From an uncultured Bacteroidota bacterium (GTDB lineage: Bacteria; Bacteroidota; Bacteroidia; Flavobacteriales; Flavobacteriaceae), in assembly GCA_902514615.1 (NCBI GenBank), contig CABXRG010000002.1, forward strand, positions 1 through 64,000: DNA of 64,000 bases, read 5' to 3'. The first letter of the stretch is position 1. Each line of letters starts with the position of its first letter. Shown in pieces: positions 1 to 64,000 of the stretch. The notes beneath the pieces are model-generated. The model made no database searches. It was not told where the DNA came from and worked only from the letters and a program-made list of their open reading frames with translations. A program made the translations under genes and the position numbers.

Positions 1-699
1 GATGGTGATAACACTCCTGTAGTTCTTGGATCTGCTCTTGGTGCTTTAAATGGTGAGCAAAAATGGGTTGATAGTGTACTTAAGCTTATGGAAGGTGTAG
101 ATAGTTATATTGAGCTTCCAAAAAGAGAAGTAGATAAAGATTTTCTTATGCCTGTTGAAGATGTATTTTCAATAACTGGTAGAGGTACTGTTGCAACTGG
201 TAGAATTGAAACTGGTATCGCAAACACAGGTGATGAAGTAGATATTATTGGGATGGGTGCTGAAAAGCTAAAATCTACAATAACAGGTATTGAGATGTTT
301 AGAAAAATCCTTGATAAAGGTGAAGCTGGTGATAACGCTGGTATCCTTTTAAGAGGTATTGAGAAAACTGATATTTCAAGAGGTATGGTTATTTGTAAGC
401 CAGGCTCTGTAACTCCTCACTCTAAGTTTAAGGCTGAGGTTTATATCTTGAAAAAAGAAGAAGGTGGTCGTCATACTCCATTCCACAACAATTATCGCCC
501 TCAGTTCTATGTTAGAACTACAGATGTTACAGGTAATATTGTGCTTCCAAGTGGTGTTGAGATGGTGATGCCGGGTGATAACTTAACTATTGATGTTGAG
601 TTAATATCACCTATTGCTCTAAATGTTGGTTTAAGATTTGCAATCCGTGAAGGTGGTAGAACCGTTGGTGCAGGTCAGGTAACTGAACTTTTAGACTAG
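1..699 (+). CDS. tuf: Elongation factor Tu, C-terminal part (5' truncated by window edge)
   Basis: Frame is open from base 1 ([26 protein letters not shown]...), ending ...[15 protein letters not shown]; classic EF-Tu domains 2/3. Confidence 0.97.
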
Positions 700-766
700 T
701 AAAACAAAGTTTAATTAACTCTAAGGGTGTCTTGCTTTTGCTTGATACCTTTTGTGTAAAATATAA

Positions 767-839
767 ACGGGTTTAGCTCAGTTGGTAGAGCACTGGTCTC
801 CAAAACCAGGTGTCGGGAGTTCGAGTCTCTCAACCCGTG
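767..839 (+). tRNA. tRNA-Trp (anticodon CCA)
   Basis: Acceptor acgggtt/aacccgt pairs; D-loop tagctcagttggtagagca; anticodon stem-loop ctggtctCCAaaaccag; T-arm gggagttcgagtctctc; no encoded CCA tail; conserved tuf-tRNA-Trp-secE order. Confidence 0.95.
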
Positions 840-850
840 CACAAATAGAT

Positions 851-1045
851 ATGATGTCGATTATAAACTTTATAAAGGAATCTGTAACAGAACTGAGGGA
901 TAACGTCAAATGGACACCCCGTTCAGAATTGTTAAACCTATCTGCTTTGGTGATAGTTTTCTCAGTGATTTTCTCATTGGTTATATGGGGCGCTGATTCA
1001 ATTCTCTCTAGAGTAGTAAAATTTTATTTCAATTTAATAGGATAG
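851..1045 (+). CDS. secE: Preprotein translocase subunit SecE
   Basis: Short single-TM protein MMSIINFIKESVTELRDNVKWTPRSEL...; upstream of nusG. The ORF-track start at 782 lies inside the tRNA, so start is moved to ATG 851 (or 854). Confidence 0.92.
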   Translation: MMSIINFIKESVTELRDNVKWTPRSELLNLSALVIVFSVIFSLVIWGADSILSRVVKFYFNLIG

Positions 1046-1597
1046 ATGGTGGAAGTCGCAGAAAAAAAATGGTATGTAATTCGAGTAGTGACTGGTCAAG
1101 AAGTCAAAATTAAAGACTACATAATGTATGAAGTTTCCAGGGTTTCTCTCGATAAACAAATTGAAGAAATGCTTGTTCCAACCGAAAAAGTTATTCAAAT
1201 AAGAAAAGGGAAAAAGATTTCTAAAGAGAAAACATATTTTCCTGGTTACATAATGATGAAGGCTGATATATCTGGAGAAATTTTACACGTTATAAAATCT
1301 GTCTCAAATGTATTAGGATTTCTTGGCGAAACAAAAGGTGGTGAACCAATTCCATTAAGACAGGCTGAAGTAAATAGAATGCTAGGTAAGGTAGATGAAT
1401 TAGCTATCTCAGGTGAGCAAATTAATATTCCATTCAATATTGGCGAAAATGTAAAAGTTATAGATGGTCCATTTAATGGATTTACAGGATCAATTGATAA
1501 CGTTAACGAAGAAAAAAGAAAACTTGAAGTAATGGTTAAAATTTTTGGAAGAAAAACTCCATTAGAACTTAGTTACATGCAAGTCGAAAAAATATAA
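1046..1597 (+). CDS. nusG: Transcription termination/antitermination protein NusG
   Basis: [14 protein letters not shown]-terminus, [10 protein letters not shown] region [15 protein letters not shown]; between secE and rplK. Confidence 0.96.
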
Positions 1598-1599
1598 TT

Positions 1600-2043
1600 A
1601 TGGCAAAGGCAATAGATAAAGTATTAAAATTACAAATTAGAGGAGGAGCTGCTAATCCTTCTCCCCCTGTTGGTCCAGCTCTTGGTGCTGCAGGTGTAAA
1701 CATAATGGAATTTTGTAAGCAGTTTAATTCAAGAAGCCAGGATAAACCTGGAAAAATTCTTCCAGTTGTTGTAAGTGTTTTTAAAGATAAAAGCTTTGAC
1801 TTTATTATTAAAACACCTCCTGCAGCTGTTCAACTTCTGGAAGCAACTAAGAAGAAAAAAGGTTCGGGAGAACCTAATAGAGAAAAAGTAGCAACTGTTT
1901 CTTGGGATCAAGTTAAAAAAATTGCAGAAGATAAAATGGTAGATCTTAATGCTTTTACTGTTGAATCAGCGATGAAAATGGTAGCAGGTACAGCAAGATC
2001 AATGGGAATAAAAGTAAATGGAGGAACTCCACCAGCTAAATAA
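1600..2043 (+). CDS. rplK: 50S ribosomal protein L11
   Basis: [33 protein letters not shown]. Confidence 0.98.
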
Positions 2044-2045
2044 TT

Positions 2046-2735
2046 ATGGGAAAACTAACAAAAAATAGAAAAATTTCAATTGAGAAGGTAGACTCAGATA
2101 AGTCTTACACACTAGAAGAAGCTTCATCTCTTGTTAAAGAAATTACTACAACAAAATTTGACTCTTCTGTTGATTTAGCTGTTAGATTAGGAGTAGATCC
2201 TAAAAAAGCTAACGAAATGGTAAGAGGAGTGGTTTCTCTTCCTCACGGAACAGGAAAATCTTTAAAGTTATTGGCCTTGGTAACCCCAGATAAAGAAGAA
2301 GAAGCAAAAAAAGCTGGAGCTGATATTGTAGGTCTTGATGAATATATTGAAAAAATTAAAAAAGGATGGGTTGATGTTGACGTTATTGTTACTATGCCAA
2401 GTGTGATGGGTAAATTAGGCCCTCTTGGTAAAGTTTTAGGGCCAAGAGGTTTAATGCCAAATCCAAAAACTGGAACAGTTACAATGGACATAGCAAAAGC
2501 TGTTACTGATATTAAAGCTGGAAAAATTGATTTTAAAGTAGATAAAACAGGAATTATCCATGCTTCAGTAGGTAAAGTTTCTTTTACTGCTGATAAAATT
2601 ATGGATAATGCAAATGAACTTATTAAGACAATTGTAAAGCTTAAACCATCAGGTGCAAAAGGAATATATATTAAAAGTATTTCAATGTCTAGTACTATGA
2701 GTCCAGGCATTGCAATTGAATCAAAATTTGAATAA
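2046..2735 (+). CDS. rplA: 50S ribosomal protein L1
   Basis: [14 protein letters not shown] motif; gene order. Confidence 0.98.
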
Positions 2736-2743
2736 TACTCAAC

Positions 2744-3400
2744 ATGAATAAAGAAGAAAAAGTTATAGCTGTAGAAGAGTTGAAAGGTCAACTTGCAAAT
2801 TATAAGTCAATTTATTTGACTGATATTGCAGGTCTTGATGCTGTTCAAACAAGTAAACTTAGAAGAGAATGTTTTAACTCTAACGTAAAGCTTTCAGTTG
2901 TAAAGAACACATTTCTTGAAAGAGCAATGTCTGAATCAGAAAATGATTTTGGTGAACTTAAAGATTTATTAAAGGGAAATACTACCATAATGTTATCAGA
3001 AATTGGTAATAGTCCTGCTAAGGTCATTAAAAAGTTCAGAAAAGATGGTGATAAGCCAATTTTAAAAGGAGCTTTTGTTGATGAGGCAATTTATATAGGT
3101 GATGAGAATATTGAAGCTTTATTCAACTTAAAATCTAAGGAAGAAGTTATTGGTGAGATTATTACTCTTCTTCAATCACCTGCTAAAAATGTTATTTCTG
3201 CACTTAAATCTAGTAGTGGAAAAATAGCTGGCTTAGTTAAGACATTAAGTGAAAAACCTGCAGAAGAAGTTAAGGCAGAGGAGCCAGTTGCAGAAGAAGT
3301 TAAGGCAGAAGAGCCAGTTGCAGAAGAAGTTAAGGCAGAAGAAACAGATAAAGCAGAGGAGCAAACCTCTGAGGATGATTCTAAAGATGATTCTGAATAA
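2744..3400 (+). CDS. rplJ: 50S ribosomal protein L10 with extended acidic repeat tail
   Basis: L10 N-terminus (SIYLTDIAGLDAVQTSKLRRECF...) and order L11-L1-L10-L7/L12; C-terminal (AEEVKAEEPV)n extension. Confidence 0.95.
   Translation: MNKEEKVIAVEELKGQLANYKSIYLTDIAGLDAVQTSKLRRECFNSNVKLSVVKNTFLERAMSESENDFGELKDLLKGNTTIMLSEIGNSPAKVIKKFRKDGDKPILKGAFVDEAIYIGDENIEALFNLKSKEEVIGEIITLLQSPAKNVISALKSSSGKIAGLVKTLSEKPAEEVKAEEPVAEEVKAEEPVAEEVKAEETDKAEEQTSEDDSKDDSE
3260..3349 (+). repeat. Three tandem copies of a ~30-nt in-frame repeat (gcagaagaagttaaggcagaggagccagtt)
   Basis: Direct reading: copies at 3260-3289, 3290-3319, 3320-3349 (last copy diverges at its end). Confidence 0.9.
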
Positions 3401-3453
3401 AAAGTTAAATGAATAACAATAATAATAATAATTAATAATTAAAAACTCTAATA

Positions 3454-3834
3454 ATGGCAGATCTAAAAAAAGTCGCAGAACAGCTAGTTGGTTTAACAGT
3501 TAAAGAAGTTAACGAACTTGCTGATATTCTTAAAGATGAATATGGTATCGAACCTGCAGCAGCAGCAGCAGTAGCGGTAGCAGCGGGTCCTGGTGCTGGT
3601 GGAGAAGACGCAGCTGAAGCAAAATCAGAATTTGATGTTGTTTTAAAATCAGCTGGTGGTTCAAAACTAGCAGTGGTTAAATTGGTTAAGGAGTTAACAG
3701 GATTAGGGCTTAAAGAAGCTAAAGATCTTGTTGACAATGCTCCAAGTCCAATTAAAGAAGCAGTATCAAAAGACGATGCTGAGGGACTAAAGAAATCACT
3801 TGAAGAAGCTGGAGCTGAGGTTGAACTTAAGTAA
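3454..3834 (+). CDS. rplL: 50S ribosomal protein L7/L12
   Basis: [27 protein letters not shown] ... [39 protein letters not shown]. Confidence 0.98.
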
Positions 3835-3854
3835 GTTTAAATAACTTCGTTTTT

Positions 3855-3884
3855 TAGGCTTTTAGAATAATATCTAAAGGCCTA
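3855..3884 (+). promoter_or_regulatory. 12-bp hairpin in the rplL-rpoB intergenic region (possible attenuator or RNA-processing site)
   Basis: taggcttttaga-ataata-tctaaaggccta, one G:T pair; not followed by a T-run. Confidence 0.5.
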
Positions 3885-3910
3885 TGCTTGTTTGAATTAA
3901 ACTCTAAAAT

Positions 3911-6900
3911 ATGACTAATAACAAATTGAGAACAAATTTTTCTAATACTAAAACTGCAAATATTGAAACTGATTTTTTAGATATTCAAATAAAATCATTT
4001 CAGGATTTCTTTCAACTCGAAACAAAGTCTGATGAGAGAGTGGAGGAAGGTTTATTCAACACTTTTAAAGAAAACTTTCCTATCACTGATGCTAGGAATC
4101 AGTTTGTTTTAGAGTTTTTAGACTATTTCGTTGATCCACCTAGATATTCAATGCAAGAGTGTATTCAAAGGGGTTTAAGTTATTCAGTACCGCTGAAAGC
4201 AAGACTTAAACTTTACTGTACTGATGCAGAACATGAAGATTTTGAAACTATAGTTCAAGACGTTTTTTTAGGATCTATACCTTATATGACTCCAAGTGGT
4301 ACATTTATTATTAATGGAGCAGAAAGAGTTGTTGTATCTCAACTTCACAGATCACCTGGTGTCTTTTTTGGTCAATCATTTCATGCCAATGGAACTAAGC
4401 TTTACTCTGCAAGAGTAATTCCTTTCAAGGGGTCATGGATTGAATTTGCAACTGACATCAATAATGTGATGTACGCATACATTGATAGAAAGAAAAAACT
4501 ACCTGTTACAACATTGTTTAGAGCAATTGGTTACCAAGGAGACAAAGAAATACTTGAAATTTTTGACTTAGCTGAAGAAATTAAAGTTACCAAGGCTGGA
4601 TTAAAGAAAGCACTTAATAGAAAGCTTGCTGCTAGAGTATTAAGAACTTGGCATGAAGACTTTGTAGATGAAGATACTGGAGAGGTTATTTCAATCGAAA
4701 GAAATGAAATAATTATTGACAGAGATACTGTGATTGAAAAAGATCATATTGAACAGATTCTTGATGCTGATGTTAAGACAGTTTTAATTCACAAAGAAGA
4801 TGCGCAAAACTCAGACTATGCAATTATATATAACACACTTCAAAAAGATCAAACTAATACTGAAAAAGAGGCTGTAGAATATATATACAGGCAATTAAGA
4901 AATGCTGAACCGCCAGATGAAGAAACGGCAAGAGGTATCATAGATAAATTATTCTTCTCTGATCAAAGATATAACCTTGGAGAAGTTGGTAGATATAGAA
5001 TGAATAAGAAGTTAAACCTCGATGTTGATATGGAGGAAAGAACTTTAACTAGACTAGATATTACTACCATCATTAAATATCTTATTGAATTAATAAACTC
5101 AAAAGCAGAGATTGACGATATTGATCACTTATCTAATAGAAGGGTAAGGACTGTAGGTGAACAATTATCTTCTCAATTTGGTGTTGGTCTTGCAAGAATG
5201 GCAAGAACCATAAGAGAAAGAATGAATGTTCGGGATAATGAAGTATTTACTCCAATAGACTTGATTAATGCTAAAACTTTGTCTTCTGTGATTAATACAT
5301 TCTTTGGAACAAATCAACTTTCTCAGTTTATGGATCAAACTAATCCACTAGCTGAGATAACTCATAAAAGACGTCTATCAGCTCTAGGTCCAGGTGGTTT
5401 ATCCAGAGAAAGAGCAGGATTTGAGGTAAGAGATGTTCATTATACTCATTACGGAAGACTTTGTCCAATTGAAACTCCAGAGGGTCCAAATATTGGTTTG
5501 ATTTCTTCACTTTCTGTATATGCTAGAGTTAATAATCTTGGTTTTATTGAAACACCTTACAGGCAAGTAAAAAATGGTAAGATTGATTTAAAAAATATTA
5601 CATATTTATCTGCAGAGGAAGAAGAGAATAATCTAATAGCTCAGGCTAATATTGATTATGATAATACTGGTAAAATTAAAGCTGAAAAGGTGATTGCTAG
5701 AGATCAAGCTGATTTCCCAGTTGTTACGCCTGATAACATAAATTATACAGATGTAGCTCCTAATCAAATTGCATCTATTTCAGCATCTTTAATTCCTTTC
5801 CTTGAACATGATGATGCTAACCGTGCCCTAATGGGATCAAACATGATGCGCCAAGCCGTACCTCTTTTAAAACCTGAATCTCCTATTGTTGGGACTGGTT
5901 TAGAGAAATCTGTTGCATCTGACTCAAGAGTATTAATTAATGCTGAAAGAGACGGGGTAGTAGATTATGTAGATGCAAATAAGATTATTATTAAATATAA
6001 ATTATCAAGTGAAGAAAAACTATTAAGCTTTGATGATGATACTAAAGTATATGATCTTATTAAATTTCAAAAGACTAATCAAGGCTCATGTATTAACTTG
6101 AAGCCAATTGTTAATAAGGGTGATCAAGTTTCAAAAGGACAGGTTCTTTGCGAAGGTTATGCAACTCAAAAAGGTGAACTAGCATTAGGTAGAAACCTTA
6201 AAGTAGCATTTATGCCATGGAAGGGATATAATTTTGAAGATGCAATAGTAATTTCTGAGAAAGTTGTTCGTGAGGACATATTTACTTCTATTCACATAGA
6301 TGAATATTCTCTTGATGTAAGAGACACCAAACTTGGAACCGAAGAGCTTACTGATGATATTCCAAATGTTAGTGAAGAAGCTACTAAAGAACTAGATGAA
6401 AACGGAATGATTAGAGTAGGAGCTGATGTAACAGCAGGTGATATTCTTATTGGTAAAATAACACCAAAAGGAGAATCTGATCCTACACCTGAAGAGAAAT
6501 TACTAAGAGCAATATTTGGAGATAAAGCAGGAGATGTTAAAGATGCTTCACTTAAAGCACCTCCGTCTCTTAATGGTATAGTAATAGATAAGAAATTATT
6601 TGTCAGATCGCTAAAAGACAAGAGAACTAGAACCCAAGATAAAGTTGACTTAGAATTACTTTCAACTAAGTATGAAAAAATTCTTGAAGATCATAGGTTA
6701 AAGCTTATTGAAAAACTTTCATCTGTTGTAAACGGAAAAACTTGTCAAGGAGTCTTTAATGATTTAGGTGATGAGGTTTTGGTTAAAGGGAAGAAGTTTT
6801 CTAATAAAATGTTGACTAATGTAGAGGACTACACTCATCTTACCAAGGGAGTATGGACTACATCTGATGATGTAAATGCACTTGTATCAACTCTACTTCA

Positions 6901-7720
6901 TAACTATAGAATTCAAGAAAATGATATTCAAGGTTCATTAAGAAGAGAAAAGTTCACAATTAGTGTTGGTGATGAACTTCCTCCTGGTATAAAAAAACTT
7001 GCTAAAGTTTACATAGCTAAGAAGAGAAAACTTAAAGTTGGAGATAAAATGGCTGGTAGACATGGTAACAAGGGTATTGTTGCTAGAATTGTAAGACAAG
7101 AAGACATGCCATTCTTAGAAGATGGAACTCCAGTTGATATTGTGTTGAACCCTTTAGGTGTTCCTTCTAGGATGAATATTGGTCAAATTTACGAAACTGT
7201 ATTAGGTTGGGCAGGAAAAGAACTTGGAAGAAAATTCTCTACACCAATTTTTGATGGAGCTACATTAGATGAAATTAATGAGCTTACTGATGAAGCGGGT
7301 GTTCCTAGATTTGGACATACATATCTTTATGATGGAGGGACTGGTGAAAAATTTGACCAGGCAGCTACAGTTGGTATAATATATATGTTAAAACTAGGTC
7401 ACATGGTTGATGATAAAATGCACTCAAGATCTATTGGGCCTTACAGTTTAATAACTCAACAACCACTTGGTGGTAAAGCACAATTTGGTGGTCAAAGATT
7501 TGGTGAGATGGAAGTTTGGGCTCTGGAAGCATATGGTGCTTCAAGTGCGCTACAAGAAATCTTAACTATTAAGTCTGATGATGTAATCGGTAGGGCTAAA
7601 GCTTATGAGTCTATTGTTAAAGGTGAAAACCTCCCTGAAGCTGGTCTTCCGGAGTCATTCAATGTATTAATGCATGAATTAAAAGGTCTTGGTTTAGACA
7701 TTCGATTAGAAGAAAAATAA
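3911..7720 (+). CDS. rpoB: DNA-directed RNA polymerase beta subunit
   Basis: Full-length Rpo[48 protein letters not shown]. Confidence 0.99.
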
Positions 7721-7734
7721 ATTACAAATAAAAA

Positions 7735-10700
7735 ATGGCAAAAAATAACGATTTATTGACGCAAAAGAGATTTAATACCATTTCAATTGGTCTTTCATCT
7801 CCTGAAGTAATTCTTGGTAACTCAAGAGGAGAAGTTCTCAAGCCAGAAACTATAAATTATAGAACTCACAAACCTGAAAGAGATGGACTCTTTTGTGAAA
7901 GAATTTTTGGTCCTGTTAAGGATTATGAATGTGCATGTGGAAAATATAAGAGAATCAGATATAAAGGAATTGTTTGTGATCGATGTGGAGTTGAAGTAAC
8001 TGAAAAAAAAGTTAGAAGAGATAGAGTTGGTCATATTAACTTAGTTGTTCCAGTTGCACACATATGGTATTTTAAGTCTCTGCCTAATAAAATTGGATAC
8101 CTTTTAGGATTACCTTCTAAAAAGCTTGATATGATAATATATTATGAAAGATATGTTGTTATTCAGCCTGGGGAAGCTAAAAATACTGAAGGAGAACCTG
8201 TCAATAAAATGGACTTTCTTACTGAGGAAGAATACATCTCTATAATGGAAACTCTCCCTGCTGATAATCAATTTTTAGATGATTCTGATGACAGAAAATT
8301 TATTGCTAAAATGGGTGCTGAATGTTTGATAGAGCTTCTTTCAAGAATTGATCTTGAAGAGCTTTCTTATGAATTAAGACATAAAGCAAATACTGAAACT
8401 TCTAAACAAAGAAAAACAGAAGCTCTTAAAAGACTTCAAGTTGTAGAATCTTTTAAAGAGGGAAATGAAAGAAAAGAAAACCTTCCAGAATGGATGGTAG
8501 TTAAGGTTATTCCTGTTATACCTCCAGAGTTAAGACCTCTTGTGCCTCTTGATGGAGGTAGATTTGCTACCTCTGATCTTAATGACTTATATAGAAGGGT
8601 AATTATAAGAAATAATCGACTAAAAAGACTTGTCGAGATCAAAGCACCTGAAGTTATTTTAAGAAATGAAAAAAGAATGCTTCAGGAATCTGTTGACTCA
8701 TTATTTGATAATACAAGAAAATCATCAGCTGTTAAAACAGAATCTAATAGACCTCTGAAATCATTATCAGACTCTCTTAAAGGGAAGCAAGGACGTTTTA
8801 GACAGAATCTTCTTGGAAAAAGAGTAGATTATTCAGCAAGATCTGTTATTGTAGTTGGTCCTGAATTAAAGTTGTATGAGTGTGGTTTACCTAAAGATAT
8901 GGCTGCAGAGTTATATAAACCTTTTATAATTAGAAAACTTATTGAAAGAGGTATTGTAAAAACTGTTAAATCTGCTAAAAAAATTATAGACAGAAGAGAA
9001 CCTGTCGTTTGGGATATTTTAGAGAATGTTTTGAAAGGTCACCCTGTTATGTTAAACAGAGCTCCAACTCTTCACAGACTAGGTATTCAGGCATTTCAGC
9101 CAAAACTTATTGAAGGAAAAGCTATTCAGCTTCACCCATTAACATGTACTGCTTTTAATGCTGACTTTGATGGTGATCAAATGGCAGTTCACCTTCCATT
9201 AGGACCAGAGGCAATTCTTGAAGCTCAATTATTAATGTTAGGATCTCATAATATTTTGAATCCAGCAAATGGATCACCTATCACCGTTCCATCTCAAGAT
9301 ATGGTTCTAGGTCTCTATTATATGACTAAATCAAGAAAATCTTCTGAATCTATTAAATTAAAAGGTGAAGGATTGACTTTCTATTCTCCAGAAGAGGTTA
9401 ATATGGCCTATAATGAGAAAATAGTCGATCTAAATGCTATAATTAAGTGTAGAATAAAAACACCTGAATCTGATGATTCCTATGAGTTAATTGAAACTAC
9501 TCCAGGTAGAGTCTTTTTTAATGAAGTTGTTCCAGAAAAGGCAGGCTTTTTTAATGAAGTTCTAACTAAGAAAAACTTAAGAGAAATTATAGGTCAAATA
9601 CTTCATGTAACTAGCGTACCCGAAACTGCAGAATTCCTTGATGAAATTAAAGATCTTGGTTATTCTTTTGCATTTAGAGGCGGTCTTTCTTTTAGTTTAG
9701 GTGATATTATCATTCCTGAACAGAAGCAGCATCTTATAAATGATGCTAACAATCAAGTTGACGGTATTATAGGAAACTATAATATGGGTCTAATCACGAA
9801 TAACGAAAGATATAATCAGGTAATTGATGTTTGGACTTCAGCCAATGCTACTTTAACTGAGCTAGCTATGAAGCAAATTAGCGAAGATCAACAAGGATTT
9901 AACTCTGTCTATATGATGCTTGATTCTGGAGCTAGAGGTTCTAAAGAACAGATAAGACAGTTAACTGGAATGAGAGGACTTATGGCTAAACCTAAAAAGT
10001 CAAATATTGGTGGAGGAGAAATTATTGAAAATCCTATTTTATCAAACTTTAAAGAAGGATTATCAATTTTAGAATACTTTATTTCAACTCACGGTGCAAG
10101 AAAAGGATTAGCTGATACAGCTTTAAAAACAGCCGATGCGGGTTATTTAACTAGAAGGCTTGTTGATGTTTCACAAGATGTAATTGTTAATGAATTTGAT
10201 TGTGGTACACTTAGAGGAATAGAGGTTAATCCACTCAAAAAGAATGAAGAAATTGTTGAAACCTTAGGTGAAAGAATTCTAGGTAGAGTTTCTCTTAATG
10301 ATATTGTTAATCCTTCCTCTAATGAGATTATTATTGAGGGTGGTAAACTAATTGATGAAAATACTGTTTCAAAAATACAGGATACTCTAATCACTTCAGT
10401 TGATGTAAGATCTGCTTTAACATGTGAAACAAAAAGAGGAATTTGTGCTAGTTGTTATGGTAGAAATCTAGCAACTGGAAAACCAGTTCAAATTGGTGAA
10501 GCGGTTGGTGTTGTAGCCGCTCAATCAATAGGTGAGCCTGGAACTCAGTTAACACTTAGAACATTCCATGTTGGTGGTGTTGCAGGTAATATTTCAGAAG
10601 AAAATTCATTAATAAGTAGATTTGATGGAATTGCTGAAATTGATGACCTAAAAATTGTTAAATCTAAAGATAACGAGGGTAATTCTTCAAACATAGTTAT

Positions 10701-12033
10701 TTCAAGAACTTCTGAGATTAAGATTTTAGATTCCAAAACTAAGAATGTTTTAAGTACTAAAAACATTCCTTACGGGTCATATCTAAATATTAAAAATGGT
10801 CAGAAACTATCTAAAGGTGATACAATTTGTCAATGGGATCCGTTTAATGGTGTAATTGTTTCAGAATTTTCAGGTAAAATTGTTTATGAAAATATTGAAG
10901 TTGGTAAAACATTTCAGGTTGAAATTGATGAGCAAACTGGATTTAAAGAAAAGGTTATTACGGATTCAAGAGATAAAAAACTTATACCGACACTTCTTAT
11001 TCAAGACAAAAAAGGTGTTACTCTCAGATCTTACAATTTACCGGTAGGTGCGCACATCATGGTTGATGAAGATGAATCGATTGACAAAGGTAAAATTTTA
11101 GTTAAGATTCCAAGAAAGTCTGCTAAATCTGGTGATATCACTGGTGGTTTACCTCGTGTTACAGAATTATTTGAAGCTAGAAATCCATCTAATCCAGCTG
11201 TTGTTTCGGAAATTGATGGTGTTGTATCATTTGGTAAAATTAAAAGAGGTAATAGAGAAATTATTGTTGAATCAAAGTTTGGTGATATTAAAAAGTATCT
11301 AGTTAAGCTTTCAAATCAAATTCTTGTTCAAGAAAATGATTTTATTAAAGCAGGTATGCCGCTTTCTGATGGTTCAATTACTCCTAACGATATTTTAAAC
11401 ATCAAAGGTCCTTCTGCTGTTCAACAGTATCTAGTTAATGAGGTTCAAGAAGTATATAGGCTTCAGGGTGTAAAAATTAATGATAAACACTTCGAAGTTG
11501 TTGTTAGACAAATGATGAGAAAGGTAAAAATAATTGATCCAGGAGATACTTTATTCCTTGAAGACCAATTGACTTACAAAGATGAGTTTATATCTCAGAA
11601 TGATAAGTTGTATGGTATGAAGGTAATAGAAGATGCTGGTGATAGTGAAAACCTTAAAGTAGGGCAGCTTGTGTCAGCTAGAAATCTAAGAGATGAGAAT
11701 TCTATTCTTAGAAGAGATGACAATAAGCTTGTTGATGCTAGAGATGCAAAATCAGCTACTGCTTCAACTCAATTACAAGGTATTACCAGAGCTTCTCTTC
11801 AAACTAAATCTTTTATCTCAGCTGCATCATTCCAAGAAACTACTAAAGTTTTAAATGAAGCTGCTGTTAATGGTAAAAATGATATGCTTGAAGGTCTAAA
11901 AGAAAATGTTATTGTAGGTCACAAAATCCCAGCAGGTACTGGTATGAGAAAATATGATGACATAATAGTTGGACCAAAAGATGAATACAATAGCTTGTTA
12001 ATCAACAAAGAGGAAGAAGAGCTAAATTATTAA
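7735..12033 (+). CDS. rpoC: DNA-directed RNA polymerase beta' subunit
   Basis: [15 protein letters not shown] active-site motif; Zn-finger [23 protein letters not shown]. Confidence 0.99.
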
Positions 12034-12042
12034 TTTAACTCA

Positions 12043-12573
12043 ATGTCTGAAGAAAAAGTAATTCTTGTTGATGAAAATGATAATCAAGTTGGGCTAATGC
12101 CTAAACTTGAAGCTCATCAAAAAGGTCTTCTTCATAGGGCATTTTCCGTATTTATTTTTAATAGTAAATATCAATTGCTACTTCAAAAAAGAGCTATTTC
12201 TAAATATCATTCAGGCGGCTTATGGACAAACACATGCTGTAGCCACCCTAGGGAAGCTGAAGACACATTAGATGCGGCTAATCGAAGATTACTTGAGGAA
12301 ATGGGAATTAAAACTAATCTCAGAAAAGTCTTTGATTTTATCTACAAAGCTGAGCTTGATAATGAATTAACAGAAAATGAATTTGATCATGTCTTTTATG
12401 GGGTTTTTGATGAAAATCCAACCTTAAACAAAGAAGAGGCAGAAGATTATAAATGGGTAGATATGGAAACTATTAGTAATGATATTATTATAAATAGTGA
12501 TGACTACACTGTATGGTTTAAAATTGCTTTTGATTACTTTTATAAATATTTAAACAATGATAACAATAAGTAG
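12043..12573 (+). CDS. idi: Isopentenyl-diphosphate delta-isomerase, type I
   Basis: LHRAFSVFIFNSKYQLLLQKRAISKYHSGGLWTNTCCSHPREAEDTLDAANRRLLEEMGI (Nudix-type IPP isomerase motifs). Confidence 0.93.
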   Translation: MSEEKVILVDENDNQVGLMPKLEAHQKGLLHRAFSVFIFNSKYQLLLQKRAISKYHSGGLWTNTCCSHPREAEDTLDAANRRLLEEMGIKTNLRKVFDFIYKAELDNELTENEFDHVFYGVFDENPTLNKEEAEDYKWVDMETISNDIIINSDDYTVWFKIAFDYFYKYLNNDNNK

Positions 12574-12961
12574 AAAAGCACATTTTAATGCTGCACATAA
12601 GTTATATAGGCCTGATTGGACTGATGAAAAGAATAAACAAATCTTTGGTAAGTGTTCCAATCAAAATTTTCATGGTCATAATTATGAATTAATTGTTAGT
12701 CTTACTGGACAAGTTGACCCTGACACTGGTTATGTATTTGATATGGGTGAACTAAAAAAAATAATAAAGTCTGAAATTGAGGATTATCTAGATCATAAAA
12801 ACTTAAATCTAGACATTGAAGAATTCTCATCTATAAATCCTTCAGCAGAAAACATTGCTATTTTAATTTATAATAGATTAATAAAGTATTTTGAGGAAAG
12901 TTATAAACTTAAAATCACTTTGTATGAAACTCCAAGAAATTTTGTAGAGTATAGTGGTTAA
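12557..12961 (+). CDS. 6-pyruvoyl-tetrahydropterin synthase / QueD-like protein
   Basis: ISRKAHFNAAHKL ... GKCSNQNFHGHNYEL (Zn His and catalytic Cys motifs); overlaps end of idi by 17 nt. Confidence 0.88.
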   Translation: MITISRKAHFNAAHKLYRPDWTDEKNKQIFGKCSNQNFHGHNYELIVSLTGQVDPDTGYVFDMGELKKIIKSEIEDYLDHKNLNLDIEEFSSINPSAENIAILIYNRLIKYFEESYKLKITLYETPRNFVEYSG

Positions 12962-13644
12962 TCTTTAGTCAAATTATTAAGTATTTTACCATACTTAGAC
13001 TCCTTGATATTATCAGGTAAAGTGTCATAAAGCTTAATAAGTAAATCCTTATTAGCATCAGGTATTTGACTGACTGCAATGTATGGGGAAACTTCATTAG
13101 CTGAATTAGTAATTGCAAAATTTAAGCTATATAAATATTTTCTTTTAATCAAATTTTCTATTTGACCATTAACTGAGTCAATTCTATTTTGATTGTTTTC
13201 AATTTGAGCTTTATAAAAAATTTCAAGTAAATCAAGGTTTTGAAGATTATACTTTCTTATTATAGAAAAATATTCACGTAATAAATCAGTGTTTTTTGAT
13301 CCAGTGATTTCATAGCTAGAATCAAATGTTGACAACCTTGTATTTATATCAATCTCACCCTTATTTCCAAAAAAAGTGATTATATCATTTAAAGTATCAT
13401 TATCTACCTTGTCTAAATATAAATAATATATATCAGGCTGATTAATTATTGTACTAAGTTTAAACTTACTTTCTCCTTTTAGATTAACGGAGTCTAAATT
13501 AACAATGGTAGAATCAGTACTAGTTTGAAGATAAAGAGTTCCCTTTTTAAGCCCATCAACATTTCCAGATACAATCATTTTATTTTGATCTGAGGTACAG
13601 CATAGAATAGATAAGCTTAAACTAATTAGAAGTATTTTTTTCAT
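12958..13644 (-). CDS. Probable lipoprotein, DUF4369-like
   Basis: Signal peptide with lipobox-like LSILCC; VSGNVDGLKKGTLYLQ...STIVNLDSV. Confidence 0.65.
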   Translation of the reverse strand: MKKILLISLSLSILCCTSDQNKMIVSGNVDGLKKGTLYLQTSTDSTIVNLDSVNLKGESKFKLSTIINQPDIYYLYLDKVDNDTLNDIITFFGNKGEIDINTRLSTFDSSYEITGSKNTDLLREYFSIIRKYNLQNLDLLEIFYKAQIENNQNRIDSVNGQIENLIKRKYLYSLNFAITNSANEVSPYIAVSQIPDANKDLLIKLYDTLPDNIKESKYGKILNNLTKD

Positions 13645-13645
13645 A

Positions 13646-15844
13646 TTACATGTTTATCCAGTAAGTAAATTTAAGGTTTATTGATCTATATTGAGCCTCT
13701 AGAGAGTCTGTATTAATATAATTATCATTATAAACTATGTATAGGTCAGATAGTGGAGCAAATCTCCATTTAAACCTTGAATTTATACCTAGGTTTTTGG
13801 ATTGATTAGTATATTGAATATAAGTAGCCCAAGAAGATTTTTTATTAAATGTATATTGAAATTTAGGACTTATTAACCAAATATTTCTAGACGGATATGG
13901 ATTTGGTAATTTAATTGAGTCATAATCAATCCTTAAACTCATATTAAAATATGGCTGAATTCTATATTTAAATCCAGTTTTAAATGAGAATTTTGTTCCA
14001 TTAAAAAAATCGCCATACTCTATTCCGGCTGCAAATTTAAATAGATTTTTATCAGGAGAAGAAAATGCTATTTCATAGTCCGTGTAAGAATAAAAGTTAT
14101 TTGCAGGAAGAGGTGTGGAGCCTTCAGTTCTTGTTGGATCAAAATCATTATATAGATAATCTCTCTTTATATTTTGTTTAATTTCAAATGTACTTTGATT
14201 TCTATATTTTATTTGAAAGGAAGAAATATTCCACCTACCCTCAAATTTTTCATCTTTATTTGGTCTAAACACATAAGCTGCATAATGTTGTAATTCATAG
14301 TTTAGAATCTTATCATTATTTTTTGGGTATATCCTATACTGATAGAATGGAGTAAATTTTACAAAACCGTATCTTCTATAATATCCTAGATCTGATCTAA
14401 AATCATCCCCGACATAAGAACCGCCCATGCTAACATAGTGTTTTCGAGTATTTTTTGACAGTTTTAGTCCAAAGGATGTGTTTTTATCATTTTTTTCAGG
14501 TGTCAAAGATTTATGAACAAATGTCCTACCTTTCCATTCACCATTCTTGGATGCTAAGTTGTATTCAAATCCGAAAACTCTATTATATGTATTTTGATTA
14601 TCAACAAAATCATAATTTTTTGTGTTTTCTCTATTTATAAAAAAAAACGAATAATTTGATCTTGCAAATACTTTATTTCTAAGTGTAAATAAAGTACTGT
14701 TGTTTTGAGGAATGCCCTTAGCTTTGTCTTCTTCTGTTAGAACATTTAATAAACCTATTCTTAGTTTATCATTAATTTTACCACTTAATCTAACACCACT
14801 AATAATTTTATTCTCAACAGTATTTCCTTCGCTATCTTTTGAAATTCCAATTCTTCTAGAAAAAAATGGTTCAGCATCTCTTTCTTGCCCAAAATCAGTA
14901 AAAAGATCAGAATTTTGAGTAAAGAATTGCCTTCTTTCAGGAAGTCTTAATTCAAATTGAGTTAAATTAACAAGTTGATCATCAACTTCAACTTGAGAAA
15001 AATCAGGATTAACAGTTAGATCAATGTTAATAGAATTTCCAATTGGTATTTTCACATCAAGGCCATAGTCAAACTTATTTATACTTTTTTCTTTAATAAA
15101 ATTCTTCCCAATCGATGAATTTATATAAGGAATAAACGAAATAGGTTTTTTCGATTCACCTAGAGGTTTTTCAAAATTTATTTTACCCATAAAAGCAAGA
15201 TCACCTATTCTTTGTTGTTGAGGAGTTTTAGCCCAACTAGAGTGTTCTAAAGATTGAGTGTCACTTCTGTATATATTAAATCTCCAGCTTTTAGCACCAT
15301 TAATAAAATATAATTGATCAAAAGGAATTTTAATTTCAGCTATATAGGAGTCTTCGTATAATTTTGATTCCACTTCCCAAATTGCATCCCACGAAGAATT
15401 CATTCCTCTTCCTCCAAATGATACTATTGAAGATAACAACATATCACCCTTCAGACCAAGATGATTAGTTTGGAATTTAAATGCATTTGAAGCATCATTG
15501 AAGGTGTCAAAAATCAATTGTACATAATCAGCACTTTTTGTTTCAAAATCTCTTTCTAGATTATATACAGTAAATTTTTTTTCTTTTGTGTAAGCTTTAA
15601 CCAAAAAATATAAATTTTCATTATCAAATAATGCTTTGAATTCAGTTTGTTTAATAGCTCTTAAAGAGTCGGTTGGCCTCCACTGCCAAAAATCAGATGA
15701 TGATTCAGCATTTTCCCAGGCTTCATCATTAGGAGATCCATCAATTTTAATTTTCTCTTCTGTATATTTTATGGTTAACTCTTGTGAATATGAGAAGCTA
15801 GAAATGGCTAATATCAACGTTAAAATGAGGGGAAATTTTTCCAA
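13646..15844 (-). CDS. CBM9-like / DUF5916-type outer-membrane-associated protein
   Basis: Signal peptide; N-terminal KIDGSPNDEAWENAE...FWQWRPTD then beta-rich C-terminal barrel-like region. Confidence 0.75.
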   Translation of the reverse strand: MEKFPLILTLILAISSFSYSQELTIKYTEEKIKIDGSPNDEAWENAESSSDFWQWRPTDSLRAIKQTEFKALFDNENLYFLVKAYTKEKKFTVYNLERDFETKSADYVQLIFDTFNDASNAFKFQTNHLGLKGDMLLSSIVSFGGRGMNSSWDAIWEVESKLYEDSYIAEIKIPFDQLYFINGAKSWRFNIYRSDTQSLEHSSWAKTPQQQRIGDLAFMGKINFEKPLGESKKPISFIPYINSSIGKNFIKEKSINKFDYGLDVKIPIGNSINIDLTVNPDFSQVEVDDQLVNLTQFELRLPERRQFFTQNSDLFTDFGQERDAEPFFSRRIGISKDSEGNTVENKIISGVRLSGKINDKLRIGLLNVLTEEDKAKGIPQNNSTLFTLRNKVFARSNYSFFFINRENTKNYDFVDNQNTYNRVFGFEYNLASKNGEWKGRTFVHKSLTPEKNDKNTSFGLKLSKNTRKHYVSMGGSYVGDDFRSDLGYYRRYGFVKFTPFYQYRIYPKNNDKILNYELQHYAAYVFRPNKDEKFEGRWNISSFQIKYRNQSTFEIKQNIKRDYLYNDFDPTRTEGSTPLPANNFYSYTDYEIAFSSPDKNLFKFAAGIEYGDFFNGTKFSFKTGFKYRIQPYFNMSLRIDYDSIKLPNPYPSRNIWLISPKFQYTFNKKSSWATYIQYTNQSKNLGINSRFKWRFAPLSDLYIVYNDNYINTDSLEAQYRSINLKFTYWINM

Positions 15845-15899
15845 ATAAATATTTTTCGTTCTAAAATTAATAAAATTTTAATCAATCATTATATAATAA

Positions 15900-15907
15900 T
15901 ATCTTTG
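15900..15907 (+). promoter_or_regulatory. Bacteroidetes -7-type element TATCTTTG upstream of the S1/P1 nuclease gene
   Basis: Exact TAnnTTTG match 23 nt before ATG. Confidence 0.4.
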
Positions 15908-15930
15908 ACCCAATATATATCTTAAAGTTT

Positions 15931-16704
15931 ATGAGAATTATTTTATCTATCACCATTTTAAGTTTTTTTAGTCTTGTAAATTGGGGTTCAACAGGTCACA
16001 GAGTTGTTGCTGAGGTTGCAAGTAATTATTTAACAAATAAATCCAGGGATAAAATAGAAAAAATTCTTGATGGAGAGACGATAGTTCACGCTTCAATGTA
16101 TGCTGATGATATAAAATCAGACAAAAGATATTCAGAATACTATGATTGGCATTTTATAAATATGGAATTAGAAGAAAATTATGAGGATACTGTTCCTTCT
16201 GAAAAAGGCGATGTTTATATAGCTATAAATAGATGCTTAGATATATTAGAGAGTGATTCTGTTTCTGATTCTGATAAAACATTTTATTTAAAACTTCTTA
16301 TTCATTTTGTTGGAGATTTACACCAACCACTTCACATTGGAAGATATGATGATAGAGGTGCAAATAGAATATATGTAAAGTGGTTTGGAAGAAATTCAAA
16401 CCTTCATAGAGTATGGGATTCTGAAATGATTAATAGTCATAATATGAGTTACACTGAACTAGCAAAAAATCTCCCAGATTGGGATTTATTAGTTTATACA
16501 AAGGAATCTAAAGCTTTTGAAAGGAGCGATATACTTGACTGGGTTAATGAAATTCATGAGTACACTAATGATATATATAATGATGTTTCAATTGATGATA
16601 AATTAGGTTATGAATATCAATATAAAAACTTTGACACTGTAAGAGAACTCTTGTTATTAGGAGGCCTTAGACTTGCTAAAATATTAAATTATTTATTTGA
16701 TTAA
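15931..16704 (+). CDS. S1/P1 family nuclease
   Basis: Signal peptide then WGSTGHRVVAEVASNYL, DWHFINM, HFVGDLHQPLHIGRYDDRGAN, NLHRVWDSEMI. Confidence 0.93.
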   Translation: MRIILSITILSFFSLVNWGSTGHRVVAEVASNYLTNKSRDKIEKILDGETIVHASMYADDIKSDKRYSEYYDWHFINMELEENYEDTVPSEKGDVYIAINRCLDILESDSVSDSDKTFYLKLLIHFVGDLHQPLHIGRYDDRGANRIYVKWFGRNSNLHRVWDSEMINSHNMSYTELAKNLPDWDLLVYTKESKAFERSDILDWVNEIHEYTNDIYNDVSIDDKLGYEYQYKNFDTVRELLLLGGLRLAKILNYLFD

Positions 16705-18558
16705 ATCTATACTTCTATTAATAAATTCTGTAAGTTCTTTTCCAGTTAAAGTGTTTTGAGAAAGTTTTGCTAAATCTATAGATTGTTTTATGAGGCTATT
16801 TCTCTTTTTCTCCGTTCTAGTATTTAATATTTTACTCACCAACTCATGATTAGTATTTACAATTAAGGAATACATGTCAGGCATATTACCCATCATGCCT
16901 CCGCCTGTCTGCTGCATTTCCTTCATTCTTCTCATAAATTCAGGTTGAGCAAGCATAAATGGTAATGATTTACTGTCTAATGGCTCTAGTTGGACTGTGT
17001 ATTTATCATCGGAGACCGCACTCTCAATCATTGGCTTTAATTTCACTTTTTCTTCGTCAGATAGTTTTGAAACTACTTGATCATCTTTGTTTATTAAATT
17101 TTCTAATGTATCCGAATCAACTCTAGAAAACTTAATTTTCTCTTTTTTGGATTCAAGTTTCTGAATTAGATGAGGCATTATAGGTGAATCTAGGAGAAGA
17201 ACTTCATATCCTTTTTCTTTTGCAGATTCAATATAAGTATACTGTTCGTCTTTGTTTTGAGCATATAGTATAATTAAATTCCCATCCTTGTCAGTTTGTA
17301 AATCTTTAATTTTTTCTTCTAGTTCTTGAAAAGTGTAATACTTGTTATCAACTGAAGGATATAAATTAAATGATTCAGCTTTATCATAGAATTTATCTTC
17401 TGTTAACATACCATACTCAATAACTACTTTTATATCATTCCATTTACCTTCAAGATTTTCTCTCTCATTTTTAAAAATTGAGCTTAATTTATCAGCTACT
17501 TTTCGTGTGATATAATTAGTAATTTTTTTTACTGATGTATCTGATTGAAGATAACTTCTAGATACATTTAATGGGATGTCTGGAGAATCAATAACACCTT
17601 TTAATAATCCTAAAAATTCAGGAACTATTCCTTCTACATTATCTGTTACAAAAACCTGATTTTGATACAGTTGAATTCTATCCTTTTGAAGATTAAGATC
17701 ATTAGATATTTTAGGGAAATAAAGAATACCAGTTAAATTGAATGGATAATCAACATTTAGATGAATATGAAATAAAGGTTCTTCAAATTGTAATGGATAT
17801 AATTCTCTGTAGAATTGATTGTAATCTTCATTTTTTAATTCTGCAGGTAGTCTTGTCCAAGCTGGACTTGGATTATTTATGATATTATCAACACTTATCT
17901 TCTCTTCCTTTTCTTCATCTTTACCTTTAACACTTTCTTCCTTAGTTCCAAATTTTATTGGATGAGGCATGAATTTGTTATACTTGTTTAGAAGCTCTGT
18001 AATTTTATTTTCTTCAAGATAATCTTTAGAGTCTTTAGAAATGTGAAGAATTATTTCAGTTCCTCTATTTTTTTTGTCTGCCTTTTTTAAACTGTATTCT
18101 GGAGATCCATCGCATATCCAATGAGCAGCAGGTTCATCTTTAAATGATTTTGTGATTATTTCAACTTTATCAGCTACCATAAACGAGGAATAAAAACCAA
18201 GTCCAAAGTGTCCAATTATACCTGTGTCTTTTGTGCTTTCTTTATATTTATCAAGAAACTCCTCTGCACCTGAAAATGCGACATCATTAATATACTTCTT
18301 TACTTCATTTGAAGTCATTCCTACTCCGTTATCTGAAATGGTAAGAGTTTTATTTTTCTTGTCAACTTTAATTTCAACTCCCAATTCACCAATCTCACCT
18401 TTTACTTCTCCTATACTAGATAAATGTTGAATTTTAGTAAGTGCATCTGTAGCATTAGATACAAGTTCTCTTAAGAAAATTTCTTGATCACTGTATAAGA
18501 ATTTTTTTATAAGTGGAAATATATTCTCAACTGAAACATTAATTTTTCCTTTTGACAT
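16693..18558 (-). CDS. htpG: Molecular chaperone HtpG (Hsp90)
   Basis: NIFPLIKKFLYSDQEIFLRELVSNATDAL; DNGVGMT; IGHFGLGFYSSFMVA. Confidence 0.98.
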   Translation of the reverse strand: MSKGKINVSVENIFPLIKKFLYSDQEIFLRELVSNATDALTKIQHLSSIGEVKGEIGELGVEIKVDKKNKTLTISDNGVGMTSNEVKKYINDVAFSGAEEFLDKYKESTKDTGIIGHFGLGFYSSFMVADKVEIITKSFKDEPAAHWICDGSPEYSLKKADKKNRGTEIILHISKDSKDYLEENKITELLNKYNKFMPHPIKFGTKEESVKGKDEEKEEKISVDNIINNPSPAWTRLPAELKNEDYNQFYRELYPLQFEEPLFHIHLNVDYPFNLTGILYFPKISNDLNLQKDRIQLYQNQVFVTDNVEGIVPEFLGLLKGVIDSPDIPLNVSRSYLQSDTSVKKITNYITRKVADKLSSIFKNERENLEGKWNDIKVVIEYGMLTEDKFYDKAESFNLYPSVDNKYYTFQELEEKIKDLQTDKDGNLIILYAQNKDEQYTYIESAKEKGYEVLLLDSPIMPHLIQKLESKKEKIKFSRVDSDTLENLINKDDQVVSKLSDEEKVKLKPMIESAVSDDKYTVQLEPLDSKSLPFMLAQPEFMRRMKEMQQTGGGMMGNMPDMYSLIVNTNHELVSKILNTRTEKKRNSLIKQSIDLAKLSQNTLTGKELTEFINRSIDLIK

Positions 18559-18619
18559 AATTTCTTTTTATTAGATGATTGCAAAAAAAATACCAATTAA
18601 TAAATATGACAAATTGACA

Positions 18620-20074
18620 CTATTTTTTGATCATATAGAGCCCTATAAAATTAATTAGACCATTAAATGGCAGAAGTTCATATCCAATTTGATAACCCCC
18701 TATTAGATTTGCGGGTAAATTTCCTATTATAACAATTATTATAATATTAATTATGACTACAAAATAAACCTTACTGTCATCTATTTTAAATTTTGTAAAA
18801 ATTCCAAATGCAAATAAACCTAATAATGGCCCGTAGGTGTATTGTGCAACAGTTAAAAGGCTGTCAATTACATTTTTGTCTTGAACATATCTAAAAACTA
18901 TTACAACTATTATCAGTATAATGCTCATTAAGACATGAGTGTTTTTTCTTATTCTAATTGATTTTGAATCAGTATTATCTATCTTGAGTATATCAACACA
19001 GAAAGATGTTGTTAGAGAAGTTAAAGCACTGTCTGCACTACTGTAAGCTGCAGCGATCAAGCCTAATATGAATGTAATTCCCAAAAACTCTCCAAGCCCA
19101 GATCTTAAAGCAATTTCTGGAAACAAAAGATCTGTTCTGGGGGAATTGTCAACCAAAGGTATAGTTATATTGTTCTTAGCTGCATATATGTATAGAAGAG
19201 CTCCTAAAACAATAAATAAGAATGTGACAATAGTAAGTATGAAACTGAAAACAATCATGTTTTTTCTGGCTTCCTGAATATTTCTACATGTTAAATTTTT
19301 TTGCATCATATCTTGATCTAGTCCAGTCATACAAATTGTTATAAAGGCACCCCCAACAATTGATTTTAAAAAATAATTTCTTTCAGTGAAACTTTCAGTA
19401 ACAAATATTTTATTGAACTCATTAAAATCTGATGAAGAGACAAATTCAGAAAAGGTCCAACCTAGATCTTTATTAATGTAATAAATTGATAAAATAACAG
19501 CCAAGATCATTAATGTAGTTTGTATAGTATCTGTCCAAACAATTGTTTTAATTCCACCTCTTCTTGTGTATAGCCAGATAAGTAAAATTGATATGATAAC
19601 TGTTATTTCAAAGGGGATTCCTAAATCATCAAAAACGAACTCTTGCAAAACTATAGCTACTAGAAATAATCTAAATGATGCTCCTAGGATTCTAGAAATT
19701 AAAAAAGATATAGATCCTACATAATGAGAGTTTTTTCCAAATCTTGTCAGTAAGTATTCATAAATTGATGTTAATCCTAATCTGTAGTATAGTGGAAGCA
19801 ATATATTGGCAACAACAAGATATCCTATTAAATATCCTATGACAACTTGAAAATATGTAAACTGAGATTCACCAACCCAACCAGGAACGGAAATAAAAGT
19901 TACACCAGAAAGAGATGCTCCAACCATACCAAAGGCGACAATAGCCCAATTGGAGTTTCTTTTAGCATTAAAAAAAACTTCATTATTGTCCTCTTTACCT
20001 GTTAAATATGATATAGCAGTTAAAACTACAAAATATGCAACTATAGCAAATAAAATAATTTGTGGAGATAACAT
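18620..20074 (-). CDS. Sodium:solute symporter family transporter
   Basis: Multi-TM SSS-family protein (GMVGASLSGVTFISVPGWVG, AAAYSSADSALTSLTTSFCVDI). Start placed at internal ATG 20074 (MLSPQIILFAIVAYF) rather than ORF-track 20137. Confidence 0.85.
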   Translation of the reverse strand: MLSPQIILFAIVAYFVVLTAISYLTGKEDNNEVFFNAKRNSNWAIVAFGMVGASLSGVTFISVPGWVGESQFTYFQVVIGYLIGYLVVANILLPLYYRLGLTSIYEYLLTRFGKNSHYVGSISFLISRILGASFRLFLVAIVLQEFVFDDLGIPFEITVIISILLIWLYTRRGGIKTIVWTDTIQTTLMILAVILSIYYINKDLGWTFSEFVSSSDFNEFNKIFVTESFTERNYFLKSIVGGAFITICMTGLDQDMMQKNLTCRNIQEARKNMIVFSFILTIVTFLFIVLGALLYIYAAKNNITIPLVDNSPRTDLLFPEIALRSGLGEFLGITFILGLIAAAYSSADSALTSLTTSFCVDILKIDNTDSKSIRIRKNTHVLMSIILIIVVIVFRYVQDKNVIDSLLTVAQYTYGPLLGLFAFGIFTKFKIDDSKVYFVVIINIIIIVIIGNLPANLIGGYQIGYELLPFNGLINFIGLYMIKK

Positions 20075-20112
20075 TTTTATAAATATACAAAAGAACTTAC
20101 AACGAATATTTC

Positions 20113-20120
20113 TAAATTTG
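20113..20120 (+). promoter_or_regulatory. TAAATTTG -7-type element directly abutting recR
   Basis: TAnnTTTG exact match ending 4 nt before ATG at 20125. Confidence 0.5.
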
Positions 20121-20124
20121 CCTA

Positions 20125-20742
20125 ATGGAATTTCCATCTAAACTTCTTGAAAATTTAGTATATAATATTTCTCAGTTATCGGGTATTGGTAAAAGATCTG
20201 CATTAAGGATTGCTTTAGAAATTTTGAGAAAACCTAAAGAATTCTCAAGAGACTTATCTGAAAGTATTTTTGATTTTAAAACTCAAATTAAACATTGTGA
20301 TCAATGTCATAATATCTCGGATAAAGATATATGTGACATATGTTCAAATTCATCAAGAGATCAATCTATAGTTTGTATTGTTGAAGATATTCGAGATGTT
20401 ATTGCAATTGAAAATACAAATCTTTATAATGGACTTTATCATGTTTTGGGTGGGGTAATCTCACCTATAGAAGGGATTGGTCCTGAGGATCTAAATGTAT
20501 CGAGTCTTGAAAAAAAAATTATTGATAAAAAAATAGATGAGGTAATCTTTGCCTTAAGTGCAACTATTGAGGCTGATACTACTAGCTTTTATCTATTTAA
20601 AATTTTAAAAGATTTTAATATAAAAGTCTCAGTATTAGCAAGGGGAATACCTGTTGGTGATCAGTTAGAATACACAGATGAAGTAACGTTAGCAAGAAGT
20701 ATTCAAAATAGACGACCTTATGAAACTGACCTATCAAATTAA
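20125..20742 (+). CDS. recR: Recombination mediator protein RecR
   Basis: LSGIGKRSALRIALEIL (HhH), CDQCHNISDKDICDIC Zn-finger, Toprim, ARGIPVGDQLEYTDEVTLARSIQNR. Confidence 0.97.
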   Translation: MEFPSKLLENLVYNISQLSGIGKRSALRIALEILRKPKEFSRDLSESIFDFKTQIKHCDQCHNISDKDICDICSNSSRDQSIVCIVEDIRDVIAIENTNLYNGLYHVLGGVISPIEGIGPEDLNVSSLEKKIIDKKIDEVIFALSATIEADTTSFYLFKILKDFNIKVSVLARGIPVGDQLEYTDEVTLARSIQNRRPYETDLSN

Positions 20743-20758
20743 TAATGATTTAATATTG

Positions 20759-20766
20759 TAAATTTG
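20759..20766 (+). promoter_or_regulatory. TAAATTTG -7-type element upstream of E2 gene
   Basis: TAnnTTTG exact match 14 nt before ATG 20781. Confidence 0.45.
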
Positions 20767-20780
20767 CAACTACTATTATA

Positions 20781-22076
20781 ATGGGAAAATATCTATTGAA
20801 ACTTCCAAAAATGGGAGAAAGTATTGCGGAGGCTACTATAACCAATTGGTTAAAAGAAGTTGGAGATACTGTAGAAATAGATGAATCAATAGTTGAGATA
20901 GCTACAGATAAGGTTGATTCTGATGTTCCCTCTGAATTTCAAGGTAAACTTGTCAAAAAAAACTTTGAAGTAAATGATGTTGTTAAAGTTGGAGAAGTAA
21001 TTGCAGAAATTGAAACAGATCTAAAAGATAATGAAGATACCAAAATAATGTCTCAAGAAACAGATAAGGAATTAATTATTGATGATAAAAGGAAAATTGC
21101 CTCTGAAGAAATTAAAACGGTAAGTATCCCGTCAATGGATTTATTAAAAAATGATAAAGATAATTCAGAGATTAATAAAAGTGATAAATTTTTCTCACCG
21201 TTAGTTAAAAATATTGCGAAAAAAGAAAATATTAATCAAGAAGAGCTTAATTCAATTATTGGTTCAGGAAAGGAAGGTAGAGTTACTAAGCAAGATATTT
21301 TAAATTATGTGGATTCAAAATTAACAAAATCAGATCACAGTCATGTCAATGAGTCTAAACCTTTAGTTGGAGACCAGATTATTGAACTAGACAGAATGGG
21401 TAAAATAATATTTGATCATATGTCAAATAGTAAAAAAATCTCTGCTCATGTTCAATCTTTTGTTGAAGTTGATGTAACTAATCTTTGGGAATGGAGAGAT
21501 CGATTCAAAGATTCATTCTTAGAGAAGGAAGGACAAAAACTGACTTTTACTCCTCTTTTTCTAGATGCAGTGATTAAATCTCTTAAAGACTACCCTATTC
21601 TAAATAGTTCTATTATTGATGAGAAAATTATCATCAAAAGATCTATTAACATAGGAATGGCTACAGCTATTGAAAATGGAAATTTGATAGTGCCTGTTAT
21701 AAAAAATGCAGATCATCTAAATCTTAAAGGTCTTACACTTGCTGTGAATGATTTAGGGAATAGAGCTAGATCAAATTCTTTGAAACCAGAGGAAATATCA
21801 GACGGAACATATACAGTTACTAATGTCGGTAATTTTGGTTCTATCATGGGCACTCCGATTATCAATCAACCTCAAGTTGGAATCATTGCTATAGGTGTTA
21901 TTCGTAAAACCCCATCTGTTATTGAAACTAATAATGGAGACTTTATTGGGATTAGAAAAAAACTAATTTTATCACATACCTATGATCATAGAATCATAAA
22001 TGGTTCAATAGGAGGGAGCTTTGTCAAAAGAGTTGCTGAATATCTTGAAGACTGGGATATGAATCAAATCATTTAA
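20781..22076 (+). CDS. 2-oxoacid dehydrogenase complex dihydrolipoyl acyltransferase (E2)
   Basis: Lipoyl domain GESIAEATITNWLKEVGDTVEIDESIVEIATDKVDSDVPSE; C-terminal HTYDHRIINGSIGGSFVKRV catalytic motif. Confidence 0.94.
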   Translation: MGKYLLKLPKMGESIAEATITNWLKEVGDTVEIDESIVEIATDKVDSDVPSEFQGKLVKKNFEVNDVVKVGEVIAEIETDLKDNEDTKIMSQETDKELIIDDKRKIASEEIKTVSIPSMDLLKNDKDNSEINKSDKFFSPLVKNIAKKENINQEELNSIIGSGKEGRVTKQDILNYVDSKLTKSDHSHVNESKPLVGDQIIELDRMGKIIFDHMSNSKKISAHVQSFVEVDVTNLWEWRDRFKDSFLEKEGQKLTFTPLFLDAVIKSLKDYPILNSSIIDEKIIIKRSINIGMATAIENGNLIVPVIKNADHLNLKGLTLAVNDLGNRARSNSLKPEEISDGTYTVTNVGNFGSIMGTPIINQPQVGIIAIGVIRKTPSVIETNNGDFIGIRKKLILSHTYDHRIINGSIGGSFVKRVAEYLEDWDMNQII

Positions 22077-22077
22077 A

Positions 22078-22848
22078 ATGAAAGTTAATCTTAGTAGACC
22101 AATTTGTTTTTTTGATATAGAAACTACTGGAGCAAAGGTTGGTAAAGATAGAATTGTTGAAATAGCCATATTAAGAGTTGATTTAAATAAAGCAGAATCT
22201 CATAAAGTCTGGAGAATTAATCCAGAAATGGAAATTTCACTTCAAGCAACTCAAGTTCACGGTATAACAAATAAGATGATCGAAAGTGAGCCAAATTTTG
22301 CTTATTATTCAAATGAAATTCATCAATTTATTAAGGGTTGTGATTTATCAGGGTTTAATGCAATTAAATTTGATATACCTATACTTGTCGAGGAGTTTAT
22401 TAGAGCAGGTACTGAGTTTGATTTTACTCAAATAAGAATGATTGACAGCCAAGTAATTTATCATAAAAAAGAACCTAGAAACCTTTCAGCTGCGCTCAAA
22501 TATTATTGTAATAAGGATCTAGAAAATGCTCATTCTGCATTGGATGATACTATTGCCGCTTATGAAGTGTTTAAGGGGCAACTGGAAAAATATGATGATT
22601 TAGAACCTGACATGGATTTTCTAAATGAATTTTCAAAAAGAAATAATAATTTAGACTTTGCTGGAAAAATTAGAGTTGACTCAGATAATAATGCAATTTT
22701 TGCTTTTGGAAAATACACTGGTCAAAAAGTAGTTGAAGTGTTTAAAAATGATGTTGGTTACTACTCATGGATAATGAAAGGCGATTTTCCTGAGTATACA
22801 AAGAAAATATTTACACAATTAAAGTTAAGCATAATAAACTCTCAATAA
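22078..22848 (+). CDS. DnaQ-like 3'-5' exonuclease with C-terminal DUF3820-like domain
   Basis: FFDIETTGAKVGKDRIVEIAILRVD, GFNAIKFDIPIL, AHSALDDTIAAYEV; C-term FAFGKYTGQKVVEVF...YYSWIMKGDFP. Confidence 0.88.
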   Translation: MKVNLSRPICFFDIETTGAKVGKDRIVEIAILRVDLNKAESHKVWRINPEMEISLQATQVHGITNKMIESEPNFAYYSNEIHQFIKGCDLSGFNAIKFDIPILVEEFIRAGTEFDFTQIRMIDSQVIYHKKEPRNLSAALKYYCNKDLENAHSALDDTIAAYEVFKGQLEKYDDLEPDMDFLNEFSKRNNNLDFAGKIRVDSDNNAIFAFGKYTGQKVVEVFKNDVGYYSWIMKGDFPEYTKKIFTQLKLSIINSQ

Positions 22849-22849
22849 T

Positions 22850-23461
22850 ATGAAAATAATCTGCATAGGAAGAAATTATTCTGATCATATTAATGAGCTG
22901 TCTAACACTAGACCCTCTAATCCTGTTGTGTTTTTGAAACCGGATTCTTCTATTATCGCAAAAAATCAAAATTTTATTATACCCGCTTTTTCAAATGAAA
23001 TTCACCATGAGGTTGAATTAGTAGTTAAGATTAATAAAGTAGGGAAGCATATAGATCAAACTTTTGCTAATAAATACTTCAGTGAAATAGGTCTTGGAAT
23101 AGATTTTACTGCTCGAGATATTCAAAACAATTTAAAAGAAAAAAGACATCCCTGGGAGAAATCAAAAGCGTTTGACAATTCTTGTTTAGTAGGTGACTTT
23201 ATTAACAAAGATAAATTTGAAGATTTATCAAAAATTGATTTTAGTTTAAAAAAAAATAATCAATTAGTCCAATCAGGCAATTCCTCTAATATGTTATGGA
23301 AAATTGATGAACTGATTTCATACGTTTCACAATATTTTACTCTTAAAATAGGTGATTTAATTTTCACTGGAACTCCTGCTGGTGTTTCAAAAGTTGAAAG
23401 TGAAGATTTATTGGAAGGCTATATAAATTCAAGTAAAATGTTTTCACTTAAAGTAAAATAG
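22850..23461 (+). CDS. Fumarylacetoacetate hydrolase family protein
   Basis: CIGRNYSDHINEL...PVVFLKPDSSI, HHEVELVVKINK, GDLIFTGTPAGVS. Confidence 0.9.
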   Translation: MKIICIGRNYSDHINELSNTRPSNPVVFLKPDSSIIAKNQNFIIPAFSNEIHHEVELVVKINKVGKHIDQTFANKYFSEIGLGIDFTARDIQNNLKEKRHPWEKSKAFDNSCLVGDFINKDKFEDLSKIDFSLKKNNQLVQSGNSSNMLWKIDELISYVSQYFTLKIGDLIFTGTPAGVSKVESEDLLEGYINSSKMFSLKVK

Positions 23462-23463
23462 AT

Positions 23464-23931
23464 ATGATTAAAAAAATCTTTGATTATCTAGTTTTAAAAG
23501 ATAAAACAATTTCCTTTGCTGAGAGTTGTTCAGGGGGTAATCTATCTCTGTCTATTACCAAAATTGTTGGTGCTTCAAAAGTCTTTAAAGGTTCAATTGT
23601 TTCTTACAGTTCATATTCAAAAGAAAAGGTAATTGGTATTGAAAGAAATGAAATTGATTCATTTTCTCCTGTAAGTCAGGAAATAGCAATAAAAATGGCA
23701 GAAAAAGTAAAAGAAAAGTTTAATTCTGATTATTCAATTTCTGTTACTGGTAATGCCGGACCATCCTCAGATGGCAACAAGTCCTCAGTTGGTGATTGTT
23801 TTATAGCTATATCATCTGAAAATGAAATATTTTGCGAAAAATATGAGGTCATTACTTCTAGAGAAGACTTCATTAAAACAGTGACTGAAAAATCATTTAA
23901 TCTCTTTATAGATAAAATTATTAACCAATAA
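23464..23931 (+). CDS. CinA C-terminal family protein (nicotinamide-nucleotide amidohydrolase-like)
   Basis: TISFAESCSGGNLSLSITKIVGASKVFKGSIVSYSS; SVTGNAGPSSD. Confidence 0.88.
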   Translation: MIKKIFDYLVLKDKTISFAESCSGGNLSLSITKIVGASKVFKGSIVSYSSYSKEKVIGIERNEIDSFSPVSQEIAIKMAEKVKEKFNSDYSISVTGNAGPSSDGNKSSVGDCFIAISSENEIFCEKYEVITSREDFIKTVTEKSFNLFIDKIINQ

Positions 23932-23960
23932 AATTATTTTTTTATTAAAGTTAAATACAT

Positions 23961-23968
23961 TAGTTTTG
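23961..23968 (+). promoter_or_regulatory. TAGTTTTG -7-type element upstream of rpmB
   Basis: TAnnTTTG exact match 24 nt before ATG. Confidence 0.45.
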
Positions 23969-23992
23969 CACGTTACAAAAAATTAGTACGTT

Positions 23993-24229
23993 ATGTCTAA
24001 GACTTGCGAAATTACTGGAAAGAAAGTTATGTTTGGAAACAATGTTTCTAAATCACTAAATAGAACTAGAAGAAGATTTGATGTAAATCTTATTAAGAAA
24101 AGATTCTTTCTTCCAGATGAAAACAAATGGGTTACTCTTAAAGTTTCTGCATCTGCTTTGAAAACAATAAATAAAAAGGGTATTTCGGAAGTTTTAAAAG
24201 AAGCTAGAAAACAAGGTTTAATTAAGTAA
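23993..24229 (+). CDS. rpmB: 50S ribosomal protein L28
   Basis: [29 protein letters not shown]. Confidence 0.97.
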
Positions 24230-24231
24230 AA

Positions 24232-24414
24232 ATGGCAAAGAAAGGTAATAGAGTTCAAGTAATTTTAGAATGTACTGAGCACAAAGACTCAGGTATGCCA
24301 GGTACTTCTAGATATATAACAACTAAAAACAAAAAAAATTCTCCAGATAGACTTGAAATAAAAAAATTCAATCCTATTCTTAAGAAGATGACTGTTCACA
24401 AAGAAATAAAATAA
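24232..24414 (+). CDS. rpmG: 50S ribosomal protein L33
   Basis: [14 protein letters not shown]...[27 protein letters not shown]. Confidence 0.96.
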
Positions 24415-24415
24415 G

Positions 24416-24751
24416 ATGGCAAAAAAAGCAGTTGCTAGTTTACAAACTGGCTCAAAAAAACTTGCAAAAGCAATTAAGATGGTAAAAAAAGAAGGCTCAA
24501 CAAGCTATTCTTTTGAAGAAAGAATATTGCCTCAAGATCTTGTTAATGATTGGCTTGCTGGTAAACCTATTGTTAAAAAAGAGACACCCAAGCCTGTTGA
24601 ACCAGCTCCAGAAGAAGTTAAAGTTGAAGAACCAGCTGCAGAAGAAGTTAAAGCTGAAGAGCCAGCTGCAGAAGAAGTTAAAGCTGAAGAGACATCTGCA
24701 GAAGAAGTTAAAGCTGAAGAGCCATCTGCAGAGGATACTGATTCTAATTAA
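24416..24751 (+). CDS. DUF4295 family protein with acidic repeat C-terminal extension
   Basis: MAKKAVASLQTGSKKLAKAIKMVKKEGSTSYSFEERILPQDLVNDWL downstream of rpmB-rpmG (Bacteroidetes synteny); then (EEVKAEEPAA)n. Confidence 0.88.
   Translation: MAKKAVASLQTGSKKLAKAIKMVKKEGSTSYSFEERILPQDLVNDWLAGKPIVKKETPKPVEPAPEEVKVEEPAAEEVKAEEPAAEEVKAEETSAEEVKAEEPSAEDTDSN
24608..24727 (+). repeat. Four tandem copies of a 30-nt in-frame repeat (gcagaagaagttaaagctgaagagccagct)
   Basis: Direct reading; closely related (about 27/30 identical by eye) to the repeat in rplJ. Confidence 0.93.
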
Positions 24752-24756
24752 TTATC

Positions 24757-27700
24757 TTAGTTAATTGCTCCAATCCCAATTTTCCATAATTCTGAATTAA
24801 AATTAGGAATATCAGTATTAATTATCTGTTCTATTTCTTTTTGTAAACTTTCCCACTTATTATCTAAATCCTGTAATGATTTTAAAATACCTTCACTAAC
24901 ATTAGGAATGTCTCCTTTTATTTCATCTAAAATAAATAAGTAATCTGCTAAAAATTTATTTGGAAAATTTTCTACGTCATCATAAGCTAATGATTTTCTC
25001 TGCATCATCTTTTTATCCCATAAGTCCATTTTGTTAAGTAATGATTTACCATTATTTTTTATGTCTTCATTATTTTTAATATTATTAATGACTCCGTTGA
25101 GTTTGTCAATTGAACTTATATTAATATTAATATATTCAGCCATTTCATTAAACTTCTTTTCCATATGATTAGTATATTTATCATATTCAGAATAATCTGA
25201 ATCTGAAATATTGAAATTCGGATTTTTTAAGATTTTAAATTCTGAAGTATATGATTTGTCTCCTACCTCTAGTAATAGTTTATACTTTCCAGGAATTGCT
25301 TTATGACCGCTAAACCTTCCTTCTATGTATGCATAAGGAACACCAATTAATGACTTATGCCTAGTATTCCAAACAAATCTGTTCAAACCAATATTATTTG
25401 TTAAAACAGGTTCTCTGGATGGACCCCCATTATAAGAAATGAAATTTTTATCAGTTTGATTATCAATTTCTCTAACTAGTTTATTGCTTTCATCATAAAT
25501 TTTAATAGTTATATTCTGATCACTATCCTCTTCATTTAGGTTGTAATAAATAACAACCCCATTAGCAGGGTTGACTCCAGTAAATGTCGATGTTCCATTT
25601 GAATAATTTGAATTAAGTGGACTGTACCAATTTCCTATTGTTGAATTCTCTGGATTAAAAAGTCTAGTTTCTTTGGCGTTATCCATTTGTCTAATCAATC
25701 CCATATCATCTAATATCCAAAATGATCTACCTTGAGTTGCTACTATTAAGTCATCATGCTTTATCATTAAATCAGTAACAGCTAAAACAGGCATATTAAG
25801 ATTAAATCTTTCCCAACTTTTACCATCATTAAACGATATATATACGCCTAATTCAGTGCCAGCTATCAGTAACCCCTCTCTTACCTCATCTTCTCTCACT
25901 ACTCTAGTATAGGCTCCATATGGAATGTCACCAGTAATTTCTTTCCATGACTCTCCGTAGTTAGTTGATTTGTATAATCCAGGAGTTTTATCATTAAATT
26001 TATATCTAGTGGTTGCAATATATACTGTTTCTTTATCATGAGGAGATATATCAATTGCATTAATTATTGTTTCAGGTAAACCTTTAGGTGTTATATTCTT
26101 CCATGTTTTACCACCATCTCTAGTTAAATAAACGAGACCATCATCAGAGCCAGTGTAAATTGTATTAGGTTCGTGAGGTGATTCTACAACATAACTAATT
26201 GTCCCATAGTTTTCAGCTCCAACAGCTTCATTTGTATACGGCCCACCACCATTGCCTTGTTTTTCATCTTCATCCATTGTTAAATCAGGAGATACCACTT
26301 CCCAAGATTTTCCAAAGTCTTTTGTTTTGAATAGGTGTTGAGCAGCGTGATAAAATGTATTTGGCTCATGTTGAGACCAAATTATAGGTGCATTCCAATT
26401 AAACCTATATTTCATATCTCTTGATGCTTTACCAATATAATTTATTGGCTCTATCATTACTTTTTTCCTAGCCTTAGATTTTGTGTCATATATATTTACA
26501 CTTCCAAGATAGCTGCCTCCCATTACTAATTTTGGATCATCAGGATCAAAAGCTAAAAAAGCACTTTCACCACCCGCCGAAGAAGACCAATCACTTTCAG
26601 AAATTCCTCCCCTTGAGCCAATACTAGCGATTTTAACAGATGAATTATCTTGTTGACCGCCATATAGATTATAAGGGAATAAATTGTCTACATTTACCCT
26701 GTAAAACTGTGCTGTGGGCATAATATTAATACTAGACCATGAATTTCCATTATCATAAGTTATTTCACCACCTCCATCATCAGATATTATCATATTCTTT
26801 GAGTTGTTTGGGTTTATCCATAAGTCATGATAATCTCCATGACCACTAGAAATTCTCTCCCAAGTTTTACCACCATCAATAGATTTAAAAGCTCTGGCAC
26901 TTAAAACATATACTGTATTTTCATCATTAGGATCTGCAAATACTTCTATGTAGTACCAAGCTCTTGAGGTTAACTCAGCGTATTTACTAACTCTAGACCA
27001 ACTTTCTCCAGCATTATTTGATACAAATAGTCCACCTAATCTTTTGTCTGAATCACTTTCAGCTAACAGATATACTTTATCTGAGTTAGCTCTAGATACT
27101 GAAATAGCCAATTTTCCTAATTCATCGGGTAAACCATTTTCTATTTTGAACCAATTATCACCACCATCTGTTGATTTATAAACGCCACTTCCTTCCCCTC
27201 CAGAAATAACCTTCCAAGGTAATCTTTGATGTTCCCAGATAGTTGCATATAGAATTTTAGGATTATTATAGTCAATTGATAACTCTGAGGCTCCACTTAA
27301 TTCATTAACAAAAAGAACATTTTTCCACGACTTTCCACCATCTTTTGATTTGTATATTCCTCTTTCTTTAGTGGGACCATTTATGGCTCCTTGTGCAGCT
27401 ACATAAACTATATTAGGATTGTCAGGGTGAATTATAATTCTTGATATTTGTTGTGTATTCTCTAATCCAACATGATCCCATGTTTCTCCTGCATCTGTTG
27501 ATTTATATATTCCATCTCCATACGATGTTGTCACCCCTCTAGGTGCATGTTCCCCCATACCAACATAAATTATTCTACTATCACTTTCTGACACTGCTAT
27601 AGCACCTACAGACGAAGTATTAAAATAGTCATCTGATATATTGAACCATTCACTTCCTGCATTAGTTGTCTTCCAAAGTCCTCCTCCAGCAGTTCCCATG

Positions 27701-27867
27701 TAATAAGTTAATGGATCATTAATAACACCTACTGATGAAACAGATCTTCCTCCTCTAAAAGGACCTATATTTCTATATTTAACTTCCTCAAGTTTTTCTT
27801 CAATATCTTGAGAATAAGAAAATGGAATTACAGTTAATAAAACAAAAAGTGTACTTAAATTTTTCAT
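24757..27867 (-). CDS. Secreted VPS10/sortilin-like multi-BNR-repeat protein
   Basis: Signal peptide; many Asp-box/BNR-like units ([59 protein letters not shown]). Confidence 0.85.
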
Positions 27868-27938
27868 GATAAAAATGTTAGTTCACACTAAGTTACATTC
27901 AATTTTCAAAAATTCAGATATATTTACAAAAATTTATC

Positions 27939-29546
27939 ATGAGAAGCCAAAACATCCATAGAGACCTTAGTCTAATAGGAGACGATCTTATAAAGAAATT
28001 TATTTTGAAGGAAAATAAAGCCTCTAAGTATGTTAACTCTTTTTTTAGTGAGGAAAGTATTTTAAATCATTCAAAAAATAAAACGAGTCAGTTTAAAGAT
28101 AATCAAAGAAAAATTTTAACAGAAGAATTAATTAAACAGTACTCAAAAGTAGAAGTTTCAGATGAAACATTAAAAAATATTAAATCACTCTTAAAAACTA
28201 GTACACTTACTGTAACCACCGGTCATCAACTTAATATATTCTCTGGACCATTGATGGTTATTTATAAAATTGCTCAAGTAATCTCAATAACTAACTATTT
28301 AAATTCAAAGATTAAAAACTTTAATTATGTACCTGTTTTTTGGATCGCAAGTGAAGATCATGATTTTGAGGAAATATCAGAGGTTAATTTTCATAAAAAC
28401 AAGATTAATTGGAATTTTGATTCAAAAAATTCTCCCGTTGGTGATATAAAATTAAATGATTTTAAACAAGTGAAAAGTGCTTATAAAGATTCGATTATTG
28501 ATTTTGAATATAAAGATAAGCTTGAAAGCCTGATTGATTATGCATATAAAGAAGGAGACACTTTAGCGACTGCAAATATTAAATTTATAAACTCATTGTT
28601 TGCAAGACATGGACTTGTGATTATAGACTCAAACAAAAAAGTTTTTAAGAAATCTTTCTTAGATAATTTTAAAAATGAAGTTTTAGATTCAAGATGTTAT
28701 GTTGACTCAAACTCTCAAACTTCAAAAATCAAAAGTGATATAAAATCATTTAAACCCCAGGTTAATCCGTCTGAAATAAACTTTTTTAAGATTACTAAAA
28801 ATGGAAGAAAAAGAATAAGAAAAATTGGTAAACAATTTATTGTTGATGATGAAGATCAGTATACATTAGATGAATTAATAAATCAAATTGAGTCTAATCC
28901 TGAGTTGTTCTCACCTAATGTTTTAATGAGACCTTTATACCAAGAGATAATTCTTCCAAATGTTTGTTATGTTGGAGGTCCTAATGAATTAAAATATTGG
29001 ATGCAATTAAAGCTTTATTTTAAAAATTCCAGCGTTCAATTTCCAATTTTAAAACTTAGAGCTTCTGCATTTATTTTAGATAAAAAAATATCTTTAAAAA
29101 TTAAAAAAGCTAATGTTGAAATGAAGTATTTTTTTGGAAAATTAGATGAACTGCTAAATTTTAAAATCCAAAGTTTATCCAAATTTAAATTAAGCTTTGA
29201 TTCTTTAAGAAACACTTTGATCAATCAATTTGATAACCTTAGAGAAATTTCAATTAAGACAAATGAATCATTTACAGGCGCATTAAATGCTCAAGAGAAA
29301 AAGCAAATTAAAGGATTAGATGATCTAGAAAAAAAATTAAGAAAAGCTGAAAATAAAAATCATGAAATAGAAATTAATAATATTAAAAATATTTTTGAGT
29401 CACTTCATCCAAACAACATGGATCAAGAGAGGTATTTAAATTTTGGCAATTTCTATTCATTTAAAGGTCAAGAATTAATTGATTATATAGTTGATAAAGT
29501 ATCAATCTCAGATGATAAAATATTAGTTATAAATCTTGAAGATTAA
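27939..29546 (+). CDS. bshC: Bacillithiol biosynthesis cysteine-adding enzyme BshC
   Basis: TTGHQLNIFSGPLMVIYKIAQVI, VFWIASEDHDFEEISEVNF, PNVCYVGGPNELKYWMQLK. Confidence 0.93.
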   Translation: MRSQNIHRDLSLIGDDLIKKFILKENKASKYVNSFFSEESILNHSKNKTSQFKDNQRKILTEELIKQYSKVEVSDETLKNIKSLLKTSTLTVTTGHQLNIFSGPLMVIYKIAQVISITNYLNSKIKNFNYVPVFWIASEDHDFEEISEVNFHKNKINWNFDSKNSPVGDIKLNDFKQVKSAYKDSIIDFEYKDKLESLIDYAYKEGDTLATANIKFINSLFARHGLVIIDSNKKVFKKSFLDNFKNEVLDSRCYVDSNSQTSKIKSDIKSFKPQVNPSEINFFKITKNGRKRIRKIGKQFIVDDEDQYTLDELINQIESNPELFSPNVLMRPLYQEIILPNVCYVGGPNELKYWMQLKLYFKNSSVQFPILKLRASAFILDKKISLKIKKANVEMKYFFGKLDELLNFKIQSLSKFKLSFDSLRNTLINQFDNLREISIKTNESFTGALNAQEKKQIKGLDDLEKKLRKAENKNHEIEINNIKNIFESLHPNNMDQERYLNFGNFYSFKGQELIDYIVDKVSISDDKILVINLED

Positions 29547-29556
29547 TTTATAGTTG

Positions 29557-29564
29557 TATTTTTG
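29557..29564 (+). promoter_or_regulatory. TATTTTTG -7-type element abutting guaA, with TTG at 29536-29538 as candidate -33
   Basis: TAnnTTTG exact match ending 3 nt before ATG 29568; 18-nt spacer to upstream TTG. Confidence 0.45.
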
Positions 29565-29567
29565 CCC

Positions 29568-31097
29568 ATGCAAAATAAAGTCTTAATTGTTGATTTTGGG
29601 TCTCAATATACTCAGCTTATAGCTAGAAGAATTAGAGAATTATATATCTACTGTGAAATTTTTCCTTTTAACAATATTCCTGAAAATTTAGACCAGTTTG
29701 AGGCAATTGTTTTGTCAGGATCACCTTTTTCAGTAAATCAAAAAGACGCACCTGATATCAATCTTGAAAGTTTTTTAGGAGTAAAACCTGTACTTGCTAT
29801 TTGTTATGGTGCTCAATTAGTAGCTAAGAGTTTAGAGGGTAATGTAGAAAACTCAAACTCAAGAGAGTATGGTAGAGCTAAACTTTCTTTTATAGATGCA
29901 GATTGTAAGCTGTTTAAAAACATTAATATTAATAATCAAGTTTGGATGAGTCATGGTGATACTATTACTAGCCTTCCAAATGAAGCAAAGGTAGTAGCAA
30001 GTACACAATCTGTTATAAATGCAGCATACAGTATTGAGTCATTAAATTTATATGCACTTCAATTTCACCCTGAAGTTTTTCATACTGAAAATGGTTTGAA
30101 AATTTTTGAAAACTTTTTCATAAATGAATTAAATTTTATAAAGGAATGGAATCCTGAGTCTTTTATTGATAGAACAGTTGATTATTTAAAATTAAAATTA
30201 AAAAATGATAAAGTTATTCTGGGTCTATCTGGTGGCGTAGACTCTAGTGTTGCTTCTATATTATTAGATAAAGCAATTGGTAATAATCTTCATTGTGTTT
30301 TTGTAAATAATGGACTTTTAAGAAAAGATGAATATGATGAGGTTTTAAGACAATATGTTGGAATGGGCTTGAATGTTAAAGGCGTAGACTCGTCGAGTTT
30401 GTTCATAGAGTCATTAAAAGGTGTTACAGATCCCGAAAAAAAGAGGAAAATTATTGGTAATTTATTTGTTGAAGTTTTTGAAGAGGAATCAAAAAAAATT
30501 AAAAATGCAAAATGGCTTGCTCAAGGTACAATTTATCCAGATGTTATAGAATCAATTTCTGTGAAAGGCCCTTCAGCTACAATAAAATCTCATCATAATG
30601 TTGGAGGTCTTCCTGAAAAAATGAATCTCAAAGTTGTCGAACCATTAAAAATGCTATTCAAAGATGAAGTTAGAAAGGTCGGTAAGTCTCTAAAAATGTC
30701 TCCAGATATACTAAATAGACATCCTTTTCCAGGACCTGGACTAGGAATAAGAATTCTTGGTGAAGTTGATACTGAAAATATAAGGTTAATTCAAGAAGCT
30801 GATAAAATTTACATAGATGGATTGAAAGAATGGAATTTATATGATAAAATCTGGCAAGCCGGTTCAATTTTGCTTCCAGTTAAGAGTGTTGGAGTCATGG
30901 GTGACGAAAGAACATACGAAAGGTGTGTAGCTCTGAGAGCTGTGGTTTCAACAGATGGAATGACTGCAGATTGGTATGAATTTCCTAATGATTTTCTAAA
31001 AGAAGTTTCTAATAATATTATTAATAAAGTTTCTGGAATTAATAGGGTCGTATACGATATAAGCTCTAAACCACCAGCAACAATTGAGTGGGAATAA
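29568..31097 (+). CDS. guaA: GMP synthase (glutamine-hydrolysing)
   Basis: [53 protein letters not shown] at 29568 preferred over the TTG at 29562 used in the ORF track. Confidence 0.97.
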
Positions 31098-31112
31098 TAA
31101 AAAAAAAGTTAA

Positions 31113-31625
31113 ATGATTGAGTTGTATGAATCTTTTAAACCAATGTTAACTCCAAAACAAATGCTAAAAAAAGGAATTTTTGGAGGAACATATTTTAATC
31201 AATTAGTTGATTATAAGCTATTTCCCAAGGATTGGTTTTCAGACTTAAATCAAAGTTATTTTTTATCCAAAAATTACAATAAAAAGATAAATTACTTTAA
31301 TATTAAGTCAGGTCAGTCTCAGGAGGAGTGGGAGGCAAAAGGTTGGATTCACAAGGATGACCCAAGAGGGTGGTTTGAGTGGTATTGTAAATATTTTAAT
31401 GGCAGACGTCATCAGGATGATGAAAGACAAATTAAAAGATGGCTTGCATTCTGTGGTCCTAGGGGAAGATTTAGAAATTCTATTTATAATAAAATTTTTA
31501 AATCAGGATTTAATATTGAAAATTCAAAAAGTATCTCACCGAGAATTCAGCAGTCTTTATTACATTGGTCGTATGAAGTTAATAATGAAGACTATGAAAC
31601 TTGGAAACTGGAAAAGCAAAAGTAA
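31113..31625 (+). CDS. Conserved uncharacterised protein (Trp/Asp/Arg-rich core)
   Basis: 170-aa ORF, intact, coding-like composition; core EEWEAKGWIHKDDPRGWFEWYCKYFNGRRHQDDERQIKRW. Confidence 0.8.
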   Translation: MIELYESFKPMLTPKQMLKKGIFGGTYFNQLVDYKLFPKDWFSDLNQSYFLSKNYNKKINYFNIKSGQSQEEWEAKGWIHKDDPRGWFEWYCKYFNGRRHQDDERQIKRWLAFCGPRGRFRNSIYNKIFKSGFNIENSKSISPRIQQSLLHWSYEVNNEDYETWKLEKQK

Positions 31626-33020
31626 ATGAATAAGATTTGTATAACAATATTATTCTTTCTGATGATTCAGACAATATTTTCACAAAATTTTGTTTCTGAT
31701 ACAATTTATCATAAAGTTGAGAGAAAGGAGACTTTATTCTCCATTTCAAAAAAATATGATATTAGTGTAAATGATATTTTAAAATTAAACCCTAAACTAA
31801 GGGATTCTAGACTCAAAAGAAGATCAACACTTTTAATTCCAGTTTTTAATTTTGTAAGAGAAATTACTTCTGTTGAAAAAGATACATTAGAATCTCCCAA
31901 ACCGTCGTTAAGATTAGACTCAGTTTATCTCAAAAAAAGATATAAAGATAATCATCTAAATGTTTCGGTTTTATTACCATTCAGATCTTCATCTATTAAT
32001 TATGACTCGATTAAAGAAGTAGAATCTTTATTTGAAGACAGAAATCTTTATACAATCGCTTTAGACTTTTATGCTGGTGTTCTTTTTGCAATAGAAGATT
32101 TTAAAAAAATAAATATTTCAGTTGACCTTAATGTATATGACACCGAAAACTCAATTAATAAGATATTTGAAATATCTAATGATAAAAATATTTATAATTC
32201 AGATGTTATTATTGGCCCCTTAATACCTAAAAATTTTGAAGCTTTTTCGAATATTGAATTACTAGAGGCTATTCCTAAGGTTTTTCCTCTTTCTTCAATT
32301 CCTATTAAAATTATTAAAGGTGTAGTTCAGTCAGTAACACCTAGAAAACTTCTAAGAGATAAAATGTTGTCATATTTAGATAAAAATATTGATAGAGAAG
32401 AAAATATTGTGATTATAGCAGATTCTCTTAATCATGAAATTGAGAATAAATTAATTAATATATTCCCTAATTCTATAAAAATAAAACCCGAGTTTGAGGG
32501 ATATATACTCCCAGAACTTTTGGATTCACTTTTAGTCGATTCTCTCCCAAATAAAGTAATTATTGAATCTGAAATTTTTACCTTGATCTCAAGCGTAGTT
32601 TCTCAGCTTAATTCTCAAATAACCTCTGATCGTGATGTTAGACTTTACACTACCTATAGAGGTAATCAATTTGACGACCCTAGTATTAATATAAAAGATC
32701 TTGGAAATTTAGGCTTCACTTACAGCACTATTTCAAGGAAAAAAAATAATGATTCAATTTCAAAATTTGAAAGCAGATACATTAATTTATTTGGAAGCTT
32801 CCCAAATAAAGATGTTATAAGAGGTTATGATGTAACTAGAGATATTTTACTGAGAGTTTTAATTGATAATAACTTAAATAAAACTGTAAAATATGATGAA
32901 CAATTATATACTGAATCTAAATTTTTATATAAAAAAGATAGCCTTGGAGGTTTATACAACTCTTCTATTTTTATTTTAAAACATAATGATTATGAGCTTG
33001 AAGAGATTATTGATCAATAA
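31626..33020 (+). CDS. LysM-domain secreted protein with periplasmic-binding-protein-like C-terminal region
   Basis: Signal peptide; LysM YHKVERKETLFSISKKYDISVNDILKLNP; then VSVLLPFRSSS...FYAGVLFAIEDFKK...NVYDTENS. Confidence 0.82.
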   Translation: MNKICITILFFLMIQTIFSQNFVSDTIYHKVERKETLFSISKKYDISVNDILKLNPKLRDSRLKRRSTLLIPVFNFVREITSVEKDTLESPKPSLRLDSVYLKKRYKDNHLNVSVLLPFRSSSINYDSIKEVESLFEDRNLYTIALDFYAGVLFAIEDFKKINISVDLNVYDTENSINKIFEISNDKNIYNSDVIIGPLIPKNFEAFSNIELLEAIPKVFPLSSIPIKIIKGVVQSVTPRKLLRDKMLSYLDKNIDREENIVIIADSLNHEIENKLINIFPNSIKIKPEFEGYILPELLDSLLVDSLPNKVIIESEIFTLISSVVSQLNSQITSDRDVRLYTTYRGNQFDDPSINIKDLGNLGFTYSTISRKKNNDSISKFESRYINLFGSFPNKDVIRGYDVTRDILLRVLIDNNLNKTVKYDEQLYTESKFLYKKDSLGGLYNSSIFILKHNDYELEEIIDQ

Positions 33021-33044
33021 ATTATATTATACTTTAATATTTTG

Positions 33045-33052
33045 TAAATTTG
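33045..33052 (+). promoter_or_regulatory. TAAATTTG -7-type element upstream of pyrG
   Basis: TAnnTTTG exact match, 25 nt before ATG. Confidence 0.45.
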
Positions 33053-33054
33053 AG

Positions 33055-33078
33055 TCCGGAAGCATTATTCTATCCGGA
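33055..33078 (+). promoter_or_regulatory. Leader hairpin tccgga-(12 nt)-tccgga running into the pyrG start codon
   Basis: 6-bp perfect stem; last base is the A of ATG. Confidence 0.35.
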
Positions 33079-34691
33079 TGAATAAACCTAAATATATTTT
33101 TGTCACAGGTGGTGTTACATCATCGTTAGGTAAAGGAATTATATCTGCCTCATTAGCCCGCTTGCTTCAAGCTCAAGGTTTGAATGTTGCCATTCAAAAG
33201 TTAGATCCATATATTAACGTTGATCCAGGTACTTTAAATCCATATGAGCATGGCGAATGTTATGTGACTGATGATGGAGCTGAAACTGATTTAGATCTAG
33301 GTCATTATGAAAGATTTTTAAGTGTTAATACTTCTCAAAAAAATAATGTAACAACTGGAAAAATCTATCAAAATGTGATAGAGAAAGAAAGAAAAGGTGA
33401 ATTTCTTGGTAAAACAGTTCAGGTTATTCCTCATATCACAAACGAAATAAAGGAAAATATTAGAAATTTAAATCATAAAAATAATTTAGATATAATAATT
33501 ACTGAGATTGGTGGAACAGTTGGAGACATTGAATCTCTCCCATTTCTAGAAGCAGTAAGACAAGTAATATACGAAGAGGGTCCAGAACATTCAATGGTAA
33601 TCCATCTAACCTTGATACCTTTTCTATCTGCAACAGGTGAATTAAAGACGAAGCCAACTCAACACTCTGTAAAAACTTTAATGGAGCTTGGTCTTAAGGC
33701 GGATGTTTTAGTTTGTAGATCAGAAAGAGAGTTATCTGATGAAATAAAAAATAAGCTAGCGCTCTTTTGTAATGTTAAATTTAATTGTGTAATTCAGTCT
33801 ATTGACGTAGAAACAATCTATGATGTTCCTATAAAAATGATGGATGAAGGTTTAGATAAAGTAACCTTAGAGAAATTTAAAATTAAAGAGACTGAACCCA
33901 ATCTTGATAAATGGAAAAACTTTTTGCATAAACTTAAAAACCCTAATCATCAAATAAACATTGGGTTAATTGGGAAATATGTTGAGTTAAATGATTCCTA
34001 TAAGTCAATTCTAGAATCACTTATTCACGCAGGAACTGAAAATGAAGTAAAAGTTAATGTTAAATCGATTCATTCTGAATATATTGAAAAAGAAAATATT
34101 TCTAAAAGCTTTAATGATCTTGATGGTATAATTGTTGCTCCTGGATTTGGTCAAAGAGGTTTAGACGGTAAAATACTTGCAGTTGAGTATGCCAGAGTTA
34201 ATAAAATTCCTTTTCTAGGAATTTGTCTTGGAATGCAAATGGCAGTAATAGAGTACGCTAGAAATGTAAAGAAGATTAGATATGCTAACTCTACTGAAAT
34301 ATCTGAAAAATGTAAAGATCCTGTAATTGACTTAATGACTTCTCAAAAAGAAATTATTAATAAGGGGGGTACAATGAGGCTTGGAGCTTGGGATTGTGAA
34401 ATATTAAAAAATACAATATCTCATAAAGTCTACAATAAAAAATTAATTTCAGAGAGACATAGACACAGATATGAGTTTAATAACGACTATTCAAATAAAA
34501 TTTTTGATGATAAATTTATAGTTGCAGGACTGAATCCTGGTACAAAGCTTGTTGAAATAATAGAAAATAAGGATCACCCTTGGTTTGTTGGAGTTCAATT
34601 TCATCCAGAATATAAAAGTAGCGTTTATAATCCTCATCCAATTTTTGTGAACTTTGTAAAAGCTAGTCTAAAAAAATATTTAAATAAATAA
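33078..34691 (+). CDS. pyrG: CTP synthase
   Basis: KYIFVTGGVTSSLGKGIISASLARLLQAQGLNV; GICLGMQ; HPEYKS. Confidence 0.99.
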   Translation: MNKPKYIFVTGGVTSSLGKGIISASLARLLQAQGLNVAIQKLDPYINVDPGTLNPYEHGECYVTDDGAETDLDLGHYERFLSVNTSQKNNVTTGKIYQNVIEKERKGEFLGKTVQVIPHITNEIKENIRNLNHKNNLDIIITEIGGTVGDIESLPFLEAVRQVIYEEGPEHSMVIHLTLIPFLSATGELKTKPTQHSVKTLMELGLKADVLVCRSERELSDEIKNKLALFCNVKFNCVIQSIDVETIYDVPIKMMDEGLDKVTLEKFKIKETEPNLDKWKNFLHKLKNPNHQINIGLIGKYVELNDSYKSILESLIHAGTENEVKVNVKSIHSEYIEKENISKSFNDLDGIIVAPGFGQRGLDGKILAVEYARVNKIPFLGICLGMQMAVIEYARNVKKIRYANSTEISEKCKDPVIDLMTSQKEIINKGGTMRLGAWDCEILKNTISHKVYNKKLISERHRHRYEFNNDYSNKIFDDKFIVAGLNPGTKLVEIIENKDHPWFVGVQFHPEYKSSVYNPHPIFVNFVKASLKKYLNK

Positions 34692-34693
34692 TT

Positions 34694-36487
34694 ATGGAAC
34701 AAAACAAGTTTGATCCTCTTCAGTTTATAGGTTTTTTATTAATCTCAGTAATATTAATGTTTTGGTTTTACGATAACCAATCTAATGCTATTGAGAATCA
34801 ACAAGATGTTGCTGTAGAAAATGTATTAGATAAGGTGGAAGATGATTCTTTTGACTTAATTAATTCTAAGGATAATTCTAATGAGTTTGAAATTGATGAA
34901 AGCTTTACGGAGGAAATAATTACTTTGGAAAACGATAATATTTTATTTGAATTAAGTACTGATGGTGCAGTTATAAAGAAAATTTTGCTAAAAGACTACA
35001 GTAATTTCAACGATGATCCGTTATTCTTAGTCAATAATAATAAATCGATATTTAGTTATAACATTTCAAATGGTAGAAACTCAATTATTAATTCTGGAGA
35101 TTTAACATATTCTTCAGAGGTAATTAGAGACAAATCAATTGTAAAATTAATTGGTGTAATTGATCAGAATAGGTCTTTAGAATTAACTTATTCACTTGAA
35201 GAAAGTTCAAGTATGATTGATTTTGATTTTAAACTGAATGATTCAAACAGTAATGAAAGATTAGATGGAGTTGAGCTAATCTGGGGTAAGGATTCTTTTA
35301 GAAATTCCAAAAGCATAGATTATGAAAACAGATATACTGCACTTTCTTACGGATTTGAGGATGAAAAAGATTCATATCTATCTGTAGGGGGGTCTACCAA
35401 TAAAACTATTAACAATGTTAACTGGATCTCGTTTAGAGAACATTTTTTTAGTTCAATTCTTATATTGAATAATAAATCTAACGATGTTCAGATTAATTCA
35501 GAAGATTTAGCAAGTAATGAAACTTTAAAAAACAAATTCACAAAAAGATTTTTAGCCAATATTCCTATTGAACTTAATTCACAAAACAGTATTAGTTATA
35601 GTATGTATTATGGACCTACTGATTATGAATTATTAAAAAATTATGACCTTAATCTTGAGAATTCTGTTCCAATTGGATGGGGTATTTTTGGTTGGTTAAA
35701 TAGGTTTGTGTTTTTTCCATTATTTTCACTTCTGACAAACTATTTTTCATTTGGAATAGCAATTATAGTGATGACAATACTTGTAAAAGTTGCAATTTCA
35801 CCTCTAACTTATAAATCTTATTTATCTCAAATTAAAATGAAAATTTTAAAACCTGAGCTAGAAATAATTAATGAAAAATTTAAAGATGATGCGATGAAAA
35901 AACAACAGGAGACAATGAAATTATATACTAAATCTGGTGCTAATCCAATGTCTGGTTGTCTTCCTGCAGTTCTTCAGATGCCTATATTCTTTGCATTATT
36001 TACTTTTTTCCCAGTCGCTTTTTCACTTAGGCAAAAAAGTTTTTTATGGGCAGATGACTTATCATCATATGATTCAATATTAGAACTAGGATTCTATATT
36101 CCTTTATATGGTGATCATGTTAGTCTTTTTCCAATCTTAGCATCAGTTGCAATTTTTTATTACACTAAAATGACTACTGGCCAACAGATGATGTCTCCTT
36201 CTCAAACAGGTGGTGTTAATATGAAATTAATAATGTACATGATGCCATTAATGATGTTGTTCTTCTTTAACAACTACGCTAGTGGATTAAGTTTATATTA
36301 TTTTATTTCTAATGTTCTTACAATAATTCTAATGCTTATCATCAAAAATTTTATAATTGATGATAATAAAATTTTATCAGAAATTGAGGAGAATAAAAAG
36401 AAGCCTGTAAAAGTGGGTGGGTTTAGAGCTAGACTTCAAAAAGCTTTAGAAGAGGCAGAAAAACAAAAGAAAAGTAGAGGTAAGTAA
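34694..36487 (+). CDS. yidC: Membrane protein insertase YidC
   Basis: C-terminal insertase domain (YKSYLSQIKMKILKPELEIINEKFKDD...GANPMSGCLPAVLQMPIFFALF) and large periplasmic domain. Confidence 0.96.
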   Translation: MEQNKFDPLQFIGFLLISVILMFWFYDNQSNAIENQQDVAVENVLDKVEDDSFDLINSKDNSNEFEIDESFTEEIITLENDNILFELSTDGAVIKKILLKDYSNFNDDPLFLVNNNKSIFSYNISNGRNSIINSGDLTYSSEVIRDKSIVKLIGVIDQNRSLELTYSLEESSSMIDFDFKLNDSNSNERLDGVELIWGKDSFRNSKSIDYENRYTALSYGFEDEKDSYLSVGGSTNKTINNVNWISFREHFFSSILILNNKSNDVQINSEDLASNETLKNKFTKRFLANIPIELNSQNSISYSMYYGPTDYELLKNYDLNLENSVPIGWGIFGWLNRFVFFPLFSLLTNYFSFGIAIIVMTILVKVAISPLTYKSYLSQIKMKILKPELEIINEKFKDDAMKKQQETMKLYTKSGANPMSGCLPAVLQMPIFFALFTFFPVAFSLRQKSFLWADDLSSYDSILELGFYIPLYGDHVSLFPILASVAIFYYTKMTTGQQMMSPSQTGGVNMKLIMYMMPLMMLFFFNNYASGLSLYYFISNVLTIILMLIIKNFIIDDNKILSEIEENKKKPVKVGGFRARLQKALEEAEKQKKSRGK

Positions 36488-36492
36488 TCTTC

Positions 36493-37680
36493 ATGAAAAA
36501 AAATAAAGTTGTTGTTGCCTTGTCTGGTGGTGTTGACTCTAGTGTTGCAGCCTATTTACTAAAGCAACAAGGTTATGAATTAATTGGTTTATTCATGAAA
36601 AATTGGCATGATGAAAATGTAACAATTTCAGATGAATGTCCTTGGTTAGATGACAGCAATGATGCAATGCTCATTGCAGAAAAACTTAAAATTCCTTTTC
36701 AAACTGTTGACTTAAGTAAAGATTACAAAGAGAAGATAATTGATTACATGTTTGATGAGTATTCAAAAGGAAACACTCCTAATCCTGATATTTTATGCAA
36801 TAGAGAAATAAAATTTGATGTTTTTATGAATATTGCAGTTTCACTGGGAGCTGATTATGTTGCCACAGGCCACTACAGTAATATTAAAAAAGTAAATTCA
36901 GATAATACTAATTATGAATTACATTCTGGCTTGGATCAAACAAAAGATCAATCTTATTTTTTATGCCAACTAAATAAAAAACATCTTAGTAAAATAATGT
37001 TCCCTCTTGGTAATTTAAAAAAATCTGAAGTAAGAGAAATAGCAAAAGAAAATAAATTAATTACAGCTGATAAGAAAGATTCTCAAGGGCTTTGTTTTGT
37101 TGGTAAAGTAAGTCTTCCAGATTTTCTTCAGCAAAAATTGAAGAAAAAAACTGGAAAAGTCATAGAAATTTCTTCTAACTCAAAATTGTTTAAACTAGAT
37201 TTTGACAAGTGTGGAAAATATGAAAGGCTTCATAATTTATCTAATCATATTAATTATAGTTCAATAGATGGTAAAACTATTGGAAATCATAATGGTGCTC
37301 ACTTTTACACTTTAGGACAGAGAAAAGGCCTAGCAATTGGTGGTTATGCTAATCCTTTGTTTATAATTGGAACAAACACTATGACTAACGAAATATTTGT
37401 TGGAGAAGGTAAGGATCATCCTGGTTTATTAAAAAAAGTTTTAAAGATTAAGTTCTCAGAAATTAACTGGGTTAACGACCAATATAACAATGACAAATCT
37501 TTTGATCTGAACCTTACCGCTAGAATAAGATACAGACAAAAACTTCAGAAAATATCTATTTATAAACATCTTGATTTTTTATTTATTGAATTTGAGGAAT
37601 TTCAATCTGCTATTACTCCGGGTCAATTCGTTGCTATATACGATAATACACAATTAATTGCCTCAGGTGTAATTTGTTAA
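36493..37680 (+). CDS. mnmA: tRNA-specific 2-thiouridylase MnmA
   Basis: [59 protein letters not shown]. Confidence 0.97.
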   Translation: MKKNKVVVALSGGVDSSVAAYLLKQQGYELIGLFMKNWHDENVTISDECPWLDDSNDAMLIAEKLKIPFQTVDLSKDYKEKIIDYMFDEYSKGNTPNPDILCNREIKFDVFMNIAVSLGADYVATGHYSNIKKVNSDNTNYELHSGLDQTKDQSYFLCQLNKKHLSKIMFPLGNLKKSEVREIAKENKLITADKKDSQGLCFVGKVSLPDFLQQKLKKKTGKVIEISSNSKLFKLDFDKCGKYERLHNLSNHINYSSIDGKTIGNHNGAHFYTLGQRKGLAIGGYANPLFIIGTNTMTNEIFVGEGKDHPGLLKKVLKIKFSEINWVNDQYNNDKSFDLNLTARIRYRQKLQKISIYKHLDFLFIEFEEFQSAITPGQFVAIYDNTQLIASGVIC

Positions 37681-37684
37681 GATT

Positions 37685-37720
37685 TATAATTGTTTTTTTT
37701 TAAAAAAACATGCAATTATA
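37685..37720 (+). terminator. AT-rich inverted repeat downstream of mnmA (putative terminator)
   Basis: tataattg...(T9/A7 core)...caattata, immediately after the mnmA stop. Confidence 0.4.
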
Positions 37721-37744
37721 CATACAATAACCAAAAAAATATTT

Positions 37745-37752
37745 TAAATTTG
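37745..37752 (+). promoter_or_regulatory. TAAATTTG -7-type element upstream of the rpsL superoperon
   Basis: TAnnTTTG exact match followed by TTTGCACG-type context, 32 nt before rpsL ATG. Confidence 0.5.
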
Positions 37753-37784
37753 CACGCTTTAATACGGAATTTAAAAATTATTGT

Positions 37785-38159
37785 ATGCCAACAATATCGC
37801 AATTAGTAAGAAAAGGAAGGACTTCTTCAACAAAGAAGAGTAAGTCCGTAGCCCTTAACAAATCTCCTCAAAAACGTGGTGTTTGTACAAGGGTTTATAC
37901 TACTACTCCTAAAAAACCAAATTCTGCAATGAGAAAAGTAGCAAGGGTAAGGCTTACAAACGGTAAAGAAGTAAATGCATACATACCTGGAGAAGGCCAC
38001 AATCTCCAAGAACACTCTATTGTTCTTGTTCGCGGAGGTAGAGTAAAAGATCTCCCAGGTGTTAGATACCATATTGTAAGAGGAGCGCTTGACACGGCTG
38101 GTGTTGAAGGGAGACTTCAAAGGAGGTCCAAGTATGGAGGAAAAAAACCAAAAAAATAA
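37785..38159 (+). CDS. rpsL: 30S ribosomal protein S12
   Basis: [12 protein letters not shown]...[28 protein letters not shown]. Confidence 0.99.
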
Positions 38160-38166
38160 TCCCTAA

Positions 38167-38643
38167 ATGAGAAAGAAACAATCTAAAAAAAGGCCTCTAA
38201 TTCCTGATCCTAAGTTTAACGATCAGTTAGTAACTAGATTTGTTAATAATCTTATGTTGCAGGGTAAAAAATCAACTGCTTACAAAGTTTTTTATGATGC
38301 TATTGAAATAGTAGAATCAAAAAAGGGAGACGAAGAGAAGACTTCACTTGAATTATGGAAGGATGCTCTTTCTAATGTTATGCCTCATGTTGAGGTAAGA
38401 AGTAGAAGAGTAGGTGGTGCAACTTTTCAAATACCTACACCTATTAGACCAGACAGGAAAATATCAATTGCCATGAAATGGTTGATTACAGCTTCAAGAA
38501 AAAGAAATGAAAAATCTATGGCTGTTAAATTAGCACAAGAGATCTTAGCTGCTGCTAAAGAAGAAGGAGCTGCTGTAAAGAAAAGAGTTGATACTCATAA
38601 AATGGCTGAAGCAAATAAAGCCTTTTCACATTTCAGATTTTAA
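38167..38643 (+). CDS. rpsG: 30S ribosomal protein S7
   Basis: [24 protein letters not shown]. Confidence 0.98.
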
Positions 38644-38652
38644 TAATATAGC

Positions 38653-40782
38653 ATGTCAAGAGATTTAAAATTTACAAGAAATATTGGTATAGCAGCTCAC
38701 ATTGATGCTGGTAAAACTACTACAACTGAAAGAGTTTTATTTTACACTGGTGTAAGTCATAAGATTGGAGAGGTGCACGATGGTGCAGCAACAATGGACT
38801 GGATGGAGCAAGAACAGGAAAGAGGTATCACGATTACTTCTGCTGCAACTACTTGTAGTTGGAACTTTCCGACTGATCAAGGAAAACCTATAGATGATAC
38901 AAAGGCATATCACTTTAACATAATTGACACACCAGGTCACGTTGATTTTACTGTAGAGGTAAACAGGTCATTAAGAGTTTTAGACGGTCTTGTATTTTTG
39001 TTTTCTGCTGTTGATGGAGTTGAACCTCAATCTGAAACTAACTGGAGATTAGCAGACAATTACAAGGTGCCAAGAATAGGTTTTGTCAATAAAATGGACC
39101 GTCAAGGTTCTAATTTCTTAGGCGTTTGTAAACAAGTTATTGAAAAGCTTGGTTCAAAAGCTGTTCCTATTGTTCTTAATATTGGTGATGAAGAAGATTT
39201 TAAAGGAATCGTTGATCTTGTTAAAAATCAAGCTATTGTTTGGCATGATGACAATTATGGTTCAACATTTGATATAGTAGATATTCCAGATGACTTAAAA
39301 GAAGAAGCTGAAAGACTGAGAGGTGAATTAATTGAAGCTGTTGCTGAATATGACGAAAATCTTTTAGAAAAGTATTTTGAAGATCCTGACTCAATTACCG
39401 AGGATGAGGTTCATAATGCCCTTAGAGCTGCAACACAAGAAATCAGTATTATTCCAATGGTTTGTGGTTCTGCATTCAAAAATAAAGGTGTACAATTTTT
39501 ATTAGATGCTGTTTGTAGGTACTTGCCTTCTCCAGTCGATAAAGATGCAATTATAGGAACTAAACCTGATTCTGAAGAAGAAATTTCTAGACTTCCAAGT
39601 GCAAACGAACCATTTTCTGCACTTGCATTTAAAATTGCTACTGATCCATATGTAGGGAGACTAGCATTTTTTAGAGTTTACTCAGGAAGACTTGATGCTG
39701 GTTCTTATATTTTAAATAATAGATCAGAAAATAGAGAGAGAATTTCCAGAATCTATCAAATGCATTCTAACAAGCAAAATGCTATTGATTACATTGAAGC
39801 TGGAGATATTGGTGCTGCAGTTGGTTTTAAAGATATTAAAACTGGTGATACCCTATCATCTGAGAAAGATCCTATAATTTTAGAGAGTATGGTTTTTCCT
39901 GATCCAGTTATTGGAGTTGCTGTTGAGCCAAAAACTAAAGCTGATGTTGACAAATTAGGTATGGCTCTTGGAAAACTTGCTGAAGAAGATCCAACCTTTC
40001 AGGTAAAAACTGATGAAGCATCTGGACAAACTGTTATTTCCGGAATGGGTGAGCTTCATCTTGATATTCTTGTTGATAGACTTAGAAGAGAGTTTAAGGT
40101 TGAAGTTAATCAAGGCCAACCTCAGGTTGAATATAAGGAGTCTCTAACGCAATCTGCAGACCACAGAGAGACTTATAAAAAGCAAACTGGTGGTCGTGGT
40201 AAATTTGCAGATATTGTATTTACAATTGAGCCAGGAGAAAAGGGTAAACCAGGACTTGAATTTGTTAATCTTATCAAAGGTGGAAATATTCCTAGAGAAT
40301 ATATTCCTTCTGTAGAAAAAGGTTTTAAAGATTCTATGAAAAATGGCCCTCTTGCTGGTTTTGAGGTAGACTCAATGAAAGTAACATTAAAAGATGGTTC
40401 ATTCCACCCTGTGGATTCTGACTCTTTATCTTTTGAGTTAGCCGCTAAACTTGCTTTTAAAACTTCAGCTAAAGCTGCAAAAGCAGTTATTATGGAACCT
40501 ATAATGAAACTTGAAGTAATCACTCCTGAAGAAAACATGGGTGATATAGTAGGTGATTTAAATAGAAGAAGAGGTCAAGTAAATTCAATGGATGATAGAG
40601 CTGGAGCTAAAGTTGTAAAAGGAGAAGTGCCACTATCTGAAATGTTCGGATATGTAACTTCACTTAGAACTCTTTCATCTGGTAGAGCTACATCAACTAT
40701 GGAATTTTCACATTATGATCAAACTCCTTCAAATATCTCAGAAACTGTTATTTCTGAAGTAAAAGGAAATACAACAGATTAA
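38653..40782 (+). CDS. fusA: Elongation factor G
   Basis: [41 protein letters not shown]. Confidence 0.99.
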
Positions 40783-40792
40783 ACGAATAGAT

Positions 40793-41098
40793 ATGAGTCA
40801 AAAAATTAGAATAAAATTAAAATCTTACGATTATAACTTGGTTGACAAATCAGCTGATAAGATTGTCAAGACTGTAAAAAACACTGGAGCTATAGTTACG
40901 GGTCCTATACCTTTACCAACTCATAAAAAGATTTTCACTGTTCTAAGATCACCTCATGTAAACAAAAAATCAAGAGAGCAATTTAAGTTGTGTTCTTATA
41001 AAAGACTTATGGATATTTATAGTTCATCTTCAAAAACTGTTGATGCACTTATGAAATTAGAACTTCCTAGTGGAGTTGAAGTAGAAATTAAAGTATAA
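40793..41098 (+). CDS. rpsJ: 30S ribosomal protein S10
   Basis: [22 protein letters not shown]...GPIPLPT. Confidence 0.98.
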
Positions 41099-41103
41099 TA
41101 ATT

Positions 41104-41718
41104 ATGTCAGGTATTATTGGAAAAAAAATTGGGATGACTAGTATTTACGATGAGAATGGTAAGAATATTCCTTGTACAATACTTCAAGCAGGTCCATGTA
41201 CTATAACTCAGGTTAAAACTGATGATAAAGATGGTTATTCTTCTTTTCAGCTTGGTTTTGATGAGAAGTCTAAGAATACTACAAAGTCTTATGAAGGTCA
41301 GTTTAAGAAAAGTAAGTCTGCTACTATGAATAAGCTTGTTGAATTCAAAGGATTTGAAGGTGACCCTAAATTAGGAGACAAGATAACTGTTGATCATTTT
41401 TTAGAAGGAGAATTTGTAGATGTATCAGGTATTTCTAAAGGAAAAGGTTTTCAAGGTGTAGTAAAAAGACATGGTTTTAGAGGTGTTGGTGATTCTACTC
41501 ATGGTCAACATAATAGATTAAGAGCTCCTGGTTCAATTGGTGCCGGTTCTAGTCCTTCTAGAGTTTTCAAGGGTATGAGAATGGCAGGTCAAACAGGTAA
41601 CTCTAAAGTAAAAGTGCTAAATCTTAAAGTGGTTAAGATTATGCCTGAAGAAAATATTTTAATTGTAAAAGGAAGTGTTCCTGGTCACAATAATTCATAT
41701 ATAATTGTTCAAAAGTAA
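41104..41718 (+). CDS. rplC: 50S ribosomal protein L3
   Basis: [49 protein letters not shown]. Confidence 0.98.
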
Positions 41719-42344
41719 TGGAACTTAAAGTACATAATATAAAAGGGAAAGAGACTGATAAAAAAGTCAAGTTAAATAAATCAATTTTTGGTATCGAACC
41801 TAATGATCATGCTATTTATCTTGATGTTAAGCAATATCTTGCTAATAACAGAAAGGGTCTCCATAAGTCAAAGGAAAGAGGTGAAATTGCAGGTAGTACA
41901 AGAAAGATTAAAAAACAAAAGGGTACAGGAACTGCAAGAGCTGGTAGTATTAAAAACCCATTATTTAGAGGTGGAGGTAGAGTTTTTGGTCCTAGACCTA
42001 GATCTTATGATCAAAAGGTTAACAAAAAAGTTAAAAAATTAGCTAGAAAATCTGCTCTTGCTTATAAAGCGAAAAATAAAGAAATTTTAATACTAGAGGA
42101 TTTTAATCTTTCTAATCCAAAAACATCTGATTATATAAATATTATCAAAGCTTTTGGGCTTGAAACAAAAAAGACTTTAGTAGTTACTAGTGATATAAAT
42201 AAAAATATATATTTGTCGTCACGAAATTTAAAAAATTCTAAAGTTGTAATTAACTCAGAATTAAACACTTATGAAATTACAGATGCTAATAACATCCTTA
42301 TTTTAGAAAGTGCGGTTGAAGGAATTGAATCAACCTTGAAATAA
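41718..42344 (+). CDS. rplD: 50S ribosomal protein L4
   Basis: KQKGTGTARAGSIKNPLFRGGGRVFGPRPRSY. Confidence 0.98.
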   Translation: MELKVHNIKGKETDKKVKLNKSIFGIEPNDHAIYLDVKQYLANNRKGLHKSKERGEIAGSTRKIKKQKGTGTARAGSIKNPLFRGGGRVFGPRPRSYDQKVNKKVKKLARKSALAYKAKNKEILILEDFNLSNPKTSDYINIIKAFGLETKKTLVVTSDINKNIYLSSRNLKNSKVVINSELNTYEITDANNILILESAVEGIESTLK

Positions 42345-42352
42345 ATTAGATT

Positions 42353-42643
42353 ATGGATATACTTATAAAACCAATATTAACTGAAAAAGCAACTAATGAA
42401 AGTGAATTGAGAAATTCATACACTTTTATTGTTTCTAAATCTGCGAACAAGGTTGAAATTAAAAAAGCTGTTGAATCCTTATATGGGGTTTCAGTTTCGA
42501 AAGTTAGAACCATGATCTATGGAGCTGAATCAAGAACAAGATTTACCAAAAAGGGAGTCCAAACCAGTAAAAAAGGTTCTTATAAAAAAGCAATTGTTAA
42601 AATTTCAGAGGGAGACAGAATTGACTTCTTTGCAAATCTATAA
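42353..42643 (+). CDS. rplW: 50S ribosomal protein L23
   Basis: [16 protein letters not shown]...[31 protein letters not shown]. Confidence 0.97.
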
Positions 42644-42645
42644 TT

Positions 42646-43470
42646 ATGCCAGTAAGAAAATTAAAACCGGTTACGCCGTCACAAAGATTTAGAGTTGTTA
42701 ATGGATTTGATGCCATCACAACAGATAGTCCTGAAAAATCATTATTAACTACCATAAAAAGAACTGGTGGAAGAAATAATCATGGTAAAATGACTAGTAA
42801 GTATAGAGGTGGTGGACACAAGAAAAGATATAGAATTATTGATTTCAAAAGAGATAAGTTTGACGTATCTGCTGATGTAAAATCCATTGAATATGATCCA
42901 AATCGTTCTGCTTTTATATCTCTAATTGAATATAAAGACGGAGAAAAGAGATATATAGTTGCGCAAAATGGTTTAAAGGTTGGACAAAGTGTTGTTTCTG
43001 GAGAATCAGTTTCACCTGAAATTGGAAACGCCATGCCTATTAGCAAAATTCCTTTAGGTACAATTATTTCATGTATTGAGTTGAATCCAGGTAAGGGCGC
43101 TAGTATATCTAGAAGTGCTGGATCATTTGCTCAGCTTATGGCTAAAGATGGTAAATTTTGTACTGTTAAGCTTCCTTCTGGAGAAACTAGAATGATCCTT
43201 AATACTTGTTATGCTACAATAGGTGCAGTATCAAATTCTGATAATCAGCTTATTTCATCTGGTAAAGCTGGTAGAAAAAGATGGTTAGGTAGAAGACCAA
43301 GGACTAGACCAGTTGCTATGAACCCAGTAGATCACCCGATGGGAGGTGGAGAAGGTAAATCTTCAGGTGGTCATCCAAGATCTAAAAAAGGAATACCTGC
43401 TAAGGGTTACAGAACAAGATCTAAAAAGAAATCATCTTCTAAGTTTATAATTGAAAGAAGAAAAAAATAA
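42646..43470 (+). CDS. rplB: 50S ribosomal protein L2
   Basis: [46 protein letters not shown]. Confidence 0.99.
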
Positions 43471-43476
43471 TATAGT

Positions 43477-43743
43477 ATGTCAAGATCATTAAAAAAAGGA
43501 CCATATGTTCATTTAAGCCTTCTTAAAAAGGTTAATAAAAATATTGAAGACAATAAGAAAGCTGTTATTAAAACATGGTCTAGATCTTCAATGATTATTC
43601 CTGATTTTGTGGGTCAAACGATTGCTGTTCATAACGGTAAACAATTTATCCCTGTTTATATAACAGAAAACATGGTTGGGCACAAGCTTGGAGAATTTTC
43701 TCCAACTAGATCGTTTAGAGGTCATACAGGAAATAAAAGATAA
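43477..43743 (+). CDS. rpsS: 30S ribosomal protein S19
   Basis: [19 protein letters not shown]...[20 protein letters not shown]. Confidence 0.98.
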
Positions 43744-43761
43744 ATAATATTGATTAATTAA

Positions 43762-44163
43762 ATGGGATCAAGAAAAAGAAATAGCGCTGATAAAACTAAA
43801 GAAGCAAAAAAAGATATAGCTTTTGCTAAACTTAATAATTGTCCGACTTCTCCAAGAAAAATGCGTCTTGTGGCAGATCAGATAAGAGGAGAAGATATTG
43901 CAAATGCATTATCTATACTTAAGTTTAGTCCTAAAGAGGCATCAAGAAGATTGGAAAAACTTTTAGTTTCAGCAATATCTAACTGGCAGTCTAAAAATGA
44001 AGATGCTAACATTGATGCTGCTCAGCTTTTTGTTAAAGAAATTAGAGTAGATGGTGGAAGCATGTTAAAAAGAATAAGAACAGCTCCCCAAGGTAGAGCT
44101 CATAGAATTAGAAAGAGATCTAATCATGTAACATTAGTGCTTTCTTCAAAAACAATTAATTAA
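43762..44163 (+). CDS. rplV: 50S ribosomal protein L22
   Basis: [44 protein letters not shown]. Confidence 0.97.
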
Positions 44164-44874
44164 ATGGGACAAAAGACAAATCCAATAGGAAATAGATTAG
44201 GTATTATCAGAGGTTGGGATTCTAACTGGTGGGGTGGAAGAGATTATGGTGATAAAATCGCAGAAGATGATAAGATTAGAAAATATATTTACGCTAGACT
44301 TTCACGTGCAAGTGTTTCTAGTGTTATAATAGAAAGAACACTTAAATTAATTATTATTACAATAACTACTGCTAGACCGGGAATAATTATTGGAAAGGCA
44401 GGATCTGAAGTTGATAAATTAAAGGAAGAATTAAAGAAAATTACATCTAAAGACATTCAACTTAATATATTTGAAATTAAGCGTCCCGAATTAGATGCTT
44501 TTCTCGTTGGAAACAGTATTGCAAGGCAAATTGAGAATAGAATTTCTTTTAGAAGAGCTATAAAAATGGCTATTGCTGCTGCAATGAGAATGAATGCTGA
44601 GGGAATTAAAATTCAAATATCTGGAAGGTTAAATGGTGCTGAAATGGCAAGGTCTGAATCTTATAAAGAGGGTAGAATTCCTCTTTCAACTTTTAGAGCT
44701 GATATTGACTATGCTATTGTTGAAGCGCATACAACTTACGGACGACTTGGAATAAAGGTTTGGATCATGAAAGGTGAAGTTTATGGTAAAAGAGAATTAT
44801 CTCCATTAACTGGTATGAAAAAATCATCCAATAATTCTAAGAAAAACAATAGACAAAGAGATAGAAAAAATTAA
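44164..44874 (+). CDS. rpsC: 30S ribosomal protein S3
   Basis: [46 protein letters not shown]. Confidence 0.98.
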
Positions 44875-44880
44875 TTAGAT

Positions 44881-45312
44881 ATGTTACAACCTAAAAGAAC
44901 CAAATTTAGAAAAGCGCAGAAGGGTAAAATGAAAGGTTTATCTCAAAGAGGTCATAGACTTTCTAATGGTATGTTTGGAATAAAATCTTTAGAATCTAAA
45001 TTTATTACTTCAAGGCAAATTGAGGCTGCAAGGATTGCTGCTACTAGATATATGAAAAGAGAAGGTCAGCTTTGGATAAAAATATTTCCAGATAAACCAA
45101 TCACTAAAAAGCCTCTTGAGGTTAGAATGGGTAAAGGAAAAGGTGCTCCAGAGTATTTTGTGGCAGTTGTTAAACCAGGTAGAGTTCTTTTTGAAGTATC
45201 TGGTGTGCCTGTAGCTGTTGCAAAGGAAGCTTTAAGACTAGCTGCTCAAAAATTACCAGTAACAACTAAATTTATTATTGCAAGAGATTTTAAAGGATAT
45301 TATGAAAATTAG
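44881..45312 (+). CDS. rplP: 50S ribosomal protein L16
   Basis: [44 protein letters not shown]. Confidence 0.98.
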
Positions 45313-45487
45313 TGAAATAAGAAATATGTCAACTGATGAGTTAAACGAAAAGTTAACTGATACTTCTAAGAAGTTATCCCAGTTAAAATTTAATAACTCT
45401 GTTCAAACAATAGAAAATCCTCTTGAAATTAAAATTTTAAGAAGACAGCTTGCTAAGCTTAAAACTGTATTAAACGAAAAAAAATAA
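45302..45487 (+). CDS. rpmC: 50S ribosomal protein L29
   Basis: [38 protein letters not shown] 45302 preferred over ORF-track start 45278; overlaps rplP by 11 nt. Confidence 0.94.
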
Positions 45488-45493
45488 GATTAA

Positions 45494-45751
45494 ATGTCAA
45501 CAAGAAGTCTAAGAAAAGAAAGAATAGGTATAGTATCCTCTGATAAGATGGAAAAGTCTGTCGTAGTTGCAGAGGTTAAAAAGGTTAAACATCCTGTTTA
45601 TGGAAAATTTGTTTTAAAGACAAAAAAGTATGTTGCTCATGATGAAAAGAACGACTGTAATGAGGGTGACACTGTAAGAATAATGGAGACAAGACCTATG
45701 AGTAAAACAAAAAAGTGGAGAATTGTAGAAATAATAGAAAGAGCAAAATAA
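45494..45751 (+). CDS. rpsQ: 30S ribosomal protein S17
   Basis: [33 protein letters not shown]. Confidence 0.98.
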
Positions 45752-45752
45752 A

Positions 45753-46121
45753 ATGGTACAACAAGAATCAAGACTTAAGGTAGCTGATAATACTGGGGCA
45801 AAAGAAGTTCTCACCATACGTGTATTAGGTGGAACAAAGAGAAGGTATGCAAGAATTGGTGATAAAATTGTTGTCACAGTTAAGGATGCAACACCAAATG
45901 GAACAGTTAAAAAGGGTCAAGTTTCTATTGCTGTAGTTGTAAGAACAAAAAAAGAAGTTAGAAGACCAGATGGATCTTATATCAGATTTGATGAGAATGC
46001 GTGTGTATTACTTGCTCAAACTGGAGAAATGAGAGGAACAAGGGTATTTGGTCCTGTGGCTAGAGAATTGAGAGATAAACAATTTATGAAAATTGTTTCT
46101 CTTGCACCTGAAGTTTTATAA
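45753..46121 (+). CDS. rplN: 50S ribosomal protein L14
   Basis: [37 protein letters not shown]. Confidence 0.99.
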
Positions 46122-46128
46122 TAGAGAT

Positions 46129-46440
46129 ATGAACAAGATTAAAATAAAAAAAGGAGATCAAGTAATAGTAATTGCTGGTGAGAATAAAGGTACAAAAGGT
46201 ACTGTTCTTAAAGTATTATACAATTCAAATAAAGCCTTAGTTGAAGGAGTTAATACAGTTAAGAGACATACTAAGCCTAATTCTGAGAATCCAAAAGGTG
46301 GTATTATTGAAAAACAACTTCCGATTAATATTTCCAATTTATCTCTAATGACCAAAGAGGGGGAGACGACTAGAATTGGATTTAAAATTGAAGATGGAAA
46401 AAAAGTACGTATATCTACAAAATCTAAAGAAATTATTTAA
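46129..46440 (+). CDS. rplX: 50S ribosomal protein L24
   Basis: [30 protein letters not shown] 46129 preferred over ORF-track 46093. Confidence 0.97.
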
Positions 46441-46442
46441 TT

Positions 46443-46994
46443 ATGTCGAATACACCAAGATTAAAAGAAGATTATTCAAGTAAGATAGTTAATGAGCTTA
46501 AAGATAAGCTTGGATTAACAAATATAATGCAGGTACCTTCATTAGATAAAATTGTTATATCAAGAGGTGTAGGTGCTGCTGTGAGTGACAAAAAACTTAT
46601 TGATCACGCTGTAGAGGAGTTAACTTTAATTTCTGGTCAAAAGGCTATTGCTACTCTTTCAAAGAAGGATGTTGCATCATTCAAACTTAGAAAAGGTACA
46701 CCGATTGGAGCTAAAGTAACTTTGAGAGGTGATAGAATGTATGAGTTTCTAGACAGACTTATTACTATAGCATTACCAAGAGTTAGAGATTTTCAAGGGA
46801 TAAAGGCTGATGGTTTTGATGGTAGAGGAAATTATAATCTTGGAATAAAAGAGCAAATAATATTTCCAGAAATTAATATTGATAAAGTGAATAAAATTTC
46901 GGGTATGGATATCACATTTGTAACTAATACAAACTCTGATAAAGAGGCAAAAGCATTATTAACAGATTTAGGATTACCTTTTAAAAAACAATAA
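46443..46994 (+). CDS. rplE: 50S ribosomal protein L5
   Basis: [39 protein letters not shown]. Confidence 0.98.
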
Positions 46995-46995
46995 T

Positions 46996-47265
46996 ATGGC
47001 AAAAGAATCAATGAAAGCAAGGGAGAGAAAAAGAGAACGTATAGTTGCAAAATATGCTGCTAAACGAAAGTCTTTAAAAGAAGCAAAAGATTATGTTGGT
47101 CTTCAGAAACTCCCAAAAAACGCTTCTCCAATTAGACTTCATAATAGGTGTAAGTTAACAGGAAGGCCTAAAGGTTATATTAGACAATTTGGTCTTTCTA
47201 GAGTAATGTTTAGAGAAATGGCTAATAAAGGTTTAATCCCAGGTGTAACAAAAGCAAGTTGGTAA
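46996..47265 (+). CDS. rpsN: 30S ribosomal protein S14 (zinc-independent type)
   Basis: [28 protein letters not shown]...[40 protein letters not shown]. Confidence 0.98.
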
Positions 47266-47275
47266 ATTAAAGATT

Positions 47276-47677
47276 ATGTATACAGATACTATTGCAGATT
47301 ATTTAACGAGAGTAAGAAACGCTAGCATGGCTGGTCATAAAGTTGTTGATATTCCATCTTCTAATATTAAGAAGGATATAACAAAAATTCTTTTTGATCA
47401 AGGCTATATTTTGAGCTATAAATTTGAAGATACAGATGACAAGCAAGGTAATATTAAAATTGCTTTGAAATACGATACAGTTTCTAAGCAACCAGTTATT
47501 AAAGAGATTCAAAGAATTAGTAAACCAGGTCTTAGAAAATATTCTAGTTCTCAAGAGTTTCCTAGAGTTTTAAATGGCTTAGGGATCTCTATTATATCTA
47601 CCTCAAAAGGTGTTATGACTGGAAAACAAGCTGCTAGCCAGAATATAGGTGGTGAATTAATTTGTTATGTTTTTTAA
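47276..47677 (+). CDS. rpsH: 30S ribosomal protein S8
   Basis: DTIADYLTRVRNASMAGHKVVDIPSS; ISTSKGVMTGKQAASQNIGGELICYVF. Confidence 0.98.
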   Translation: MYTDTIADYLTRVRNASMAGHKVVDIPSSNIKKDITKILFDQGYILSYKFEDTDDKQGNIKIALKYDTVSKQPVIKEIQRISKPGLRKYSSSQEFPRVLNGLGISIISTSKGVMTGKQAASQNIGGELICYVF

Positions 47678-47686
47678 AAAATAATT

Positions 47687-48229
47687 ATGTCAAGAATAGG
47701 TAACAATCCGATAAGTATCCCAGAAGGCGTTTCAGTTAACGTTAATGGAGATATAATTACTGTAAAAGGTAAAAATGGTGAGATGAATCAAAATTTTGAT
47801 GGTGTTAGTTTTGATATCTCTGATGACACTATCATAGTTAAGAGAAACTCTGAATCAAAAGATCATAAATCTAAACATGGATTATATAGAGCTCTTGTCT
47901 ATAATATGGTTCTAGGTGTTTCAGATGGATTTACCCTAGAATTAGAATTAGTAGGGGTTGGTTATAGAGCAAATGCTTCAGGCCAAAAGCTAGATTTATC
48001 TCTAGGATTTTCTCATACAATTGCAATGAATATTGCGTCTGAGGTAAAAGTTGAAACAATTAATGAAAAAGGTAAAAATCCTATTATTAAACTATCATCT
48101 CCAGACAAACAACTGGTTGGTCACGTAGCGGCAAAAATAAGATCATTTAGAAGACCAGAACCATACAAAGGAAAAGGAATAAAATTTGTTGGTGAACAAA
48201 TAAGAAGAAAAGCAGGTAAATCAGCATAA
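47687..48229 (+). CDS. rplF: 50S ribosomal protein L6
   Basis: [43 protein letters not shown]. Confidence 0.98.
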
Positions 48230-48230
48230 T

Positions 48231-48590
48231 ATGACAAATACTAAAACTTTCAGAAGAAATAGAATTAGACAAAGAATAAAGAAAGTAATCTCTGGTACTC
48301 CTGATTATCCTAGACTTTCTGTATTTAGAAGTAATAAAGAAATTTATTGCCAAGTAATTGATGACGTTAATGGAAAAACACTTCTACAAACATCTTCTAG
48401 AGACAAGGCTATCATTGATCTTAAATTAAAAACTAATACTGAAGTATCTTTTAATGTAGGTAAGTTAGTAGCTGAACAAGCTATTAAAAATGGTATTGAA
48501 AAAATAAAATTTGATAGAGGTGGTTATCTCTATCATGGTAGAGTAAAATCGCTAGCTGAAGGAGCAAGAGAAGGCGGACTTAAATTTTAA
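48231..48590 (+). CDS. rplR: 50S ribosomal protein L18
   Basis: RPRLSVFRS-like region [45 protein letters not shown]. Confidence 0.98.
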
Positions 48591-48592
48591 AT

Positions 48593-49117
48593 ATGTATAA
48601 AAATTATAAAAATATTGAACTTGTAAAACCTGCTGGTCTTGAACTTAAAGATAAACTAGTTGGAATTCAGAGAGTTACTAAGGTTACTAAAGGTGGTAGA
48701 GCTTTTGGTTTTTCTGCAATAGTTGTTGTAGGAGATGAAAACGGTGTGGTTGGTCATGGTCTTGGAAAAGCTAAAGAGGTTACAACTGCAATTTCAAAAG
48801 CTGTTGAGGACGCAAAGAAAAACTTAGTAAGAATACCAATTGAAAATGGTACTTTACCTCATGAACAAAAAGGTAAATTTGGTGGCTCCAGAGTATTTAT
48901 AAAACCTGCTACGCCAGGTACTGGTGTTATTGCAGGTGGTGCAGTTAGAACAGTTTTAGAAGCTGTAGGAATTCAAAATGTACTTTCTAAATCTCAAGGT
49001 TCTTCAAACCCACATAATGTTGTGAAAGCAACCTTTGATGCATTATTAAATTTAAGAAGTCCATTAACAATATCAAGACAAAGAGGAATTTCACTAGATA
49101 AAGTTTTTAAAGGATGA
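48593..49117 (+). CDS. rpsE: 30S ribosomal protein S5
   Basis: [37 protein letters not shown]. Confidence 0.98.
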
Positions 49118-49299
49118 GTAAAAAAATAAGAATAAAACAAGTAAGAAGCACAATTAGAAGAGTAGAGTCTCAGAAAAGAACTCTTGAAGCTCTAGGCTTA
49201 AGAAAAATTGGAATGGAAGTTGAACATGAACTTACTTCATCAATCAAAGGAATGATTGATAAGGTGAGCCACCTTGTTGAAGTTAATTCTATTAAATAA
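49114..49299 (+). CDS. rpmD: 50S ribosomal protein L30
   Basis: [31 protein letters not shown]. Confidence 0.97.
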
Positions 49300-49304
49300 T
49301 AATT

Positions 49305-49757
49305 ATGAGTTTAAATAATTTAACACCTGCAAAAGGATCAAATAAAACTAGTGGTAAAAGACTTGGAAGAGGCCAAGGTTCAGGTAAAGGGAAAACTTCA
49401 GGAAGAGGTCATAATGGAGCACAGTCTAGATCTGGATATTCAAGGAAAATTGGTTTTGAAGGTGGACAGATGCCACTTCAAAGAAGGATACCAAAATTTG
49501 GTTTTAAAAATATTAACAGAATTGAATACAATACAATTAATATTGATGACATTCAGACTCTTGTTGATGATAAAAAAATAAAGAAAGATTTAACTATCGA
49601 AAAGATGGTAGAACTTAGACTTATAAAAAAAGGAAAATTAGTTAAGGTTTTAGGTCGTGGTAAAATTGATGTCCCTGTTAACATAACAGCTAATAAATTC
49701 TCTGCTACAGCAGAAAAACTTATTGAAAAAGCTGGTGGTAAAATCACTAAGATATAA
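49305..49757 (+). CDS. rplO: 50S ribosomal protein L15
   Basis: [29 protein letters not shown]. Confidence 0.98.
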
Positions 49758-49759
49758 TA

Positions 49760-51112
49760 ATGAACAAGCTAGTAGACATAATAAAAAGTATTTATAATAT
49801 CAAAGAGTTAAGGGATAGAATCCTTTTTACTCTTGGTCTTTTATTAGTCTACAGACTTGGAGCTCAAGTTGTACTTCCAGGTGTTGACTCACTTGCTTTA
49901 TCTGATCTTTCTTCAAGATCAGACGGTGGAGGACTTCTGGGAATTCTTAATGCTTTTACAGGTGGAGCTTTCGCTAATGCATCTATCTTTGCATTAGGTA
50001 TTATGCCTTATATATCAGCATCTATTGTAGTTCAGCTTATGGGAGTTGCTCTTCCATATCTTCAAAAATTACAAAAAGAAGGAGAAAGTGGTAGGAAAAA
50101 AATAACACAAATCACTAGATGGTTAACTATTTTTATTTGTACAGTCCAAGCACCAGCATATCTTTATGGTTTGAGTGCTCTAGGTGTTCCTGATAGTGCT
50201 TTCATCTTCGGAAGAACTCCTATGTTTATCTTTACTTCTATTATAATCCTTGTAACAGGTTGTATTTTTGCTATGTGGCTTGGGGAAAAGATAACAGATA
50301 GAGGAATTGGTAATGGTATTTCACTTCTTATTACTGTTGGTATTGTTGCTACATTGCCACTTTCATTTACACAAAACTTAATTTCTAGAATATCTGAAAG
50401 TAATGGAGGCTTAATTATGGTTGTAATTGAATTAGCAGTTTGGCTTGTAATTATTTTGTTAAGCATACTCTTAGTTATGGCTGTAAGACAGATACCAGTT
50501 CAGTATGCAAGAAGAAATTCTGTTCCAGGATCTCAATCCTCTGGAATGGCTAAAAGACAATATATACCTCTTAAACTTAATGCTTCTGGTGTTATGCCAA
50601 TTATATTTGCCCAAGCTTTAATGTTTGCACCTGCAACCATTGGAAGTGTTTTTGGAACATCATCTATAGGCCAATGGCTTCAAGCTAGTTTTTCTGATAT
50701 TTTCGGATTATGGTACAATATTTTATTTGGTCTGTTAGTTGTAATTTTTACTTTCTTTTACACTGCAATAACAGTTCCAACAAATAAGATGTCAGACGAT
50801 CTAAAAAGAAGCGGTGGTTTCGTTCCAGGAATCAGACCTGGTAATGAAACATCAGAATACCTTGATTCAGTTATGTCACACATAACTTTTCCTGGCTCAT
50901 TATATTTAGCAGTAATTGCAGTTTTCCCTGCTATAGTTGTTCAATTAATTGGTATGCAGCAAGGTTGGGCTCTTTTTTTCGGAGGGACCTCTCTTTTAAT
51001 TATGGTTGGAGTAGCAATAGATACGATACAACAAGTAAATGCATATTTACTTAATAATCATTATGATGGTCTAATGAAGTCTGGTTCAATGAGAAGTAAA
51101 CCAACAATATAA
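49760..51112 (+). CDS. secY: Preprotein translocase subunit SecY
   Basis: LRDRILFTLGLLLVYRLGAQVVLPGVD; GIGNGISLLITVGI; FVPGIRPGNETSEYLD. Confidence 0.98.
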   Translation: MNKLVDIIKSIYNIKELRDRILFTLGLLLVYRLGAQVVLPGVDSLALSDLSSRSDGGGLLGILNAFTGGAFANASIFALGIMPYISASIVVQLMGVALPYLQKLQKEGESGRKKITQITRWLTIFICTVQAPAYLYGLSALGVPDSAFIFGRTPMFIFTSIIILVTGCIFAMWLGEKITDRGIGNGISLLITVGIVATLPLSFTQNLISRISESNGGLIMVVIELAVWLVIILLSILLVMAVRQIPVQYARRNSVPGSQSSGMAKRQYIPLKLNASGVMPIIFAQALMFAPATIGSVFGTSSIGQWLQASFSDIFGLWYNILFGLLVVIFTFFYTAITVPTNKMSDDLKRSGGFVPGIRPGNETSEYLDSVMSHITFPGSLYLAVIAVFPAIVVQLIGMQQGWALFFGGTSLLIMVGVAIDTIQQVNAYLLNNHYDGLMKSGSMRSKPTI

Positions 51113-51328
51113 ATGGCAAAACAGAAATCCATAGAACAAGAAGGTAAGATTATTGAGGCACTCTCTAATGCTATGTTTAGAGTTGAACTAGAGAATGGTC
51201 ATGTTGTAACAGCTCATATATCAGGAAAGATGAGACTACATTATATCAAGCTTTTACCAGGAGATAAAGTAAAGCTAGAAATGAGTCCTTATGATTTATC
51301 AAAAGCAAGAATAACATTTAGAATGTAA
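51113..51328 (+). CDS. infA: Translation initiation factor IF-1
   Basis: [40 protein letters not shown]. Confidence 0.98.
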
Positions 51329-51339
51329 TACATATTAAA

Positions 51340-51456
51340 ATGAAAGTTAAAGCATCAATAAAAAAAAGAAGTAGTGAATGTAAAATCGTCAGAAGAAAAG
51401 GACGACTATATGTCATTAATAAAAAAAATCCAAGATTTAAACAAAGACAAGGTTAA
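51340..51456 (+). CDS. rpmJ: 50S ribosomal protein L36 (38 aa, absent from the ORF track)
   Basis: My translation of 51340-51456: [38 protein letters not shown]; between infA and rpsM. Confidence 0.96.
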
Positions 51457-51458
51457 TT

Positions 51459-51833
51459 ATGGCTAGAATTTCAGGAATTGATATACCAAAAGAAAAAAGA
51501 GGAGCAATCTCTTTAACATACATATATGGTATTGGTAAAAGCTTAGCAATTACAATATTAGAAAATGCAAAAGTAGATCCTAATAAAAAGGTTGCAGATT
51601 GGGATGATAAAGACATTGCAAGCGTAAGGGATGTAGTAAGTAGTCTTACTATCGAAGGTGAGCTAAGATCAGAAACTCAATTGAACATTAAAAGATTAAT
51701 GGATATTGGAAGTTATAGAGGTATAAGACATAGAACCGGTCTTCCTTTAAGAGGTCAGAGAACAAAAAATAATTCTAGAACCAGAAAAGGTAAAAGAAAA
51801 ACTGTAGCTAACAAGAAAAAAGCGACTAAGTAA
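51459..51833 (+). CDS. rpsM: 30S ribosomal protein S13
   Basis: [54 protein letters not shown]. Confidence 0.98.
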
Positions 51834-51835
51834 TT

Positions 51836-52219
51836 ATGGCAAAATCAACTAACAAAAAAAGAAAAGTAATTGTAGATTCAGTAGGTGAAGCTCATATTAA
51901 TGCTTCATTTAATAATATAATTATATCATTAACAAATTTAAAAGGTGAAGTAATTTCATGGTCTTCTGCTGGAAAAATGGGCTTTAGGGGTTCTAAAAAG
52001 AATACTCCCTTTGCTGCTCAAACAGCTGCTGAAGATTGTGCAAAGATTGCTTTTGACGCTGGTCTTAGAAGAATAAAAGTACTAGTTAAAGGACCAGGTA
52101 ATGGAAGGGAGTCAGCAATCAGAACACTTCATAATAACGGTTTAGAGGTGTCAGAAATTATTGATGTTACACCTGTACCTCACAATGGATGTAGACCACC
52201 TAAAAGAAGAAGAGTTTAA
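51836..52219 (+). CDS. rpsK: 30S ribosomal protein S11
   Basis: [56 protein letters not shown]. Confidence 0.99.
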
Positions 52220-52234
52220 TTAATTATAATATAA

Positions 52235-52840
52235 ATGGCAAGATATACAGGACCAAAAACAAAAATTTCTAGAAAGTTCGGTGAACCACTTTTTGGTGAA
52301 GACCGTACTTTAGAGAAAAAAAATTACCCTCCAGGACAACATGGTAACGCCAAGAGAAGAGGAAAAAAATCTGAATACGCTATTCAATTAATGGAAAAAC
52401 AGAAAGCCAAGTATACTTATGGTATTCTTGAAAAACAGTTTAAAAACATTTATGATAAAGCTAATAGAGGGAAAGGTATTACAGGTGAATTATTACTTCA
52501 GCTTTGTGAATCTAGACTGGATAATGTTGTGTTTAGAATGGGTATTTCCAAAACACGAGATGGTGCTAGACAATTAGTTTCTCACAAACATGTTACTGTC
52601 AATGGCTCAATTGTGAATATTCCATCTTACACACTTAGACCTGGTGACATGGTATCAATTAGGGAAAAATCAAAATCATTAAAAGCTATTGAGAGCTCTC
52701 TTATGGAAAATAGCTCTGAATATGATTGGATCAAGTTTAATAGAGAAAGACTTGAAGGAGAGTTTGTTACAATTCCAGAAAGAGAGCAGATTCCAGAAAA
52801 CATTAAAGAACAATTAATCGTTGAATTATACTCAAAATAA
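52235..52840 (+). CDS. rpsD: 30S ribosomal protein S4
   Basis: [53 protein letters not shown]. Confidence 0.98.
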
Positions 52841-52845
52841 AAATT

Positions 52846-53838
52846 ATGGCAATTTTAAACTTCCAAAAACCAGATAAAGTAATCATGATAGATTCTACGG
52901 AGTCTCATGGTAAATTTGAATTTAGACCTCTTGAACCAGGATATGGTTTAACTATAGGTAATGCTCTTAGAAGAGTTTTATTATCATCTTTAGAAGGTTA
53001 TGCATTTACTTCTGTTAAAATAGAAGGCGTAGACCATGAATTTTCTACTATAGAAGGTGTTGTCGAGGATGTAACAGAAATCATTCTTAATATAAAACAG
53101 ATAAGACTTAAAAGACAAATTGATGATGTTGAAAATGAAAAAATAACTGTTGTTGTTGGTAATCAGAAAGTTTTAAAAGCTTCAGATCTTCAAAAGTTTA
53201 TTTCTGGTTTTCAAATCTTAAATCCAGATTTAGTGATTTGTAGTTTAGAAAAGAATGTAAAACTTTCAATTGAGCTAAATATTGAAAAAGGTAGAGGATA
53301 TGTGCCTGCTGAAGAAAATAAAAAGCAAGGTGAATCTATCGGAGCAATTGCAATTGATTCTATATATACGCCCATCAAGAACGTCAAGTTTGATATTGAA
53401 AACTATAGAGTTGAACAAAAGACTGACTATGAAAAGTTAGTTTTTGAGATTGTTACGGATGGTTCTATACATCCAAAAGATGCTCTTACTGAAGCAGCTA
53501 AAATCTTAATTCATCACTTCATGTTATTTTCAGATGAGTTAATAACATTAGAAGCTGATGAAATTGCTCAATCTGAGACTTATGATGAAGAATCTCTTCA
53601 CATGAGACAGCTCTTAAAAACTAAACTTATAGATATGGACTTATCTGTTAGAGCATTAAATTGTTTGAAAGCTGCAGAAGTTGATACATTAGGAGACCTA
53701 GTTTCATTTAATAAAAATGATTTAATGAAGTTTAGAAACTTTGGTAGAAAGTCTCTAACAGAATTAGAAGAGTTAGTAATACTTAAAGGTCTTTCATTTG
53801 GTATGGATCTTTCAAAATATAAATTAGACAAAGATTAA
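52846..53838 (+). CDS. rpoA: DNA-directed RNA polymerase alpha subunit
   Basis: [47 protein letters not shown]. Confidence 0.99.
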
Positions 53839-53848
53839 ATATTAAATA

Positions 53849-54274
53849 ATGAGACACGGTAAGAAAAATATTAAACTTGGAAGAAAAACTGCTCATAGAA
53901 AAGCTATGCTTGCTAATATGGCTATTTCTTTATTAGAGCACAAGAGAATTACTACAAGTTCAACAAAAGCTAAAGCCTTAAAAATATTTATTGAGCCATT
54001 AATTACTAAATCTAAGAATGACAATGTTCATAATAGAAGATTATGTTTTAGTAAGCTAAGAAACAAATTAGGTGTTCAAATTTTATTTGATGAAATTTCA
54101 AAAAAGATTGCAGATAGGCCAGGTGGTTATACAAGAATTATCAAATTAGGTAACAGATTAGGTGATAATGCATCTATGGCTATGATTGAATTAGTTGACT
54201 TTAATAATACTTATAACAGCTCTCCTTCATCTGTAGAAGTTGAAGAGCCAGTTGCAGAACCTAGCTCTGAATAG
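53849..54274 (+). CDS. rplQ: 50S ribosomal protein L17 with short acidic tail
   Basis: [35 protein letters not shown]-term [14 protein letters not shown]. Confidence 0.97.
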
Positions 54275-54295
54275 TCATCTTAAAAAGTAATTAAC

Positions 54296-54334
54296 AAAAG
54301 GATATATGTTTTTTCATATATCCTTTTTTTGTTT
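54296..54334 (+). terminator. Rho-independent terminator of the alpha operon
   Basis: Perfect 13-bp stem aaaaggatatatg / catatatcctttt, loop tttttt, then T-run. Confidence 0.9.
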
Positions 54335-54350
54335 AATTTTACTTTCCGAA

Positions 54351-55445
54351 ATGTCCAATGTAAAAAGAAAAAAAGGTCTAGTCCTATTAGCTGATGGTAC
54401 TACTTTTTATGGTCGTTCTGCTGGGATTGAAGGCACGTCTTACGGTGAAATTTGTTTTAATACTGGAGTAACTGGTTATCAGGAAATATTTACTGATCCT
54501 TCTTACTATGGCCAAATCATGGTTACAACCACCTCTCATATTGGAAATTATGGTATTAAGATGTCTGAATCTCAATCCAAAAAAATATTTATTAGTGGGT
54601 TAATTTGTAAATCATTTAGTTCCGTTAACTCTAGATCTAACTCCGAATCATTAAAGAAGTGGTTTCAATCAAATAATCTTGTCACTTTGTGTGATATAGA
54701 TACTAGAGCATTAGTGAGGTACATTAGGGATAATGGTGCCATGAATGTAGCAATCACTACAGAGATCGATAAAATTGACGATATACAGAAGACATTAAAA
54801 GATTTTCCAGTTATGGATGGTTTAGAGTTAGCATCAAAAGTGTCAACTAATAGGCCTTATGAGTACGGTAATAGTAATTCTGAAATAAGACTAGCTGTAA
54901 TTGACCTTGGTATAAAGAAAAATATACTGGATAATTTTTCTAAAAGAAATATTTTTATGAAAGTTTTTCCTTTAGACACTAATCTCGAAGAAATGTTAGA
55001 ATTTAAACCAAATGGGTTTTTTCTTTCAAATGGACCTGGAGATCCTCAACCTTTAACAAAGGTCATTAATACTACTAAACAAATACTTGATAAAGACTAT
55101 CCTTTATTTGGAATATGTCTTGGTCACCAAGTTATAGCTCTTGCTAATGGAATTAAAACCTATAAAATGTTTAATGGACATAGAGGTATAAATCATCCTG
55201 TTTTAAATTTAAATACAGGAAAGGGTGAAATAACATCTCAGAACCATGGATTCGCTGTTGATTATGATACAGCTATATCAAATAAATCCGTAAAAATATC
55301 ACATAAGCATCTAAATGATCAAACAGTAGCTGGTCTTGAGATAAAAGGAAAAAAGTGTTTTTCTGTTCAATACCATCCAGAAGCAGGACCTGGTCCTAAT
55401 GACGGAAATTATCTTTTTGATCAATTTTTAACTAAACTTAAATAA
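54351..55445 (+). CDS. carA: Carbamoyl-phosphate synthase small subunit
   Basis: [44 protein letters not shown] 54351 preferred, since the ORF-track start at 54306 falls inside the terminator. Confidence 0.97.
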
Positions 55446-55446
55446 C

Positions 55447-56739
55447 ATGACTAAAATAAGAGCTATAGTTGCTAGACAAATTTTTGATTCAAGAGGAAAT
55501 CCTACTGTTGAAACTGATGTTATAACAACAAATGGTATTATGGGAAGAGCTGCTGTTCCGTCAGGAGCCTCAACTGGCCAACATGAAGCTGTAGAGCTTA
55601 GAGATGGTACTAATAATTATATGGGAAAGTCTGTTTATAAAGCTGTAAAAAATGTAAATGATATAATTTTTAAAGAACTAGAACATTTATCTGTATTTGA
55701 TCAATCTTTAATAGATTCAAAGATGATAAGCTTAGATAATACTCCAAACAAATCTAAGCTCGGTGCTAATGCAATTTTATCAGTTTCCTTAGCTGTTTCA
55801 AAAGCTGCAGCACTTGAAAAAAATATTTCACTTTTTAAATATTTGGGTAATGAAAATTCAAATGTCCTTCCAGTTCCTTTAATGAATATAATAAACGGTG
55901 GTAGCCACTCTGATTCTCCAATTTCATTTCAGGAATTTATGATTGTGCCAGTTGGAGCTTCAAGCTTTAGTCATGCACTTCAAATAGGTAATGAGGTGTT
56001 TCATAATTTAAAATCCATTCTTAAGTCCAGAGGTCTTTCAACAGCAGTTGGCGATGAGGGAGGATTTGCTCCAGATTTAGATGGAACAGATGATGCTATT
56101 ACAACGATAATCCAAGCAGTGGAAAAAGCAGGATATCAGATGAAAAAAGATGTTATGATTGCTCTTGATTGTGCTGCATCTGAATTTTATAAAGACAATC
56201 TTTATGATTATTCAATATTTGAAAAAAACAATACTTCTCGATTAACTTCAGCTGAACAAGTTGACTTTTTGGTCGATCTTTGTAACAAATATCCTATAAT
56301 TTCAATTGAAGATGGAATGGATGAAGATGATTGGGATGGGTGGAAGCTACTAACAGACAAGATTGGTGATAAAGTTCAATTAGTTGGTGATGATCTTTTT
56401 GTTACGGATATTTCTAGATTATCCAAAGGAATCAATGAGAAAATAGGTAATTCTATTTTGATAAAGTTTAATCAAGTTGGATCATTAACTGAAACAATTT
56501 CTTCTATAAATCTTGCTTCTGAAAATAACTTTACCTCAGTAATCTCTCATAGATCTGGAGAAACAGAGGATTCTACAATTGCAGACTTATGTGTTGCCTT
56601 TAATACAGGTCAAATAAAAACTGGTTCAATGTCTAGGAGTGATAGAATGTCTAAGTATAACCAATTACTAAGAATTGAAGAAGAACTTGGAGATAAATCT
56701 AAATATCTTGGAAAAAGTGCCTTTAATTTGAACCTTTAG
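55447..56739 (+). CDS. eno: Enolase
   Basis: [49 protein letters not shown]. Confidence 0.99.
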
Positions 56740-56782
56740 AAATTTAAATTTTATTTAATTTTTTTCTTAACTGCAGGTAATC

Positions 56783-56790
56783 TAAATTTG
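56783..56790 (+). promoter_or_regulatory. TAAATTTG -7-type element upstream of gltA
   Basis: TAnnTTTG exact match 16 nt before ATG 56807. Confidence 0.45.
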
Positions 56791-56806
56791 TGTAAACACT
56801 TAATTG

Positions 56807-58102
56807 ATGGATAAAACTGCAAAAATTGAATTTAACGGCAAGTCTTATACTTTTCCTGTTATAACAGGGTCAGAAAATGAAGAAGCAATTGATATTAAGA
56901 ATTTAAGATCTGAAGTAGGTCTCATTACTTATGATCCTGGCTACAAGAATACAGGTCATTGTATTAGTAATATAACATATCTTGACGGGGAAAATGGAAT
57001 TCTCAGATATAGAGGTTATTCAGTTGAAGAATTATGTCAAAAAAAATCATTTCTTGAGGTTACATATTTATTAATTTTTGGCGATTTACCATCTCAAGCT
57101 CAAATTGAAAAATTTCAAAATGATATTAGAGAAGAATCACTTGTTGATGAAGACTTAAAACAAATCTTTAAAAGCTTTCCTAAATCTGCTCATCCAATGG
57201 GTGTTTTATCATCTTTAACTTCTGCTTTAATAGCATTTAATCCTCAGAATGAAACAAAAATTTCTTTGAAAGGTGAAGATGATATTTCTATAGATGATAA
57301 AATGTATTTATCTACGGTAAGACTTCTTGCCAAGTTTCCAATTATGTCTTCTTGGACTTTGCGTAAGATTAAGGGGCTACCTTTAAATTACAGTAATAAT
57401 AAGCTTTCCTACACTGAAAATATTGCATACATGATGTTTGCGAAACCTAATCAAGAATATATTCAAAATGATATTATAGTTAATGCACTTAATACTCTTT
57501 TAATACTTCATGCTGATCATGAACAAAATTGCTCTACTTCAACTGTAAGAATAGTTGGATCATCATATGCCGGATTGTATGCCTCTATTTCAGCTGGAAT
57601 TTCAGCTTTATGGGGAAGACTTCATGGTGGCGCAAATCAGGCTGTTATCGAAATGCTAGAGCTTATAAAGAACGACAACTCGGATATTGATAAATATCTT
57701 AATAAGGCTAAAGATAAATCTGACCCTTTCAGATTAATGGGATTTGGTCATAGAGTTTATAAAAATTTTGATCCAAGAGCAAAAATTATTAAGAAAGCTG
57801 CTGACCAGGTTTTAAATGATTTAGGTATCGATGATCCAATTCTTGATATTGCTAAATCAATTGAAAAAAAGGCTTTAAATGATGAGTATTTTATCCAAAA
57901 GAAATTATATCCAAATGTAGATTTCTATTCAGGTATTATTTACAGGGCATTGGGTATCCCAACTGATATGTTTACGGTAATGTTTGCTCTAGGTAGGATA
58001 CCGGGATGGATAGCTCAATGGAAAGAAATGAGAGATTCTAATAATCCAATAGGTAGACCACGACAAGTCTACAATGGTCCAACTCATAGAACAATTTCAT
58101 AA
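56807..58102 (+). CDS. gltA: Citrate synthase
   Basis: GENGILRYRGYSVEEL; LHGGANQAVIEML; MGFGHRVYKNFDPRAKII; ATG 56807 preferred over TTG 56804. Confidence 0.97.
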   Translation: MDKTAKIEFNGKSYTFPVITGSENEEAIDIKNLRSEVGLITYDPGYKNTGHCISNITYLDGENGILRYRGYSVEELCQKKSFLEVTYLLIFGDLPSQAQIEKFQNDIREESLVDEDLKQIFKSFPKSAHPMGVLSSLTSALIAFNPQNETKISLKGEDDISIDDKMYLSTVRLLAKFPIMSSWTLRKIKGLPLNYSNNKLSYTENIAYMMFAKPNQEYIQNDIIVNALNTLLILHADHEQNCSTSTVRIVGSSYAGLYASISAGISALWGRLHGGANQAVIEMLELIKNDNSDIDKYLNKAKDKSDPFRLMGFGHRVYKNFDPRAKIIKKAADQVLNDLGIDDPILDIAKSIEKKALNDEYFIQKKLYPNVDFYSGIIYRALGIPTDMFTVMFALGRIPGWIAQWKEMRDSNNPIGRPRQVYNGPTHRTIS

Positions 58103-58110
58103 AATATCAG

Positions 58111-59883
58111 ATGGAAATCAAATCAGAGATTTCAAATTTAACTTCTAATTTTTTAAATAAAAATTATGCTATTAAAGTTGAAAAAATTGAAATCCAAAAT
58201 ACTAAAAAAGATTTTGTAGGTGATTTTACTATAGTTCTTTTTCCTTTTTTTAAGTTGATCAGTAAAAATCAAATATCAAAACTTGGAATATTACTAGGAG
58301 AAAATTTAATTGAAAATTCAGTCAATTTTACTGATTACAATATCGTTGGTGGATTTTTAAATCTCACAGTTTCAGATAGATACTATATAGATTTTTTAGA
58401 TACTATTAAAGATGATTTAAATTTTGGTAAATCTGAAGGTAAAAATGAAACTTATATTGTTGAGTTTTCATCTCCAAATACAAACAAACCTCTTCACTTG
58501 GGTCACATAAGGAATAATCTATTAGGTTACTCTATTTCTAAAATTTTGGAAGCTAATGGAAAAAAAGTTCAAAAGGTTCAAATAATTAATGACCGTGGTA
58601 TTCATATCTGTAAATCCATGGTTGCATGGAAAAAATTTGCACAAGGAGCTACTCCTGAATCTGAAAATATTAAAGGAGATAAATTCGTTGGTGATTACTA
58701 TATAATGTTTGATAAAATTCATAAAGATCAAATGAAGCAACTTATTGATTCTGGCATCGACAAGGATGCTGCTGCTGAAAATACTGAGATAATGAAAGCT
58801 GCAAAACAAGAGTTAATGAATTGGGAAGACAATATTAAAGAAACTAGGCAGGTTTGGAAAATGATGAATGATTGGGTGTATGATGGATTTGAGAAGACAT
58901 ATGAGTTGCTTGGTGTGTCTTTTGATAAAAACTATTATGAAAGTGAAACCTATCTCTTGGGAAAAAATATAATGGAGGAAGGTCTTAAAAAAAATGTATT
59001 ATACAAAAGAGAAGATTCTTCTGTTTGGATTAATCTTGATAATGAAGGCCTCGATGAAAAACTTTTATTGAGATCTGATGGCACTTCAGTTTATATGACT
59101 CAAGATCTAGGAACAGCAGTTCAAAGAATTGCAGATAATTCTAATGTTAGAGGTATGATTTATACTGTAGGTAATGAACAAGATTATCATTTTAAAGTAC
59201 TCTTTAAAATATTAAAGAGATTAGGATACGATTGGGCTGATAACTTATTTCATTTAAGTTATGGTATGGTTGATCTTCCTTCAGGTAAAATGAAGAGTAG
59301 AGAAGGTACTGTTGTAGATGCAGATGACTTAATATACAATCTTATTGATACTGTTAAAGAAACTACCGAAAGTTTAGATAAGTATAAATCAAATAATGAA
59401 ATTCTAGATTTTGATGAATATAAGAAAATAGCATTAGGGGCACTTAAATATTATATTTTAAAAGTTGATCCTAAGAAGAATATTTTATTTAATCCTGAAG
59501 AGTCAATTGATTTAAGTGGTAATACTGGACCATTTATTCAGTATGCTTATGTTAGAATTCAATCAATATTAAAAAAAGTAAATAAAGATATTTTAATAGA
59601 CAAGGACTATCAGCTTAATGAAAAGGAGAAAGAAGTTCTAAAAATAATTTATGAATATCCTTCTGTAATTCTTGGTTCATACAAAGAGCTTTCACCTGCA
59701 CTTATTGCAAATTATCTATATGATCTAGTTAAAAATTATAATTCGCTTTATCAGAATTACCATATATTAAATTCGGAAACTAAAGAATCGACTTCTGTAC
59801 GGTTAATTATTTCTCAAAAAACAAGCCACATAATAGAATCTTCTTGTGATCTATTAGGTATTGATTTACCAAACAAAATGTAA
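58111..59883 (+). CDS. argS: Arginyl-tRNA synthetase
   Basis: EFSSPNTNKPLHLGHIRNNLLG; KMKSREGTVVDADDL; TGPFIQYAYVRIQSIL. Confidence 0.98.
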   Translation: MEIKSEISNLTSNFLNKNYAIKVEKIEIQNTKKDFVGDFTIVLFPFFKLISKNQISKLGILLGENLIENSVNFTDYNIVGGFLNLTVSDRYYIDFLDTIKDDLNFGKSEGKNETYIVEFSSPNTNKPLHLGHIRNNLLGYSISKILEANGKKVQKVQIINDRGIHICKSMVAWKKFAQGATPESENIKGDKFVGDYYIMFDKIHKDQMKQLIDSGIDKDAAAENTEIMKAAKQELMNWEDNIKETRQVWKMMNDWVYDGFEKTYELLGVSFDKNYYESETYLLGKNIMEEGLKKNVLYKREDSSVWINLDNEGLDEKLLLRSDGTSVYMTQDLGTAVQRIADNSNVRGMIYTVGNEQDYHFKVLFKILKRLGYDWADNLFHLSYGMVDLPSGKMKSREGTVVDADDLIYNLIDTVKETTESLDKYKSNNEILDFDEYKKIALGALKYYILKVDPKKNILFNPEESIDLSGNTGPFIQYAYVRIQSILKKVNKDILIDKDYQLNEKEKEVLKIIYEYPSVILGSYKELSPALIANYLYDLVKNYNSLYQNYHILNSETKESTSVRLIISQKTSHIIESSCDLLGIDLPNKM

Positions 59884-59886
59884 AAA

Positions 59887-59910
59887 AAAAGTCACCCGAA
59901 GGTGACTTTT
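59887..59910. terminator. Bidirectional terminator shared by argS (+) and proteorhodopsin (-)
   Basis: Perfect 10-bp stem aaaagtcacc-cgaa-ggtgactttt flanked by A-run and T-rich sequence. Confidence 0.88.
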
Positions 59911-59929
59911 AAACTTTTTGAGTGTTAAA

Positions 59930-60646
59930 TTACTTAGATACAGCAAGGTTATACACAACAAGACCGAAACCGATTTTGTTAACTGCATCACCAATGTTAT
60001 AGATAACATCCATTTGACCTGCAAGGCCACTAAACAATCCACTATACCATCCGTCAGTACCAGCCATATATCCAATTGGATAAATAGCCCAACCTATGAA
60101 TACGAATTTAACTAGCATTTTATGTGCACTCTCAACGTTACCACCTGCAGATTTTGCAAGTTTTGCTGCGCCACCCATAGCAACTTCATGAAGTATCAAG
60201 AAGTAAGCTATACCTGATGCTAGACCCCATAATTGAGCATCTAGTCCCATTATACCTGCCTCACCGAAGTATCCAGTGACAAGCATAATGACTGAAAGAG
60301 CAATTAATTTCCATAACAGGCTTTTAGAAGCGCCTGATGGCTTTAAAATTAGATAGAACTCAACACACATTAGTGGAACAGTTAATATCCAATCTACATA
60401 TCTGTAAGCGGTTGTTATATCGCCTTCCATTGCAGCATTTCTCATATAGTAATAATGAAGAGCTGCTATAGCAGTAATAAGAGCTGAAACAAGCATAGAA
60501 GTTTTCCACTTATCAGCTACTAAATTCATAGCATTGAAAAAGAAAAGAGTTGCCGCAAACATTGCCGCAAAACCAATCCAAAAAGTGAAATCTGTCAAGC
60601 TTAAATCAGTTGCTAAAACTGGTAAAATACTTAATAAATTTTCCAT
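59930..60646 (-). CDS. Proteorhodopsin, DTE-type proton pump, Met at spectral-tuning site
   Basis: 238 aa, 7-TM; ALHYYYMR; RYVDWILTVPLMCVEFYLIL (D85, T89, M93, E96 here); retinal-binding lysine in GDAVNKIGFG (K224). Confidence 0.98.
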   Translation of the reverse strand: MENLLSILPVLATDLSLTDFTFWIGFAAMFAATLFFFNAMNLVADKWKTSMLVSALITAIAALHYYYMRNAAMEGDITTAYRYVDWILTVPLMCVEFYLILKPSGASKSLLWKLIALSVIMLVTGYFGEAGIMGLDAQLWGLASGIAYFLILHEVAMGGAAKLAKSAGGNVESAHKMLVKFVFIGWAIYPIGYMAGTDGWYSGLFSGLAGQMDVIYNIGDAVNKIGFGLVVYNLAVSK

Positions 60647-60754
60647 AATTAAATTAATTATTGTTTATGAAAAGTAAATTAAATAAAATAATGGATTAAA
60701 AAAAGATTATTTAAAAAAAAATCATATCTTTTTTTGCGAATATTTCAATGATTT

Positions 60755-61639
60755 ATGAATAATATTATCAAATCAAGAATTTCTATATTTTTATTTTCTA
60801 TAATTATAAGTTATTTATTATCAGATGTTTATGAAAATATTTTAGGTTTTATCTTAATCTTATCAATTGGAGTAATTCATGGTGCTAATGACCTGTTGAT
60901 AATTAAAAATTATACATTAAATAAATCTATTAATGGTCAATTTTTATACTTCTTTTATTATGTGAGTATAGTGCTTCTTGGCTTTTTATTTTTTTATGTG
61001 CTCCCAGCTTTAGCGTTAGTGTCATTTATTCTAATTTCTATCTATCATTTTGGTGAACAATATTGGGAAGTGAATCTGCGTAATACTAAAATTAATCGCA
61101 CTAATAAATTATTTTTAATTATTTCTCATGGACTAATTTTTTTCATAACCATATTTATGAATAATCTTATTACTGTTAATGAAGTTTTAACCTCATTTAA
61201 TTTTATTGAGCTTAATTATTCAAGTTTACTGATTGCAATTTCTTTATTTTTAATTATATATATATTTATACTACTTAAATTCAAGAACTTAAGAAAGTTC
61301 TTATTAAATGAAATTTTATTCTTTTTCCTACTTTTTATTTTGACAATTAATGCCACTTTAATTTATGGATTTGCTATTTATTTTATTTTTTTCCATAGTA
61401 TCTTATCTATAAGAGATCAAGTAAGATTTATTTATAATGATGATAGTAAAGAAAATATTAGAAATTATATTAAAATCTCTTTACCATATTTCTTTCTTGC
61501 CTTGTCCTTTCTCTTTGTTTTTTATTTTACTATTGATTTAGAAAAAATAAATTTATTGCAAATACTTTTTACATTTATTGCTGCAATTACATTTCCTCAT
61601 GTTATAGTAATTGAAAAAATGTATAGGCATATGAAATAG
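60755..61639 (+). CDS. blh: Brp/Blh family beta-carotene 15,15'-dioxygenase
   Basis: Polytopic membrane protein with family-type His motifs GVIHGANDLLI, YHFGEQYWE, FFHSILSIRDQ, FPHVIVIEKMY; divergent neighbour of proteorhodopsin. Confidence 0.9.
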   Translation: MNNIIKSRISIFLFSIIISYLLSDVYENILGFILILSIGVIHGANDLLIIKNYTLNKSINGQFLYFFYYVSIVLLGFLFFYVLPALALVSFILISIYHFGEQYWEVNLRNTKINRTNKLFLIISHGLIFFITIFMNNLITVNEVLTSFNFIELNYSSLLIAISLFLIIYIFILLKFKNLRKFLLNEILFFFLLFILTINATLIYGFAIYFIFFHSILSIRDQVRFIYNDDSKENIRNYIKISLPYFFLALSFLFVFYFTIDLEKINLLQILFTFIAAITFPHVIVIEKMYRHMK

Positions 61640-61656
61640 GTTTTTAATTCAATATG

Positions 61657-61664
61657 TATATTTG
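61657..61664 (+). promoter_or_regulatory. TATATTTG -7-type element upstream of folD
   Basis: TAnnTTTG exact match 13 nt before ATG 61678. Confidence 0.45.
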
Positions 61665-61677
61665 AAAAAATAACTCT

Positions 61678-62553
61678 ATGAAAATAATTGATGGAAAAAA
61701 AATATCTATTGAGGTTTTAGATGAGATTAAAGCATCTGTATCCCATAGAGTTGAAAATAATCTTAAAATTCCACATCTTGCTGCAGTTCTTGTTGGAGAT
61801 GATGGCCCTAGTCAGACTTATGTGAATAGCAAAATAAAAGCTTGCAATCGAGTAGGTTTTCAATCCTCCCTTTTTAAGTTTGATAAATCTATCTTAGAGA
61901 ATGAACTTATTAATGAAATTCAAAAGATAAATATCAATAATAATATCGATGGTTTTATAGTCCAACTTCCACTTCCAAATGAAATAAATCAAGAAAATAT
62001 TCTTAATGAAGTTAGTCCATATAAAGATGTTGACGGTTTTCACCCAATTAATTATGGTAAAATGGCACTTGGCATTGATACTTTTCTTCCAGCTACTCCT
62101 GCAGGAATAATTGAGTTAATTCAAAGGTGTAATATAGATCTAAAAAGTAAAAAATGTTTAGTTATAGGTCGGAGTCAAATTGTGGGACGTCCCATTAGTA
62201 TTTTACTAAGTCAAAATAAAATTTTTGGAAACGCAACTGTAACTGTAGCTCATAGTAAATCCGATAATTTAAAACAATTGTGTCTTGAATCTGATGTTAT
62301 CATATCTGCAATTGGTATTCCAGAATTTATTAAAGGGGATATGATTAAATTAGGATCAACAATTATTGATGTTGGAATATCAAGAGTTGATGACAATTCT
62401 TCAGAAAAAGGATATAAAATTGTTGGTGATGCGGACTTTAAAAGTGTCTCTGAAAAAGTTGATTATATTACTCCCGTTCCTGGTGGAGTTGGCCCTATGA
62501 CTATAGCTATGCTATTAAAGAACACTCTTAAGGCTTGTAGTTTAAATGATTAA
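61678..62553 (+). CDS. folD: Bifunctional methylenetetrahydrofolate dehydrogenase/cyclohydrolase
   Basis: AAVLVGDDGPSQTYVNSKIKACNRVG; DGFIVQLPLP; DVDGFHPINYG; VIGRSQIVGRPISILL; PVPGGVGPMTIAMLLKNT. Confidence 0.98.
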   Translation: MKIIDGKKISIEVLDEIKASVSHRVENNLKIPHLAAVLVGDDGPSQTYVNSKIKACNRVGFQSSLFKFDKSILENELINEIQKININNNIDGFIVQLPLPNEINQENILNEVSPYKDVDGFHPINYGKMALGIDTFLPATPAGIIELIQRCNIDLKSKKCLVIGRSQIVGRPISILLSQNKIFGNATVTVAHSKSDNLKQLCLESDVIISAIGIPEFIKGDMIKLGSTIIDVGISRVDDNSSEKGYKIVGDADFKSVSEKVDYITPVPGGVGPMTIAMLLKNTLKACSLND

Positions 62554-63423
62554 CTATTCAATCTTATTCATTAAACTATAAATCTTTAATATTAATAGTC
62601 CAAATAGAACACTAGAAATAATAAGTAATTGATTTGTTAGACCAGTAGAAGAAAAAGATAACCTTATAAGAATTGTACAAATTATAAATCCAGTATTTCG
62701 CATAATCTGACTATATCTTTCTGTATAGAGGAATGATAGCAGCAGAATAAACACATCTGCAATAATTAATATAGAGAAAAAGGTATTGTAAAAAACTTCA
62801 TTTACATAGTAAAATGAACTAGCAAAATTGGAATCTAGTCCAATTGAATACCAGTTATAAATACCAATTATAAACAAGCATATCATTACTGGAATTAGGG
62901 TAATACTTATTATTTTTTTAGAACTGATAAAGCGATCTATATTATTAAAAGCTTTCTTATTTTCAATTCTAGATTTAACAAGGTTAAATAGGTATATCAA
63001 AAAGAAAAGTATCAATATACATATTAGATCATAAGTAATCTGAAGATTATATGGGTTTTGAAACCAGTAATCTGTGTCTAAATTAAGTTTAGGGATATCA
63101 TAAAAAATTCTTCTTATAATTATTAGAGAAATAATCTCAAATTGTTTTAGAATAGAAGTTGTAAATGATCTTGGCAAATAAAATATTAATAAGAAAATCT
63201 CATAATATAAAATTATTGAGAACGGAGTGTAAATAGCAGAAATAGGGTTAGTAAGTAAAAGACTTTCGGTAGCAAAATCAATAATTGAATAATTATTTAA
63301 AAGAACAAGAGATAAATGAAATATAAATCCAATTGTAGCAGTCCAAATTGTAATGCTTTCAATTTTTTTTCTGTTTACTTCAGAAAAAATTCCATCAAAA
63401 ATTCTAGTTCCTATACTAAGCAT
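62554..63423 (-). CDS. Uncharacterised polytopic membrane protein
   Basis: 289-aa ORF with about 7 hydrophobic segments; motif LLTNPISAIYTPFSIILYYEIFLLIFYLPRSFTTSILKQFEIISLIIIRRIFYD. Confidence 0.75.
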   Translation of the reverse strand: MLSIGTRIFDGIFSEVNRKKIESITIWTATIGFIFHLSLVLLNNYSIIDFATESLLLTNPISAIYTPFSIILYYEIFLLIFYLPRSFTTSILKQFEIISLIIIRRIFYDIPKLNLDTDYWFQNPYNLQITYDLICILILFFLIYLFNLVKSRIENKKAFNNIDRFISSKKIISITLIPVMICLFIIGIYNWYSIGLDSNFASSFYYVNEVFYNTFFSILIIADVFILLLSFLYTERYSQIMRNTGFIICTILIRLSFSSTGLTNQLLIISSVLFGLLILKIYSLMNKIE

Positions 63424-63425
63424 AT

Positions 63426-63854
63426 TTATATTTTAGTTGAGAATAGCATATTCATATCTTTAAATGATTTGAATTCAAGTGCATTTCCTGAATTATCATA
63501 AAAAAACATCGTCTTTTGTTCTCCTGGAAGTCCAGCAAATCTTATATATGGTTCAATTATAAATTGAATTTTGTTTTCTGTTAATGAATTAGAAAGTTTA
63601 TCAAAGTCATCCCATGTAATTACAACTCCAAAATGAGGAACTGGAACAGATTTGCCGTCAACTTCATTATGATGATTTTTCACTTCATGATTAGGATCAA
63701 CGTGAATTACTAATTGATGTCCAAAAAAATCATAATCTGCCCATTCATTTGATTCTCTGCCTGGTTTACACCCTAAAGTATTTTGATAAAATTTTTTAGA
63801 TTCAGATAAATTTTTTACGGGTATTGCTAGATGAAAAGGGGATAATTTTGTCAT
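63426..63854 (-). CDS. VOC (glyoxalase/bleomycin-resistance) family protein
   Basis: FHLAIPVKNLSESKKFYQNTLGCKPGRE...QLVIHVDPN...FFYDNSGNALEFKSF. Confidence 0.9.
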   Translation of the reverse strand: MTKLSPFHLAIPVKNLSESKKFYQNTLGCKPGRESNEWADYDFFGHQLVIHVDPNHEVKNHHNEVDGKSVPVPHFGVVITWDDFDKLSNSLTENKIQFIIEPYIRFAGLPGEQKTMFFYDNSGNALEFKSFKDMNMLFSTKI

Positions 63855-63861
63855 AACTTAT

Positions 63862-64000
63862 TCAATATAATAAATATTTCTTTCTAATTTTTTTAAACTT
63901 TTCAATACCCTCTTGCCACGTGCCTCTAATTTTAGATTCACTAACACCCTGGACTATTTGTTTTTTAAGATTAGAAGTGCCTGATAGTTTATCAAAATCA
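63862..64000 (-). CDS. C-terminal end of a DUF1343 / NamZ-like exo-N-acetylmuramidase family protein (truncated by window edge)
   Basis: My minus-strand translation ...DFDKLSGTSNLKKQIVQGVSESKIRGTWQEGIEKFKKIRKKYLLY* matches the remembered C-terminal pattern of DUF1343 proteins. Confidence 0.65.
   Translation of the reverse strand, partial: DFDKLSGTSNLKKQIVQGVSESKIRGTWQEGIEKFKKIRKKYLLY

Follow-up and report, generated by a model that had tools for sequence, protein, structure and literature searches.

A divergent proteorhodopsin-blh pair in a marine flavobacterium: carotenoid supply, conserved spacer and loss in two related lineages

A proteorhodopsin (PR) gene beside a gene for a retinal-forming enzyme raises the question whether the two form the usual rhodopsin phototrophy pair, and from where the carotenoid precursor of retinal would come. 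We addressed this for a 64,000-nucleotide stretch of contig CABXRG010000002.1 (assembly GCA_902514615.1), hereafter the window, by comparison with its relatives. Observed directly were the identity of the genes, their key residues, the genes of the carotenoid pathway, the gene order, the conservation of the spacer and two losses in place. We regard the locus, with a probability of about 0.95, as the rhodopsin phototrophy pair that is standard in marine Flavobacteriaceae; enzyme activity, proton pumping, antenna binding and a promoter function of the spacer we infer.

The gene pair and its key residues

The features of the locus are listed in Table 1. Both open reading frames are intact and start back to back, on opposite strands and with the spacing that an earlier reading of the sequence alone had described.

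Table 1. Features of the PR-blh locus and its flanks (window coordinates).
Feature	Coordinates	Strand	Remarks
argS (arginyl-tRNA synthetase)	58111..59883	+	PF00750 + PF05746; conserved left flank of the locus
Terminator-like short inverted repeat AAAAGTCACC-CGA-AGGTGACTTTT	59887..59910	.	Sequence read directly; between convergent argS and PR
Proteorhodopsin (PR), 238 aa	59930..60646	-	D85/T89/E96 triad, K224, M93, G141
Divergent spacer PR/blh, 108 bp	60647..60754	.	
blh, predicted beta-carotene 15,15'-dioxygenase (Brp/Blh), 294 aa	60755..61639	+	Candidate His ligands H42, H98, H214, H282
folD	61678..62553	+	PF02882/PF00763; synteny; conserved right flank
ORF289, conserved helical membrane protein	62554..63423	-	No known family

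The minus-strand protein matches PF01036 (E=2.5e-41, 142 bits, cut-off 24.6) and thus belongs to the bacteriorhodopsin-like family, with proteorhodopsins as its nearest members. Among solved structures, the proteorhodopsins 9jov/9jou (E about 5e-81) come closest and green PR (2l6x, 8cqc) next, and with these the window PR shares the light-driven proton pump family and the DTE motif. In an alignment of 81 PRs (the window protein and 80 named relatives) H64, R82, D85, T89, M93, E96, G141 and K224 are invariant in all 81, in window-protein numbering. The Asp-Thr-Glu triad (D85, T89, E96) and the Schiff-base lysine are among them, so that the sequence-only reading was right to credit the protein with all pump residues. 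By homology, D85 would be the primary proton acceptor and E96 the donor, and PR with retinal bound at K224 would pump protons out of the cell in the light. It might be argued instead that the protein serves as a sensory or regulatory photoreceptor and not as an energy-converting pump, as light did not stimulate the growth of Dokdonia sp. PRO95 when carbon concentrations were intermediate (PMC3587595). However, the triad is invariant, PR pumps are the nearest relatives with a solved structure, no second rhodopsin was found in the genome and no transducer gene adjoins this one. A sensory function is therefore scarcely credible.

Position 93, the spectral-tuning position, carries Met in the window PR, whereas green PR has Leu at the tuning position 105; Met at this position goes with green absorption. 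In the alignment to solved structures G141 falls on Phe152 of green PR, the site that is occupied by Gly156 in xanthorhodopsin (XR). Thus, Gly replaces a bulky residue at the carotenoid fenestration in 81/81 PRs. Whether a rhodopsin can bind a carotenoid is judged mainly by a Gly at the fenestration site, and binding of lutein and zeaxanthin was shown for KR1, a flavobacterial PR of Dokdonia eikasta that likewise has this conserved Gly (PMC12308411). Judged by this residue, the window PR would likely bind a 3-hydroxylated xanthophyll antenna at G141.

Assignment of the plus-strand gene to the Brp/Blh family, which the sequence-only reading had made subject to an HMM search, was borne out by that search. 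The protein scores 155.7 bits with TIGR03753 (curated cut-off 95.25) and 123.6 bits with PF15461 (E=1.5e-35, cut-off 28). The His motifs which that reading had called conserved are indeed so: H98, H214 and H282 are kept in 56/56 Blh proteins and H42 in 54/56, the remaining two having gaps at this position. The window Blh therefore resembles the Brp/Blh dioxygenases both in family score and in the four membrane His residues associated with metal binding. One position differs from the characterised 66A03 Blh, which has a further His four residues after the third one. At this place the compared Bacteroidota sequences, all of which lack His, have Ser (53/56) or Val (3/56). No solved structure related to Blh was found by sequence search at E<=10. 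Family membership suggests that beta-carotene is the substrate, which Blh would cleave to retinal.

Carotenoid supply and normal setting of the pair

The genome from which the window comes (1.03 Mb in 40 contigs, 80.6% complete) encodes a crtE-type GGPP synthase, crtB, crtI and crtY. The crtI product, a phytoene desaturase on contig C7, passes the cut-off of NF058655 with 737 bits. The crtB product (C13) is a phytoene-synthase-family protein which passes the Pfam cut-off and lies below the NCBIfam equivalog cut-offs of the phytoene synthase models. Similarly, the lycopene cyclase gene crtY (C33), which adjoins the GGPP-synthase-type prenyltransferase gene, passes the Pfam cut-off and stays below the NCBIfam cut-offs of the lycopene cyclase models (equivalog/subfamily). 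Directly after crtB, and overlapping it, lies a gene for a 147-aa FA_hydroxylase-family protein (PF04116), which on account of this family and the overlap may be CrtZ. From this set of genes it follows that the cell should be able to make beta-carotene and probably zeaxanthin: GGPP synthase, CrtB, CrtI and CrtY would supply the beta-carotene for Blh, and the CrtZ-like protein would probably convert carotenoid to a 3-hydroxylated xanthophyll, for instance zeaxanthin. Placed next to retinal at G141, this pigment could serve as a light-harvesting antenna.

The sequence-only reading had noted that crt genes are missing from the window, had left open whether beta-carotene comes from elsewhere in the genome or from outside, and had proposed a genome search for crtE, crtB, crtI and crtY. 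No crt gene indeed lies beside the pair, and those found sit on different contigs of this genome. Elsewhere in the genome is thus the part of the claim that stands. An external source is not needed, and external beta-carotene as a necessity was rejected. Its description of the locus as self-contained was too strong, because the crt genes are encoded elsewhere. In another species of the comparison, crtY is split over two matches that overlap, and one of them contains an internal stop (G017:C1:585382-586477). This is possibly a frameshift or an assembly error, and PR and blh are intact in that species.

Is this arrangement peculiar to the window? Among the 80 named genomes fetched with the PR alignment, seven of which are members of the window's genus and were also counted among its 25 species, blh is divergent from PR in 75, in tandem with it at a distance of 1.3 kb in one, and not seen beside PR in four, two of which have a contig end there. 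Tandem PR and blh were found in three genomes of other families (G043, G056, G058). Within the genus, 19/25 species carry both genes between argS and folD with a spacer of 107-109 bp; the locus was unseen in three further species with folD not assembled (G008, G020, G023), and in one the PR end lies at a contig edge (G014). The PR side is flanked by argS in these 19 species and in many other Flavobacteriaceae. On the blh side, the next gene in this genus is folD, and in other genera ffh comes before it. The gap between blh and folD (window 61640-61677) is without ffh in the window's genus, and it is here that other Flavobacteriaceae genera have the gene. PR-blh adjacency in Flavobacteriia has been published, concerted expression of the two genes was presumed, and no gene is more enriched than blh in PR+ genomes (PMC5932025); Dokdonia PRO95 and MED134 have the same adjacency (PMC3587595). 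The sequence-only reading, too, had named such pairs from marine flavobacteria. Since 75/80 relatives and 19/25 species of the genus share the pair, and its adjacency was already published, a divergent PR-blh pair is what is normally found in Flavobacteriaceae and the finding is an ordinary one. In itself, it is one more case of a well-known system.

Constraint on the spacer and losses of the pair

Over 19 species, pairwise identity of the spacer is 96% in the 50 bp proximal to PR and 91% in the middle, as compared to 74% (PR) and 56% (blh) at third codon positions in the same species. Since the PR-side half is more identical than third codon positions, it is under selection. Judged by these identities the spacer is strongly constrained, mostly on the PR side, and it may act as a promoter. 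A search of the window spacer in both directions gave no match to the published flavobacterial promoter consensus TTG/TAnnTTTG; the sequence that comes closest to TTG...TAnnTTTG is TACTTTTC, upstream of PR. The sequence-only reading had suggested that the shared spacer might co-regulate both genes. Its strong conservation is consistent with this suggestion; given the bias to the PR side and the missing consensus promoter, we go no further than to say that the spacer could co-regulate PR and blh.

Two species of the genus, G024 and G007, have lost the pair in place. Between argS and folD they retain remnants of both genes (L074:1013-1460 in G024, L075:969-1460 in G007). In G024, PR is reduced to an open 59-codon frame in which its first part is joined to its last and which carries D220 to N, and about 52 codons of blh are left, with the first His (H42) changed to N. 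In G007 the pieces are shorter and frame-damaged. The hairpin between argS and PR (window 59887-59910) has a counterpart in G024 (L074:965-990), and also one in G007 (L075:924-955), where the stem sequence differs and the pairing is kept. In a tree of argS and folD, G024 is the sister of the window species (support 78) within a PR-bearing clade (support 97), and G007 branches off first, all other species of the genus being grouped with support 100. Because the breakpoints differ and PR-bearing species fall between G024 and G007 on the tree, the two losses are, on this evidence, independent. In 1.105 Mb of G007, crtI is also gone from between its usual neighbours on the addA/metG side (site L251:12534-12700), and crtY from between those on the GGPPS/zupT side (L209:13398-13496), with the neighbours present in both cases. 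G024 keeps crtI, crtY and GGPPS. For crtB, the G024 contig ends inside the neighbouring gene and the G007 assembly is without the crtB neighbours.

Both genomes are drafts of about 82% completeness, and the remnants might accordingly be assembly artefacts and not gene losses. We consider this very improbable: both sets of remnants are embedded in long collinear contigs and differ in their breakpoints, they are no exact copies, given the substitutions in G024 and the frame damage in G007, and G007 is without crtI and crtY at conserved sites as well. That PR and blh decay together in two lineages supports the reading as a standard pair. The remnants in G007 also bear on the age of the pair. Discordance of PR and 16S trees in flavobacteria (PMC4831467) and the discussed lateral transfer of an XR-like gene (PMC3587595) would be compatible with a recently, horizontally acquired cassette that says little about the lineage. 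However, 19 species of the genus have the pair at the same argS-PR-blh-(ffh)-folD site, as have other genera such as G028 and G033, and the basal G007 has its remnants at this very site; the pair therefore predates the genus. Recent acquisition was rejected on the conserved site and the remnants, and we regard it as exceedingly unlikely. As in-place losses in very small genomes, the two cases offer natural knock-outs for the question when rhodopsin phototrophy stops paying.

A neighbouring membrane protein and comparison with known systems

Beyond the ordinary standard pair, two features are worth following: the constrained PR-side spacer and the membrane protein ORF289 on the far side of folD. 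ORF289 gave no usable match in Pfam, NCBIfam or PDB. Its AlphaFold2 model is weak (pLDDT 65.5, pTM 0.49), and Foldseek matches of this model, with a best E of 1.2, were discarded as meaningless. Within the genus its identity is about 83-91%, as compared to mostly 70-83% for FolD and 48-66% for Blh. Only a 26-residue remnant is left in G024, with no copy elsewhere in 535 kb of that genome, and the gene is absent from G007; in both species folD, between blh and ORF289, and a VOC gene on the other side of ORF289 are intact. In MED-G124 (L102), PR lies at a different site near photolyase-like genes, and ORF289 (L102:6804-7694) is directly downstream on the same strand. A recognisable ORF289 is missing at five PR loci that include folD (L120, L123, L133, L134, L137).

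It is tempting to see in ORF289 a member of a membrane protein family, as yet without a name, that acts together with PR in marine Flavobacteriaceae, because both losses of PR and blh included it although folD between them stayed, because G024 lost it while crtI and crtY were kept, and because it directly follows PR at the different site in MED-G124. Since only two losses and one relocation, from a comparison of the genus and PR-bearing loci, underlie this link, we put it forward tentatively and as rather doubtful. Potentially, ORF289 may act in opsin or chromophore assembly, or in the handling of the light-made ion gradient. If the link is true, rhodopsin phototrophy includes this conserved membrane protein. 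The comparison makes both its place there and the role of the PR-side spacer testable.

The closest known systems are the PR-blh pairs of Dokdonia and Polaribacter, where, as here, PR lies beside blh and the genome has a full carotenoid pathway (PMC3587595, PMC5932025). Loss of the pair is known from Polaribacter (PMC5932025), and the window's genus likewise shows losses. In contrast to both, the window's genus has genomes of about 1.2 Mb and carries the pair at the argS-folD site. Moreover, PR-lacking flavobacteria were reported to have larger genomes, whereas those of the two PR-lacking species described here are small (1.1-1.3 Mb).
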